Positions 1-64,000 of a DNA stretch of 64,000 bases are shown here, in pieces. The stretch is taken from contig SHZJ01000003.1 in NCBI GenBank assembly GCA_009692365.1, positions 1 to 64,000 on the forward strand, read 5' to 3'. The position numbers were made by a program, and so were the translations under genes. The notes beneath the pieces are model-generated. The model worked only from the letters and a program-made list of their open reading frames with translations. It did no database searches and had not been told where the DNA came from. Numbering within the stretch: the first letter of the stretch is position 1; each line of letters starts with the position of its first letter. Source of the stretch: Gammaproteobacteria bacterium (GTDB lineage Bacteria; Pseudomonadota; Gammaproteobacteria; Ga0077536).

Positions 1-70
1 GGACATTCCGATTTTTGTGCCTATTAGGGGGTGATGATCGGGCCCAAACCGTCTATCATGCGCCCCCTAC

Positions 71-147
71 GCGCCCGTAGCTCAGCTGGATAGAGTACCT
101 GGCTACGAACTAGGGGGTCGGAGGTTCGAATCCTTCCGGGCGCGCCA
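71..147 (+). tRNA. tRNA-Arg (anticodon ACG)
   Basis: Cloverleaf readable: acceptor GCGCCCG/CGGGCGC, D-arm AGCTCAGCTGGATAGAGT, anticodon loop CTACGAA, T-arm GGTTCGAATCC, encoded CCA end. Confidence 0.95.
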
Positions 148-400
148 GACATAAAAGAACCGGCTTAATGCCGGTTTTTTATGTCTGGCGGGTCGGGAGG
201 CAGAGTCGAGCCTTTAAAGGTTCGACGGACTCGCAATGCAAGTCCGGACGCACGCAGTGCGCCCCGCAGGGGTGAGCAAACGCCCTAGCGTTTGTGAATC
301 CATCCTTCCGGGCGCGCCCAACATAGAAGAACCGGCTTAACGCCGGTTTTTTTAGGTCTGATGGGCTTAGAGGCAGAGTCGAACCTCCTCAGGTTCAACA
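131..400. repeat. Direct duplication of tRNA-Arg 3' end + terminator + flank (about 131-230 and about 303-400)
   Basis: tccttccgggcgcgcc..acata.aagaaccggctta.tgccggtttttt..gtctg...gaggcagagtcga.cct present twice. Confidence 0.85.
158..181 (+). terminator. Rho-independent terminator after tRNA-Arg
   Basis: AACCGGC-TTAAT-GCCGGTT followed by a T run; near-identical copy at about 330-353. Confidence 0.8.
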
Positions 401-401
401 C

Positions 402-1450
402 AAGGGCAAGCTCAAGGGTGCGGGCGACCAGCCGGTGAGCGCCGCGCAAATGGCACTGGCCCGGCTGCGGGCAGAACTTGCCCGGGGCAAGATGGCGCGC
501 GATATCTTAAAAAAAGCGACGGTGTACTTTGCAAGGGAATCCTCGTGAAGTACCGCTGGATAGCGAGCAACAAAAGGTTTGGCCAGTTTCCATGGTGTGC
601 GACCTGTTGGGGGTCAGCACCAGTGGTTAGTTCGCCCACCTGCGCCCCAAGGGTGCGGACAAACTCGCCACGCCAGGGGCCAACCGGCGCCTCAGCAACG
701 ACGCCTTGCTGGCCCACATTCGGGTCACCCACGCCCAAGTCAGGGGCGAGTACGGCCGGCCCAAGATGTGGCAAGCGCTGGTGGCGCGCGGCATCCGAGT
801 GGGCAAGAAGCGGGTGCGCCGCACCCTGCAAGAGCACGGGATAAAGGCCAGGGGCCAGCGAAAGTTTGTCGTCACCACCGGCAGCACGCACGATTTACCA
901 ATTGCACCGAACCGGCTTGAGCGCAACTTCATCGCAGACAAACCTAAGCAGGTGTCGACAGGTGACCTCACCGATCTTGCCACCGCCGAAGGCTGGCGGT
1001 ACTTGGCGGTGGTGCTGGATCTGTTTAGCCGCCAGGTGGTGAGCTGGAGCCTGCAGGCACACCTGCAACGCTCGCTGGTGACAGATGCGCTCTGCGCATG
1101 GCGTGGTTCCGGCGCGCGCCTGAGCCCGGGCTGGTGTTTCATTGCGACCGCGGCAGTCAATACTGCGGGCACGAGTTTCAGTCGGCACTAGAAAGGGCTA
1201 CAAGATGAAAAGCGCCATGAGCCGCAAGGGTGACTGCTGGGACAACGCGCCCACGGAGAGTTTCTGGGGTCGGTTAAAGGTGGGTCGTCTGTATGGCCAC
1301 CGGTTTGCAACACGCAGACAGGCCATGGCTGAGGTTATCGACTGGATGACGTTCTACCACCACCGCAGGCGTCACTCGACGTTGGGCTACGTCAGCCCGA
1401 TGCGGTTTGAGCAAAGCTGGCTGGCGGCACCGCTTAGGAAAGCCGCCTAA
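402..1450 (+). pseudogene. IS3-family transposase remnant (orfA C-terminus + orfB, rve/DDE core), multiply frameshifted
   Basis: Reads ARLRAELARGKMARDILKKATVYFARESS, then KYRWIAS..., TGDLTDLATAEGWRYLAVVLDLFSRQVV, HCDRGSQYCGHEFQSAL, MSRKGDCWDNAPTESFWGRLK in different frames; DDE motifs recognisable. Confidence 0.85.
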
Positions 1451-1630
1451 TTTGCTGGCTAAGCGGTACGTCAAACAGGCGCCGGTTCAGAGGCCCTCCG
1501 AGCCCGACTGCAACGACGCCACTGCTTGCGGATAAGGCTTGGATTAATTCCTGCGTAAATTTATGCGCCTAATTTGTTCGCCAATAATTAAAATGATTAC
1601 CAAATATCGCTAACCGGCGCGCCGTCGCTG

Positions 1631-3106
1631 CTATTTGTATAGTTGTAATTGTGTCACGACTTCCGCTAGCGCACTCTCCCAATCACCGATTGCAGGTTGC
1701 CGGAATAATGTTGCGGTGGGATACCAAGGCGTGCGAGTTTTATCCAAGGTCCAACGATAGTCCGTAGAAAATGGCAGTAACACCCAAACCTCTTGACCAA
1801 GCGCGCCAGCAAGATGTGCAACTGAAGTATTTATGGAAATCACCAAATCCAAATTTTTAATCATGGCTGCCGTATCCGAAAAATCATTTAAGTCTTGCTG
1901 ATGGTCATAAAGTTGCTTGAATTCGGATCAAACGGCAGTATCGCCCGGTCGCATTTCTTTTTGCAAGGCATGAAATTCAAAGGGTAACTGCAACAGTGGC
2001 GATAATAAATGCAGTGGCATACTGCGATTCTTGGCGGGGATTGAATCAATGTTTCTATCAAACATGCCAGACCAAACTAACCCAACTCGCGGTTTGGTTT
2101 TATGGCCTAAACGCTGCTGCCAGATTGCTTGTTTATTCTTGTCCGCATAGAGCTAAGGGATGTTGGCAGGAACGGTTGCGATCGTAGTCTTGAATGCCCA
2201 TGGCAAACTCATCGTTGGGCAGTGCAGGTCAAAGTCAGGTAACGGTTCACCTTTCTCAACTATCGTTAAGTTGCCTCCCAAGGTTGACAGCAAGGTGACC
2301 AGTGATGAGGGCGCCTCAAGAATAACCTGAGCGTTAAGTTTTTCCACCATTGGCACATATCGACAGAGTTGAATGGTATCCCCCAGTCCTATTTCTGTAT
2401 GAATTAATAAGGTCTTACCAGATACGGGCTCCTTATTAAGCCACTGCGGTTGACGCAATGTTCTGCTAATTTGTGCATAGGCTTTAGTTTTTAATCGCCA
2501 TTCGTGAAGCTCCCAGCCTTGCGCATAATCTCCGGTGAGAAGTTTTAGAGTAGATTTGCCCCAGTGGGCCTCGGCAAAATCAGGTTTCAATTCAATCGCA
2601 CGGTCATAACTGGCAAGTGCCTCGTCTAATCTTTTTGCGTCTTGAAGTGCATGCCCACGATTACTGTATGCCAGAGCAAAATTCGGCACTAACTCAATTG
2701 CACGGTCATAACTGACAAGCGCATCGGCCACCCGGTTTAGTTTGCAAAGGGTATGTCCGCGATTTAAGTGGGCCTGTGCGAAATCAGGTTTTAACGCAAT
2801 CACACGCTCATAATTTACCAGCGCGTCGTCCCATTGTTTTAACGTAGAGAGCAAATTCCCACGGCGAAAATATCCGTTATGAACTGCTGGTTGCAGCGCT
2901 ATCGCACGGTTAAAATTTGCCAGCGCTTCCTCAAATCGCGCCAAATCTTCAAGTACTTTCCCACGGTTGAAGTGTGCTCCAGCATGATTTGGATTGAGTG
3001 CAATCACGCGGTTGAAACCTGCCAACGCCTCAATCACTCTACCTGCTTGGTAAAGTGACCTTGCCTGCTGGAAAAGGGTATTTGAATTCGGTACGGGGTT
3101 TTTCAA
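1631..3106 (-). pseudogene. TPR-repeat protein with C-terminal glycosyltransferase-9-like domain, two in-frame stops
   Basis: ORFs 2153-3106 and 1631-1864 lie in one frame; translation continues through TAG (2153-2155) and TGA (1928-1930) with homology to the paralogue at 58940-60482. Confidence 0.75.
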
Positions 3107-3133
3107 CTTGACGACCTATCGAATGAACGTCCG

Positions 3134-3325
3134 GTGGTATCAACTGAACGCCTGCCGCTGCCCGCCCAGGGGAATATTCGCTACCGCCTGAAGACGCCCT
3201 ACCGGGATGGCACGACGGATGTCGTGTTTAAGCCACGAGACTTCACGGCCCGCCTGGCCGCCCTGGTACCGACGCCGCGGGTCAATCTCGCGCGCTACCA
3301 CGGCGTCTTTGCGCCGAACCAGTGA
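3134..3325 (+). pseudogene. IS91-family (Y2) transposase C-terminal fragment
   Basis: GNIRYRLKTPYRDGTTDVVFKPRDFTARLAALVPTPRVNLARYHGVFAPNQ is typical of IS91-type transposases; 5' part absent. Confidence 0.7.
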
Positions 3326-3340
3326 CTGCGTGAGGATGAA

Positions 3341-3490
3341 TCAATGGGGTCAGACTCGATAATCAATGGGGTCAGACTCGATTGATCACCATCGACCCAC
3401 GCGCTCAACGGAAATCAATGGGGTCAGACTCGATTGATCACCATCGACCCACGCGCTCAATGAATCAGTGGAGTCTGACCCCATTGATGC
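3341..3490. repeat. GGGGTCAGACTCGAT repeat cluster including two 48-bp direct copies and an inverted copy
   Basis: Direct copies at 3346, 3368 and 3420; inverted GAGTCTGACCCC at 3471; 48-bp units at 3361-3408 and 3413-3460. Confidence 0.9.
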
Positions 3491-3693
3491 AGCCCAATCC
3501 GGGAGGTGACGCCGACGAGATCGGCGCGCGTGGCCAAGGGAGCCAGATAACGTCCGCCCGACCCTTCTGAATCTTCACGCGGGATTGCGCTGTGTTCGCA
3601 GACCCAGACCTCCGACAAACCCGCCTGCTCGGCGTAACGCGCGCCATCGGCAATGATGGCCGGCGTGGCGGCCGGCCCCAGGTTCCGGTCCAT
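3457..3693 (-). pseudogene. Truncated luciferase-like (LLM) flavin-dependent oxidoreductase N-terminus
   Basis: MDRNLGPAATPAIIADGARYAEQAGLSEVWVCEHSAIPRE... stops in the GGGGTCAGA repeat. Confidence 0.6.
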
Positions 3694-3710
3694 GACGCCC
3701 AGACGCAGCC

Positions 3711-4733
3711 TCAGCGATTCCGGAACGCCGGCATCACTTCTTGGGCAAACAATTCCAGCGAGCGGGTGCTCTTCTTGGGCTCGATACCCGCGAAGTGGGT
3801 CGACATGATGAAGTCAGTGCAGCGATGATTTTTGCAGAACAGGTCCAGTTTCTCGGCGACCTGCGCCGGCGTTCCAATCAAGAAATCCGCGGCCATCGAT
3901 GAATTCCGTAATTCCTCTGCGCGCGATATCGGCCAGGGTGCCGCATCGCCCTCAACATCGTTGGACCGCGAGAGCACGCCACGATAGTAATCGAAGACAT
4001 GCCATAGATGATGTTGCGCGTCTTCCCAGGCCTTATCTTCGGTTTCCGCGCAATAGACCATCCGCAATTGTGCGATTTTGAACTGGCCGGGGTCCCGCCC
4101 AAGCGATTTCAATGTCTCGAGATACAGCGGCACCGGGTCGGGGCCGAGCGTGGTCATCAGATGCGCGCCCATTTCGGCCGCGCGCCTGGTCGCCTTGGGT
4201 CCCCGGGCGCCTATCCACAGCGGGGCATGCGGTTGCTGCACACCGCGCGGCATCAAGGTCATGTTTTTGACCTGGGTGAAGCGACCCTCGAAAGTCACAT
4301 TTTCTTCCGCGAGGAGCTTTTTGACGAGCGTGAGACCTTCTTCGAACCGCGCGGTGCGCTCACTGCGGTTCATGCAGAACGCATCGAACTCTTCGTGCGT
4401 ATAGCCCTGCCCGACGCCGAGGTCAAAGCGTCCGTTAGATAAAATATCGGCCAGGATGACTTCCTCAGCGACCCGAGTCGGGGGCATGAACGGCATCAGC
4501 ATGACAAACGTGCCGATCCGGATCCGGCTGGTGCGGACCGCAAGCGCCGACGCCATCGTCAGCGGCACCGGGTTGTACGCGTCTTCCGTGAAGTGATGCT
4601 CCGTCAACCAGACATGGTCGTAGCCGAGCTGCTCCATCGTGACCACTTGGTCGATCATCGCCTGATAGAACGCAGGCGACGGGATATGCCAGCGCTTGGG
4701 ATTACGAAAATCATGCATGACACCGAAACGCAT
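3711..4733 (-). CDS. LLM class flavin-dependent oxidoreductase
   Basis: 340 aa; MRFGVMHDFRNP...LGYDHVWLTEHHF..., ...GRFDLGVGQGY... bacterial luciferase-like family. Confidence 0.9.
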   Translation of the reverse strand: MRFGVMHDFRNPKRWHIPSPAFYQAMIDQVVTMEQLGYDHVWLTEHHFTEDAYNPVPLTMASALAVRTSRIRIGTFVMLMPFMPPTRVAEEVILADILSNGRFDLGVGQGYTHEEFDAFCMNRSERTARFEEGLTLVKKLLAEENVTFEGRFTQVKNMTLMPRGVQQPHAPLWIGARGPKATRRAAEMGAHLMTTLGPDPVPLYLETLKSLGRDPGQFKIAQLRMVYCAETEDKAWEDAQHHLWHVFDYYRGVLSRSNDVEGDAAPWPISRAEELRNSSMAADFLIGTPAQVAEKLDLFCKNHRCTDFIMSTHFAGIEPKKSTRSLELFAQEVMPAFRNR

Positions 4734-4879
4734 GAGGACCTCCTAGGCTGGGGATTATTTCTGCTTCTTTACTATACGATTTGGATACGTTCTCGGATAG
4801 CCGCCCGTTTCGCCGCACGGAGCAAAGGAATTCGATCCGCTTTGGCGGACTGCGGATCACTGCGAATCAATGGCGAATC

Positions 4880-5135
4880 AACGAATCAAGGAATCAAGGA
4901 ATCAATGGGGTCAGACTCGATTTCTTTTTCTTTGACCCCATTCATTTTTGTGCGGATGGTGCCATGGGGCGCCGGGGATGGGTCTTGCAAGGATCAGGGC
5001 ACTAGATGTGTGCGACGACCGCGTTGGTGCCGACGCCACGGGGCGGATCAACGGGGTCCGGAGCAACGGGGTCAGACGCGATTGATCAGGGCCGAGGCGC
5101 GCCATCAATAACGCAGTGGAATCTGACCCCATCGA
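4880..5135. repeat. Second and third GGGGTCAGA repeat clusters with GAATCAA short repeats
   Basis: Direct copies at 4907 and 5068; inverted TGACCCC at about 4933 and 5124; cgaatcaacgaatcaaggaatcaaggaatcaa upstream. Confidence 0.8.
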
Positions 5136-5223
5136 TCCTCGCAACGACAGTGGGATCAGCGAGAAAAATCTTTTTTTACCGATCGAGCGCGGCTGCGCGC
5201 AGCAACCCTTGTAGCTCCGGGGT

Positions 5224-5601
5224 TTACCGCCGCACACGATCCCGAAATAGTCGGGGGCGTAGCACCCACGCCATCCCGGCACACAGCCCACCCAGCACGA
5301 TGGCCGGGATCGGTGATCCCGGGACCGCCAGCAGGTGAGCAAGCAGGGCGCCCACCATAGTGCCCCCTAGGAGCAGCAGCGCCGCAAAGCTAGTAGCCGG
5401 GATCAGCAGCATGACCGCGCCCAGAATCTCGACGCTGCCCGTCAGATACCGAAACCAGTGGCCCCAGTTGATGGCGTCGAACATGGCCACCATTTGCGGA
5501 GTGCCCGCGAGTTTAGCGGCGCCTGCGACGCCAAACACCAGCGCCAATAGCATGCGGGCACCCCAGAGCGTGCGGCGTTGAGTGGTGGTGAACCGTGGCA
5601 T
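5224..5601 (-). CDS. DoxX-like family membrane protein
   Basis: 125 aa hydrophobic protein; RMLLALVFGVAGAAKLAG..., SVEILGAVMLLIP. Confidence 0.7.
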   Translation of the reverse strand: MPRFTTTQRRTLWGARMLLALVFGVAGAAKLAGTPQMVAMFDAINWGHWFRYLTGSVEILGAVMLLIPATSFAALLLLGGTMVGALLAHLLAVPGSPIPAIVLGGLCAGMAWVLRPRLFRDRVRR

Positions 5602-5880
5602 GGTATGTCCCGTAAAATTGGTTCGTCATTATCTGGCGCTGCCTGCTCGGGAGTATAGGCTAACTTGAATTAGTCTGTAGGGTCCCGCCTAGGCCTGCTA
5701 GGTGACGGTGCTTTTACCCGCCTCGCCGCGAGCGCAGCCGCCGTTGGGCCAAGGGAGTCCGTGAGTTCGAGGAGTAAGATCTGGGATACCCGTTTTCTGA
5801 TCCTGCCCGCGTCGAGCGAACACCCTGTTAAGCGAGTAAGTTACCCAGCCCAGTTGCGGGCGTCCGCGGCAGACTTGGAG

Positions 5881-6858
5881 ATGAACCCTATGCCTACGCC
5901 TGTATCGACTCTAGCGTGTGAGGCGGGCGCCACGACGGTCCTGCTTCCGACCTACCAGCGAGCAAGGCTGTTGCGACGTTGTCTCGAGTCGGTGAGGCCG
6001 ACACTCGGCCAGCGTGATCGGGTGCTCGTCGTGAATGACGGGAGCACCGACGAGACCGTGGCGGTCGTGCGAGACTTTGGCAGTCAAGTCACGTTGTTTG
6101 AGCAGCCGAACGCTGGAAGAGCCGCCGCGCTTAATGCGGGATTGGCACTTGTGCAGACGGAATACTGCTGGACTTTCGACGATGACGACGTGGTTCTGCC
6201 AGGTGCTATCCATCGTTTAGCGTCGTTCATGAACTCCCAACCGGCGTTGGGGTTCTGTGTCACCACTTGGGTTCGATCTGTAAGCACCGCCGACAGCAAC
6301 GCACCGGAGCAGACTGGCAACGTCTCCCGGATTCCGAGTTTGACCGAGCGCGGCCGTTTGGTACCTCTCTTCGAGGCCAACTACGTCGGCGGGGCAGCGC
6401 TGTTTGCCCGCACGCAGATGCTGCAGGCGCTCGGTGGGTTCGATCGCCGGTTCATTCGTTCACCGGACTATCATTTAGCTATCCGGGCTGTGCTGGCTTA
6501 TTCGTTCGCGAGTGTTCCCGGTGGCCCGACATTCCTCTACGCACACCACCACGAGCGTGGTGTAGCGTCCGCACGCTTTCCCGCGGACCAGCAGCGACGC
6601 AAATGGTTGAAGTTTGATCAGTGGATTTATTTTGACCTGATCGCCGCGCTTCCGGATGCTCATTTTGAAGAGCCTGGCGCGCCGGCTTTGCACCGCACAC
6701 CGGTTGCGCTGACGAACCGCGCCCGTGCGGCGGCCACCAAATTATTACTCGATCAGACTATCGACGCGCTCCTGACCCGTGTGGTTCGGTGTTCCGAGGT
6801 AATGCCCAGTGCGCACGAGCAAGGCCTGATAGCGGCCATCCCGACGCTTGGCCAGTGA
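5881..6858 (+). CDS. Family 2 glycosyltransferase
   Basis: TTVLLPTYQRARLLRRCLESV...VLVVNDGSTDETVAV...ALNAGL...WTFDDDDVVLPGA; start chosen at 5881 preceded by GGAG. Confidence 0.85.
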   Translation: MNPMPTPVSTLACEAGATTVLLPTYQRARLLRRCLESVRPTLGQRDRVLVVNDGSTDETVAVVRDFGSQVTLFEQPNAGRAAALNAGLALVQTEYCWTFDDDDVVLPGAIHRLASFMNSQPALGFCVTTWVRSVSTADSNAPEQTGNVSRIPSLTERGRLVPLFEANYVGGAALFARTQMLQALGGFDRRFIRSPDYHLAIRAVLAYSFASVPGGPTFLYAHHHERGVASARFPADQQRRKWLKFDQWIYFDLIAALPDAHFEEPGAPALHRTPVALTNRARAAATKLLLDQTIDALLTRVVRCSEVMPSAHEQGLIAAIPTLGQ

Positions 6859-7298
6859 TACGGCGTTGGTGTGTTGGCTGAGGAGCGCCGGTTTTGGCGC
6901 GAAGTGCAGCAGCTCTCACGGCTAAATGCAGCCGGCGCCGCGGTCGCGGCCCTGCTCTGTAGGTCGAAGCAGTGGCGCGCTCGTTATGGCCTGTCCGTGA
7001 TGGTCAAGGGATACTGAGCCTCTTGTCAGAGACGGGGCAGGAGAGGCGCTCCGCCTGGATATAGTGCCGGGAGGCGAAAAATCCGGGACACCCATAAGCC
7101 GGCGTGGACAGGCCGAGACGCCCTCTGCGACGCTCTGGGGCGCTGCCCTAAAGCCGCGGCGGTGCAGCGAGACGCCCCGCCCCGCAGTAACCTGACTCGC
7201 TAGATTTCGGGTCGCCGGCCACGCAAGATGACTGCCGGGGCGCAGACGACGCCACGACTGGGTCTTGTTCGGAAAAATCTGGCCGGAGGTAGTCACGG

Positions 7299-8370
7299 AT
7301 GACAGAAGTTTTTCTGCGCAACGCGTGGTACTACACGGTTTGGGACTACGAAATTCATCAGGGGCGCAAAGCCATCGTCGCTCGGAAGATCGCCGGTGAG
7401 CGCGTGGTGCTTTATCGCAAGCCAGACGGCGGCGTAGTAGCGCTCGAAGACCGCTGCCCTCATCGGCAGGCAGCGCTGTCACTGGGCCGCAAGGAGGGTG
7501 CCAGCCTGCGCTGCATGTACCACGGGTTGAAGTTCGACGGCGCTGGCGTGTGCGAGGAGATACCCGGCCAAGCTACGGTCCCCGCAGGCACTTGCGTGCG
7601 CGCCTTCCCGGTGGTCGAGAAAGACAATTGGGTGTGGGTCTGGACGGGCGACCCAGTCCAAGCCGATCCCGCGCTGATTTGTTTCGCGGTCCGGGCCCGG
7701 CGATCCCGCTTGGAATATTCGCACTTCTCAAATGCACGTCCACACCAACTACCGCCGCGAGATCGAAAATCTTGCGGACCTCAGCCACATCGCCTGGGTC
7801 CACCCGCACACCGTCGGCGGCGACCCCAAATACAGCGCGATGAAGTCGCGCTACGAAATCACCCCGCGAGGTCTGAATACGCATTGCTGGATACGCTCGG
7901 TGGCACCTACCGGCGCCGTAGTCCACCTGTTTCCCGACGGCGCGCGCTTGGATATCTGTCTGGATATTCAACACACCGTGCCCTGTAACTGGGTGATGCG
8001 TTTCCGCGCCTTTACCGCCGGCACCGCCACCGATGGCGTATCGAACGGCCAACTGGTGGTCGACACCTGGACCTGCCAAACGGTGACCCCCGGCGATGAG
8101 AACTCCGTGGATTACTACTACTCGTGGGGGGCCAGCAAGGCAACAGAGGTACCCGGCATGAGCGACCTGCTGGGCAGCACGCTGGACGAAGCCTTCGAGG
8201 AGGACCGGCGCCTGCTCGAGGCGCAGCATCAGCGACGCAGCGAGCGACCCGATCTCCCGCTGCTCAATATCGCTAACGACGCGGGCCCGGTAAAAATGCT
8301 GTGGGTGCTGGACAAACTGCTCGCGGAAGAACGCGCGGCGGCCAGTTCTGCGCCGGGTACCGCAGGATGA
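7299..8370 (+). pseudogene. Rieske non-heme iron oxygenase alpha subunit, interrupted by one frameshift (near 7680)
   Basis: N-part CPHRQAALSLGRKEGASLRCMYHGLKF (Rieske 2Fe-2S) continues in another frame as SGPGDPAWNIRTSQMHVHTNYRREIENLADLSHIAWVHPHT. Confidence 0.8.
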
Positions 8371-8638
8371 ATCCCGCGAAGGTCCTCAGGGGTTCACGCG
8401 CTTGGCCGTCGAAAAAGCGGTTTTTGCCGTGCTATGAGTGGAGTTCCGGCGAGATTGTACTGGGGTCAGGACCTGCCACTATGCCCCGGTGCCGTCACGT
8501 GACCCTCGAAAAACTCTCTAAATGCCGGGGTGGGCGCGCGTTCCTGCGACCGGCCCTGCGGCTTGAGCGTCAAGAATTAACTCGCCAACCAACTCGTCAT
8601 CGCGCCTTCCCCACCCAGACACCCCAGAGGACCGCACC

Positions 8639-9517
8639 ATGATCCCGCAGCAACCGGCCATCCAGCGCTTTGAGTTCGGCGATATTCAGGTCGCCAAAGT
8701 CGTCGATACCGTCGATTCATTCAGCCCCAAAGTGCTCTACGTCGATAAGGATCGCAGCGCGTTCGATCCTCATCTGGACTGGCTACAGCCGCACTTTCTG
8801 GATGCCAAGCGGGGCATGCTGCTCAGTATCCACACCTATGTAGTGAAGACCCGCCACCATGTCGTGCTAATCGACACCTGCATTGGCAATCACAAGCAAG
8901 GCTCCGGCTTTGCGCAGTGGAATGATCGTAACGGCAACTATCTGGCCGAACTCGCGGCCGCCGGTTGCGCACCAGAAGATGTCGATTACGTCTTCTGCAC
9001 CCATATGCACGTTGACCATACCGGCTGGAACACCCGCCTGCGCGACGGCCGCTGGGTGCCCACTTTCCCGCGGGCCAAGTACCTCTTTAACCGCCGCGAG
9101 TGGGCGTGCTGGAAGGACGCCACCAACGACTACGACCGGGCGACCATGGCGCAGAATATCCTGCCGATTATTGAGGCGGGGCAGGTGGAGTGGGTAGATA
9201 ACGTCTGGCAAATCGACGACCAGATCTGGCTGCTCCCGACCCCCGGCCATACCCCCGGCCATTGCAGCGTCGCGTTGGGACACGGCACGACGGCGCAGGC
9301 CATCATCACCGGCGACATGCTGATCCACCCGGTGCAAATTGCCGAACCGCAGTGGCAGCAGAGCGCCGACCACGACAAGGCGTTAGCGGTGGCCACCCGC
9401 AGTCGCTTCGTCGATGACCATTGCGACCGCGACGTGATGATTTTGGGCACGCATTTCAACACCCCGACCGGCGTTTTTATCGTGGAGCGCGCCGGCCAGC
9501 GCCGGATCCGCTTTTAG
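8639..9517 (+). CDS. MBL-fold metallo-hydrolase (AHL-lactonase-like)
   Basis: 292 aa with HMHVDHTGW and GHTPGHCS motifs. Confidence 0.9.
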   Translation: MIPQQPAIQRFEFGDIQVAKVVDTVDSFSPKVLYVDKDRSAFDPHLDWLQPHFLDAKRGMLLSIHTYVVKTRHHVVLIDTCIGNHKQGSGFAQWNDRNGNYLAELAAAGCAPEDVDYVFCTHMHVDHTGWNTRLRDGRWVPTFPRAKYLFNRREWACWKDATNDYDRATMAQNILPIIEAGQVEWVDNVWQIDDQIWLLPTPGHTPGHCSVALGHGTTAQAIITGDMLIHPVQIAEPQWQQSADHDKALAVATRSRFVDDHCDRDVMILGTHFNTPTGVFIVERAGQRRIRF

Positions 9518-9594
9518 CGGGGTCATCTAGGTAATCTGGAGAACAGTTCTGCGTGGCACCGCCACGCGCAGTGCTCGGCGACCAGCAAGTTCGC

Positions 9595-9775
9595 GCCAGT
9601 CCGGGACACCCCCGATGCTCCCGCACAGTGCGCCCGAACCCACGACGCAAGTTCGGGACAGCCACGGCGTTCGTCGGGGTGGAACACCCACCAGTTCGGC
9701 CACAAATTCCGGCAAGTCCGGGACACCCACGGCAAGTTCGGGGCACCCCCGATGCGGCCGCACAGCGCTCACGAC
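9595..9775. repeat. Imperfect CCGGGACACCCAC repeat array
   Basis: GTCCGGGACACCC..CGATGCTCCCGCACAG, GTTCGGGACAGCCACGG, GTCCGGGACACCCACGG, GTTCGGGGCACCCCCGATGCGGCCGCACAG. Confidence 0.75.
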
Positions 9776-9964
9776 GAGTCTCGCAAAAATGGGGGCGGAT
9801 CTGATCCCGGTGTGGGTCTTGGGTGGTCTGCGACCGCGCGGGCACCGGCTAGCGTGCACGCCTTAAGGCACCGGCGCGCTCCAGAAGCTCATCCGCGCAG
9901 CCGTCTGGCAGCAAACCAGCCGGCGAGATAGCAGCGCTTGCAGCGCCGATAGCGCCGCAGTGCG

Positions 9965-11194
9965 CTAGTTTTTCGGCACTAGTTTCAGAATGCGGCCTTG
10001 TGCGCTGTCTGTTAGCAGGTAGATCGCACCGTCTGGTCCTTGGCGTACGTCGCGAATTCGCTCCGCCTTCGGCAGCAGATCTGTGAGCAGTCGCTCCTCA
10101 CCCACCACGCGCTCGCCCTGCAGGTCCAGTCGCACGAGGTTGGTGGATGCAAGGCCCCCGACGAACAGGCTGCCCCGCCACGCCGGAAACAGCGCGCCCG
10201 TATAAAACAGCATGCCGCTGGGCGCTATCACCGGGTCCCAGTAGTACAGCGGTTGTTCCAGCCCGGCCTGCGCCGTTAAATCGCCGGTGATGGCGCCGCC
10301 CCAGTATTCGATCCCGTAGGCAATGATCGGCCAGCCATAGTTGTGGCCTTTGCGCACGACGTTGATTTCGTCTCCGCCACGGGTGCCATGTTCCACTGCC
10401 CACAGTTCGCCGGTGGTGGGATTAATGGCAGCGGCCTGTACGTTACGGTGACCGAGCGACCAGATCTCGGCTCGCGCCTGGGCGTTACCGACATAGGGGT
10501 TGTCGGGCGGAATCGATCCGTCGGGACTGAGGCGGACGATCTTGCCCTGCAGGGTGTCCAACTTCTGTACCAAACCCCGACCCTCCTCCGTCATTCGGTC
10601 ACCCTGCGTCACAAATAAACTACCGTCGCGCGCAAAGACCAGGCGGCCGCCAAAGTGCCCCGGCGAGGTCAGCGATGGCGCTTGCCGGTAGATCACCTGA
10701 ACGTTCTCAACTGCGGGAGCCGCCCCCTCGATTAGCTTGCCGCGGGCGAGCGCGGTGTGGTTGGTTCCGTCGGGCTGCGGTTCGGCGTAGGTCCAGTAAA
10801 TGAGCTGGTTAGACGTAAACGCGGGGTCCACCGCCACCTCCAGCAGCCCGCCCTGGCCGCGCGTATCGACCGTGGGCAAGCCCAGCACAGGCACGGACAA
10901 CGCGCCGTCCGGCCCCACCACCCGCAGGCGACCCGGCCGCTCGGTCACCAGCATATTGCCCGTTGGCAGGAACGCCAGACTCCAGGGTTTGTGCAGCTTC
11001 TGCGTGAGGGTACGAACCTCGAACGCGACGTGGGTGGTGCGCGCCGGCGCGCGCGTCTGCCCCGCGAAGGCCGGCTGCTGCCCCGTGGCATTGGGCGGAT
11101 TAGGGTCTACCCCCAGCGGCTGATCGCGCGCAGAACAGGCGCATAAGCTACCCGCTGCGAGGGCGAAAAGAACGCATTGCTGTCGCCAAGTCAT
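9965..11194 (-). CDS. PQQ-dependent sugar dehydrogenase (glucose/sorbosone dehydrogenase family) lipoprotein
   Basis: 409 aa; lipobox [28 protein letters not shown]..., [30 protein letters not shown]. Confidence 0.9.
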
Positions 11195-11316
11195 GCCACT
11201 GACGAGCGCAGTTTTTCCCGCGCACCCAGGTAGCCGCAGCGCGCCACGCCCAGGCGGCGCGCGGCCCGTGTTTGTTGGGTAGCAGCAACGGCAGGTTTTA
11301 GCGTCAGGTCTTGCAT
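11191..11316 (-). CDS. Candidate 41-aa small ORF upstream of and overlapping the sugar dehydrogenase
   Basis: [47 protein letters not shown] upstream; its TGA overlaps the ATG of the sugar dehydrogenase (ATGA). Confidence 0.4.
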
Positions 11317-11507
11317 GGCATTTTTATCCTCCTCAGTGCGGGCGGCGGTCGCTCGATGCGGAGGCCCCGTTGCCGACGATTAGCCGCCTCGGGGGTCGGT
11401 AGCCAAAAGCTGGCGCGCCAACGCCTGTCCAGCAGGTGCGCCGCGCCACGCCCCGCGAGGTCTTCGTCAACCCGCCCCGCCCACCGCAGACATTCCGGGT
11501 GCGCAAT

Positions 11508-12380
11508 TCAGCGTGGCACGGCACCGGGTGGGCGCGGTCGGAGCTGGGGAAAATCCGGGTGCCGGAACGGCGAACCGGGCTGCGCGAGCGCCATTTTCTT
11601 CAGCGCATGACGCCCGCCGTCGTCGTGCTTCAAACCGTCGATGTTGGCCATGCCGTCATGTGGGCGCGCCGCGCACCAGGCGTCGTCGCCGAAAAAACGC
11701 AGCGACAGCGTACGTCGGCGCACGCCCGCCAGCGTCGGTGCGCCACCGTGCAGGACAGCGGGATGGAAAATCACCGCGTCACCCGGCGCTACCGCCCACG
11801 AGAGGATATCGAAAGCCGCACGTTGGGCGTCGACGTCCGGCAGTGGCGGCCACTGCGCAGGATTAAACAGATTGGCGCTGACATCGTCTGGCTTGAAAGC
11901 GGATGGATTGTAGAGCGGGCCGCGGTGCGAGCCACGCACGAACTCCAGAGAACAAGCCTGACTCACAGGATCCAGACACAGCCACATCACGGCGAGATGT
12001 TCGCCGGCCACCGGCAGGTAAGGCAGGTCTTGGTGCCAGGGCGTGCGGCGGGTCGCCGCGCCTTCCTTGAGCCAGATCTGTTCGTACATCAGCCACACAT
12101 TGGGGCAGGCGAAGAGCGCCGCCGGGAGGTCGGCGAGGGAAGTATCGCAGAGCAGTTCACGGTAGGCCGGGAACGCATCTGGGTTCGCTTGGTCCTGATA
12201 GAAGGTGCCCGGCGTGCCGAGCAGTACGGCGCCGGCGCCCGGCCCTGGGTGCGCCAGCGTCCATTCAAAGCTCTGCGCAGCGAGCGCTAGCGTGGGCGGG
12301 GCGAGCGCGTTACGGATGACCAACGCGCCGTCCTCGCGAAATTTGCGCTGCCACTCGGCCACCCGATCGGTCTCCAGCAT
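11508..12380 (-). CDS. Phytanoyl-CoA dioxygenase (PhyH) family protein
   Basis: 290 aa; WHQDLPYLPVAGEHLAVMWLCLDPVSQACSLEFVRGSHR, PGDAVIFHPAVLHGG. Confidence 0.88.
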   Translation of the reverse strand: MLETDRVAEWQRKFREDGALVIRNALAPPTLALAAQSFEWTLAHPGPGAGAVLLGTPGTFYQDQANPDAFPAYRELLCDTSLADLPAALFACPNVWLMYEQIWLKEGAATRRTPWHQDLPYLPVAGEHLAVMWLCLDPVSQACSLEFVRGSHRGPLYNPSAFKPDDVSANLFNPAQWPPLPDVDAQRAAFDILSWAVAPGDAVIFHPAVLHGGAPTLAGVRRRTLSLRFFGDDAWCAARPHDGMANIDGLKHDDGGRHALKKMALAQPGSPFRHPDFPQLRPRPPGAVPR

Positions 12381-13021
12381 GACGATCTTCCTCGCGGCGC
12401 AATCTAGGTCAGAAGTCTAGCGCGTGCGCGGCGCGCCCGCAGCAGCGACCGCAGAAAGCTGGGGTGGCGACCCTTCCTGCGGGGTTGCGCGTGGGCGCAC
12501 GCTCGCGGACTGATGCTGCACGCAGCTAGCAGCGCCGCGCGCCGGTTCGCGTCGCTCGCGGGGTTTCGCAACCGCCCAACGAGCGCCCGGCGCTGTGCCG
12601 GGTACTGCCGCTGGGCTGTCGGTGCCAGCAAACCTAGCCGCGATCCTGCTGCGGTAAACGGCGGTCAGCGCCCGCCCCGAGCCGCCGATCTCCCCTTCCA
12701 ACGCGGCCCGCAAGCTGGGTGCCGCCGCACCCCAAGAACCCTAAAAGCTCCGTGCTCATCCAGCTTCCATCCCTCGCCAGGGCGCCGCTGCCGGGCTGCT
12801 GGCTGCTGCGCGCGCTCGCCGCAGCCCGACCACCACCAGCGGGTGATGCGGCCCGTCAGCCGGCGTTCAAGCGGGTCAGGGCTCCTGCGTTCATGCCGGT
12901 CGACGCTCGCCTTCGTGCTGTTGCCCGGCGCAAGCTTTTCAGCGATCGTTGAGCAGCGGCGACCCGCGCCAGGCGGGTTGTGTTAGCCCGCCCATCACTC
13001 TCGCAGCAAAAGAAAGAAAGC

Positions 13022-14158
13022 ATGATCACAGCCTTCGATGACTACCTCATTCATCAGACGCCACAGGCGCTGGCCCACGTGGGCACGACCGATTCCAACG
13101 CCTACGACCGCTATTTCCTCGAAGGCTTCGTCGCAGACGGCTCGCTGATCTTCGGCGGGGCTTTTGGTCGCTATCCTAATCGGGACCTCACGGATGCCGC
13201 CTTTAGCGTCAGCTTCGAGGGCACACAATATTCGCTGTTCGCGAGCGGCCGAGCACCGCTGGAGCGCACAGATTCCAGCGCCGGGCCGATCGCGGTTGAG
13301 ATCATTCATCCCATGCGCAGCCTGCGCCTGCGGGTCGAGGATCCGCAACGCGGGTTTAACGCGGACCTGCGGTTCGACGCCATCACGGGTGCGATCGACG
13401 AGGGCCGCCAGACGCTGACCGACGGACTGCGCACCTCGGTCGACCTCACGCGCTACTCCCAGCTTGGTACTTGGTCGGGGCACATCGAAGTGAAAGGCCA
13501 CCGCATCGAACTCACCAACCAGCGCGTGCTCGGCGTGCGCGATCATTCTTGGGGTGTGCGCCCGCTGGGTGGCGGCGGCAGCACGCGCTGGGCGCCCCAA
13601 ATCCATTGGTACTGGGGCCCGATTTTTTTCGAAAACGAATGCCTGCATTGGCACTTGAATGACAGCGCCGAGGGCAACGTTATCGATCGCTTCGCGGCCC
13701 TCGTGCCCCGCGTCGAGAATGCTGGCAGCAGCCCACTCTACCTGCGCGACACCGGCGGGGAATATCTGGTGCCGACGTCCTTCACGCCGCGCTATCGCCA
13801 CGGCACGCGGCGCTTAGAGCATCTTGAAGTCGTCCTCCACGACCAGCGCGGGCCGCGCATGAAGCTAGCGTTCATTCCCGACCCACACCTGCTATTTTCA
13901 TTGATGGGCCTGGGCTACACCAACAAAGCTTGGGAACACGGGGCCTGGCGCGGGGAAGGCATGGTCGATGAGAACGCTTGGCCGAGCCATGAACAATCGC
14001 CGCTCTTTCCGCGCAACTGGCATATGCACCATGTGTGCAAAGTCATTCGCGACGATGGGGTGCACGGCACGGCTCTTTTGGAGCAGTGCTTTTTTGGGCC
14101 ACACCAGCCGAGCGGGCTGACCGGCGTCACAGCTGGCTGGCCGTCGGTGGAAACCTGA
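13022..14158 (+). CDS. Conserved hypothetical protein (possibly AttH/lipocalin-like)
   Basis: 379-aa ORF; RVLGVRDHSWGVRPLGGGG...HWYWGPIFFENECLHWHLND; family assignment uncertain. Confidence 0.65.
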   Translation: MITAFDDYLIHQTPQALAHVGTTDSNAYDRYFLEGFVADGSLIFGGAFGRYPNRDLTDAAFSVSFEGTQYSLFASGRAPLERTDSSAGPIAVEIIHPMRSLRLRVEDPQRGFNADLRFDAITGAIDEGRQTLTDGLRTSVDLTRYSQLGTWSGHIEVKGHRIELTNQRVLGVRDHSWGVRPLGGGGSTRWAPQIHWYWGPIFFENECLHWHLNDSAEGNVIDRFAALVPRVENAGSSPLYLRDTGGEYLVPTSFTPRYRHGTRRLEHLEVVLHDQRGPRMKLAFIPDPHLLFSLMGLGYTNKAWEHGAWRGEGMVDENAWPSHEQSPLFPRNWHMHHVCKVIRDDGVHGTALLEQCFFGPHQPSGLTGVTAGWPSVET

Positions 14159-14706
14159 AAGACGACGCCAAACGCCGGGACCGTGGGGACCCCATGCAAC
14201 GGCGGACAAGGGCACGGCCCCGCGTTCAATCACCTCGAGCGCGGCGCCACAGTTGGTGGGTTAGATGAGCGCGCCGACGCCTCTGGACCGTGGACGCGCA
14301 GGCGTTTCGGCCCGGAGGTCTGCCAAGCCGGCCGCGACAGCCTTGATCAGCCCGGCCGCAGCCCGCCGGGCGCGAGCGCGGTCGCGGCGCGAAACAGCCC
14401 AATGCCAGCGACGTGCAGTGTCCTGCTTCGCTTAACGATTGGCGGCACACGTCCCGTCCCCGCTGCCGCGTTGGCAGTAAGGGCCGCAAGCCGTGCCGCA
14501 CGACCGGCAGCAGCTCCTGACTAAGCTGATGGCGATAGCGCTCAGCGTCACTTTTAAGCGGCCTCCTCCGCTTTGGCTAGCGCTGCCCGTTGGCGGCTCG
14601 TTGCAACGGAGAGTCGGCGGTTTTCGGGCTAATTTGCGCGCGGCCAGCCGTTGCCGCAGCGTTACGTGAAACAATGTAGCTCACCGTCACTGCGAGCCAA
14701 TCCGCC

Positions 14707-15846
14707 ATGGTATTGACCGACGAGCAAGCCCAAATACGCGCGGCGACGCGCCTGTTCGCGCAGCGCGAAATCGTTCCCTACGCCGCCGCATGGGACCGCG
14801 ACTGCGCCGTGCCGTTAGCTGTTTTACGCGCCATGGGCGGCGTGGGGCTGATGGGCTTGTGCGTGGACCCAGCCTGGGGCGGCGCCGGCGCGGATTTCGT
14901 CTCCTACGCCCTGGCGGTCGAGGAGATTGCGCATGGCGACTGTGGCGTGTGCAACATGATGTGCGTCAATAACTCACCCAACTGTGCCGCGCTCACTGAC
15001 CACGGCACGCCCGATCAGAAAGAGCGTTTCCTGCGCCCGCTGGCCGGCGGCGTGCAGCACAGCGCGTTCTTGTTGACCGAGCCACAAGCCGGCTCGGACG
15101 CGGCGGCGCTCCAGACGCGGGCCGTGCGCAAAGCCGACCGTTACCTCCTCAACGGCACCAAACAATTCATCACCGCGGGGCGCAGCGCAGACGTCGCGCT
15201 AATTGTGGCGGTGACCGACCCTGCGGCCGGCAAGCGGGGCATGACCTGCTTTTTGACGCCCACCGCCACCCCCGGCTACCGCGTCGCGAAAGAGGAAATA
15301 AAACTCGGGCACCGCAGCGCAGACACCTGTCAGATAGCGCTCGAGGATCTGGAGGTACCCATGGAGAACCGCCTCGGCGCCCCAGGAGACGGCTACCGGA
15401 TTGCACTGGCCTACCTGGAAAACGGACGCATCGGCGTTGCCGCGCAAGCGCTTGGGGTTGCCCGCGCGGCGTTGGAGGCGGCTCGCGGCTATGCGCAGTT
15501 GCGGCAAACGTTTGGCCGCCCGCTCACTGAGCATCAGGCAATTGCCTTCCGACTGGCCGACATGGCCACCGCCATAGAGGCCGCACGACAGCTAACGTGG
15601 CACGCAGCGGCGCTCAAAGACGCGGGGCGGGTCTGCCTCAAAGAGGCTTCGATGGCCAAACTAGCGGCCACCGCGATGGTCGAGCAGGTGTGTTCGCAGG
15701 CTATCCAGATCCACGGCGGCAACGGCTATCTGAGCGACTACCCGGTCGAAAAATACTATCGCGACGCGCGCGTCCTATCGATCTATGAGGGCACCAACGA
15801 TATTCAGCGCATGGTGATCAGCCGGGCCTTAGCCGCCGGGGGCTGA
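14707..15846 (+). CDS. Acyl-CoA dehydrogenase family protein
   Basis: 379 aa; SAFLLTEPQAGSDAAALQTRA, QIHGGNGYLSDYPVEKYYRDARVLSIYEGTNDIQRMVI. Confidence 0.95.
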   Translation: MVLTDEQAQIRAATRLFAQREIVPYAAAWDRDCAVPLAVLRAMGGVGLMGLCVDPAWGGAGADFVSYALAVEEIAHGDCGVCNMMCVNNSPNCAALTDHGTPDQKERFLRPLAGGVQHSAFLLTEPQAGSDAAALQTRAVRKADRYLLNGTKQFITAGRSADVALIVAVTDPAAGKRGMTCFLTPTATPGYRVAKEEIKLGHRSADTCQIALEDLEVPMENRLGAPGDGYRIALAYLENGRIGVAAQALGVARAALEAARGYAQLRQTFGRPLTEHQAIAFRLADMATAIEAARQLTWHAAALKDAGRVCLKEASMAKLAATAMVEQVCSQAIQIHGGNGYLSDYPVEKYYRDARVLSIYEGTNDIQRMVISRALAAGG

Positions 15847-15964
15847 GCGCGCAGCTGGACGATAATGGCCGCGGGTGGTGTGGGGTCGGCCGGGTGACAG
15901 GGATACCGTCGAGCGGGCCGTTAGGCTGGCGGGCCGCCGGGTGGGGGTCGCCAAGCCGGCCGCG

Positions 15965-16180
15965 GCAGACGGTGGGTGTCCCGGCAGACCGACGGTGGGT
16001 GTCCCGGCAGACCCCATCCCAGCGGACGCACAGAAGAGGCAGACGTCCACACAGTGGGTGTCCCAGCAGACGCAGACGTCGCAGCAGACCTCCACGGGTG
16101 TCCCGGCAGACGTCGACCGGGCAGGCGGTGGGTGTCCCGGCAGACCTTGGACGGTGGGTGTCCCGGCAGACCTTGCGGCA
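15965..16180. repeat. GGTGGGTGTCCCGGCAGACC repeat array (six imperfect copies)
   Basis: Core GTGTCCC(G/A)GCAGAC occurs six times with irregular spacing. Confidence 0.85.
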
Positions 16181-16321
16181 GACCTTGTGGCGCGACCTCG
16201 GCCGCTCTTGAAAGACGGTCGGTGTCTTCAAAAAATCCGCCGTGCCTGCGCGCCCGCGCGTCATTACCGGCTAAATTCAGGCTCGCTTTCGCCGAGCTGT
16301 CTGCCCCCAAGACGGGGCCGC

Positions 16322-17362
16322 TCAGTGGTTTGGCGGCGAGACCTTTTGCCGCAGCCAGTCCGAATTAGCGCCCGCAAGGCCGCGCCAATAAACCCAGACC
16401 CAGGGCTGCGCTCGCACGGCGCCTAAGGCGTGTTTGACGGCCATCGCCGTCTCACCGAGGCGGCGATAATAGGTCGCGCCAACATGGTGGCACTGCGCCC
16501 GGATGCGCTGGATGACGGCGCGATGCGCGGCGAACTCTGGTCGGTCTTTTACCCAGTCCAGCACCCTAAGATAAGGTAATTCCTTGGGGCCTTTGAGCAA
16601 GGCCACAATGCTGCCTGCACGCTGGCGATAATAGGCCGTGATTTGGGGCATAAAAACAAAAGCACCCCGCTGCGCAAGGCGTAACCACAGCAGGGTGTCT
16701 TCTGCGGTTTTCACGGTGGGCTCGAAATGGCCAATGGCGGTCATGGCAGCCCGCCGCACCAGGGTTGCCCCAACCCACGCAAACTGCACCGAGGCAAACG
16801 CTTCGAAGGGGTGCGTCAGAAGCACGGGCTCGCCGGTTGCGACGGAATGCGCAAACAGGCGCGCACCACTCGGCCCCAAGCCGATGCGACCGATGGGTGT
16901 CGCCGGGAGTGCCTCTTCAAACCAAGCGAAGTCCGCAGCAATAACGTCTGCCGAGGGGTAACGCCGGGCCACCGCCAAACGCTGCGCCAGCGCATCCCGC
17001 GTCCACACATCATCGCTATCCAACAGGGCGACGTACTCTCCACGCGCCACGGCCAACGCCGCATTTCGGGCTGCCACGAGGCCTTGGTTACGCCCTAGTG
17101 CGATGACCTTAAATCGCGGATCGGTGGCCGCCCAAGCGTGCAGTACGGCGAGCGTGTCGTCGGTGGAGCCATCGTCCACTAGCAGCACTTCAAAGTCCTG
17201 CAAGGTTTGCGCCCCAACCGACTGCAAGGTGGCTGGCAGAAAAGCGGCCGCGTTAAAACATGGCACGATGATACTGACCAAGGGTGGGGCTTGGGGTGTG
17301 GTCATTTTCCCCTCGACAAAAGAATCTTTAGCGCCGCGGCGGGCGCCCCCCCAAAACTCCAC
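16322..17362 (-). CDS. Family 2 glycosyltransferase
   Basis: VSIIVPCFNAAAFLPATLQSVGAQTLQDFEVLLVDDGSTDDT...; start probably internal (MTTPQAPPLVSIIV). Confidence 0.9.
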   Translation of the reverse strand: MEFWGGARRGAKDSFVEGKMTTPQAPPLVSIIVPCFNAAAFLPATLQSVGAQTLQDFEVLLVDDGSTDDTLAVLHAWAATDPRFKVIALGRNQGLVAARNAALAVARGEYVALLDSDDVWTRDALAQRLAVARRYPSADVIAADFAWFEEALPATPIGRIGLGPSGARLFAHSVATGEPVLLTHPFEAFASVQFAWVGATLVRRAAMTAIGHFEPTVKTAEDTLLWLRLAQRGAFVFMPQITAYYRQRAGSIVALLKGPKELPYLRVLDWVKDRPEFAAHRAVIQRIRAQCHHVGATYYRRLGETAMAVKHALGAVRAQPWVWVYWRGLAGANSDWLRQKVSPPNH

Positions 17363-18267
17363 GGGTCGAGCTTGAAATGTTCATGGAGCAAGGGCCACGG
17401 CAACGCTTTGCGGTGACCGACGCGATGCAGCATATCCCGGGCAAAAGCGTGACGAAGATCTTGAATGCCAGCCTGCACGTGTTGCCGCTGCGCGGGTGTC
17501 AGTTTGAATTGAGCGATGATGGTCCGGCGATACTTGATCTCGTTATGGATCCGCAACAGGTGTTACTCGCTGCCCCAACCCGCGCCGGCATAAATATTGA
17601 CGCCTTTGCCATAACGTGCCGCGGTGTGCGTGGAAAACGCGCTCAAGGCACCCTGCACCATCAACGCCATCCAGAACAGGTAATCCTCCCCGGCATTGGC
17701 GAACTCTACCTGAAAGCGCTGCGCGGCAAATCGCTCAAAATGGTAGACCACCGTCGAGGTGCCAATGAGATTGCCGCGGATGGTTTGGTCGAGCATATCC
17801 CCTGCATAGGCATGTAAATCAGCCTGTACGGTGGGCAGCAAGGGGTGTCGTTCCAACTCGAGGCGACCGCCACGCGCAAAAGCGCCGCTAGCTTGATCCA
17901 ACTGGTAGTGATCAGCAAAAAAGAAGTCGTAACCGCAGGCCAGCGCCGCCACGGCGCGCGCCAAGTGGTCGGGCATCCACTCATCGTCGGAGTCCAAAAA
18001 TGCGAGGTAGCGGGTGCCCGGCGGGGCATGGTCTAGCCCGGTGTTGCGGGCCGCACCTGGGCCCCCGTTTGCCTGCGTAATGACTCGCACGGGGTGCGGC
18101 ATAGCACCACTGCCAGCGAGCTCTGCGGCGACCGGCGCGGGGGAGGCATCGTCCACCACAATGACCTGAATCGGCAGCGGGCAACCCTCCTGGGCCGCGA
18201 TGCTCGCCAGCGCTTTGGCCAAAATGCCCGGTGACCTTTGAAAATAGGGGATGACGACGGTGATCAT
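17302..18267 (-). pseudogene. Family 2 glycosyltransferase with an in-frame TAA near its C-terminus
   Basis: ORFs 17563-18267 and 17302-17556 are in the same frame; ...GAGWGSE*HLLRIHNEIKYRRTIIAQF reads through TAA 17563-17565. Confidence 0.75.
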
Positions 18268-18602
18268 TGCCGAGGTTCTAGCCCTATCTTTTGGCCCTTT
18301 GTTGGACCGTTAGTGGCCTTGCAGCAACCGACCGCGAAGGACGTGGTGGTTAAGGATGCTGATACCTCGCGTGTGTCGAGGTCCTGCGCTGTCAATCGAC
18401 CCTGCCTAAGCCCCCGGCAAGGAGCATTTTAGGTCGCAGCTGCGAATAGTGCAGGCTGGCCGTCTAAGCTCTTGCCCGCTCAGGTCTGAGGCTTCAGACG
18501 CGCCCAATTTATACCGCTCTTGGCAGTAACATAGAAACAGGCACGGAAGGCTCGGGCGCTTATACTGCTGGGATAGCATTCCTCGAGATTCGCTATCGGC
18601 AC

Positions 18603-20276
18603 ATGATCGCTCTACTGGAAGCGCGAGCCGCCGGTCTGTTTAAACCGGCACACCTCGCGAACAACGTGCTAGCGGGTTTGGTGGTGGGCATCGTGGCCTT
18701 GCCGCTGGCCATGGCTTTCGCCATCGCCAGCGGTGCCCGACCCGAGCAAGGGCTTTATACGGCCATCGTCGCGGGCCTAATCACCTCATTATTTGGCGGC
18801 ACGCGCGTCCAGATCTCCGGGCCTACGGGCGCCTTCATCGCCGTGCTCGCAGGAATTACCAGCCGCCACGGGGTGGCTGGATTGCAATTAGCCACGCTCA
18901 TGGCGGGCTTCATCTTGCTGGCGATGGGGCTGGCGCGGCTCGGGGCCTTAATCAAATACATTCCAACGCCGGTTATCGTTGGCTTCACCACCGGCATCGG
19001 CGTCATCATTTTTACCGGTCAGTGGCAAAATTTCTTCGGCCTGCACCCCGCCAACAGCGGCGTGCATTTCCACACAAAAATGGCGGCGCTGCTGCAAGCC
19101 TTACCCCAGTTGCACCGGGCGACCACCGCCTTGGGCGCCTTGACCCTCGCCATCTTGGTGGTGGCGCCACGCTGGCAAAAGCGCGTCCCCGCGCCGCTCA
19201 TCGCCATCCTGGTGGCGAGCGCGCTGCAGGCCATATTTGACTTCGAGGGGGTGGCCACCATTGGCTCGGCCTTCGGTGGCATCCCACGTAGCCTGCCAAG
19301 CGTTACGCTACCTACCGCGCACTGGGCGCTGCTCATCACGCTGGTGGGTCCGGCCTTTAGCATCGCCATGCTCGCCGCTATTGAGTCGTTGCTCTCGGCA
19401 GTCGTGGCAGACGGCGCGACGGGTACACGACACGACTCCAATCAGGAACTGGTGGCACAGGGGCTTGCCAATATCGCCGCCCCGTTACTGGGCGGGTTTG
19501 CCGCGACCGGCGCCATTGCCCGGACCGCGACGAATATCCGCAACGGGGCTACCAGTCCACTAGCCGGCGTGGTGCACTGTGTCTTCTTGCTGCTGGTCAT
19601 CGCGCTACTGGCACCACTGGCCTCGGCAATCCCCCTGTGCTCGCTGTCAGCCATTCTGTTTGTGGTGGCTTGGGGCATGAGCGAATTACCGCAGTTTCTG
19701 CGGCTGTGCCGGTGGGCGCCGCGCGCCGATGTCTTCGTTCTGGTGCTGAGTTTTGGCCTCACAGTCTTCGTTGATCTGGTCGTCGCGGTAAATGTGGGCG
19801 TGGCGCTAGCCGCGATCTTGTTCGTGCGCCACACGGCAGAGTCCGTCGAGGTGGCGGTCGACCCAGCGCTGGCCGCGGAGCTAGCCCCGTGGCCCCGTGA
19901 GGTGCTGGTCTATGCCATCGACGGGCCGCTTTTTTACGGTGCAGCAGTGAAGCTTGCGCGCATCAACGACCACCTCCAGCAGCAACCAGAGGTACGGGCG
20001 CTCGTGCTACGCATGGGGCGGGTACCGCTGGTTGACGTCACGGGCAGCGCCGCGCTCGAGCTAACGCTGCGCCGCTGTGAAGCGCGTGGCACGCGGGTGT
20101 TGCTGGCGGAACTGCGACCCAACGTCCAGCACACCCTAGCGCGTGCCGGGGTGTTGGGGCTGCTCGACAAAGACGATCTCGTGGCAACCCTCGAAGCCGC
20201 CCGCGGGCGCCTCGGGGCGGTGGTTCTGGCGGCGCCAGCAAAGCCGCACACCCACGGTTTGGGCGGCAGAATTTAA
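18603..20276 (+). CDS. SulP-family anion transporter with STAS domain
   Basis: 557 aa; GLYTAIVAGLITSLFGGTRVQISGPTGAF..., C-terminal STAS-like region. Confidence 0.93.
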   Translation: MIALLEARAAGLFKPAHLANNVLAGLVVGIVALPLAMAFAIASGARPEQGLYTAIVAGLITSLFGGTRVQISGPTGAFIAVLAGITSRHGVAGLQLATLMAGFILLAMGLARLGALIKYIPTPVIVGFTTGIGVIIFTGQWQNFFGLHPANSGVHFHTKMAALLQALPQLHRATTALGALTLAILVVAPRWQKRVPAPLIAILVASALQAIFDFEGVATIGSAFGGIPRSLPSVTLPTAHWALLITLVGPAFSIAMLAAIESLLSAVVADGATGTRHDSNQELVAQGLANIAAPLLGGFAATGAIARTATNIRNGATSPLAGVVHCVFLLLVIALLAPLASAIPLCSLSAILFVVAWGMSELPQFLRLCRWAPRADVFVLVLSFGLTVFVDLVVAVNVGVALAAILFVRHTAESVEVAVDPALAAELAPWPREVLVYAIDGPLFYGAAVKLARINDHLQQQPEVRALVLRMGRVPLVDVTGSAALELTLRRCEARGTRVLLAELRPNVQHTLARAGVLGLLDKDDLVATLEAARGRLGAVVLAAPAKPHTHGLGGRI

Positions 20277-20522
20277 CCTGGTCTTAACCTGCGGCGGCCC
20301 GTGCGGGCTAGTGCTCACTGGGGTGGCCGCCCGTAGGCTGCGATCTTCACGGCCTGCGATGGCCGGCGCCCCGGGGGCGCCGCGCGGGTTAAGGTAACCC
20401 CCACCGCGAGCCTAGCCACCGGACTTGCCGCGATGAGGCGCGCACCGCGGGCTTAAGGCCTAGCCACTGCAGAGCTTGCGATCCCCGACCCCGACCCCAC
20501 CAATTGCGGGACCGTTCAGGAC

Positions 20523-21800
20523 TCATCCACCGCCCGGCGGCCGACCCGGCCAAACAAAGCCCCCAGCCGGCGGCGGCGCGGCTTCGCGCAGCTTATCCTT
20601 CTTGCTTTTCCGCCGACCTTTGACGCCGCCTAAGGCGGGGCCCTCGTCCACGCGGGTGGCCGGTGTTGGCTCGAAGCCCGCCACGACCTCGCGCGTCAGC
20701 TGCAGCGCATGACGTTTTTCGATCAAGCGGAAATGCGCTTCCGTGTCCGCGCTCACAAAGCTCACCGCTAACCCCGCCACCCCGGCGCGCCCGGTGCGGC
20801 CAATGCGATGTAAATAATCCACCGCCGAACGTGGCAGGTCGTAGTTCACCACGACCGGCAACTCCTCGATATCGATGCCGCGCGCCGCGACGTCGGTCGC
20901 GACCAGCACGCTCAAGCGCCGTGCTTTGAAGTCTGCCAAAGCCTGCGTGCGTGCGCCCTGACTGAGGTCACCGTGAAATGCCCCCGCGCGGATATTCAGA
21001 CGCAGCAGCTTTTGCGTGAGATGTTCCGTGCTGTAACGAGTGGCGACAAACACCAACGCCCGCTGCCAGCCCTGCTGTTGGATCAGCTCTCGCAAGAGCT
21101 GGGTACGGCGTGGGGCGTCCACCGCGATCGCGCGCTGCACAATCGCGGGCGCCGTCTGGGCAGTGGACGCGACGTCGATGCGCACCGGATCCTTCAGCAG
21201 TTGCTCAGCCAAACTGCGCACCACCGGGGGGAAGGTGGCAGAAAAGAGCAGGTTCTGCCGGTGTTGCGGTAGCCGTTGCAAGACCTGCGCTAGCTCTTGC
21301 GCAAAGCCCAAATCTAACAAGCGGTCGGCTTCGTCCAGCACTAAGGTGTGGAGCTGCGCGAGGCTCAGCGCGTTATGGTCGAGCAAATCCAACAGCCGGC
21401 CGGGGGTGGCCACCACGATCTCCGCGCCGCCGCGCAGGGCCATCATCTGCGGATTAATCGACACCCCGCCCAAGACGGTGACCACTTTCACCGCGGCGGG
21501 CAAATGGGCGGCGTAGCGCTGGATAGCTGCGGCGATCTGCGCCGCAAGCTCGCGGGTCGGCACCAAGATCAGCACCCGCACCGGGCGCGGCGTCTGCGGC
21601 GGGCGGGCGGCCAGCGCTTGCAGCAAGGGCAGCGCAAAAGCTGCGGTTTTGCCCGATCCTGTTTGCGCGCAAGCCCACACATCCCGCCCCTGCAGTACCG
21701 CCGGAATCGTGAGTGCCTGCACCGGCGTGGGGATCAAATAGTGGCGCTCGCTCACCGCCCGCAAGAGCGGGGTCGACAAGCCTAGCTCGGCGAACGACAT
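20523..21800 (-). CDS. DEAD/DEAH-box RNA helicase (RhlE-like)
   Basis: AQTGSGKTAAF, PTRELAAQI, DEAD, SAT, ATDVAARGIDI, HRIGRTGRAG motifs. Confidence 0.93.
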   Translation of the reverse strand: MSFAELGLSTPLLRAVSERHYLIPTPVQALTIPAVLQGRDVWACAQTGSGKTAAFALPLLQALAARPPQTPRPVRVLILVPTRELAAQIAAAIQRYAAHLPAAVKVVTVLGGVSINPQMMALRGGAEIVVATPGRLLDLLDHNALSLAQLHTLVLDEADRLLDLGFAQELAQVLQRLPQHRQNLLFSATFPPVVRSLAEQLLKDPVRIDVASTAQTAPAIVQRAIAVDAPRRTQLLRELIQQQGWQRALVFVATRYSTEHLTQKLLRLNIRAGAFHGDLSQGARTQALADFKARRLSVLVATDVAARGIDIEELPVVVNYDLPRSAVDYLHRIGRTGRAGVAGLAVSFVSADTEAHFRLIEKRHALQLTREVVAGFEPTPATRVDEGPALGGVKGRRKSKKDKLREAAPPPAGGFVWPGRPPGGG

Positions 21801-21803
21801 CCC

Positions 21804-23180
21804 TTAAGCCTCCAGCTCGCGAACCCGGAAATTGCGTCCTTTGATTTTGCCGGCCCGCAGCCCCGCCACGGCCCGCTGCTGCCAAGCGCGCGCGATAGCC
21901 ACATAGGTGCGGGTAGGAAAGACATCAATTTTACCCACGGCCGTCGCGGGCAAACCCGCCGCCCCGGTGAGCGCACCGAGCAAATCACCGGGGCGCAGTT
22001 TGTCTTGGCGGCCCGCATCGATGGCCACGGTGATAAACGGCGCGAGCAACGGCGCGTTTGCCCGGGCCAGCGCCGGCACACGGCCCCAACGCAGCGCCAC
22101 CCCTAAACGCTCCTTGATGAGATTGGCCCGCGGGGATTCCTGCGCCGAACATAAGCTCAACGCCAAGCCGCGCCGTCCTGCGCGCCCCGTGCGTCCCACG
22201 CGGTGCAGGTGGGTATCGGGATCGGCGGCGAGGTCAAAATTAATCACCATCGGCAGGTCGACGATATCTAAACCGCGTGCGGCCACATCTGAGGCCACTA
22301 AAACACTCGCGCTGCGATTGGCGAAGCGCACTAACATTTCTTCGCGCTCGCGCTGGTCTAGTTCTCCATGCAGGATTAAGACCGAGAATTGGCGGGCCAT
22401 TAGTTCATCAGCCACGCTGCGCACCACCTGCCGGGTATTACAAAAAACCACCGCTGACTCTGGTCGGTAGGAAAGCAGTAGCGCCGTCACCGCCGCCAGT
22501 TTTTGCGCCGGTTCAACTTCGAAAAAAAGCTGTTCAATGAGCGCGTCTTCCGACTCAACGTTGAGCGTGACATCGAGCGCCGCGCGTTGCAGACCGCGGC
22601 TGATAGCGCGAATGGCGGGGGGAATCGTGGCCGAAAACATCAGGGTTTGGCGGGGCTGCGGCAAGTGCTCCATGAGTTGCGCAATGGCCGGTGCAAACCC
22701 CCTATCGAGCATCCGATCGGCTTCATCAAGCACCAACACCGTTAAAGCTTTTAGCGGCAACGCGGTCAGCTCAATCAACTCGAGCAAGCGCCCCGGCGTG
22801 CCGACCACGATGTGGGGTTCGTGGGCCAGTGAGGCGAGGTGTGGACGCAGCGGCACGCCGCCGCACAGCGTGAGGACTTTCACGTTGGGGATGAAACGCG
22901 CCAAGCGGCGAATCTCACGGCTGACTTGGTCAGCCAGTTCCCGGGTAGGACACAGCACCAAGCCCTGCAGGCGCACTTGAGTAGCGTCTAGCTTGGAGAG
23001 CAAACCCAGCGCAAAAGCCGCCGTCTTCCCGCTCCCGGTCTGGGCTTGTACCAAGACGTCGCGGCCGGCCAAAATCGCTGGGAGAGCAGCGGCCTGCACG
23101 GGCGTCATTTGGGCATATTCCACTTCCGCCAGCGCCTGCGTCAGTGGGTCGATCAAATTTAAAGCAGCAAAGTTGTTCAT
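21804..23180 (-). CDS. dbpA: ATP-dependent RNA helicase DbpA
   Basis: DEAD-box motifs plus DbpA C-terminal RNA-binding domain (KIDVFPTRTYVAIAR...GKIKGRNFRVREL). Confidence 0.9.
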   Translation of the reverse strand: MNNFAALNLIDPLTQALAEVEYAQMTPVQAAALPAILAGRDVLVQAQTGSGKTAAFALGLLSKLDATQVRLQGLVLCPTRELADQVSREIRRLARFIPNVKVLTLCGGVPLRPHLASLAHEPHIVVGTPGRLLELIELTALPLKALTVLVLDEADRMLDRGFAPAIAQLMEHLPQPRQTLMFSATIPPAIRAISRGLQRAALDVTLNVESEDALIEQLFFEVEPAQKLAAVTALLLSYRPESAVVFCNTRQVVRSVADELMARQFSVLILHGELDQREREEMLVRFANRSASVLVASDVAARGLDIVDLPMVINFDLAADPDTHLHRVGRTGRAGRRGLALSLCSAQESPRANLIKERLGVALRWGRVPALARANAPLLAPFITVAIDAGRQDKLRPGDLLGALTGAAGLPATAVGKIDVFPTRTYVAIARAWQQRAVAGLRAGKIKGRNFRVRELEA

Positions 23181-23262
23181 CGCGGCATGATCGCACTAAT
23201 GTCGGCCTGAGTAGCGAACCATATCTGCTTAGTGAGCCACCACCCGGTGAGGAGTTCACACG

Positions 23263-24024
23263 ATGAAGACCCGTTTTTTTCTCGCCTGCTGCTTGAGCCT
23301 GTGGTGCGTGCTCCCCCGCAGCGGCAGCGCGGAGCCTCTCGCTATCCGGGTCTACGCCGCGGTCAGTCTCGCCCAAGTCTTGGCGGAGCTCGCCCACCAA
23401 TACGAGGAGCAATCCCACACGCCGGTGCGCTTGGCGCTAGGCGGCACGCCGAGTTTGGCCGTGCAAATAGAAAACGGCGCCCCGGCAGATGTGTTCATCG
23501 CGGCCGACCAGCAGTGGATGGATTATCTCGCTGCTAAAGGGCATCTCAAGGCCGCCAGTCGCCCTATCGCCGGCAACAGCCTAGTGCTCATTGCGCCGCG
23601 CGCGCGGCCCTTCGCAGTGCGGTTGACGCAAGACTTCAGCCTGGAGAAAGCCTTCGAGGGCAAACTGTGCACCGCCAACGTCGACACCGTGCCGGCGGGG
23701 ATTTACGCCAAGCAGGCGCTGATTAGCCTGGGGTGGTGGACGGCCATCGCCGCACGCATCGTCAACAGCGCGGACGTGCGGGCCGCGCTAACTTTCGTGG
23801 AACGTGGTGGCTGTGCGGCCGGCATTGTCTACGCCACTGATGCAAAACTTTCGGGACGGGTCACGGTGGTCGTGGCGTTCCCCAGCAACACCCACGCGCC
23901 GATTGCTTATCCGGCCGCCGTTTTAAGGGGCGCGGGGCCCGGTGGCCCAGCGTTTGTCGAGTATCTCAGCACCCCACCCGCACAGGCCATGTTGCGCCGC
24001 CACGGATTTCTACCGCCGCCCTGA
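23263..24024 (+). CDS. modA: Molybdate ABC transporter substrate-binding protein
   Basis: Signal peptide; AIRVYAAVSLAQVLAELA..., GAPADVFIAADQQWMDYL, GIVYATDAK. Confidence 0.88.
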   Translation: MKTRFFLACCLSLWCVLPRSGSAEPLAIRVYAAVSLAQVLAELAHQYEEQSHTPVRLALGGTPSLAVQIENGAPADVFIAADQQWMDYLAAKGHLKAASRPIAGNSLVLIAPRARPFAVRLTQDFSLEKAFEGKLCTANVDTVPAGIYAKQALISLGWWTAIAARIVNSADVRAALTFVERGGCAAGIVYATDAKLSGRVTVVVAFPSNTHAPIAYPAAVLRGAGPGGPAFVEYLSTPPAQAMLRRHGFLPPP

Positions 24025-24210
24025 GCGCACGCGGGCCGGCCGGCGCTAGTACGCCGCCGCAGTAGCCCGTGCGATCGCCGCCCCACCGCGCGCAGATGCG
24101 CTACCATCGCGCGGCACGCCTGCCCCCGTAAGCGTCACGAAAAGGTTGCTTATGTACGCCTCGCCCATGTCCCGTATCGCGCGCCAGATCGCGCCCGCGC
24201 AGGCCCTGCC

Positions 24211-25029
24211 GTGGCGTTGAAAGACTGGCTGTTCGGGAGTCGTCCGCGCACCCCGGAAATTGTCGACGCCAACGGCGTGCGCTCCCTACATTTGGGCGGC
24301 GGCGCCATCCAAAGCGCGCTGCGGCTCGCCGCCCCCGACCGACTCGAACTCGAGTACACCCGCGCGATGATGGCCGCGCTGCTGTTCAACGCCACGCCGC
24401 GGCGGGTGTTGATGATAGGTTTGGGCGGTGGTTCGATGGCACGCTTTGTGTTGGCCCACCTCCCGGACACCCACTTCACGGCGGTGGAGGTCAACGCCAG
24501 CGTAGTGGCCGCGGCGCGCGCCTTGTTTGGTCTGCCGCACGAAGATGCCCGGCTGGCGGTGCGGGTGTGCGATGGTCTGGCGCATCTGGAGGCCCACCCT
24601 CACACGGCCGACCTGCTGCTGCTGGACGCCTTCGATAACCGCACCGCGCCGGCGCATCTGCGGGGCGAGCGAGCCTATGCAGCGGCCTACGCAGCGCTGC
24701 GCAACCACGGCATTCTGGTGCAGAATTTCATGGCCGAAGACCCAAATTTAGAGCTCAGCCTAAGCCTGATGAGTGCGACGTTTGCTGGGCGCGTGCTGCT
24801 ACTGCCCACCACCGATCGCCACAATGTGATCGGTTTTGCCCTGCGTACCCCCGCACGCCACTGGCCCATTGAGCACCTCAAAACGCGCGCCGGCGACCTC
24901 GCGGCGCGCTATCCGCTAGATTTTCCCACCCTCTTGAACGACCTTTTGAGCCACAACCGCTGCGCGAACGGCGGCCTGCTGCTGGGACCCATCGACGCGC
25001 CAGACACCCTCGGCGACCGCACCGCTTAA
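24211..25029 (+). CDS. Spermidine synthase-like methyltransferase
   Basis: LMIGLGGGSMARFVLAHLPDTHFTAVEVNASVV...; DLLLLDAF. Confidence 0.8.
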   Translation: MALKDWLFGSRPRTPEIVDANGVRSLHLGGGAIQSALRLAAPDRLELEYTRAMMAALLFNATPRRVLMIGLGGGSMARFVLAHLPDTHFTAVEVNASVVAAARALFGLPHEDARLAVRVCDGLAHLEAHPHTADLLLLDAFDNRTAPAHLRGERAYAAAYAALRNHGILVQNFMAEDPNLELSLSLMSATFAGRVLLLPTTDRHNVIGFALRTPARHWPIEHLKTRAGDLAARYPLDFPTLLNDLLSHNRCANGGLLLGPIDAPDTLGDRTA

Positions 25030-25044
25030 GTTCGCTAGCGCCCT

Positions 25045-26295
25045 CTACCAGCGCTGCACCCTCACCGGCAGCGCGGTGTAGCCGTGAATGATGTTGGAAC
25101 ACACGCGCTGGGGTTCGCCCACCACCTCGAGATGGCGGAAGCGTTTCAAAATTTCTTCCCAAGCGACCTGGAGCTGGAGTTCGGCCAAGCGATACCCCAC
25201 GCAGTGATGGGCACCAAAACCAAACGATAAATGCCGCCGCGGCTGCGCCCGGTCAATGATGAATTCCTCCGGGCTATCGATGTCGTCGGCATCACGATTG
25301 CCGGACAGATACCACAGCGCTACCCGGTCTCCCGCGTGAATGGTTGCCTCACCCAAACGAAAATCTTCTAACGCCGTGCGCGCCATATGCGAAATAGGCG
25401 TCTGCCAACGGATAATCTCGGGCACCATGCTTTCCACCAACCGGGGATTGGCGCGCAGCTTGGCGTATTGCTCTGGATAACGATGTAGCGCCAGCGCCCC
25501 ACCGGTGAGCGAGTTACGCGTGGTGTCGTTGCCGCCCACGATGAGATTGATGAGGTTGCCCAAAAATTCCTCGGGACGGAGATTTTTCGTGCCTTCGGCA
25601 TGCACCATCAGCGAGAGCAAATCGGACGCCGCGGGGCGGGTCAAACGCTCCTGCCAGAGTTCGGCAAACACGCGGAAACAATTCTCTAGTTCAGCGCGCC
25701 GCTCCTCCCAAGTTGCCACAATGCCAAAGCCGGGTTCGGTCACCGCCACATCCGACCAACGCGTTAACAACTGCCGCTGCGCCCAAGGAAAATCGAACAG
25801 CATGGCTAACACCTGCGTAGTGAACTCGATAGAGACCCGCTCTACCCAGTTGAAGGTTTCACCTTCCGGCAGTGCATCCAGAATTTCACCGCAGCGCTGG
25901 CGCATGAGGTCTTCCATCTCACGCACGTTGGCGCGGGCCACTATCGGTGCAATGGCTTTGCGCTGCGCCGTGTGGATAGGTGCATCGGTGGACTGGAACA
26001 TGCGGGCATCCACGCCGTTTTGCCGAAACATTTTCTCGTAGCCCAACACATGTCCGCCCAGTTCGTAGCTGCAGGCGAAAAACTTATCATTGGCATTGAC
26101 CGTCTGGATGTCAGCAAATTTGGTGAGCGACCAAAACGGTCCGTAGGCGCTGCGCGCGCACCAGTGCACCGGCGCCTCGTGGCGCAGCCGCGCGAAGTAC
26201 GGGCCAATTTCGTCGGTTTGAAACAAGCGGGGATTGCTGACGTCCAGTTCATCCAATGCGAGGCTGTAGGGGTCGATCGGGGCGGTACTGGGCAT
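25045..26295 (-). CDS. Cytochrome P450 (CYP153-like)
   Basis: I-helix GGNDTTRNSLTGG, heme-binding FGFGAHHCVGYRLAELQLQ, C-term VVGEPQRVCSNIIHGYTALPVRV resembles CYP153. Confidence 0.9.
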   Translation of the reverse strand: MPSTAPIDPYSLALDELDVSNPRLFQTDEIGPYFARLRHEAPVHWCARSAYGPFWSLTKFADIQTVNANDKFFACSYELGGHVLGYEKMFRQNGVDARMFQSTDAPIHTAQRKAIAPIVARANVREMEDLMRQRCGEILDALPEGETFNWVERVSIEFTTQVLAMLFDFPWAQRQLLTRWSDVAVTEPGFGIVATWEERRAELENCFRVFAELWQERLTRPAASDLLSLMVHAEGTKNLRPEEFLGNLINLIVGGNDTTRNSLTGGALALHRYPEQYAKLRANPRLVESMVPEIIRWQTPISHMARTALEDFRLGEATIHAGDRVALWYLSGNRDADDIDSPEEFIIDRAQPRRHLSFGFGAHHCVGYRLAELQLQVAWEEILKRFRHLEVVGEPQRVCSNIIHGYTALPVRVQRW

Positions 26296-26421
26296 CGGGG
26301 GGTCTCGTGGTCTACTACTGGAGGGACGCTAATCGCGGCATGAAGCACCACCCGCCTAGGTGATTGAACGACTTTGCCATGCGAGGATAATCCGTGGACC
26401 CCAGCCGAGGAAAATGGCCAC

Positions 26422-27090
26422 ATGATCGACAAACGCTACCGCAGTGCGGCAGAGATCGTAGCGCAATGCCCGAGTCTACAAGATGGCGCAACACTGCTGG
26501 TGGGGGGCTTCGGCGATGCCGGTGTGCCCCATCAATTGCTGCTGGCGGTGCGCGATTTGGGGCTGCACGACCTCACCATCATCAGCAATAACGCGGGCTC
26601 CGGCGATGGCGGTCTGGCCGCGCTGTTGCAGGCCGGCGCCGTTACCCGGGTGGTGTGTTCGTTTCCACGCTCGGCGGGTTCGGTCGTGTTTGAGGAACTC
26701 TACGCCGCGGGCCGCATCACCCTGGAAATCGTGCCGCAGGGCACGCTGGCCGAACGGATCCGTGCCGGCGGGGCGGGGATCCCGGCGTTCTATACCCCCA
26801 CCGCTTACGGTACGCCGCTGGCCGAGGGCCGGGAAACCCGCGAATTCGACGGCCGGCACTACGTCATGGAACGCGCCCTCCGGGCCGACGTTGCCCTCAT
26901 CCACGCCTGTACCGGCGACCGCTGGGGCAATCTCACCTATGCCGCGACCGCCCGTAACTTCAATCCGGTGATGGCCACCGCGGCCACCAGCACCTTGGCC
27001 GAAGTCCGGCAACTGGTGGAGCACACCCCGCCGGAGACCATCATCACACCCGGTATTTTCGTCACCCGGCTGGTGGCGGTGGCAGCATGA
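26422..27090 (+). CDS. pcaI: 3-oxoacid (3-oxoadipate) CoA-transferase subunit A
   Basis: ATLLVGGFGDAGVPHQLLLAV..., located in a pca operon. Confidence 0.9.
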   Translation: MIDKRYRSAAEIVAQCPSLQDGATLLVGGFGDAGVPHQLLLAVRDLGLHDLTIISNNAGSGDGGLAALLQAGAVTRVVCSFPRSAGSVVFEELYAAGRITLEIVPQGTLAERIRAGGAGIPAFYTPTAYGTPLAEGRETREFDGRHYVMERALRADVALIHACTGDRWGNLTYAATARNFNPVMATAATSTLAEVRQLVEHTPPETIITPGIFVTRLVAVAA

Positions 27091-27755
27091 TGACCCCCTT
27101 GTCCACCCAAGATATTGCCCGGCGGGTGGCGGCGGATATCGCCGAGGGCGCGTACGTCAATTTGGGCATTGGGCTCCCCATGCTGGTGGCCGACCACATC
27201 CCGCCCGCCCGAGAGTTTGTGCTGCACTCCGAAAACGGGGTGCTGGGGATGGGACCGGCGCCCCTGCCCGGCGCCGCCAACCCGGACCTGATCAACGCCG
27301 GCAAACAACCGGTGACCCTTCTACCCGGTGGGTCTTTTTTCCATCACGCCGACTCTTTCGCCATGATTCGCGGCGGCCATATCGATGTGTCGATCCTCGG
27401 TGCGTATCAAATCGCCGCTAACGGCGACCTCGCCAACTGGGCGCTGCCCGGGGCCAAACTACCGGCAGTCGGTGGGGCGATGGACCTCGTCGCCGGTGCT
27501 AAGCAAGTGTGGGTGATGTTGGCCGCCCACGTCGCCAAAGATGGGCAGCCGCGGGTCGTCGAACGCTGCGATTTACCGCTGACGGGTCTTGCCTGCGTGG
27601 ACCGCATCTATTCGGATTTGGCGGTCATTGAGGTGACGCCCAAGGGCCTGCTGGTCACTGATTTACTCGCCGGGCTCACGCCCGAAGCGCTGCAAGCAAA
27701 AACCGGTGCGGCACTGCGTTTCGCGCAAAACTGCCGCGTCTTGCGCGCCGCGTGA
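27087..27755 (+). CDS. pcaJ: 3-oxoacid (3-oxoadipate) CoA-transferase subunit B
   Basis: AYVNLGIGLPMLVADHIP...HSENGVLGMGP; ATGA overlap with upstream gene. Confidence 0.9.
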   Translation: MMTPLSTQDIARRVAADIAEGAYVNLGIGLPMLVADHIPPAREFVLHSENGVLGMGPAPLPGAANPDLINAGKQPVTLLPGGSFFHHADSFAMIRGGHIDVSILGAYQIAANGDLANWALPGAKLPAVGGAMDLVAGAKQVWVMLAAHVAKDGQPRVVERCDLPLTGLACVDRIYSDLAVIEVTPKGLLVTDLLAGLTPEALQAKTGAALRFAQNCRVLRAA

Positions 27756-28453
27756 AGCGAGTGGCCCGACCGGCGACGCGCGGTTGGGCGCCCAACCAAC
27801 TGCCCGCCTATCCCTCCAGCACCAAGCGCGCGCCGCAAGCTGCCGCCATCGCGCTCCCACCTCAACTGCTGCCCAGTCAGGGTCCGCGCTGGGGGCCCGA
27901 GCAACTCCGCGCCGGGGCCGGAGATCTCACGACGCAGGTGCCGGGCGGCACGGCGCAGGGGCAACGCATCCTCGTGCACGGTCGGGTGAGCGATGCCGCC
28001 GGTCGCCCCGAAGCCCATGCGCTCATTGAGCTTTGGCAGGCGAACGCGGCGGGGCGTTATTTGCACGCGGCCGATCAACACGCGGCGCCGCTGGACCCCT
28101 ACTTCATCGGCGCCGGCCAAGTGCTCACCGATGCGCAGGGCTGTTATGAGTTCCTCAGCATCGAACCCGGCGCTTATCCGTGGGGCAACCACCCCAACGG
28201 CTGGCGCCCCAAACACATCCATTTCTCGCTGTTCGGGGCTGGTTTTGCGGCGCGCTTGGTCACCCAGCTATATTTTCCCGGCGACCCCCTGCTGCCCCTA
28301 GACCCTATTTTTATGGGCATTCCGCAGGCCGCGGCCCGGGCGCGGCTGGTCGCGAAGTTTGATCTCACCCGCACGCAGCCCGCCTGGGCGCTGGCCTATC
28401 GTTTCGATGTGGTGCTGCGCGGTTGCGCGGCAACTCCCCTGGACGCTCACTGA
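27752..28453 (+). CDS. pcaH: Protocatechuate 3,4-dioxygenase beta subunit
   Basis: ALIELWQANAAGRY..., YPWGNHPNGWRPKHIHFSLFG; overlaps pcaJ stop. Confidence 0.92.
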   Translation: MKRVARPATRGWAPNQLPAYPSSTKRAPQAAAIALPPQLLPSQGPRWGPEQLRAGAGDLTTQVPGGTAQGQRILVHGRVSDAAGRPEAHALIELWQANAAGRYLHAADQHAAPLDPYFIGAGQVLTDAQGCYEFLSIEPGAYPWGNHPNGWRPKHIHFSLFGAGFAARLVTQLYFPGDPLLPLDPIFMGIPQAAARARLVAKFDLTRTQPAWALAYRFDVVLRGCAATPLDAH

Positions 28454-28454
28454 G

Positions 28455-28982
28455 ATGCGCAGGCCCACCCCGGCGCAAACGGCGGGGCCCTATTACAGTC
28501 TTGGGCTGGACTGGTGGCAGGCCCACCCCATCACCCACGAGCCGCCGGCCGGGGCGGCCATCTGTGTGCGGGGTCAGGTGTTGGACGGCGATGGTGCGCC
28601 GGTCCCCGATGCACTCGTTGAAATTTGGCAGGCCAATGGCGCGGGTGATTATCCGACGCGCAGCGCGGCGGCGGGGGAGGGTTTTGGTCGGGTCAGCGTG
28701 GACGCCGAGGGGCGCTACACTTTTTTGACCCACAAGCCGGGCCCCACCACCCCGCAAGCCGCGCCGCATATCCATTTCACGCTGTTGGCTCGGGGTCTAA
28801 TGAACCCGCTGGTAACGCGCCTTTATTTCGCGGACGAAGCCGCCCGTAATCACCGCGATCCGGCCCTCGCCAGGGTCCCGCTCGCGCGCCGCGCCACCTT
28901 AATCGCCGCACTCACCCCCACCGGCTATTGCTTCGACATCCACCTCCAAGGCCCCTTAGAAACGGTGTTCTTCGATGTCTAG
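28455..28982 (+). CDS. pcaG: Protocatechuate 3,4-dioxygenase alpha subunit
   Basis: TPAQTAGPYYSLGLDWW..., ALVEIWQANGAGDY, APHIHFTLLARGLMNPLVTRLYF. Confidence 0.92.
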   Translation: MRRPTPAQTAGPYYSLGLDWWQAHPITHEPPAGAAICVRGQVLDGDGAPVPDALVEIWQANGAGDYPTRSAAAGEGFGRVSVDAEGRYTFLTHKPGPTTPQAAPHIHFTLLARGLMNPLVTRLYFADEAARNHRDPALARVPLARRATLIAALTPTGYCFDIHLQGPLETVFFDV

Positions 28983-30186
28983 CGTTGCGCGCGTGCAAGT
29001 CGGCATTATCGGTGCCGGCCCCGCCGGGCTGCTCTTGGGCCGCCTGCTGGGACTTGCCGGCATTAGTTTCGTCCTGCTCGAGCGGCAGACGCGTGCGCAT
29101 GTGGAAAGCCGAATTCGAGCCGGGGTGCTCGAACCGGGCAGTGTCACCTTATTGGACGCCGCGGGCGTCAGCGCGCGGCTGCATCGCGAAAGCCTGGTCC
29201 ACGAGGGCTTTGAGATTGCCTACGGCGAGCAGCGTTTGCGCATCAACCTGCGCGCCCTGACCGGCCACGCCGTGACGGTCTACGGCCAGACCGAAATCAC
29301 CCGCGATTTAAGCGCCCAACACGAGGCGGCCGGCAGCCAAATTTTGTACGGCTGCGAGGCCGTGACCCCGCTGGACCTCACCGGCCGGGCCGCCCGACTG
29401 CGCTACCGCTGGCAGGGGCAGGCTGACGAATTTGTCTGTGACTACCTCGTGGGCTGCGACGGCTATCACGGGGTGGCGCGGGCCAGCCTGCCGGCGGCGG
29501 GGGTGCGTAATATCGAGCGCGCTTATCCGGTGAGCTGGCTTGGGGTACTAGCCGACGCCCCGCCCGTCACCCCGGAACTCCTCTACGCCAGCCACCCGCG
29601 TGGCTTTGCGCTGTGTTCCATGCGCTCGCGCACGCGCAGCCGCTACTACCTGGAAGTCGCCGCCACCCAAACACTAGAGGAGTGGCCGGACGAGCGCTTC
29701 TGGGATGAACTGCGCGCGCGGCTGCCCGCGAGCGTGGCGGCCGCGTTGGTCACTGGCCCAGCTATCGAGAAAAGCCTCACGCCGCTGCGCGGTTTTGTGG
29801 CCGAGCCCCTGCGACATGGACGGCTCTTCCTGGCCGGGGACGCTGCGCACATCGTGCCGCCCACCGGTGCTAAAGGCTTAAACCTCGCGTTCGCCGATGT
29901 AGGGGAACTGGCGGCGGCCCTCATCGCGTGGTTCAAAACGGGCGCCACCGAGGGTCTCGACGCCTATTCGCCCAATCGCTTGGCACGCGTGTGGCAAGCG
30001 CAACGCTTCGCTTGGTGGCTGACGGCGCTGACGCATCGCCTGACCGCCGCTGTGTTTGATGAGCGGGCGCAAGCGGCGGAATTCGCCTACCTCGCCGGCT
30101 GTACCCACGCGCAGCAAAGTCTGGCCGAAAATTATCTCGGGCTGTCCTCGGTCGGCGCCACGCCCCCACGTTCTACGCGCAGTTAA
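28975..30186 (+). CDS. pobA: 4-hydroxybenzoate 3-monooxygenase
   Basis: GIIGAGPAGLLLGRLLGLAGI..., ESRIRAGVLEPGSV, GDAAHIVPPTGAKGLNLA. Confidence 0.95.
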   Translation: MSSVARVQVGIIGAGPAGLLLGRLLGLAGISFVLLERQTRAHVESRIRAGVLEPGSVTLLDAAGVSARLHRESLVHEGFEIAYGEQRLRINLRALTGHAVTVYGQTEITRDLSAQHEAAGSQILYGCEAVTPLDLTGRAARLRYRWQGQADEFVCDYLVGCDGYHGVARASLPAAGVRNIERAYPVSWLGVLADAPPVTPELLYASHPRGFALCSMRSRTRSRYYLEVAATQTLEEWPDERFWDELRARLPASVAAALVTGPAIEKSLTPLRGFVAEPLRHGRLFLAGDAAHIVPPTGAKGLNLAFADVGELAAALIAWFKTGATEGLDAYSPNRLARVWQAQRFAWWLTALTHRLTAAVFDERAQAAEFAYLAGCTHAQQSLAENYLGLSSVGATPPRSTRS

Positions 30187-30212
30187 CCGCTCAACACAAA
30201 CCCTAGGCAGCC

Positions 30213-31556
30213 ATGGATTTCAGCCCACTTACCACCGCCTATTTGGGCGGCGAGGACCTCGCCGAGTGCTTCGCGCCACCGGCCATGCTGGCCCATATGC
30301 TGCAATTCGAAGCCACGCTGGCGAGTGTCCAAGCGGCGCTGGGGGTCATCCCACCGGACGCCGCCGCGCTCATCGCGCAGTGCGCTAAAAACACCCCGTT
30401 TGACGTGACCCAGATCACCGCGCAGAGCGTGGAAGCCAGCAATCCCGCCATCCCACTGGTGCATTTGCTCACGGGTGTCGTGGCGGCACAAAGCGCCGAG
30501 GCGGCGCGCTATGTCCACTGGGGCGCGACCAGTCAGGATGTGATGGACAGCGCTTTGATGCTGGCCGCGCGCGCCGCCCTCACGCGCCTGAACGTTCATC
30601 TGGACGCGCTGATAGCCCTGCTCTGCCCGCTCGCCGAGCGCCACCGCACCACGCTCATGCCCGCCCGCACCCTCTCGCAACACGCGGGGCCCACGACCTT
30701 TGGTCTGAAGGTCGCCGGTTGGTTGATGGGTCTGCTGGGCGCGCGCGCGCGGCTGCGCGGCGTGCAGGCGGTATTGCCGGTGCAGTTCGGGGGTGCGACG
30801 GGCACCTTGGCGAGCTTCGGCACGCAGGGTCTTGCGCTGGCCCAAGGCCTCGCCGCCCAGTTGGGCTTGGCCGACGCCGGACCTTGGCAGACCGAGCGCA
30901 GCGTCGTGCGGGAGCTGGCGGCGGTCGTGGCGAATGTGGCGGCGGCGGTCGGCAAAATTGCCCACGACGTGGTGTTGATGGCCCAAACTGAAGTCGCTGA
31001 ACTGCGCGAAGCGGCGAGCCCTGGGCGCGGCGGTTCTTCGGCCTTACCGCACAAACAAAACCCGGTGGGGGCGATTGCCGCCGGCGCGGCGGCCCGCCGT
31101 GCACCCGGCGCGCTGGCCACGGTGTTTGCGGCCTTCGATCAGGGCCACGAGCGGGCCAGCGGTGCCTGGCACGCGGAGTCGTGCGCGTTGGTCGACCTCT
31201 TCGTGTGCGCCGGCGGCGCGCTGGCGGGGTTACGGCGCTCCTTGGCCGGCATCGAGGTGGATAGCGCGGCGATGCGGCGTAATGTCGATCTCAGCTTAGG
31301 GCTGCTGATGAGTGAAGCGGTGAGCATGGCGCTGACCCCGGCGCTGGGTCGGGCAGGCGCGCAGGCGTTGCTGGCACGCGCCAGCGCGGTGGTGCGCGCA
31401 GAAGGCCGCCCTTTGGCCGCCGTACTGGGGGAAGACGCCCGCGTGCGCGAGCAGCTGGGCGCGCCGGCACTGGCACGGGCGCTCGATCCCGCCGCCCACC
31501 TCGGCAGCGCTGACCTATTAATCAGCCGCGCGCTGGCCCGCGCGACCGAAGGCTGA
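30213..31556 (+). CDS. pcaB: 3-carboxy-cis,cis-muconate cycloisomerase
   Basis: Fumarase/aspartase superfamily; signature GGSSALPHKQNP; pca operon context. Confidence 0.92.
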   Translation: MDFSPLTTAYLGGEDLAECFAPPAMLAHMLQFEATLASVQAALGVIPPDAAALIAQCAKNTPFDVTQITAQSVEASNPAIPLVHLLTGVVAAQSAEAARYVHWGATSQDVMDSALMLAARAALTRLNVHLDALIALLCPLAERHRTTLMPARTLSQHAGPTTFGLKVAGWLMGLLGARARLRGVQAVLPVQFGGATGTLASFGTQGLALAQGLAAQLGLADAGPWQTERSVVRELAAVVANVAAAVGKIAHDVVLMAQTEVAELREAASPGRGGSSALPHKQNPVGAIAAGAAARRAPGALATVFAAFDQGHERASGAWHAESCALVDLFVCAGGALAGLRRSLAGIEVDSAAMRRNVDLSLGLLMSEAVSMALTPALGRAGAQALLARASAVVRAEGRPLAAVLGEDARVREQLGAPALARALDPAAHLGSADLLISRALARATEG

Positions 31557-31632
31557 GCCCCCGCGCCGCCAATAGACAGGCGGCCCAGACCCGCGCTGGG
31601 TCGCTACGACCTCGCGACGCTGCCGGCAACCT

Positions 31633-31736
31633 GGCAACGACTCAGGGCAACGACTCAGGGCAACGACTCAAGGCAACTACGCGGGGCAACTACGCGGGGC
31701 AACGACTCAGGGCAACTACGCAGGGCAACTACGCAC
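31633..31736. repeat. 13-bp tandem repeat, 8 copies (GGCAACGACTCAG / GGCAACTACGCGG variants)
   Basis: Units start at 31633, 31646, 31659, 31672, 31685, 31698, 31711 and 31724. Confidence 0.92.
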
Positions 31737-32350
31737 AGGCGCGGCGCGCGCCGGCCCCCGCAAGGGGGGGTGTTAACTCGCGGTGGCGGCCGCTCGCGGC
31801 GAGTGGGTGGGAGCGTTTTTGGGGACCGGCGCGGCGTGGCCCTAACAGATTTCCGTCGGAAAACGGCGTGGCCCGCCCCCAGCATCGTGCTGGCCGTCGC
31901 GCCGCGCCGCCGTGTGCATCGCATGGGCTGCGGGTCGTGGGTGCTATCACCCACGGTGCCCGGGGGCCGCGGCCAGACTCTGGCGCCGCCCTTTGAGAGC
32001 GCCCGTCCGCCCCGGCCGCACGGGCTATCGGCAGTGGTAGTCAGGTGTGTGCCCGGACCCCATCTCGCCCAGCCAGAAATCACCACGCGGCTCTAGGTGT
32101 GGATCAAACGAGCGGTCACCCGCGTGCCGGCGGGGCCGCCGTTTTGACTGACGATGGCGGCACCACCGCCTCCTCGCCCGCCTATTTCAAAAAAATTTGC
32201 AATTCCAACAGCTTATTACCCTAATCAGATAATAATTATTGAAATATTCAATAACATCTTGTAATCAATACAGACTATCCTGCGACCGAGTCTCAATCTC
32301 AGCCCGCGCTCCGGGCATCACGACGTTACCGACGTAAAAGGATATCGCTC

Positions 32351-33667
32351 ATGTCAGCGCGCCCCCGTATAAAAACGTATCTGCTCGGTCTGACCGCCGG
32401 CCTGCTGTACTGCGCCGATGCCGCAGCCATCAACGGGTATTTTCTGCTGGGCTATGGCGCCAAACAGCTCGGGGTGGCGGGCGTTGGCGTGGCGCTGCCG
32501 CAGGACCGCCTGGCCGCAGCCATCAATCCGGCAGGGATGGCGCTAGTAGCACCCGGATTCGACGCGGGGCTCGCGCTGCTGAACCCCCGACGCGGGGCTG
32601 AGATCGACTGTCGCGGCATCGGCGCCTGCGACACGGTAGTCGGCGATAACTCACGCCGAGAATTCTTCCAAGTGCCCAGCTTCGGCTACAGCCGACGACT
32701 CGACCCAACCACCACCCTCGGCCTGACGATGTACGCGAACGGCGGGCTGAATTCGACCTACGACCGGGCAATCTTCGATGAAGCCGCCGCGCGCATCGCG
32801 GGATTCCCCCCCCCGGGTGGCATTCAAAAGGACAAACTGGGCCTCGATATGGCGCAGTTTGTCTTCGCGCCCAGCCTGTCGCGCCGGCTCACCCCCAACT
32901 TCGCGGTGGGCATCGCACCGCTATTCCAGATCGAGCGCGTCAAGGTCTATGGCCTGCAATCGTTCGCGCGCCTTTCTACCGACCCCACCAGCGTGAGCAA
33001 TCGTGGTTCCGAATACCTGTTCGGCGGGGGCGTGCGGGTGGGCTTTATTTGGTCGGTCTGGCCAAGACTGCAGCTAGGCGCGCAGTTCTCCTCGCCCATC
33101 TACATGCAGGACTCCATTAAGTACAACGGCTTGTTCGCACAAAACGGCAGCTTGGATGTGCCGGCGCATTTCACGGTGGGATTGGCCTACCAGCTAAAAC
33201 CTACGATCACCCTCGCCTTTGACTACCAAAATATCCGCTACGGCGACATTGACGCGATTGCCAACCCGGCACCGACGCTGGCGGAGTTTCAAGGCCACAT
33301 CGCGCCGGCAAGAAAGCTCGGTGGGAGCGAGGGCATCGGTTTTGGCTGGCGCAATCAGAACGTGTACCGCCTGGCCGGGCTGTGGACGTTCAACCCCAAA
33401 ACCACCTTGCGGCTCGGGTATTCTCATTGCAGCTCGCAACTCACCACCGCCGCGGTGCTGATCAACGTGCCGCTGCCCTCGGTGATACCGGACAAGTTGA
33501 CCGCTGGGGTCACCTACGAGGTCTCGGCCCAAAACGCCTTCTCGCTGGGCTACATGCATGGTTTTGCAGGCGAAAAACGCGACCCCAGCACCGAGCTTTT
33601 TGGTGCGTCGGCCAAGCTGTGGGCCAGTGGCGATACCGCGGAACTGGCCTGGCATCACACTTATTAA
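32351..33667 (+). CDS. OmpP1/FadL-family outer membrane transporter
   Basis: N-term NGYFLLGYGAKQLGVAGVGVALPQDRLAAAINPAGMA; C-terminal aromatic-rich beta strand. Confidence 0.9.
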   Translation: MSARPRIKTYLLGLTAGLLYCADAAAINGYFLLGYGAKQLGVAGVGVALPQDRLAAAINPAGMALVAPGFDAGLALLNPRRGAEIDCRGIGACDTVVGDNSRREFFQVPSFGYSRRLDPTTTLGLTMYANGGLNSTYDRAIFDEAAARIAGFPPPGGIQKDKLGLDMAQFVFAPSLSRRLTPNFAVGIAPLFQIERVKVYGLQSFARLSTDPTSVSNRGSEYLFGGGVRVGFIWSVWPRLQLGAQFSSPIYMQDSIKYNGLFAQNGSLDVPAHFTVGLAYQLKPTITLAFDYQNIRYGDIDAIANPAPTLAEFQGHIAPARKLGGSEGIGFGWRNQNVYRLAGLWTFNPKTTLRLGYSHCSSQLTTAAVLINVPLPSVIPDKLTAGVTYEVSAQNAFSLGYMHGFAGEKRDPSTELFGASAKLWASGDTAELAWHHTY

Positions 33668-33821
33668 GGGTGCTACCGGCAGGTCCCATCAAGCGGCGCC
33701 AACTGCTGCCGTCGCGCCGGGCCAAGTGCTGCGCCGCGCAGAAAATTTAGCGCGCGGCGATGCCGCTGGATTGCGCCCGGACGCGGCGGCGCTGGTCGCG
33801 ACGCCGTCGGTTAGAGGGCGC

Positions 33822-35036
33822 TTACCAGGCGTTTTCCAGCACCCCGATGACGTCTGCCGCACAACCCACCGGGCGCGGGTTAGTCGCCACGACCAAATCT
33901 TCCAGCGCGTCCCTGGCGAGCGCCGGGAAGTCCTCGCGGCTCACCCCCACCTCGCGCAAACGCTGCGGTAGTTCCAAATCCGCCACCAACTGCACCACCG
34001 CTAGTCGCCCCGCCGCCGCTGCGTCTAGGGGGCTGAGACCACGGATGTCCACCCCGAGACACTCGGCAATGTCAGCCTGTCGAGTGCCGACATGCGCCTG
34101 ATTAAAACGCATCACAGCCGGCATCATGACGCAGGAGGTGACCCCGTGCGGCACGTTGTTGCGTGCGCCCAGCTGATGGCCGATGCCGTGGCTGAGACCC
34201 AAATTCACATTGGCAAGACCACACACCGACATCCAGGCGGCGATTTGTGCCTGGGTGCGGGCACCAAGGTCACTGGGGTTTGCTTTGCACTCGCGCAAAA
34301 AACGTCCCAACATCGCCAGCGCCCCGGTGGCCAAGGCATCGGTAAACGGATGTGCGTTAGCGGAGCAGAGCGCCTCCACGCAGTGGTCCACCGCGCGCAT
34401 GCCGGTGGACAACCATAACCACAGTGGGGTGGCGAGCGTCAGATTGGCGTCGAGAAACACCGCGCGCGCGGTGAGCTTGCGGTCGATATACAGGTCTTTA
34501 ACCCGCCGGACTTCGTCTGTAATGCCGGCGAAATGCGTGAATTCCCCACCGGACAGCGTGGTGGAAATAGCCACCATAGGCAGCGCGGGGCCAGCGATCG
34601 AAGGCACATCGAGCGTGGCGGGATATTCGAACTTCACCCGCATCCGTTCAAAATCTGCGGCGGATTGAATATTTTCTGCCAGCGCCAAAACCACCGCCTT
34701 GCCCGTATCGTTGGGCGTACCGCCGCCGAAGGACACGATGCCATCGGCGTGGATCTCCCGCGCCCGCGCAGCGGCCCGCAAGACCGACTCACGATGCACA
34801 TGCTGGATGGTGTCGTGGAATACGGCGGCAATCCGCCCGCCCGCCGCCGTCATCACCCGCGTCACTAAATCGGTTTGGGTGGCGAGTGTATTACCTGTAA
34901 TCAGCAACGCACGCCCAATGCCGTGTGCCGCCAGCGTCGCCGCTAGGCCATCGATGGCGCCCGGCCCGTAATGGACGGACTCGATGGGCAATAAGGTGAA
35001 GGTGCCCGGGGGCAACGGCTGGTCGAGCGTCAACAT
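33822..35036 (-). CDS. Iron-containing alcohol dehydrogenase
   Basis: ADGIVSFGGGTPNDTGKAVVLA, HCVEALCSANAHPFTDALA, LGLSHGIGHQLGARNNVPHG. Confidence 0.92.
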   Translation of the reverse strand: MLTLDQPLPPGTFTLLPIESVHYGPGAIDGLAATLAAHGIGRALLITGNTLATQTDLVTRVMTAAGGRIAAVFHDTIQHVHRESVLRAAARAREIHADGIVSFGGGTPNDTGKAVVLALAENIQSAADFERMRVKFEYPATLDVPSIAGPALPMVAISTTLSGGEFTHFAGITDEVRRVKDLYIDRKLTARAVFLDANLTLATPLWLWLSTGMRAVDHCVEALCSANAHPFTDALATGALAMLGRFLRECKANPSDLGARTQAQIAAWMSVCGLANVNLGLSHGIGHQLGARNNVPHGVTSCVMMPAVMRFNQAHVGTRQADIAECLGVDIRGLSPLDAAAAGRLAVVQLVADLELPQRLREVGVSREDFPALARDALEDLVVATNPRPVGCAADVIGVLENAW

Positions 35037-35236
35037 GACTTTGATCCTTCAAAATGTGGCCGACAGGTGAGGGTGGCCCCAGAATCTTCGGTCACTGCCA
35101 CGCGCAGGGCAAGCGCGCTCACCGGCGACGCCGGCGTGCCCGCCGAGTCGTTCAAACACTCGGCCGACGGGGGTGGCCGTGCGGGCGCCAGAGCGGGTCG
35201 CGGCCCAGCCCGCACCAGCCTCCGTGTAGCGGCGGC

Positions 35237-35959
35237 TTAGAGACTCAGGGTGCCTCGTTTTTTCAGCCAGAGGATGGTCGCATACGTCAACAGCAGCGCT
35301 ACCAGAGCCTCCCAGAGTGGTTTGCCATGGCTCGCTGCATGGCCATTGCGCACGGCGTCCAGCGCCAGAATGCCCAGCCCGGCCAACACCCACATGCAGC
35401 CGCTCGCAGCATCTCGCAGCAGCGCGCGCTGCCAATAAAAGTGCATCCCCGACACGGTCTCGCGCAGGCCAGACCAGCACGGCCACCAGCGCGGCACCGC
35501 GCGGCAATAGTCTGGGTAGGCCGGAAACTTCTGGGTCAAATAGTGCTCTTCGGCGGCCACGATTGACTGGTAAGCCAGACCGAAAAAAGCCCCGCCTAGG
35601 AGATACACGCCCACGGAGTTATGGAGGATCAGCAACCCCGCCAAGATCAGGAGATTGCCGCCGTACAGGGGGTTGCGAACGTGCCCGAACAGGCCGTCGG
35701 TGACCAAATCCTTGGCGTACACACGTTTTCTGAGCCCACCGCGTTTGATATAGGCCAAACCGATCGCCAGCCACCGATAGCTCTGGCCCAGCGTCGCGAC
35801 CGCGAAGCCCAACACCACCAGCCAGTGCTCGCTGCTTTCATCGGCGCTCAAAGTATGCGGGCGAAAGCCCACAAAGAGCGCCACCAACACCACCGGGAAC
35901 GCTTTGTCGCGATAGTGGAAGAGCCAATTACCGTAGCCCACCATGAAAGACTTAAACAC
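35237..35959 (-). CDS. Methyltransferase family protein (ICMT/PEMT-like integral membrane)
   Basis: DGLFGHVRNPLYGGNLLILAGLL... and multiple TM segments. Confidence 0.7.
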   Translation of the reverse strand: MFKSFMVGYGNWLFHYRDKAFPVVLVALFVGFRPHTLSADESSEHWLVVLGFAVATLGQSYRWLAIGLAYIKRGGLRKRVYAKDLVTDGLFGHVRNPLYGGNLLILAGLLILHNSVGVYLLGGAFFGLAYQSIVAAEEHYLTQKFPAYPDYCRAVPRWWPCWSGLRETVSGMHFYWQRALLRDAASGCMWVLAGLGILALDAVRNGHAASHGKPLWEALVALLLTYATILWLKKRGTLSL

Positions 35960-35983
35960 CCACAGTACCTCGCGTTGGCCGGC

Positions 35984-36751
35984 TCAAGATGCCTTCACGG
36001 CCACCATGGCGGCGAAGTTGTACCAGCGCAGGGTTTCTTCGACGTGCCGAAAGCCCACCTGGTGCAGCAGCGCCCGGTTTTCTTCCGGACGGTAGGGGAT
36101 CAGCACGTTTTCCAAGGCTTCGCGCTTTTGGGCTATTTCTACCGCCGAGTAACCATGACGCGCTTTGAGATCGTAGTAATAGCGAATAAACAGTCGATTC
36201 AGCAGACTGGACTCCATGGTTTGCTTCTCGACCAGAATCAGGCAACCGTTGTCGTTGAGGCCATCGTAAATGCGCTGCACCACCCGCTCGCGCAGCAGCG
36301 GCCGAATGAATTGCAGGGTAAGGATCATGACGACCACCGACGCGTTCTCGATGAGTTGTTCGTCGTGGAGGTCGGCGACCTTGAAATCAACGATGCGGGT
36401 GAGGCCAGCGCTGCCCACTTTGGAGCGCGCTTTGGTGATCATGTCGGGGGAATTGTCCACCCCAACGAAACGTACGCCGGGGCTGACCACCGGATCGAGC
36501 ATCATCAGGGTGGTGGCGGTTGAGCAACCCAAGTCGTAGAGGTTAGAACCATCCACGGCGAAATCGGCGGCAAGTTCGCAGGTAGTGCGCTGAATTTCGT
36601 CGTACAAGGGCACCGACCGCGTGACCATGTCATCAAACACGGCCGCGGTTTTCTGGTCGAAACGAAAGTCGTTGTTGCCGGCGGCGGGCGTGGCAAACAG
36701 TTCATCCCGGGGTGCGGTGGAGGACAACGGGGGTGGGTCATGGTCGGGCAT
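35984..36751 (-). CDS. CmoA-like SAM-dependent enzyme (carboxy-S-adenosyl-L-methionine synthase family)
   Basis: [15 protein letters not shown]...[11 protein letters not shown]...VDNSPDMI...[11 protein letters not shown]...[13 protein letters not shown] resembles CmoA; strict orthology unverified. Confidence 0.75.
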
Positions 36752-36913
36752 ACAGGCTCCCTCAGGGGGCGTTCGTGGCGGTCATCAACCCCCCGCGGCG
36801 GCGGCGCTCGGGGCGGGCGGCAGCATAACATTCTCGCACGCGCCTGACGCCCCGAGCCGCCAACGCGACCACCCTAGCGCCGCCGCCAGGTCTGGCCCGT
36901 CGCAGCGCTAGGG

Positions 36914-37435
36914 TCAAGGGCTGGGGCGTCGCGCGCCGCTGAGGTGCTGGTTCCAGTATTGGTCGGCCATACTGGAAATGATCACCCGGCCCGTGCGTGG
37001 GCTGGGCGCGTGGACGAATCGGCCATCGCCCAAGTAGATGCCGACATGCGAGTAGCGTGGGCCTTGGGTGTCGAAGAACACGAGGTCGGCGGCCCGCAAG
37101 TCAGCCAAATCGACGCTGGGCAAGCGCTGCGCCATGGCGGCCGTGTTGCGTGGGATCTCAAAATTGAACTGACCAAAAACGTGATGAACCAAACCGCTAC
37201 AGTCAAAGCCCCTGCGAGGAGATTCCCCACCGCTGAGGTAGGGCTTGCCCTGCATACTGGTGGCGTAGGCCACTAAACCCAAGGCGTCAACCGCGTCCGT
37301 GACTTGCGGCGTTGGCGCTGACGCGGTGGCTGGGCCGGGCGGCGGTGCCGGCGAGACAGCGCTAGAGCCGAAGCTGGCGCAACCGCCCAGACCGGTGGCC
37401 ACAGCCAGCAACGCGACGACGAATAGCACTCTCAT
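36914..37435 (-). CDS. NlpC/P60 family cell-wall hydrolase lipoprotein
   Basis: Lipobox LGGCAS; RRGFDCSGLVHHVFGQF, YSHVGIYLGDGRFVHAPS. Confidence 0.92.
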   Translation of the reverse strand: MRVLFVVALLAVATGLGGCASFGSSAVSPAPPPGPATASAPTPQVTDAVDALGLVAYATSMQGKPYLSGGESPRRGFDCSGLVHHVFGQFNFEIPRNTAAMAQRLPSVDLADLRAADLVFFDTQGPRYSHVGIYLGDGRFVHAPSPRTGRVIISSMADQYWNQHLSGARRPSP

Positions 37436-37859
37436 GGCTGGGAGCAGAGCATAAAATAATTATCCGAATACTGTTCCAAGCTAACGATTTAGAAAGAGTT
37501 TTGTATGAATTTAAACAGATCGCAAGCGGTTTAAAGCAGCCCCGAGCAACACCGCTGAAGGACGGCGACCAGAGCAGGCGGACGGCTAGTTCAACGGGCA
37601 CGGACGACGACACCGCAGCGGAGAAGAAGACCCAGATTTTGGCGCAATGCACAAGTGCTAGCGACCGCTTGCACACAGGCGACCGGTAAAGTCGCGCCTG
37701 CTCAGTTAGCTCCACGCTATTCGTTGTATTGAGTCCGTAACAATTGGCTAACCCATTGATTTTTTTCGGCCGCTGACGATTGTTCAGTTTTTGTTCAGTT
37801 TGACTCAGACCCCTTGCATCTACCCGCTAGGGGGGTGCTGTCAGCATTACATCAACAGA

Positions 37860-37884
37860 CTTATCCACAGAAATTGTGGGTAAG
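37860..37884. promoter_or_regulatory. Inverted pair of DnaA-box-like sequences (TTATCCACA ... TGTGGGTAA)
   Basis: CTTATCCACA-GAAAT-TGTGGGTAAG; left half matches the DnaA-box consensus exactly. Confidence 0.5.
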
Positions 37885-38322
37885 TTCGTCCTGCCGGATG
37901 CCCCTAAATTTGGCAACGGCGGGTTGGCCGCGGTGCACAAAGTGTAGGGCGTGGCCAACAGGGCCGGCACGGTAGGCGTGGGCGCGCGCGGCGTAAAGTT
38001 CGGCGGGCCCCCAAGCCCGCTGGCGGTGGCAATCGACCGCAGCGGTTGTTGCGCAGGCGCTGGCAGATTAGCGGGGCAGCGGGGGCTTAGACCGGCACTG
38101 CGCGCGGCCTGGCGCGACCCGCGGCCGCTGGGTCCAGCGTTGTGGTGCTGGCGGGTTGGCTGGCGAACGGTCGTGCCGGCCAAGCCCGCGTACCGCGCCC
38201 CCCCCTTGGCGGGCCGCCGGTGGGCGTGACGTGACGCGTCAGCGGGGTTTGCGGGACCACGGCTCTGGGGGGTGCGCCGCCGGCCGGACCCGCTCGGCAA
38301 GGTCAGCGGGTGGTGAGCGCGC

Positions 38323-38895
38323 TCACCCTCGCCGCGACGGCCCTAGGCGCCGCTGCTGCAAGGGCATGGCCGCAGTGAGCTGGGCGATGTGCGCGCAGCT
38401 AGCCACCAACGGCGCCAGTTCGCACAGGGCGCGGTAGTACACCTCGCGTTTAAAGGCGACGATAAGCTCCACGGGCTCCCAGTAATCGATCCAGCGCCAC
38501 TGGTCGAATTCGGGCTCAGCGGCCGATTTCAGATCGACGCGCCGTTCTTCGGTCGCCAGGCGCAGCACAAACCAGCGCTGTTTCTGACCGATGCACCGCG
38601 GGCTTTGGGCGTGGCGAATATAGCGCTTGGGCAGCCGATACCGCAGCCAAGAACGAGTACACCCGATGATTTCGACGTGCTCGGGCAGCAGGCCTACCTC
38701 TTCGTGCAGCTCGCGATACATCGCCTCCTGGGGGCTCTCGTCTGGGTTGATACCCCCTTGGGGGAACTGCCAAACAGGCTTCCCGATGCGCCGCCCCCAA
38801 AACGCTCGCCCATGGTCGTTCAGCAACACAATCCCAACGTTGGCTCGATAACCGTCCGGATCGATAGTCGCCTCTACCAAGGTCAATCCCCCCAC
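38323..38895 (-). CDS. rppH: RNA pyrophosphohydrolase (Nudix)
   Basis: [36 protein letters not shown]...[13 protein letters not shown] (Nudix box). Confidence 0.93.
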
Positions 38896-38999
38896 TGCGG
38901 TTAGCGTGCTCGTTCTTTTCGACTACTCCGCGGCTTTTTTCTCCGCGCTAAGGGCGCCCGGCCGGGTGCTTGCGACCGGCTGGCGTACCGCTGTTGTCG

Positions 39000-39980
39000 C
39001 TAGCCGACGAGTTTGCGGATTGCGTCGCGTTCTTCCTTGAGCTCGTTTTCGGTCAGGGTCATGCGGTGGCGGCTGAAGTCGTCGATTGGCAGCCCCTGCA
39101 CAATTGAATAGTCGCCGCCTTCGCAACGGACCGGGAAGGAGTACATCAGGCCTTTCTCGATGCCGTAGCTGCCGTCGCTCGACACCGCCATGCTGGTCCA
39201 ATCGTCGGCCGCTGTGCCAGCCACCCAGTCGCGCATGTGCTCCAAGGCAGCGTTAGCGGCGGAGGCTGCGCTGGAGGCGCCCCGGGCGTCGATGATTTCC
39301 GCACCGCGCTTGGCAACGCGAGGAATGTATTCGTTCTCGTACCAGGCGCGCTCCAGCCCGGCGAGCGCCTTCGCGCCCCGCACTTCGGCCTGGCTGAGGT
39401 CGGGGTACTGGGTGGTCGAATGATTGCCCCAGATCATGACCTTGCGCACGTCGGTCACGGCCGCACCGGTTTTGGCGGCCAACTGTGCCACCGCGCGGTT
39501 GTGGTCCAGCCGCGTCATGGCGGTGAACTGGCGGGGATTGATGTCGGGGGCGTAGTGGGCACAGGTCCAAGCGTTGGTGTTCGCCGGATTCCCCACCACG
39601 AGCGCGCGGATACTGCGGCTGGCGTGGTCGTTGATGGCTTTGCCCTGGACCTTGAAAATGCCCCCGTTGGCCGCCAGCAAATCGCTGCGCTCCATCCCCG
39701 GACCGCGCGGCTTGGCGCCTACCAGCAAGGCAAAATCGGTGTCCTTGAACGCAACATTGGGATCGTCGGTGATCTCGGTGCTACCGAGCAGCGGGAAGGC
39801 ACAATCGTCTAATTCCATCACCGTGCCCTGCAGCGCTTTCATTGCCGGGGTGACTTCGAGCAGCTGCAAGCGCACCGGCTGGTCCATCCCCAACATTTGT
39901 CCCGAGGCGATGCGGAAGAGCAGCGCATAGGAAATCTGGCCGGCAGCGCCGGTAATCGTTACGCGTACAGGTTTTTTCAT
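39000..39980 (-). CDS. mdh: Malate dehydrogenase
   Basis: [31 protein letters not shown]...; ORF extends to 40088 but MKKPVRV is the natural start. Confidence 0.95.
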
Positions 39981-40044
39981 AAGCCTTTTTGTCTTTCCAG
40001 TTTGCTCGCAAGCATAAAATTTAAGCTGCCGGCGCAGCGTGCCG

Positions 40045-41340
<1,296 letters not shown>

Positions 41341-41630
41341 GGATGCCTCTTTCAGGTTGCCGAGAGCTTTGATGGTTGGCGGATGTGCCGCACACAAGTG
41401 TCTAAGAATACCCGTGCGCAGGGAACTGCTTCAAGCACACCGGTTCGGAGCGAGGCGAGCCGCGCGGAACGGGCGGCTGCAGAGCCCCGGGCGCCGGGCA
41501 AAATGGTGGAGAATTTGCTGCGTTGCAAGTCATTTTCAGTCATCATTGGCAGGCCGAGCGACCAACCTCTTACCGATCCTAAATAGGGTATCGGACGGGG
41601 GAAAACGCACCGTATTTCTAACAACAGAGG

Positions 41631-44465
41631 ATGAAGATGGAATCTTCCTCGTGCCTTTTTAGTGGCAACGCTGCCTTCATCGAAGACCTCTACGAGCGCT
41701 TCCTTGAAAACCCAGCCACCGTTGAGCCCAGCTGGCGCGCGTACTTCGCGACGCTGCAAGATGACCCGCAGGCGCGCGACATCCCCCACTCGCCGATCCG
41801 CGAGCGCCTGCTGGCCGCCGCCGAGCGTCCCCGCCAGTTGGCCGCGCCGCCCGCCTCCCCCGCCAGCCTCGACGATGGGAAGCAAGTCTTTGTGCTCCAA
41901 CTCATCAATGCCTATCGCTTCTTGGGCCACCGCCAAGCCAAGCTCGACCCGCTCAATCAATATGCGCGCCCGCAGGTGCAAGAACTCGACCCCACCTTCC
42001 ATGGCTTGACCGAACGGGATATGGAGCGCGTCTTCAACACCGGCTCGCTCGCCGGGACGGCCCGCGCCACCCTGCGCCAAATCCTTGACATCGTGCGCAC
42101 CACCTACTGCAGCCACATCGGCGCGGAATACATGCACATCGTCGAAACCGCGCAAAAACGCTGGATCCAGCAGCGTCTGGAACCGGTACTCGGGAAGCCG
42201 ACGTTGGCGGCGGCCCAGAAGCGCCACCTCCTAGAGCGGGTGGTGGCGGCCGGCGCGCTCGAAGAATACCTACACACCCGCTATGTGGGTCAAAAGCGGT
42301 TCTCGTTAGAAGGGGGCGACAGCGCCATCCCGCTGCTCGACCAACTATTGACCGACTGCGGACGCCATGGGATCAAAGAAGTCGTCATCGGCATGGCCCA
42401 TCGGGGCCGACTCAACGTGTTGGTGAACATTGTCGGCAAGCATCCGTCGAAGTTGTTTGAGGAATTCGAGGGCAAAAGCCGGGAAGCACGCCTCGGTGAT
42501 GTGAAGTATCACCTGGGCTTTTCCTCGGATATCGACACCCCGCATGGCGCCATCCACGTCACCTTGGCGTTCAATCCGTCGCACTTGGAAATCATCGACC
42601 CCGTCGTCGAGGGTTCGGTGCGGGCGCGTCAAGACCGCCGCGGCGATGTTGCACGCAACCAAGTGCTGCCGCTGCTGATCCACGGCGACGCCGCCTTCGC
42701 GGGGCAAGGCGTGGTGATGGAAACCTTTAATCTCTCACAGACCCGCGGCTACACCACCGGGGGCACGGTCCATGTGATCATTAATAACCAAATCGGTTTC
42801 ACGACCAGCGACCCGCTGGACTCGCGCTCCAGCCTGTATTGCACCGATGTCGCCAAAATCGTGCAGGCCCCCATTTTTCACGTCAACGGCGACGACCCCG
42901 AGGCCGTGGCCTTCGTGGCCCAAATCGCGCTCGATTTCCGCATGGAATTTAACAAGGATGTGGTCATCGACCTCATTTGCTATCGCAAGCACGGGCACAG
43001 CGAAGCCGATGAACCCGCCGCCACTCAACCGGTGATGTACCAGCACGTGCGCAAACATAGCGGCGTGCGCAAACTCTACGCCGACCGGTTGGTCGCCGAG
43101 GGCGTCATCGTGGCGGCGGAAGTGGAGGCGATGGCGGGCGCCTATGTCGCTGCGCTGGAAAACAACCGCGTGGTCTCAAGCCCTCTTTCGAGCACGCACG
43201 ACACTCGCTTCCTCATCAATTTTGAGCCCTACCGCGCGAGCCACTGGCGCGACGCTACCGCCACCCACCTCAGCGGCGAGAAAATTGCCGCGCTCTCCGA
43301 GCGCATGTCGGCCTATCCCGCCGACTTCGACCCGCATCGCGCGGTGCGCCGGGTGTACGAAGACCGCCGCCGGATGGCCGCGGGCGAAATTCCCATGGAC
43401 TGGGGTTACGCAGAAACCCTCGCCTACGCGGGACTGCTCACCGAAGGATATCCGGTGCGTTTGTCCGGGCAGGACAGCGCGCGCGGCACGTTTTTCCATC
43501 GGCACGCGGTAGTAACCGACCAGAAAACCGGCGATACCTTCCTGCCGCTCCAGAATCTGGCGCCGGATCAAGCAAGTTTTCTGGTGATCAACTCCACGCT
43601 GTCCGAAGCAGCCGTGCTGGGTTTCGAGTTTGGCTACGCCAGCTCTGAACCCCGCGGCCTCGTGATCTGGGAGGCGCAATTTGGCGATTTTGCGAACGGC
43701 GCGCAGGTGGTCATCGACCAATTCATCGCCTCTTGCGAAGAAAAATGGGGCCGCCTCTGCGGTCTCACCATGCTCCTGCCGCACGGCTATGACGGCCAAG
43801 GTCCCGAACACTCCTCGGCCCGTCTAGAGCGCTATTTACAACTGTGCGCCGAAGACAATATGCAGGTCGTTTATCCAACCACCCCGGCACAGATGTTCCA
43901 TCTCATTCGCCGCCAGACGCTGCGCCCCTACCGCAAGCCCCTCATCGTGATGAGCCCCAAGAGCTTGTTGCGGCACAAACTCTCGGTCTCGAGTTTGGCG
44001 GAGATCCAGTCGGGCGGCTTCCGGACGGTGATCGACGAAATCGACCCGCTCGAGCGCCGGGCGGTCAAACGGCTGCTGTTCTGCAGCGGCAAGGTGTATT
44101 ACGACCTGCTGGAAGCCCGCCGCGAGCGCAAGCTAGACGATTGCGCGATTATCCGCATCGAGCAGCTTTATCCTTTCCCGCGCGAGGAGATAATGGCGCT
44201 CGTCGCCACCTATCCGACGGTGACAGACGCGGTCTGGGTGCAAGAAGAGCCGCGCAATCAGGGGGCCTGGTCGCTAATGCTCTCGCGCCGCGTGCTGGGC
44301 GGTTGCTGCCCCGTGGAACGGCCGCTGCGCTGCGTGGCGCGGCCCTATTCGGCATCACCGGCGGTCGGCTACCACGCGGTGCACCTCAAGCAGCAGCAAG
44401 AACTGGTGGACGCCGCCCTGAAGCCCCAGAGCGAAGCCGCCGAGCAGCAGGAAAAATGGGCCTGA
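41631..44465 (+). CDS. sucA: 2-oxoglutarate dehydrogenase E1 component
   Basis: 944 aa; [30 protein letters not shown], ...[20 protein letters not shown]. Confidence 0.96.
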
Positions 44466-44514
44466 CCGCCGCGTAGCGACGACCGTAGAGCGTCCATCAA
44501 TCAAAGGAAATGCC

Positions 44515-45702
44515 GTGTTAGTTGCAGTAAAGGTTCCGGTTCTCGCCGAATCCGTGCCCGACGCCACCCTCTTGGAATGGCATAAGAAGTCGGGCGAGCG
44601 CGTGGTCCGAGGCGACAACCTCATCGATTTAGAAACCGATAAAGTCACGCTGGAAATCGCCGCGCCGGTCGGCGGGGTGTTGGTAGAGATCCGCAAGAAG
44701 ACCGGCGAGGTCGTTACCACCGATGAAATTTTGGCCGTGATCGACACCGGGAGTGCGGGCGCCACCCCAGACGCCGCGCCGCCGATCGGCGTCGACGCAG
44801 CGCCACCCGCGGCGGCGGCGGCCGCAAAAATGGGCCCGGCCGCGCGCAAGCTCCTCCAAGAGCAAGGCCTAGATGGCGCCACCATCCAAGGTTCAGGCAA
44901 AGACGGGCGTGTGACCAAAGGCGATGTGTTGGCACGCAGCGTGGCCGCCGCCGCGCCCCCGGTCTTGCCGCCGCTGGAGCCTCTGCCCAGCGTGCTGGGA
45001 GCGCGGGCAGACCAGCGTGTAGCGATGACCCGGCTGCGGAAACGGACCGCCGAACGCCTGCTGCAAGCGCAACGGCAGGCCGCCATCCTCACCACGTTCA
45101 ACGAGGTGAACATGCAACCGGTGATGGATTTACGCCAGCGCTATAAAGACGAATTTGAAAAGCGGCACGGCGTGCGCATGGGCTTCATGTCCTTCTTCGT
45201 GAAGGCGGCGGTTGAAGCCCTAAAGAAATTTCCGGTCGTCAACGCCAGCATCGACGGCGAGGACATCGTGTATCACAACTACTTCGACATCGGCGTCGCG
45301 GTGGGCTCGGAGCGTGGACTGGTGGTGCCAATTCTGCGCGACGCCGAAACGCTTACTTTTGGTGACATCGAGCGCGGGGTGCGCGAATTTGGCGAGCGCG
45401 CGCGCACCAGCAAGCTCACCATCGAGGACCTCACCGGCGGCACGTTCACGATCAGCAACGGCGGGATTTTTGGTTCCCTGCTCTCAACGCCCATCCTCAA
45501 TCCGCCCCAAAGCGCCATCCTGGGCATGCATAAAATTCAGGACCGCCCGGTGGTCGAGCACGGCAGCATCGTGATCCGCCCCATGATGTATCTGGCCATG
45601 TCCTACGACCACCGCATTATCGACGGCCGCGAGGCCGTGCAATGTCTCGATACCATCCGCCTGCTGCTCGAAGATCCGAGCCGCATGCTGCTCCAAGTCT
45701 GA
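44515..45702 (+). CDS. sucB: 2-oxoglutarate dehydrogenase E2 (dihydrolipoamide succinyltransferase)
   Basis: Lipoyl motif [17 protein letters not shown]..., catalytic [13 protein letters not shown]. Confidence 0.96.
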
Positions 45703-45710
45703 GGTAGGTC

Positions 45711-47129
45711 ATGGATAACTATCAGGTAGTGATAATCGGCGCCGGCCCCGCGGGCTATGTGGCGGCCATCCGCTGCGCGCAGTTGGGCTTAAAGACCGCG
45801 TGCGTGGAGTCTTGGCTAAATCCCAAAGGCACGCCGACCTTGGGCGGGACCTGTCTGAACGTCGGCTGCATCCCGTCCAAGGCGCTGCTGGATTCTTCGC
45901 ATCACTTCGAGCATCTGCGCCAGCACGGGAAAGAACACGGCATCCTCACCGGCGACCTCGGCTTTGATGTTGGCGTGATGCAAAAGCGCAAAGACAAAAT
46001 CGTGCAAACCCTCACCCAGGGTATCGCGGGCTTGTTCAAGAAAAATGGGGTGACCTGGGTCCAGGGCCATGGGGTCTTGAAACCCAACGGCGAAGTGGCG
46101 GTGATCGATAGCGCGGGCAGCGAAACCGCGCGGCTGGCGGCACCGCATATCGTCATTGCAACCGGCTCGGTGCCGGCGCGCATTCCACCGGCGCCGGTGG
46201 ACCAGCAGGCGGTGGTCGACTCCACGGGTGCGCTGACTTTCGAGCAAGTGCCCGCCCGCCTGGGTGTCATCGGCGCGGGCGTGATTGGGCTGGAACTGGG
46301 CAGCGTGTGGCGCCGCCTCGGGGCGCAGGTCATCATTTTTGAGGCGCTGCCGGAATTTCTCGCCGCCGTCGATCAAGACGTTGCGAAAGAAGCCCTGAAA
46401 CTTTTCTCTAAACAAGGCCTCGATATCCGGCTCAACGCCAAAGTGCTTGGGGTCACGACCACCCCCGAAGGCGTGCGCGTGAGCGTCGAGACGGGGGACA
46501 AAACGGAGGAGGTGATGGTAGATAGACTCATCGTCGCCGTCGGCCGTTCGCCGAATACGCAGGGGCTAGGCGCAGCCGAAATCGGGCTGGCCCTCGACGC
46601 GCGCGGATTCATTCAAACTGACGGCCTGTGCCAAACGAACCTCGCGGGCGTCTACGCCATTGGGGATGTCACACCCGGGCCAATGTTGGCCCATAAGGCG
46701 TCGGAAGAAGGCATCGCGGTGGCCGAGTTTATCGCCGGTCAAAAGCCCGCCATCGACCACGCGCAGATCCCGTGGGTGATTTACACCTGGCCTGAAATTG
46801 CCTGGGCCGGCGCCACCGAGAAAGAATTGAAAGAAGCGGGCCGCGCTTACCGCGTCGGCCGCTTCCCGTTTCTGGCCAGCGGGCGGGCCCGGGCGATGGG
46901 TGAGACGGACGGCTTCATCAAAATGCTCAGCGCGGAGGATACGGATGAAGTCTTGGGGGTGCATATCATCGGCCCACAGGCCTCCGAACTGATCGCAGAA
47001 GCGGTGCTGGCGATGGCGTTCAATGCCTCGGCCGAAGACATCGCGCGCACCGTCCACGCCCATCCAACGCTGTCCGAAGGGCTGCACGAAGCGGCGCTGG
47101 GCACGGACAACCGCATGCTCCACTTGTAG
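45711..47129 (+). CDS. lpdA: Dihydrolipoyl dehydrogenase
   Basis: GGTCLNVGCIPSKALL redox motif; C-term HAHPTLSEGLHEAA. Confidence 0.96.
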   Translation: MDNYQVVIIGAGPAGYVAAIRCAQLGLKTACVESWLNPKGTPTLGGTCLNVGCIPSKALLDSSHHFEHLRQHGKEHGILTGDLGFDVGVMQKRKDKIVQTLTQGIAGLFKKNGVTWVQGHGVLKPNGEVAVIDSAGSETARLAAPHIVIATGSVPARIPPAPVDQQAVVDSTGALTFEQVPARLGVIGAGVIGLELGSVWRRLGAQVIIFEALPEFLAAVDQDVAKEALKLFSKQGLDIRLNAKVLGVTTTPEGVRVSVETGDKTEEVMVDRLIVAVGRSPNTQGLGAAEIGLALDARGFIQTDGLCQTNLAGVYAIGDVTPGPMLAHKASEEGIAVAEFIAGQKPAIDHAQIPWVIYTWPEIAWAGATEKELKEAGRAYRVGRFPFLASGRARAMGETDGFIKMLSAEDTDEVLGVHIIGPQASELIAEAVLAMAFNASAEDIARTVHAHPTLSEGLHEAALGTDNRMLHL

Positions 47130-47291
47130 TGAAAATGCAGGGCGAAAACTCGGCCAAGCGAGCGTCACTTGCAAAATACTGCGGTGCAACTTAAATTCAG
47201 GTTCACTCGTGCTGTCAAGAAGCGACTTGTCGATATTTTAGGAGGAATCTTAAGCATCAACTTGGAAGATGCGCGGCGTTTAGCAGGTCGC

Positions 47292-47331
47292 CGCCACGTC
47301 CCTCAGGCAAACTGAGAGACTTCGGGTGGCG
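47292..47331. other. Compound stem-loop in the lpdA-phaR intergenic region
   Basis: CGCCAC-[GTCCCTCAG-GCAAA-CTGAGAGAC]-TTCG-G-GTGGCG; nested inner 9-bp stem (one mismatch) and outer 6-bp stem. Confidence 0.5.
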
Positions 47332-47487
47332 AACTTATACCGTTGGCACCTCTAGATTGATGTCAAAACTGGCGCGTCTAACACCCGCGCCCATGGAGAC
47401 ACTGTCCTGCTGGATGCCGCTGAGCCCAACACTGACGTCGCAATAATGAACACTACGCCGCGAGGCTGACACCGGGAGCCGTGATCT

Positions 47488-47994
47488 ATGACTGAAAGCA
47501 CCATCACCAAAAGAGTTATCAAAAAATATCCGAACCGCCGCCTCTACGACACCAACGAGAGCAAGTACGTCACGCTCAACGACGTGCGGAAACTGGTGCT
47601 AGAAGAAACTCCCTTTTGCGTCATCGATAAAAAATCGGGCGAAGACATCACCCGAAATATCCTGCTCCAAATCATCATTGACCAAGAGGACGGCGGAGAC
47701 CCCATTTTCTCCACCGATGCGCTCCAACAACTCATCGGTTTCTATGGCAACTCAGCCCGTGGCATGGCTGGCGATTTCATGCGGACCAGCGTGAATGTGC
47801 TCTACGAGCAGCAAAAGCGCCTGCAGAATCAATTCACCACAGCGCTGCAGGCGAATCCCGTCTCCAGCCTGTTCGCTGAGACCGCCAAGCGCAACATCGA
47901 GCTGTGGCAGGGCATCCAAGAAAGCGTGCTGCAGGCGAGCGGTTTGCTGAAACCCGAAAGAAGCACGCGGCCAGAGCCACCGTTAGACAAATAA
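47488..47994 (+). CDS. phaR: Polyhydroxyalkanoate synthesis repressor PhaR
   Basis: VIKKYPNRRLYDTNESKYVTLNDVRKLV (PHB/PHA accumulation DNA-binding domain). Confidence 0.95.
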   Translation: MTESTITKRVIKKYPNRRLYDTNESKYVTLNDVRKLVLEETPFCVIDKKSGEDITRNILLQIIIDQEDGGDPIFSTDALQQLIGFYGNSARGMAGDFMRTSVNVLYEQQKRLQNQFTTALQANPVSSLFAETAKRNIELWQGIQESVLQASGLLKPERSTRPEPPLDK

Positions 47995-48028
47995 GCCGCC
48001 TGTTTAACGGTGGCGCCCAGCAGCGCGG

Positions 48029-49792
48029 CTAGGCCGCTGGCCGGCCCCCGAGGGCCCCGCGAATACGCACGATTTGCTGCAGTAACGCCGGCGGCAGCCG
48101 CGCGCCAAAGCTGGCGAAGAACGTCTCGAGGTCGTCCATCTCAGCCAACCAAATCGCCGGCTCAATCGCCAGCAAGGCGTCCAGCGTCTGCGCCGAGACC
48201 GTTAAGCCGGAGAGGTCTAAATCTTCGGCTCGCGGCATCAGACCCACAGGCGTTTTGCGGGCCTGCGCTGCCCCGGCACACCGTTCGGTGATCCACCGCA
48301 GCACGCGCATGTTGTCACCATAGCCCGGCCACATGAAATGGCCCGCGGCGTCTTTACGGAACCAGTTCACGTGAAAGACTTTAGGCAGCTGCGCGGAGCG
48401 CGCTCCAAAACTCAGCCAGTGCGCCCAGTAGTCACCAAAGTTGTAGCCGCAGAAAGGTTTCATCGCCATCGGGTCGCGGCGGATCTGCCCCACCTGCCCC
48501 GCGGCCGCGGCCGTTGTTTCGGACGCCACCGCAGCCCCTGTGAAGACCCCGTGCTCCCAATCCAAGGCCTCCAGCACTAAGGGCGCGACGCTCGAGCGAC
48601 GGCCGCCAAAAATAATGGCTGAAATCGGCACGCCTTGCGGCGCGTCGGCTTCGTGGGAATAGCTCGGACACTGCGCGGCGGCGACCGTAAAACGGGCATT
48701 CGGATGGGCCGCTGGGCCATTAGCGACGTTGTGCGGGCGGCCTTGCCAGTCCAGCAGGTCGGCGGGCTTGTCGCCATCGATGCCCTCCCACCACGGCTGT
48801 CGATCCGCGGTCATCGCGACATTGGTGTAAATGGTGTTGCGGCCCAAGGTCTGCATGCAGTTGGGATTGGTTTTCAGGCTGGTGCCTGGCGCCACCCCAA
48901 AAAATCCCGCCTCGGGATTAATGGCCCACAGGCGGCCGTCTTCGCCCGGATGCAACCAAGTGATGTCGTCGCCCACGGTCCAAACTTTCCAACCCGCGTA
49001 AGCGGCCGGTGGCACCAGCATCGCCAAATTAGTTTTGCCGCACGCTGAGGGAAACGCTGCGGCCACATAGGTAATGCGCCCGGTAGGGTCTTCAATGCCG
49101 AGGATCAGCATATGTTCGGCGAGCCAACCTTCGGTGCGCGCCTGCCAACTCGCAATGCGTAGCGCGTGGCATTTTTTGCCCAGCAAAGCATTGCCGCCGT
49201 AGCCGGAACCGATGCTCTTGATCAGCAGTTGCTCCGGGAAATGCATGATGTAGCGACGCGCGGGGTCAAGATCGCCGGTCGAATGCAGGCCTTTCACGAA
49301 GGAGTTTCCCGCCTCGATGTGGGCCAGCGCGCGCGTGCCGATGCGCGCCATGATGCGCATATTGGCGACGACATAGGGGCTGTCGGTAATTTCCACGCCG
49401 GCGCGCGAATACGGCGAGCCGTAGGGGCCCATCAAATAAGGGATCACATACATCGTGCGGCCACGCATGCAGCCCGCGTAGAGCGCATCGATGATGCCGT
49501 GGCCAGCCGCCGGTTCCAGCCAATTGTTGTTGGGGCCTGCGTCTTCCTTGTTCGCCGTGCACACGAACGTTAGGTGTTCGACCCGGGCCACATCGTTCGG
49601 GGCGGAGCGATGGAGGTAGCAGTTGGGATGGGTTTGTTCATTCAGGCGCAGCAACGTACCATCGGCCAACATACTGGCGGTCAGTAGCGCATTCTCGTGG
49701 TCAGAACCGTCACACCAATGGATATGTGCAGGTTTCGTCAGCAGCGCGGTCTCCTCGACCCAAGCCGCTAATTCTAGGCATTTCGTCATCAA
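48029..49792 (-). CDS. pckG: Phosphoenolpyruvate carboxykinase (GTP)
   Basis: AAFPSACGKTNLAML, FGGRRSSVAPLVLEALDWEHGVFTGAAVASE, GYNFGDYWAHWLSFG. Confidence 0.95.
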   Translation of the reverse strand: MMTKCLELAAWVEETALLTKPAHIHWCDGSDHENALLTASMLADGTLLRLNEQTHPNCYLHRSAPNDVARVEHLTFVCTANKEDAGPNNNWLEPAAGHGIIDALYAGCMRGRTMYVIPYLMGPYGSPYSRAGVEITDSPYVVANMRIMARIGTRALAHIEAGNSFVKGLHSTGDLDPARRYIMHFPEQLLIKSIGSGYGGNALLGKKCHALRIASWQARTEGWLAEHMLILGIEDPTGRITYVAAAFPSACGKTNLAMLVPPAAYAGWKVWTVGDDITWLHPGEDGRLWAINPEAGFFGVAPGTSLKTNPNCMQTLGRNTIYTNVAMTADRQPWWEGIDGDKPADLLDWQGRPHNVANGPAAHPNARFTVAAAQCPSYSHEADAPQGVPISAIIFGGRRSSVAPLVLEALDWEHGVFTGAAVASETTAAAAGQVGQIRRDPMAMKPFCGYNFGDYWAHWLSFGARSAQLPKVFHVNWFRKDAAGHFMWPGYGDNMRVLRWITERCAGAAQARKTPVGLMPRAEDLDLSGLTVSAQTLDALLAIEPAIWLAEMDDLETFFASFGARLPPALLQQIVRIRGALGGRPAA

Positions 49793-50019
49793 ATTTTCTC
49801 CATTGCGCGCTCGGCGGCTGAGCCTCCTCAGACGCAGCGAGCGCTATACGACATCGCTCGCCAGCGAGACAGCGGGCACTTTAATCTAATCTCCCTGCTA
49901 ATTTGAAGGAATCTAACGCTGGCGCAGATAATTTCTGACGTTGACCCGGCGCATTACCGCCCGCGTGGCCACACGACCCAAGCTACTGCTGCCCAGTTCA
50001 CAAACTTCTGACAAAAGTG

Positions 50020-50049
50020 TTGACAGCGCTTTTCCAAAGGGCTTATGGT
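50020..50049 (+). promoter_or_regulatory. Sigma70-like promoter upstream of phasin gene
   Basis: TTGACA (50020-50025), 18-bp spacer, TATGGT (50044-50049). Confidence 0.5.
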
Positions 50050-50106
50050 GCGTCGCACAATTGCTGCTTTGCGATAAGCAGCCCAGCCAATTAGGAATCG
50101 AAGACC

Positions 50107-50487
50107 ATGGAAAGTTTTTCTGCTCGGGGTGACTCCTTCAGGAAGGCGGCGATGGCGTCAGGCAAATCGTTAGAGGCCCTTAATCTGACCTTGCTGCGGA
50201 AGTGGTCTAGCTCGCAGGCGGCCTTCTGCGCCGGCGCTTTAGAGACCGCTAAGCAGTGGACCCGCAACTTTGCGCAGCACCAAGCGCTGCCCGATTTATT
50301 CGACGCCCAGCGCAAGCTGCTGGTTGACTACAACGCGCGCTGCCTCACGGCGGCCCGCGAAAACACCGATCTGCTCCTCGCGACTCGCGAGGATTACCAG
50401 AGCTGGTTTGAACAAGGTTACCAATTTTTTACCGCGCAGGCGCAGGACGTGACGGTCAAGCCGGTCGCGAGCCGCAAGGGGGTCTGA
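50107..50487 (+). CDS. Phasin family protein
   Basis: 126-aa amphipathic helical protein next to PHA genes; phasin-like coiled-coil composition. Confidence 0.65.
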   Translation: MESFSARGDSFRKAAMASGKSLEALNLTLLRKWSSSQAAFCAGALETAKQWTRNFAQHQALPDLFDAQRKLLVDYNARCLTAARENTDLLLATREDYQSWFEQGYQFFTAQAQDVTVKPVASRKGV

Positions 50488-50551
50488 GCTAGGCCCACCG
50501 CCAATTTCCAGCCCTTGATTTCTCCTGTTTGACCTCCCCTCTGCCCTCGTC

Positions 50552-50585
50552 GACCGGCCTCCCGGCCGGTCTTCGGGGGTGCTTT
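50552..50585. terminator. Candidate terminator between phasin gene and phaC (convergent)
   Basis: GACCGGCC-TCCC-GGCCGGTC stem-loop followed by GGGGGTGCTTTTTAG. Confidence 0.5.
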
Positions 50586-50637
50586 TTAGCGTCCAGCCGC
50601 CCCTCCCGATCGACCGCCCCACCGCCAAGCAGCTGTT

Positions 50638-51696
50638 TCATAGCGCGCTCCGCTGCGCCAGCCACTGCCCTATCGAGCGGGCCACCACGCTGCGCGCGCT
50701 GCCGACATAAATACCGATATGCCCGCCGGGCACCTCTACTTCTTGATAATCCGTGCTGCCAATTTTAGCCGCCAGGCCCCGCGAGGAGGCTGGCGGAACC
50801 AAATGGTCAGCGCGCGCATAAACATTGAGCACCGGCATCGTTAAGCGCGCGAGCGCCACCCGCTGCCCACCCAGCCGCAAGCGTCCGCGCCACAGGGCGT
50901 TATCGCGATAAAAATCCCGCGCAAACTCTTGCAGCGCCAAGCCCGCTAGATCGGGGCTGTCGAAAATCCATTTTTCCATCCGCAGGAACAGCGCCAGCGC
51001 CGCGGGATCGGTCATTTGCTCGACTAAGCCCACGTATTTCTGATGGAGAAGGCGATAGGGCTTGAGGGCCAGAAACAGGCTGTTGAGGGCATCCCCGCGG
51101 AGATTCTGCTCGCCCAAGCGCTCGATATCGACGGCGCGCAGGAGATGGCTTAGGAGGTCCTCTGGGGTGTGGAAATCAACCGGCGTCACCGTGAGTACCA
51201 GATTACGCACGCGGGCGGGGTTGAGGGCCGCATAACACAGCCCAAACGTGCCGCCCTGACAGATCCCCATCATGTTGATCGGCCCCGCCGCAGCCAACCA
51301 GTCAACGCAGGCGGCCAAATCGTGATTGATGTACTCGTTCAAGCCCCGTTGGCGATCGAGCGCCGTGGGGTCCTCCCATTCAATCAGATGGACATCCACG
51401 CCCAGCGCTAGCAGGGCGCGGACTAAGGACCGGTCGGGCTGCAAATCGGCCATCGAGGGCCGGTTCACCAAGCCGTAGACGATTAGGGTTGGCACCCGCT
51501 GGACGTCCTGCTGCAGGGGTGTGTAGCGAAAGAGGCGCGCCTTCCCGCACTGCCGTAGCAGCGTGCGCGCCGATCCGCCCGGCAGCGGATTCGGCGGGGG
51601 ATTGTCCCGCAGCGCCGCCAGGCCGCGCGCCAGTGACCGCTCCCAGGCGACCATTTCTCGGCCTAAATCTGCCCAGTTCAACGCCAGTCGTGGCAT
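50638..51696 (-). CDS. phaC: Class III PHA synthase subunit PhaC
   Basis: PTLIVYGLVNRPSMADLQPDRSLVRALLALGVDVHLIEWEDP, lipase-like box GICQGG. Confidence 0.93.
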   Translation of the reverse strand: MPRLALNWADLGREMVAWERSLARGLAALRDNPPPNPLPGGSARTLLRQCGKARLFRYTPLQQDVQRVPTLIVYGLVNRPSMADLQPDRSLVRALLALGVDVHLIEWEDPTALDRQRGLNEYINHDLAACVDWLAAAGPINMMGICQGGTFGLCYAALNPARVRNLVLTVTPVDFHTPEDLLSHLLRAVDIERLGEQNLRGDALNSLFLALKPYRLLHQKYVGLVEQMTDPAALALFLRMEKWIFDSPDLAGLALQEFARDFYRDNALWRGRLRLGGQRVALARLTMPVLNVYARADHLVPPASSRGLAAKIGSTDYQEVEVPGGHIGIYVGSARSVVARSIGQWLAQRSAL

Positions 51697-51698
51697 GG

Positions 51699-52634
51699 CT
51701 AAGGGCCCTGTCGGCGGGGTGACGTCAGCGAACCCGGCGCGCCGGCCGCCGCGGGCTCGCTGGGAGCGGCACCGGCCGGTTGACGCGCGGCCTTACCGGC
51801 TGGTTGACGCGCTGCCTTACTCACGGGCCGGCCTGCTGGCTGACGCGTGGGCTGCAAGGGGGTGACATTTGCGGGTCGCGGCTCCGACGGCCCGGCGGCT
51901 GCCGCCTCCAAGGCCGCCACCCGCCGCCCCAGCGCCACAAACTCATCCAGCGTGGGAACGTCCAGCAACGGCACGGTGCGCTGCGCCCAAGCGCGCACCG
52001 CCGCCCGCAGGCCCAAGCTCGCGTTGAGATAGTGACCGAAGGCCTGCGCGTAGTCGGGCCGGCGCGCCTGGGCCAGATAAGCTGTTTCCAAGTGGTCGAT
52101 AAACGCATCGTAAAGGCCGCGCAGCGAGGCAATTGGCGGCCCGTCGTCGTCCCGCTCTAGGCTTGCGCTAAAGGCCGCAGCGCCCACCCGCAGGGCTTCC
52201 CATTGCGCCAATTGCAGCGCGAGCGCGGCCTCCCGCTCGACCCGCTGCGCGGCGGCCAAAGCGGCATATCCGTTTTGCCATTCCCGGCTTGGGCCAAAGG
52301 CTGGCCACTGCGTGCCGGCAGGAAGCGGCGCTGCGGCGCGGCCGGCGAGTAGCGCCAAATCGATGCCGTGGATGAAGTCCGCCAGTAAGCTTTGTAGCGC
52401 TGGGGTGATGCTCCCCGACCGTCGCCCGCGCGCCGAGGCCGCGCCGCAGGCCGCTAACAGTTGGGCGAACCGCCCGAAAGAGGCCCATGGCGCAGCACCG
52501 GTCAACTCGTTGAACAGTTTCTCCCAAGACTCCCAGCTGGCAGCATCGGGAAGTTCGCGCCACGGGCCGACCCACTGCAGCCAGCTATCCAGAAACTCCG
52601 CCTGCAGGCGCTGCCAGTGCGCCGGGTGTTCCAT
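51699..52634 (-). CDS. phaE: Class III PHA synthase subunit PhaE
   Basis: Adjacent to phaC; conserved YLAQARRPDYAQAFGHYLNASLGLR region; Pro/Ala-rich C-terminus. Confidence 0.85.
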   Translation of the reverse strand: MEHPAHWQRLQAEFLDSWLQWVGPWRELPDAASWESWEKLFNELTGAAPWASFGRFAQLLAACGAASARGRRSGSITPALQSLLADFIHGIDLALLAGRAAAPLPAGTQWPAFGPSREWQNGYAALAAAQRVEREAALALQLAQWEALRVGAAAFSASLERDDDGPPIASLRGLYDAFIDHLETAYLAQARRPDYAQAFGHYLNASLGLRAAVRAWAQRTVPLLDVPTLDEFVALGRRVAALEAAAAGPSEPRPANVTPLQPTRQPAGRPVSKAARQPAGKAARQPAGAAPSEPAAAGAPGSLTSPRRQGP

Positions 52635-52658
52635 CGGTACCGCCTGTTGTCGGCAGCT

Positions 52659-54596
52659 TTATTGGACGCTGCGATTCGCGAGCAGATCGTCCACCACCGC
52701 GGGATCCGCCAGCGTGCTGGTATCCCCCAGCGTATCGATTTCATTGGCGGCGATTTTGCGCAGGATGCGCCGCATGATTTTGCCGGACCGGGTCTTGGGT
52801 AAACCGGGGGCCCACTGGATGATGTCCGGCGCGGCAAGCGCGCCGATTTCGCGGCGCACGTGGCCAATCAATTCCCGGCTCAGCGCCTCATCGGGTACCA
52901 GCCCGTGCATCAGGGTGACGTAGGCGTAAATGCCCTGTCCTTTCACCGGGTGTGGATAACCCACGACTGCCGCTTCCGACACGGCCCGGTGGAGGACTAG
53001 CGCGCTCTCAATTTCGGCAGTCCCCAGGCGATGCCCCGACACGTTGATCACGTCGTCGATGCGGCCCGTGATCCAGTAATAGCCGTCAGCGTCGCGGCGC
53101 GCGCCGTCGCCCGTGAAATAGGCCCCCGGAAACAGGGCGAAATAGGTTTCTTTAAAGCGCTGATGGTCACCGTAAACCGTGCGCATCTGGCCGGGCCAAG
53201 AGCCTTTAATCACCAGTGCGCCGGCCGCCGGCCCGTGGAGCTCGTTGCCTTTTTCATCGAGCAACGCCGGCTCGATGCCGAAAAAGGGTAGGGTTGCCGA
53301 GCCCGGCTTCAGGGCGCACGCGCCGGGGAGCGGGGTGATGAGGATGCCGCCCGTTTCGGTCTGCCACCAGGTATCCACGATCGGGCAACGCTGCTCGCCC
53401 ACCACCCGGTAGTACCACTCCCACGCCTCGGGATTGATGGGCTCGCCCACCGAACCCAGTAAGCGCAGACTCGCCCGGGAATGCCGCTTGACCGGTTCGT
53501 CCCCATACGCCATCAAGGCCCGCAGCGCGGTGGGCGCAGTGTAGAAAATATTGACCTGATGCTTATCGATAACCTGCCAGAAACGCCCGCTGTCCGGCCA
53601 CGTCGGCACGCCCTCGAACATCAGCGTGGTGGCGCCGTTGGCGAGCGGGCCGTAAATGATGTAGGTGTGGCCGGTCACCCAACCCACATCCGCCGTGCAC
53701 CAGTAAATATCGCCATCACGATAGTCGAACACGTATCTGTGGGTCATCGCCGCGTAGGTCAGGTAGCCGCCACTGGTGTGCAGCACGCCTTTGGGTTTCC
53801 CCGTCGAGCCCGAGGTATACAGGATGAACAACGGATGCTCGGCGTCCACGCTCACGGGCGGACACACCGCACTGGCATTCGCACTGGCCTCGTGAAACCA
53901 CACGTCGCGCCCGGCCGACCACGCGACCGGGCCACCGGTGTGCCGCACCACAAACACCGTGTGCACGTTGGGACATTCCACAAGCGCCAAATCGGTGTTG
54001 GTCTTGAGTGCGATGGCGCGCCCGCCGCGGCGGCCTGCATCAGCCGTAATCACCACCTGACAATCCGAATCGAGGATGCGGTCTTTCAAGGCCTCGGGAG
54101 AGAAGCCGCCAAAAACCACCGAATGCACCGCGCCGATGCGCGCGCAGGCCAGCATAGCGACCGCCGCCTCGGGGATCATCGGCAGGTAGATGGAGACCCG
54201 ATCGCCCGCGCGCACGCCGCGCGCCTGTAGGGCATTGGCGAAACGGCAGATGGCCTCGTGCAGTTCACGGTAGCTCAGTCGACGCGTTGCGCCGGGATCA
54301 TCGCCCTCCCACAAAATGGCGGTTTGGTCGCCGCGCGTCGCGAGATGCCGGTCAACGCAGTTGGAGGCCACATTGAGTTGTGCGCCTTCGTACCAGCGGA
54401 TGTCAGCCTGCTGAAAGTCCCAGTTGGAAACCCGCTCCCAAGGTCGGTCCCAGGTCACAAATTCCTCGGCCTGCGCGGCCCAGAAACGGTCTGGATCGGC
54501 CAAAGATTGTTGGTACATCGCGGCGTACTGCGCGCTGGTGAGATGGGTGCGGGCCAGCGCCGCCGGCAAGATGGGATGAACGATTTCCGCGGACAT
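52659..54596 (-). CDS. acs: Acetate-CoA ligase
   Basis: [57 protein letters not shown]. Confidence 0.95.
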
Positions 54597-54765
54597 GGCA
54601 TTTCCTCCAGAGGGTGCTGCGGCCGGTGGGTTGCCGGCCGGTGCTCAGTATAGCCAAGCCTGCTCGAGCGGACACGCCGCGCCAGCCGGCGCCGCGCATT
54701 GCGTGTTGCGTCGGGCAGCGATTAAGGTGGGGGGGGTCGCTTCTGAACCCACGGTAGTTGTACGT

Positions 54766-55764
54766 ATGTCCATCACCGAACCGCTCCATACCGCGCTCCT
54801 CGCCGTTGCCGAAGCCTGCCGCGTTGCCCGCGCCGCACAGCGCAATCTCAAGACGCTTGCGAGCCTCACTAAAGATGATTTCAGTCCGGTCACCCTCGCC
54901 GATTTTGCCGCTCAAGCGGTGGTCTGCCTGCGCCTACGGGCCGGGCTGGGCGAGTATGCGTTGGTTGCCGAGGAGTCAGCCGGCGACCTGCGTGACCCCG
55001 CTCGACGTGAGATCGCCGACGCCGTGACGCTAGCGGTGAAGGCCTTATGGCCGAACATCGACCGCGCTGGGGTGCTGGCTGCAATCGACGAGGGTAACCA
55101 CGACGCGACCGCCAGCCGCTACTGGACGCTGGACCCCATCGACGGCACGAAGGGTTTTCTGCGCGGCGGGCAGTACGCCGTTTCCTTAGCGCTCATTGAA
55201 CGCGGGGTCGTGGTCGCAGGGGTACTCGGTTGCCCTAACTTAGGGCTGGATTTCGAGCGCTCTTTCGACCAGCCAGACCCCGCGGGAACCCTTTTCTACG
55301 CCACCCGGGGCGGTGGTGCGTGGTGCATCCCCGGGCTCGATGTGCACGCGACGCCGCACCGCCTCGCCATCACGCCGGGCCGGCCGTTGGGAGAGCTTCG
55401 GATGTGCGAGTCGGTGGAGGCGGGTCACTCGCGGCTGGATAGCGCCTCCCAGGTCCGCGAATTTCTGCAAGCAACCGGCAAACCCGCTCGCCTGGACAGC
55501 CAATGTAAATATGCGGTCGTGGCCCGCGGCCAAGCGGATGCCTATCTGCGCCTACCCACGCGCCGCGACTACGTGGAGAAAATATGGGACCACGCGGCCG
55601 GCATGTTGGTCGCCCAGGAAGCAGGTGCGCGGGTGACCGACATCGACGGTCGCCCGCTCGATTTCTCACTGGGCGCCGGCCTGTCCGCTAATCGTGGCGT
55701 GGTTTGCGCACCGCCCGATTTGCACCCCGCCCTGCTGGCGGCGATCGCCCGCCTCGAGTCATAG
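54766..55764 (+). CDS. 3'(2'),5'-bisphosphate nucleotidase (HAL2/SAL1-like inositol phosphatase superfamily)
   Basis: SLTKDDFSPVTLADFAAQAVV..., WTLDPIDGTKGFLRGGQYAVSLALIERG. Confidence 0.88.
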   Translation: MSITEPLHTALLAVAEACRVARAAQRNLKTLASLTKDDFSPVTLADFAAQAVVCLRLRAGLGEYALVAEESAGDLRDPARREIADAVTLAVKALWPNIDRAGVLAAIDEGNHDATASRYWTLDPIDGTKGFLRGGQYAVSLALIERGVVVAGVLGCPNLGLDFERSFDQPDPAGTLFYATRGGGAWCIPGLDVHATPHRLAITPGRPLGELRMCESVEAGHSRLDSASQVREFLQATGKPARLDSQCKYAVVARGQADAYLRLPTRRDYVEKIWDHAAGMLVAQEAGARVTDIDGRPLDFSLGAGLSANRGVVCAPPDLHPALLAAIARLES

Positions 55765-55903
55765 CCCAGCCCCGGCTGGCGTTTGTCAGCCAGCCGGGCA
55801 CCTGCTAGGGTCTGTGCTGCCCACGTCGCTGGCCTGCGGCAGAGGCCGCCCACCGCCGTAGCCACAGGATTTAACAAAAATAAAATAAAGTCCGGAGGAC
55901 CTC

Positions 55904-56587
55904 ATGAGCAGAAAAGCCTTGCAGCCGCCCTATCGTGTTTTATTGGTCGAGGACCATAAATTTATCGCCGAATTGCTGGCTAAGAAGCTGAGCTTGGACG
56001 GCACCATCCAAGTCATCGGCATCGCAAGTTCTGGCGCGACCGCAGAACAAATGGTGAGCCAAAACCACGTCGACATCGTGCTGCTGGACATCCAGCTCGA
56101 ACAGGAATCAGGGGTGGGGGTGGCCAAACGTCTAATGGCGCTACAACCCGATATCCGCATCTTGGCGCTATCCGCTCTGGACCAAGGCCCCTACCCGCTG
56201 GCGCTGCTGCAAACTGGCGCGGTGGGATTTCTATCCAAGCGCATTACCACCCTAGAGATTGCCGACGCTGTGCGCCGCGTCGCCGGCGGCGAAATGGCAA
56301 TCAGCCCTGGGGTGGCCGCTTATTTGGCCACCCAGCGCGCCAACGCGGATCCCTTCGAGTGGCTGGCGCTGCTGACCCCCAAGGAAACCGAAATCCTCGC
56401 CCTGCTCGCGCAAGGCAGCGACGTTAAACAGATCGCCAACCACCTGGTACTAAGCGCTAAAACCGTGCAGACCCATCGCAAAAACCTGCGCAAAAAACTC
56501 CACGTCAGCACCGATGTCGAACTGTGTTTGCTCGCCATCAAGGCGGGGTTGCTGGATGTGCATCAGGCGGGACCCGGCGCACGCTGA
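55904..56587 (+). CDS. NarL/FixJ-type response regulator (REC + LuxR HTH)
   Basis: VLLVEDHKFIAELL..., IVLLDIQLE; HTH LTPKETEILALLAQGSDVKQIANHLVLSAKTVQTHRKNLRKKL. Confidence 0.93.
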   Translation: MSRKALQPPYRVLLVEDHKFIAELLAKKLSLDGTIQVIGIASSGATAEQMVSQNHVDIVLLDIQLEQESGVGVAKRLMALQPDIRILALSALDQGPYPLALLQTGAVGFLSKRITTLEIADAVRRVAGGEMAISPGVAAYLATQRANADPFEWLALLTPKETEILALLAQGSDVKQIANHLVLSAKTVQTHRKNLRKKLHVSTDVELCLLAIKAGLLDVHQAGPGAR

Positions 56588-56598
56588 GCGGCCAGTGA

Positions 56599-56815
56599 TC
56601 AGGGGCTGCGCGTCCCCAGGTAATACACCGCGCAGGCCCGGAGCGTGACGCCACCCCAAAACTGCAACCAGCCCTGACGCCCATACCGGCCTGCCACCAA
56701 CGGCTAGCAGGCCGATAATGCGCGTCAGCACGACGGTCAGTTCCACAAACGCGTCGGTGGTCGGGGCCACAAAAGCCTGCCCCTCGAGCGGTACCTGACT
56801 TTCGCGATAACGCAT
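56599..56815 (-). pseudogene. Possible frameshifted small membrane protein
   Basis: MRYRESQVPLEGQAFVAPTTDAFVELTVVLTRIIGLLAVGG..., then another frame YGRQGWLQFWGGVTLRACAVYYLGTRSP*; span is 3n+1. Confidence 0.4.
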
Positions 56816-56822
56816 CCTAAAC

Positions 56823-57209
56823 CTACGGGGCGTAGGCCACGGCTTCGATCTCGACCAGCGCGCCGGCCAGTACCAAACCCGATACCACCGTGGAGCGCAC
56901 GGGTGGCGTGGCCGCGAAGTGGCCGGCGTAAATCTCATTGAAGCGCCCGAAGTCCTCGCGGGCCGTCAGCCACACAGTGACCTTGAACACTTGGTCGAGC
57001 GTGCAGCCGGCCTCTTGCAGAACGTGACTGACGTTTGCCAGCGCCTGTCGGGTTTGAGTTTCAATATCCGGGCCCGCTAGCCGGCCGGTGCTATCCAAAC
57101 CCAGCTGACCCGACAGGAACACAAAGTCGCCCGCGCGCACCCCCTTTGATAAGGGCAGCGCCTTGCCGTCTGCCAGTTTGAGCTGGCCCCCAATAATTTG
57201 ATGGGACAT
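56823..57209 (-). CDS. RidA family protein
   Basis: GDFVFLSGQLGLDSTGRLAG...TRQALANVSHVLQEAGCTLDQVFKVTVWL; start at MSHQIIGG. Confidence 0.92.
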   Translation of the reverse strand: MSHQIIGGQLKLADGKALPLSKGVRAGDFVFLSGQLGLDSTGRLAGPDIETQTRQALANVSHVLQEAGCTLDQVFKVTVWLTAREDFGRFNEIYAGHFAATPPVRSTVVSGLVLAGALVEIEAVAYAP

Positions 57210-57220
57210 CGTTGACTCCT

Positions 57221-58327
57221 TCATGCGGATCGCGCCGGGGCGCGAACAATTTGCCACACACCCAAGGTTAACAACGGCAGGGTAAACACCGCTAGAAAAC
57301 ACCACGCAAGGCTGCCGTAGCCCTTGGCGATGAGGTCTACTATCCCCACGCGGGACAACCACAGGCTCAACCCCGTCATGCTCGCCGCGAGCAGCGCATG
57401 ACACCACGCCGGGAAAGCCTGGCCAACGCGCTGCGTGCGCCACGCGTCCAGCCGCTCGTTAAGCCCCTGCAAAACACCAACGCCGGTTTGGACGATGGTC
57501 ATGAACAACAAGCCGACGTAGATATACAGACAAACTGGCGTGCCGTAATGCACCACCAGCCAGTAGGCGGGCACCGGCTCGGTGATGATCTGCGGGTAGT
57601 TGGCCATAAAACTCAGATGGAGGACGAGTGCGGGTAACACCCCGGCGCAGGCGGCGATGAAAGCCGCACCCAGCGCCTGCCCGCGCCGTTCGATGGCGGT
57701 CGTGGAGTAGAGCAACACGGGCACGAGCGCGCTGTTGTACATCGTGAATTGGGCCGCGTGACTGAGCCAGCCGGATTTGATTTCGCCGGTGGCCAGCGTC
57801 GCCCAGAGGGTCTCCCCGCTGGCCTGCCACACCAGGGTGCACAAGGCGACCAGCCCCAGGCTGATGGCCACTGCCCCGGCGGTGAGCGTGACCGCAACGA
57901 GGCGGCGGCCAAAAAAATTACACAGCACCACCATCAAGAGCATCAGCAGCGTACCGACCTGCGCAGGCATCCCGAAAGCCTCCCCCAGCACGCGCCCAGC
58001 GGCCGCCCCCGTCACCGCCAGCACGATTGTCAGCAACACCAGGAAACAGATTTCGTAGGCCACCCAACTCGGTCCCAGCAGGGTGTGGAGAAAATCGCGG
58101 TAGTTGTAAACCCGAAATAAGCGGGCGAATTCAAAACTTGCACCGAGCACGGCCGTGAACCCCAAGGTGACCAGCGCCGTGCCGGCTAAACCACCCCACG
58201 GGCCAAAGGCGGAAAGAAACTCTACGACTTCACGGCCCGTGCCGTAGGCGCCACCCACTACTACCGACTGAAAGACGCCGGCCGGGAGCAAATAGATAGC
58301 CGCTACGCGGCGCCAGTTGGCCATCAA
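57221..58327 (-). CDS. Multi-pass membrane transporter (YkvI-like)
   Basis: About 10 hydrophobic segments; VVVGGAYGTGREVVEFLSAFGPWGGLAG. Confidence 0.65.
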   Translation of the reverse strand: MMANWRRVAAIYLLPAGVFQSVVVGGAYGTGREVVEFLSAFGPWGGLAGTALVTLGFTAVLGASFEFARLFRVYNYRDFLHTLLGPSWVAYEICFLVLLTIVLAVTGAAAGRVLGEAFGMPAQVGTLLMLLMVVLCNFFGRRLVAVTLTAGAVAISLGLVALCTLVWQASGETLWATLATGEIKSGWLSHAAQFTMYNSALVPVLLYSTTAIERRGQALGAAFIAACAGVLPALVLHLSFMANYPQIITEPVPAYWLVVHYGTPVCLYIYVGLLFMTIVQTGVGVLQGLNERLDAWRTQRVGQAFPAWCHALLAASMTGLSLWLSRVGIVDLIAKGYGSLAWCFLAVFTLPLLTLGVWQIVRAPARSA

Positions 58328-58411
58328 GTCTATCCTTGTTCAAAAAAAACGCCGCTTTAAAACATCTCAAGCGACTCGCACAGCGCGCGCGCCGGCCCCT
58401 GAGCAGGGCAG

Positions 58412-58795
58412 TCAGGGGAGCTGTTTGCGGAAGGAGTTTTTGATTTGAATTTTCCCGTCCTTGAACGTGAATACATCGCAGCCACGGGCGCGCACAACCT
58501 CGCCGGTGCTGCGGGTGCCGCTGAATATCCATTCCGAGACGCCCCTGGTCGCGCAAATAAAATCCCCCAGACACTCGAACTGCGCATCGGGGAAGTTCGT
58601 CCACAAACCCAGATAGCCCGCGCGGACCTGCGCCAAACCGCGCCAAACCGTGCCCTCTACGGCCGTCCCAACGGACGCCATGAAAACGCAGTCCGGCGTC
58701 ATATGAGCCATTAGGGCGTCAATATCCTGCGCATTCCAAGCACGGGCAAATTCGGCGAGAAACGCTAAAGAAACCGCGGGTTCGTCAAGTTGCAT
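58412..58795 (-). CDS. NTF2/SnoaL-like domain protein
   Basis: FARAWNAQDIDALMAHMTPDCVFMASVGTAVEGTVWRGLAQVRAGYLGLW. Confidence 0.85.
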   Translation of the reverse strand: MQLDEPAVSLAFLAEFARAWNAQDIDALMAHMTPDCVFMASVGTAVEGTVWRGLAQVRAGYLGLWTNFPDAQFECLGDFICATRGVSEWIFSGTRSTGEVVRARGCDVFTFKDGKIQIKNSFRKQLP

Positions 58796-58939
58796 GGTGG
58801 GTTCTAAGCTCCGATCCGAGGGCGGGTCGTTAGTTTAGAAAATCTCCCGGGGGTTTGTCGCCCGCCACCGACCGTGGGCGGCGCAATGGTTCTCACGGGC
58901 AGGCTTTTTGTCGGCTATCCGGCGGCGGGGTGCGCGTCC

Positions 58940-60482
58940 TCAGGTCGTGTGCATCAGCGCCCGCAGTGCGCGTCCCACCTCCGCCACCACACTGTGCCAC
59001 TCGCCGTGCGTGGGTTGCCGAAAAAGTCGCACAGTGGGATACCACGGGCTATCGCTCCGCTTGAGCAGCCAGCGAAAATCCGGCACGTAGGGCAATAACA
59101 CCCAGCAGGGTTTCGCCAGTGCACCGGCCAGATGCGCCACCGAAGTGTCCACGCAGCGCACCAAGTCCAAGGCCTCGATCAACGCCGCAGTGCGGGCGAA
59201 ATCGTGCAGATTGGACTCGTGGCGATGAATTCCCGGATGACGCGCTAGCGTCGCCAAGTCGGTGGGCCGCCGGTCGTTGTGCAAGGAATGAAATTCTACC
59301 GGCAGGGCGAACAAAGGCTCGAGTTGCGCCAGCGCGAGGCTGCGCTGGCGGTCGTTGGCGTGCAGGGGATTACCCGCCCACCCCAGCCCAACCCGCAGCT
59401 GCCGGCGCGCACCCAGACGCGCGCGCCACTGTGCGCACAGCGCTGGCGGGGGGCGCAAATAGGGCACGGCGGCGGGAATCGAGGCTAAGTCGGTGTTGAA
59501 AGCCAGGGGGAGACTCAACAGCGGGCAGTGCTCATCAAACGCGGGCGCTGCGGCTCCCGCCGGCAGCACGCTCAGACCCGGCAGCTGCGTGGGCCGCAGG
59601 GGCCGCAAAGACCACGCGTGCGCCGCGTGCCAATAACTCGGGCACATAGCGGTAGAACTGCAAAAAATCGCCTAGGCCCTGCTCGGCGGAAACCAGCAAA
59701 GTTCGCTGCCGCAGCGGCTCTACACCCCGCCACGCCGCTGTTGCAAACCGGCGGGCGGGCGGGGCTAGTGGGGGGGGTCTAAGCGGGCTTCATAAAGCCG
59801 CCAACCCGTGGCGAAATCACCCAGCAGGAGCGCAGGCAGGGCGAGATTGACCCGCGCTGGCGTGCAGTGCGGCAACTTCGGCCAGTCGCCCACACTCCCC
59901 GAGGGCCGCGGCCAGATTGAGGTAGGACTCCTCGTGCAGCGGCCGCAGCGCCAGCGCCCGCTCATAGCACGGCACCGCCTCCGCCGAGCGATACGCAGCA
60001 CGCCACAGGTTGCCCAGGTTGTAATGGGCAGCGGCGTGCGCGGGGTCCAGGGCGATGACTCGCTGATAGCGCCGCCGCGCGTCCTCACACCGATTGAGCT
60101 GGCGCCGCGCTACCGCGCAGTTGAAATGGAAAACCGGGGTGTCTGGACTGCGCGCCGCGGCCCGTTCGTAGTGCTGGAGCGCGAGGACCAATTCCCCCGC
60201 CGCGTGACTGGCGTTGCCCAATCGATACCACCCTTTGGCGCAGCCCTTATCCGCGGCCACCGCCTGCGCGAAGCTTGCCCGGGACGCCTGCGCCCGGCCC
60301 GTTTTACCCAAGGCGATGCCTAACTGGTAATGGGCCTCTGAGTGACGCGGATTAACGGCCAGCAGTGCGCGCAGCAGCTCGCAGGCGGGTTCCAGCTAAC
60401 CGGCTTCGAGCAGCGCCACGGCTTGGGTCAGCCGTGCCCCCTGCGCGCGAGCGGACTTCGGCGTGGCCTTGGGTGGGGTCAT
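58940..60482 (-). pseudogene. TPR-repeat/glycosyltransferase gene with in-frame TAG and at least two frameshifts (paralogue of 1631-3106)
   Basis: MTPPKATPKSARAQG...LLEAG*LEPACELLRALLAVNPRHSEAHYQLG; TPRs; frame change at an 8-G tract (59770-59777) and near 59610; C-term DTSVAHLAGALAKPCWVLLPYVPDFRW. Confidence 0.8.
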
Positions 60483-60888
60483 CAGTCGGCCTCGTCAAAG
60501 CAGCAGCGAACTCGCGGCTGCGGCGCGCGGGCGTCAGACCCACGGCGCGCCCTGCTGGGTGCCAAAAACTAAGCGCTGCCAGACCCACGGCGCGCGCGCC
60601 GGCGGGTGCAGGGTTAGCCACGGGGGTCGCTCGCAGGCCAACGCCCGTCTGTGACATTAGGCGCCAGGGGCCAAGCCTGCCGGCATTAGATGACAAGCGC
60701 CTGACAATTCAATTGCCGGAAGCTGTTCGACCTCGGCCGCGCGGACTGTGCTCGTGCACACCGGATTTGCGCTGACTCTGGCTGCGCTCGCCCGCGCTGG
60801 CTGTGCCCCACCGCTCGCCGCCGGGTCACCCGCTGGTTGATGCTGCGGCGAGCGCTTGATTTCCCCGGCCAAGCACCGTCGTAAAGCC

Positions 60889-62355
60889 CTAAAACAGCGG
60901 TGGGCGCGCCGCTACCGTGGGCGGTGATTGAGGCTCGGGCGTCGTGAGTTTATCGGCTTGCGTCACCCAGCCGCCGCCCATGGCCTTGTAGGTATTCACC
61001 GAGGAAGACAGCAACTCGGCGCGCAGCGAGGCCAGCGCTAATTCGGCCGGGAACAGGGACTGTTCCGCCTGGAGCACGGTGGTGTAGTCGGTGTAGCCAC
61101 CGATGAACTGAAGATTGGCGAGGTCGGTGTATTTTTTCAAAGCCGCCACCAAGCGCACCTGGGCCCCCAGCTGCAGCTGCAGCTGCTGGTTGGCCACCAG
61201 GGCGTTATCCACATCCGCAAAGGCGTTGCGGATCGCAAGCTGATAATTAAGCAGCGCGGCCTTCTGCGCGGCCTCAGCCTGTGCTACCTGCCCGCTGATG
61301 GCGCCGAAAGTGAAAATTGGCCCGGCCAAACTGCCCGCGTAGGTCCACACCCGCGTCGGGCCCTTGAACAGCTCGGTGAGGTCACTGCTGGCCGTGCCAA
61401 ACACCCCGGTCAGGGATATCTTGGGGAAGTAGAGCGCTTTGGCCGCACCGATTTGCGCGTTGGCGGCGATCAGTTGCTGCTCGGACTGCAGCAGGTCGGG
61501 GCGCCGCTCTAGCAGTTCGGACGGCACACCCTGAGGTATCGGCGGCAAAATGAGCTCATTTATCGATTTCCCGCGCGTAATCGGGCCGGGCTCGCGCCCC
61601 ACCAGCACCGCGAGGCTATTCTCGATCTGCGCGATTTGCGATCGGATGGCGGGGATCTGGCCCGCGGCGGTCTCGTACTGCGACTGCGCCTGAACCACAT
61701 TCATTTGTGACACCTGCCCGTACTGGAACTGCAGGGTGAACAAGGCCACCGAGTCTTTGTAGGTGCCGAGCGTGCGCTGGGCGATCGCCAGTTGGGCGTC
61801 TAGGCCGCACAGCTGCAGGTAGCCGTTGGCGACCGTGGCCACCAGCGAGAGCACCACCCCACGGCGGGCCTCGTCGCTCGCCAGCACGTTGGCGAAGGCC
61901 GATTCCGACTGGCGCCGGATCCGACCCCAGAGATCGAGTTCCCAACTCGCCGACAGCGTCGCGTTATACACGGTGGTCGGCACATCGCCGCGCTGGCCTT
62001 GGCCGCCCGCGTTATAGCCGGTCTGCGGGAACAACTGCGAACGCGTTTGCAGCAGCACGGCGGACAGGTTATCGACGTTCGCCGCGGCGATGGCAATATC
62101 GCTGTTGTGCGCCAGCCCCTCGAGGATCAGTTGGTCCAGCAGCGGATCCTGAAACTGCTGCCACCACGTCGTGTCCGCAGTGGCGGCGGCGGCGGCGGTT
62201 TCGTGCGCGAAGGCCGCCGGCGCGACCACCTCGGGGCGCTGGTAGTCGGGGCCCACCATGAAGCAACCGCCCGTCAGGGCGATGGCGCAAGCGGCCAGTG
62301 CGTAGCGGGTGGCTAGGCGACAGCGCCGGGCAAGAAACGGCACGGCCCGGCTCAT
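60889..62355 (-). CDS. RND efflux outer-membrane lipoprotein (NodT/OprM family)
   Basis: GGCFMVGPDYQRPEVVAPAAF..., TTWWQQFQDPLLDQLILEGLAHNSDIAIAAANV; start at MSRAVPF. Confidence 0.92.
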   Translation of the reverse strand: MSRAVPFLARRCRLATRYALAACAIALTGGCFMVGPDYQRPEVVAPAAFAHETAAAAATADTTWWQQFQDPLLDQLILEGLAHNSDIAIAAANVDNLSAVLLQTRSQLFPQTGYNAGGQGQRGDVPTTVYNATLSASWELDLWGRIRRQSESAFANVLASDEARRGVVLSLVATVANGYLQLCGLDAQLAIAQRTLGTYKDSVALFTLQFQYGQVSQMNVVQAQSQYETAAGQIPAIRSQIAQIENSLAVLVGREPGPITRGKSINELILPPIPQGVPSELLERRPDLLQSEQQLIAANAQIGAAKALYFPKISLTGVFGTASSDLTELFKGPTRVWTYAGSLAGPIFTFGAISGQVAQAEAAQKAALLNYQLAIRNAFADVDNALVANQQLQLQLGAQVRLVAALKKYTDLANLQFIGGYTDYTTVLQAEQSLFPAELALASLRAELLSSSVNTYKAMGGGWVTQADKLTTPEPQSPPTVAARPPLF

Positions 62356-62506
62356 CGCGGAGAAATCCTGTGGGGATGTCGCCCTCGCCAGCCGGTAATG
62401 GCCGCAGCAGTGCGGTGCCGGTCGCCGTCTCCGCAGGACCGCGCGCCCAAACGCCACGACGGCGCGGCGCAGGCGGGCCGGCCGGCCGCAAGGCACACGC
62501 GCAGGC

Positions 62507-64000
62507 TCACAGCGCGCCGTCCCCAGGGGCCGTTGCTTTGAGCTTGGCGGCCTCTTCTTTCGCCTCAGCTTTGACCTTGCGCCGCTCGGCGAGTTGATCG
62601 AAGACGTAAAACAACAACGGCACATAGAGCATCGCCAAAGTGGTCTCACCCAGCATCCCGCCCATGATGCCGGTGCCAATCGAGTGCCGCGCATTGGCGC
62701 CGGCGCCCACCGCAATGGCGAGTGGCAGACAGCCCACGGCGAACGCGAGCGAGGTCATGATAATCGGGCGCAGCCGTTGCTCACCGGCCAGCACCGTGGC
62801 CTCCATGATCGTCTTGCCTTGCTTGCGAAAATCTACCGCTGCGGACACCCGCAGCACCGCGTTCTTGGCCCCTAAACCAATCAGCACCAGTAGGCCAATT
62901 TGGAAATAGACGTCGTTCTCAAGCCCGCGAATATAATTGGTGAGCAGCGCGCCCAGCACCCCGAACGGGATGGCTGTCATAACCGCGCCGGGCAGCGTCC
63001 ACGATTCGTATTGCGCCGCCAGCACCAGAAAAACGATGAGCATGCCAAAGCCAAAGGCGATCGTTGAGGTCCCGGCGGACTGCTTCTCTTCATAGGCCAC
63101 GCCCGACCAAGCGAACGTATAGCCCGCCGGCAGATCGGCGGCCAATGCCTCCATGGCGGCGATCGCCTGTCCCGAGCTATAGCCACGCGCCGCCCCGCCG
63201 ATGAGTTCGGCCGCCGGGAAACCGTTGAAGTGAGGCACCATGTCCGGTCCGGTGGTCCATACCAAGTTGACTAACGCCGACAGCGGCACCATCTTCTGCT
63301 GGGCAGAACGCACGTAGAGTCGCGTCAGGTCGTTCGGCTGTTTGCGAAACGGCGCGTCGGACTGCATCGTTACCCACCAGGTTTGGCTGTACTGGCTGAA
63401 CTGACTCACGTTGAGCGAGCCAAATTGGGCCTGGATCGCGTTGTAAACCTCCGGCACCGGCACGCCCAGCAGGGTGGCTTTGTCACGGTCGACCACCGCG
63501 CGTAGCTGCTGGGTGCTGGCATTGAAGGTCGTGCGCAGCGGCGCTAGTTCCGGCCGATCTTTCGCCTTGGCGATGAACGCTTGGGTCAGCGCGTCGAGTG
63601 CCGCTGGGCTGCCGGCCGTGGTGTCCTGAATCCAGAACTCAAAGCCACCGGTAGTGCCGATGCCGGGGATGGCGGGCGGCGAGATGGGCGCCACGATGGC
63701 TTCTTGGATGTGCTGCGCCTGCAGGAAAAGGTTCCGCAGAATCGCGCGGGTGTTTTGTGCTTCTGCGGTGGCCACCGTCGCGTAGCGTTCCCTGAAGTCC
63801 TTGAAGGTCAGAAAAAATGTGGCCGTATTGGTCTTCAGGGCGCTGTCGAACAGGCTGTAGCCGGTGATCAGCGTGCGTTTTTCGACGCCCGGAATCGTCT
63901 CCAGAATAGCGTCGACGCGTTCGGCCACTCGCTGCGTGCGGTCCAGACTGGCCGCCTGCGGCAGCATGATCGCCACCATCGCATAGCCTTGGTCTTCCTG
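62507..64000 (-). CDS. RND efflux pump inner-membrane permease (AcrB/HAE1 family), 5' end outside window
   Basis: PLSALVNLVWTTGPDMVPHFNGFPAAELIGGAARGYSSGQA..., GLLVLIGLGAKNAVL; continues past 64000. Confidence 0.93.
   Translation of the reverse strand, partial: QEDQGYAMVAIMLPQAASLDRTQRVAERVDAILETIPGVEKRTLITGYSLFDSALKTNTATFFLTFKDFRERYATVATAEAQNTRAILRNLFLQAQHIQEAIVAPISPPAIPGIGTTGGFEFWIQDTTAGSPAALDALTQAFIAKAKDRPELAPLRTTFNASTQQLRAVVDRDKATLLGVPVPEVYNAIQAQFGSLNVSQFSQYSQTWWVTMQSDAPFRKQPNDLTRLYVRSAQQKMVPLSALVNLVWTTGPDMVPHFNGFPAAELIGGAARGYSSGQAIAAMEALAADLPAGYTFAWSGVAYEEKQSAGTSTIAFGFGMLIVFLVLAAQYESWTLPGAVMTAIPFGVLGALLTNYIRGLENDVYFQIGLLVLIGLGAKNAVLRVSAAVDFRKQGKTIMEATVLAGEQRLRPIIMTSLAFAVGCLPLAIAVGAGANARHSIGTGIMGGMLGETTLAMLYVPLLFYVFDQLAERRKVKAEAKEEAAKLKATAPGDGAL

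Follow-up and report, generated by a model that had tools for sequence, protein, structure and literature searches.

Why is a tRNA gene that has its own terminator followed by a row of closely packed hairpins and then by a second copy of its 3' end? The question is raised by the beginning of the window, i.e., the whole stretch of 64,000 nucleotides that was analyzed (contig SHZJ01000003.1, positions 1 to 64,000, of the gammaproteobacterial assembly GCA_009692365.1). A sequence-only reading had described five back-to-back hairpins directly downstream of tRNA-Arg and had offered a structured RNA, a cruciform or recombination hotspot, and a tRNA-associated mobile repeat as explanations. All five hairpins are present at positions 205 to 294 and all belong to the minimum free energy structure of positions 150 to 300, whose RNA fold of -70.4 kcal/mol compares with -48.9 +/- 4.15 for shuffled sequences (z = -5.18; 0/200 as good). 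The two copies of the tRNA 3' end and terminator that were said to enclose them were likewise recovered (130 to 180 and 302 to 352, 92% over 51 nt, with the first 17 nt identical). The grouping of the five hairpins as one kind holds for H2 to H5, which form a conserved element designated E, but not for H1, which is composed of an antisense and a sense T-arm and depends on the tRNA. The locus consists of the following parts:

71 to 147, plus strand: tRNA-Arg (ACG), the host tRNA gene (ARAGORN; Rfam RF00005, 62 bits)
125 to 131: T-loop of tRNA-Arg (ACG), with A58 at 129 and N59 at 130
130 to 146, plus strand: first copy of the direct repeat, tRNA positions 59-73 (17/17 identical to 302-318)
148 to 186, plus strand: the tRNA's intrinsic terminator, a symmetric hairpin with a T-run between tRNA and element (sequence, fold)
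186 to 213, plus strand: the tRNA 3' half in degenerate antisense form, comprising acceptor strand, T-stem, and T-loop (aligned locally with the reverse-complemented tRNA 3' end)
205 to 226, plus strand: H1, in which the antisense T-arm GTCGAGCCT pairs with the sense T-arm AGGTTCGAC (fold; palindrome)
218 to 225: partial sense copy of the T-arm, AGGTTCGA
226 to 301, plus strand: element E (C...GAATCC), the conserved unit of 76 nt (match of covariance model R1; unit ends also seen at head-to-tail junctions)
227 to 245, plus strand: H2 (fold; double changes in 7/8 model pairs)
249 to 261, plus strand: H3, with a C(GCA)G triloop (fold, covariation, stem alignment)
262 to 272, plus strand: H4, CCCC(GCA)GGGG, almost invariant (alignment, covariation)
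273 to 298, plus strand: H5 (277-294), with a tandem G.A step (274-275 / 296-297) at its base and T273-A298 as the closing pair
302 to 318, plus strand: second copy of the direct repeat, tRNA positions 59-73
302 to 399, plus strand: incomplete second tandem unit, which comprises the 3' end, the terminator, and the antisense T-arm and ends before its own H2-H5

The element is neither chance nor a plain terminator, and the earlier view that more than a simple terminator is present proved right. A plain intrinsic terminator, i.e., a single GC-rich hairpin with a T-run, was rejected as an explanation of E, which has a conserved core and no T-run after its hairpins; the terminator of the locus is the hairpin at 148 to 186. 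E is placed between A58 and N59 of a duplicated tRNA 3' end, the last 17 nt of tRNA-Arg preceding the final A (130 to 146) recurring exactly at 302 to 318. The second tandem unit is broken off at ~399, ahead of H2-H5, by an insertion sequence remnant of the IS3 type (400 to 1450), which has an integrase core domain (PF00665, rve) and broken frames. Further downstream, an open reading frame on the minus strand (2153 to 3106) resembles the gene of a TPR-repeat protein, as judged by eye from its translation. The window's own genome (G000) contains one full copy of E only. The last 149 nt of contig C39 of this genome (L066) equal positions 1 to 149 of the window; its stop two bases past the tRNA marks an assembly branch, probably owing to strain variation in the sequence after tRNA-Arg. 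A further copy of the tRNA-Arg 3' end (GTTCGAATCCTTCCGGGCGCGCCA), with no tRNA and attachment-site-like in appearance, is found at positions 1458 to 1474 of contig C59 (L033).

In a DNA search of relatives, this arrangement was recovered within the genus and family after tRNA-Arg with anticodons ACG, TCG, and CCG, tRNA-Ser, and tRNA-Glu. A pattern scan of 84,980 genomes yielded 55 stretches, most of them in records of Gammaproteobacteria (Woeseiaceae, Alcanivorax, Saccharospirillum, Porticoccaceae, and others). One of the stretches, L112, appears to be a chance hit, the surrounding sequence showing no element. Covariance model R1 was built from 44 sequences of relatives, mostly from the pattern-scan stretches, and matches the window at 221-305 with 91.5 bits (E = 6.5e-27 in a search of its own genome), this copy belonging to the training set. 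At E <= 0.001, R1 matches were found in 135/369 Gammaproteobacteria genomes, representing 112 of 274 genera, and a phylum sample including other classes gave matches in 55/299 genomes. Copies after other tRNA genes, which the sequence-only reading had proposed to look for, were encountered: tRNA-Arg, Ser, Glu, Gln, Tyr, Pro, and Asp are all followed by this core. Homologues, compensatory changes, and folding better than that of shuffled sequence, the lack of which it had named as counting against its proposal, were all found. Near-identical copies are dispersed away from tRNAs in two genomes of other classes (G410 and G460), and head-to-tail units with the junction GAATCA^CAAA occur in L280 and L107, in agreement with the unit ends inferred from tRNAs. 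The searched phage and plasmid collections contained no match to the element. In L041 (near 1916 and 12224) and L070 (near 156), E is broken at the same point past H3, between GTGCGC and GGGC, and the sequence after the break is almost identical in L070 and the L041 copy near 12224. This recurrent break was considered a possible insertion hotspot. Seven loci (L074, L077, L085, L086, L095, L118, and L122) come from public MAG records titled Klebsiella pneumoniae. These titles look wrong, because at least one of the contigs, that of L077 (71,176 bases), has the same size and element as G004:C16, which belongs to a member of the window's genus.

The position of E relative to its hosts follows a narrow rule. 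Copies found with R1 are nearly always located just 3' of a tRNA or within a copy of a tRNA loop, after TYGA, and 118 of 140 copies have TTCGA as their left flank. Across the fetched loci, E is mostly on the tRNA strand at a median of 75 nt past the tRNA (copies within 200 nt), and its 3' flank usually repeats the end of that locus's own host tRNA. The anticodon loop is entered in tRNA-Ser(CGA) (L113, L110) and Ser(TGA) (L177) and the D-loop in L221 and L228, again with E after TYGA; the insertion point in T-loops and anticodon loops lies past the fifth base of the seven-base loop. In L174, L192, and L176, E interrupts a tRNA copy immediately upstream of an intact tRNA. The spacer between tRNA and E also bears the signature of its host. 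Among 56 copies with an intact tRNA upstream, its mean alignment score against the antisense of the own tRNA 3' end was 13.1, compared with 8.4 for other tRNAs and 6.1 for shuffles; the own-tRNA alignment exceeded all 50 shuffles in 45 copies and the mean of other tRNAs in 55. H1 likewise varies with the host tRNA across loci. That H1 and the flanks are sense and antisense copies of the host tRNA's 3' half had escaped the sequence-only reading, as had the kinship with the rtT repeats of Escherichia coli.

Judged from intermediates and colinear anatomy, E is a divergent relative of these rtT/RtT repeats (RF00391). At the E. coli K-12 tyrT locus, where RF00391 reaches 133-137 bits, each rtT repeat has E's order of parts: an antisense T-arm, GGTTCGA, H2, H3, H4 (CCCGAAGGG), H5, and the tRNA 3' end are common to E and the tyrT-tyrV repeats, and the tandem units are of similar length (178 bp in E. 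coli, 172 bp in the window). Both have direct repeats of the tRNA 3' end, and the RtT trait of a repeat unit that lies downstream of a tRNA and bears the 3' end of this neighbor is present in the window (130-146 = 302-318). Also shared is an H5 with a tandem G.A and a covarying closing pair, a feature of the E family that corresponds to the tandem G.A motif plus an additional covarying pair described in RtT (Rivas 2020, PMC7657543). The two differ in the host tRNA (Arg in the window, Tyr in E. coli), in the terminator ahead of E in the window, and in their loops and stems. RF00391 did not match the window at the gathering cut-off (45 bits) or at E <= 5, Rfam finding the tRNA only, and gave 0 matches in the window's genome. 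In the class sample, it matched 60/340 genomes (22 above the cut-off), and many of these matches lie at R1 coordinates, e.g., G254:C14, G221:C286, G233:C36, G153:C140, G078:C30, G323:C98, G050:C52, G333:C1, G347:C19, and G321:C73. Conversely, R1 matches 18/20 loci chosen with RF00391. Since the two models meet at the same places, E is homologous to rtT. The direct match of R1 to E. coli rtT is weak (E = 5e-4) and poorly aligned and was dropped as proof of homology.

The structured-RNA option of the sequence-only reading was right about a conserved fold: RNAalifold on alignment A1 gave 24 pairs, 16 of which show compensatory double changes. It fared less well with respect to the kind of change. 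RNA stems tolerate G.U far above A.C, and near-equal tolerance is expected of DNA palindromes. In the accepted helices of E (127 distinct rows), 2396 Watson-Crick, 26 G.U, and 20 A.C cells were counted, compared with 1758, 69, and 4, respectively, in the acceptor and T-stems of 154 tRNAs from the same loci. The difference in G.U versus A.C (26/20 and 69/4) has a Fisher p of 7.5e-7, which is a guide, as the rows are related and the alignment is fitted to the R1 structure. Because A.C is about as frequent as G.U, the change pattern of the E stems looks like that of DNA palindromes rather than RNA, although stems without any function might likewise be kept perfect by replication errors that correct palindromes. 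For positions 218-302 folded as single-stranded DNA, z is -3.0 with the plus and -3.7 with the minus strand. About 90% of copies have a GNA triloop in H4, and C(GNA)G triloops form unusually stable DNA mini-hairpins; the 9-mer CGCGAAGCG has been described as such a hairpin (PMC10527192). The tandem G.A step of H5 is GA/GA in 86/127 rows, in which the closing pair covaries between T-A (41) and C-G (34), with T.G in 3 and few others.

Taken together, we place about even confidence in the reading that E is a tiny noncoding mobile DNA element, a row of single-stranded DNA hairpins that inserts after TYGA in tRNA loops and is related to rtT. Among the three original options, the tRNA-associated mobile repeat is therefore the best supported, given the fixed insertion point in tRNA loops, the many tRNAs concerned, and the dispersed and head-to-tail copies. 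The unit of about 75-80 nt would work with its tRNA-sense strand folded and would move into one point after TYGA, usually the T-loop between A58 and N59 and more rarely the tRNA-Ser anticodon loop or the D-loop. In the usual arrangement, the host tRNA stays intact because the locus has a second copy of positions 59-73 after E. The stretch between tRNA and E holds the terminator as well as the 3' half of this tRNA in antisense; the flanking copies may have arisen during insertion or repair, by template switching at the terminator and T-arm palindromes. Either a tyrosine recombinase or a single-strand transposase like those of the Y1/IS200-RAYT type would be a candidate for the enzyme. Genomes with E have Y1_Tnp genes more often than those without (110/135 versus 137/234, p = 6e-6, uncorrected for phylogeny and genome size), but E was located within 1.5 kb at only 2/30 Y1_Tnp loci. 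A RAYT partner was accordingly not retained, the genome-level association being accompanied by almost no linkage.

The strongest competitor of a mobile hairpin element is an RNA gene, in which E would be a structured RNA cut from the tRNA primary transcript, as for E. coli rtT, and act as a small RNA, e.g., on the stringent response. It would fit the homology to RtT, whose Rfam type is Cis-reg, the strong folding, and the GNRA-like loops and tandem G.A, which suit RNA as well. Transcription in some rtT relatives happens, as rtT-like RNAs were detected on Northern blots in A. pleuropneumoniae (PMC4986893, which cites Bosl and Kersten 1991). We nevertheless regard an RNA gene as unlikely. In the window, a terminator with a T-run separates the tRNA from E, and 46/88 scored copies have five consecutive T after the tRNA; the covariation shows no RNA-typical excess of G.U, and E is found after tRNAs that are unrelated to one another, as tandem arrays, and inside broken tRNA copies. 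Folding also predicts an RNA closing helix between the antisense arm and the 3' copy, but this helix does not seem to be favored when the copies diverge: where the downstream 59-73 copy differs, the antisense arm is closer to the true tRNA in 23 versus 3 cases, a rough count whose compared 17-nt windows favor the tRNA by two positions.

Less probable still is an inert by-product of replication slippage and template switching at tRNA and terminator palindromes that was spread by recombination of tRNA 3' ends. Such a process would leave what is seen here, namely tRNA 3' halves copied in direct and inverted orientation around palindromes, tandem units of about 160-175 bp, and an antisense copy that tracks the host tRNA; yet the core (GGACGC..CCCCGCAGGGG, tandem G.A, GAATC) is common to genera, families, and classes and could not have arisen locally on every occasion. 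T-loops and anticodon loops are classical sublocations of integrases, and the 59-73 copies resemble typical att cores, so that E might be part of the attachment site of integrative elements using these tRNAs, its hairpins being recombinase arms or attC-like sites. A tyrosine integrase (PF00589) by tRNA-Arg in L069 and a close relative by an E array in L048 would agree with this. Both integrase genes are convergent to tRNA-Arg, located behind two E units in L048 and directly behind the tRNA in L069. An attachment site nonetheless strikes us as very improbable, since the L069 integrase of the same kind lies at a tRNA without any E, an unsystematic look revealed no integrase near most copies examined, and no tRNA accompanies the dispersed copies of G410 and G460.

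The kind of element found here is thus known, whereas its range, insertion rule, and DNA-like behavior look new against the literature searched; the head-to-tail and dispersed copies are also new here, as is the antisense copying of the 3' half of the tRNA that each host locus itself contains. The rtT repeats, known for decades as a by-product of an E. coli tRNA transcript, have so far been described as RNA of unclear role. A tRNA-loop insertion model for rtT was not reported in the literature searched, whose coverage excludes most subscription journals. Many members are missed by the Rfam model, as a comparison of the 22/340 genomes above its cut-off with the R1 counts indicates. More tentatively, the whole rtT family may represent widespread minimal mobile single-stranded DNA hairpins that insert after TYGA in tRNA loops, with the host saved by the duplication of the 3' half in two orientations. 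If rtT-type repeats are mobile hairpins targeted to tRNA loops, few known mobile elements would be as small, the frequent duplications of tRNA 3' ends beside tRNA genes would be easier to explain, and the repeats would demonstrate how an essential gene can be targeted and yet survive.

Several established systems invite comparison. The REP/BIME palindromes with their RAYT transposases, like E, have short conserved hairpins, dispersed copies in some genomes, and DNA-like covariation, and a similarity of rtT to BIME attenuators has been noted (PMC2965389). E differs in its array of four hairpins, its fixed insertion point in tRNA loops, and the lack of a linked RAYT at most loci; a cognate Y1 transposase gene flanked by palindromes, by which REP/RAYT systems are recognized, was not found at the Y1_Tnp loci, 2/30 of which are near E. 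The attC sites of integrons resemble E in that folded hairpins of single-stranded DNA are their working form, but E inserts into tRNA loops, has no cassettes, and shows no attC core motif. Unlike tRNA-associated integrative elements and genomic islands, E comprises 76 nt without genes and is surrounded by antisense tRNA sequence, but it shares with them the direct repeats of the tRNA 3' end and a tRNA that is left intact.
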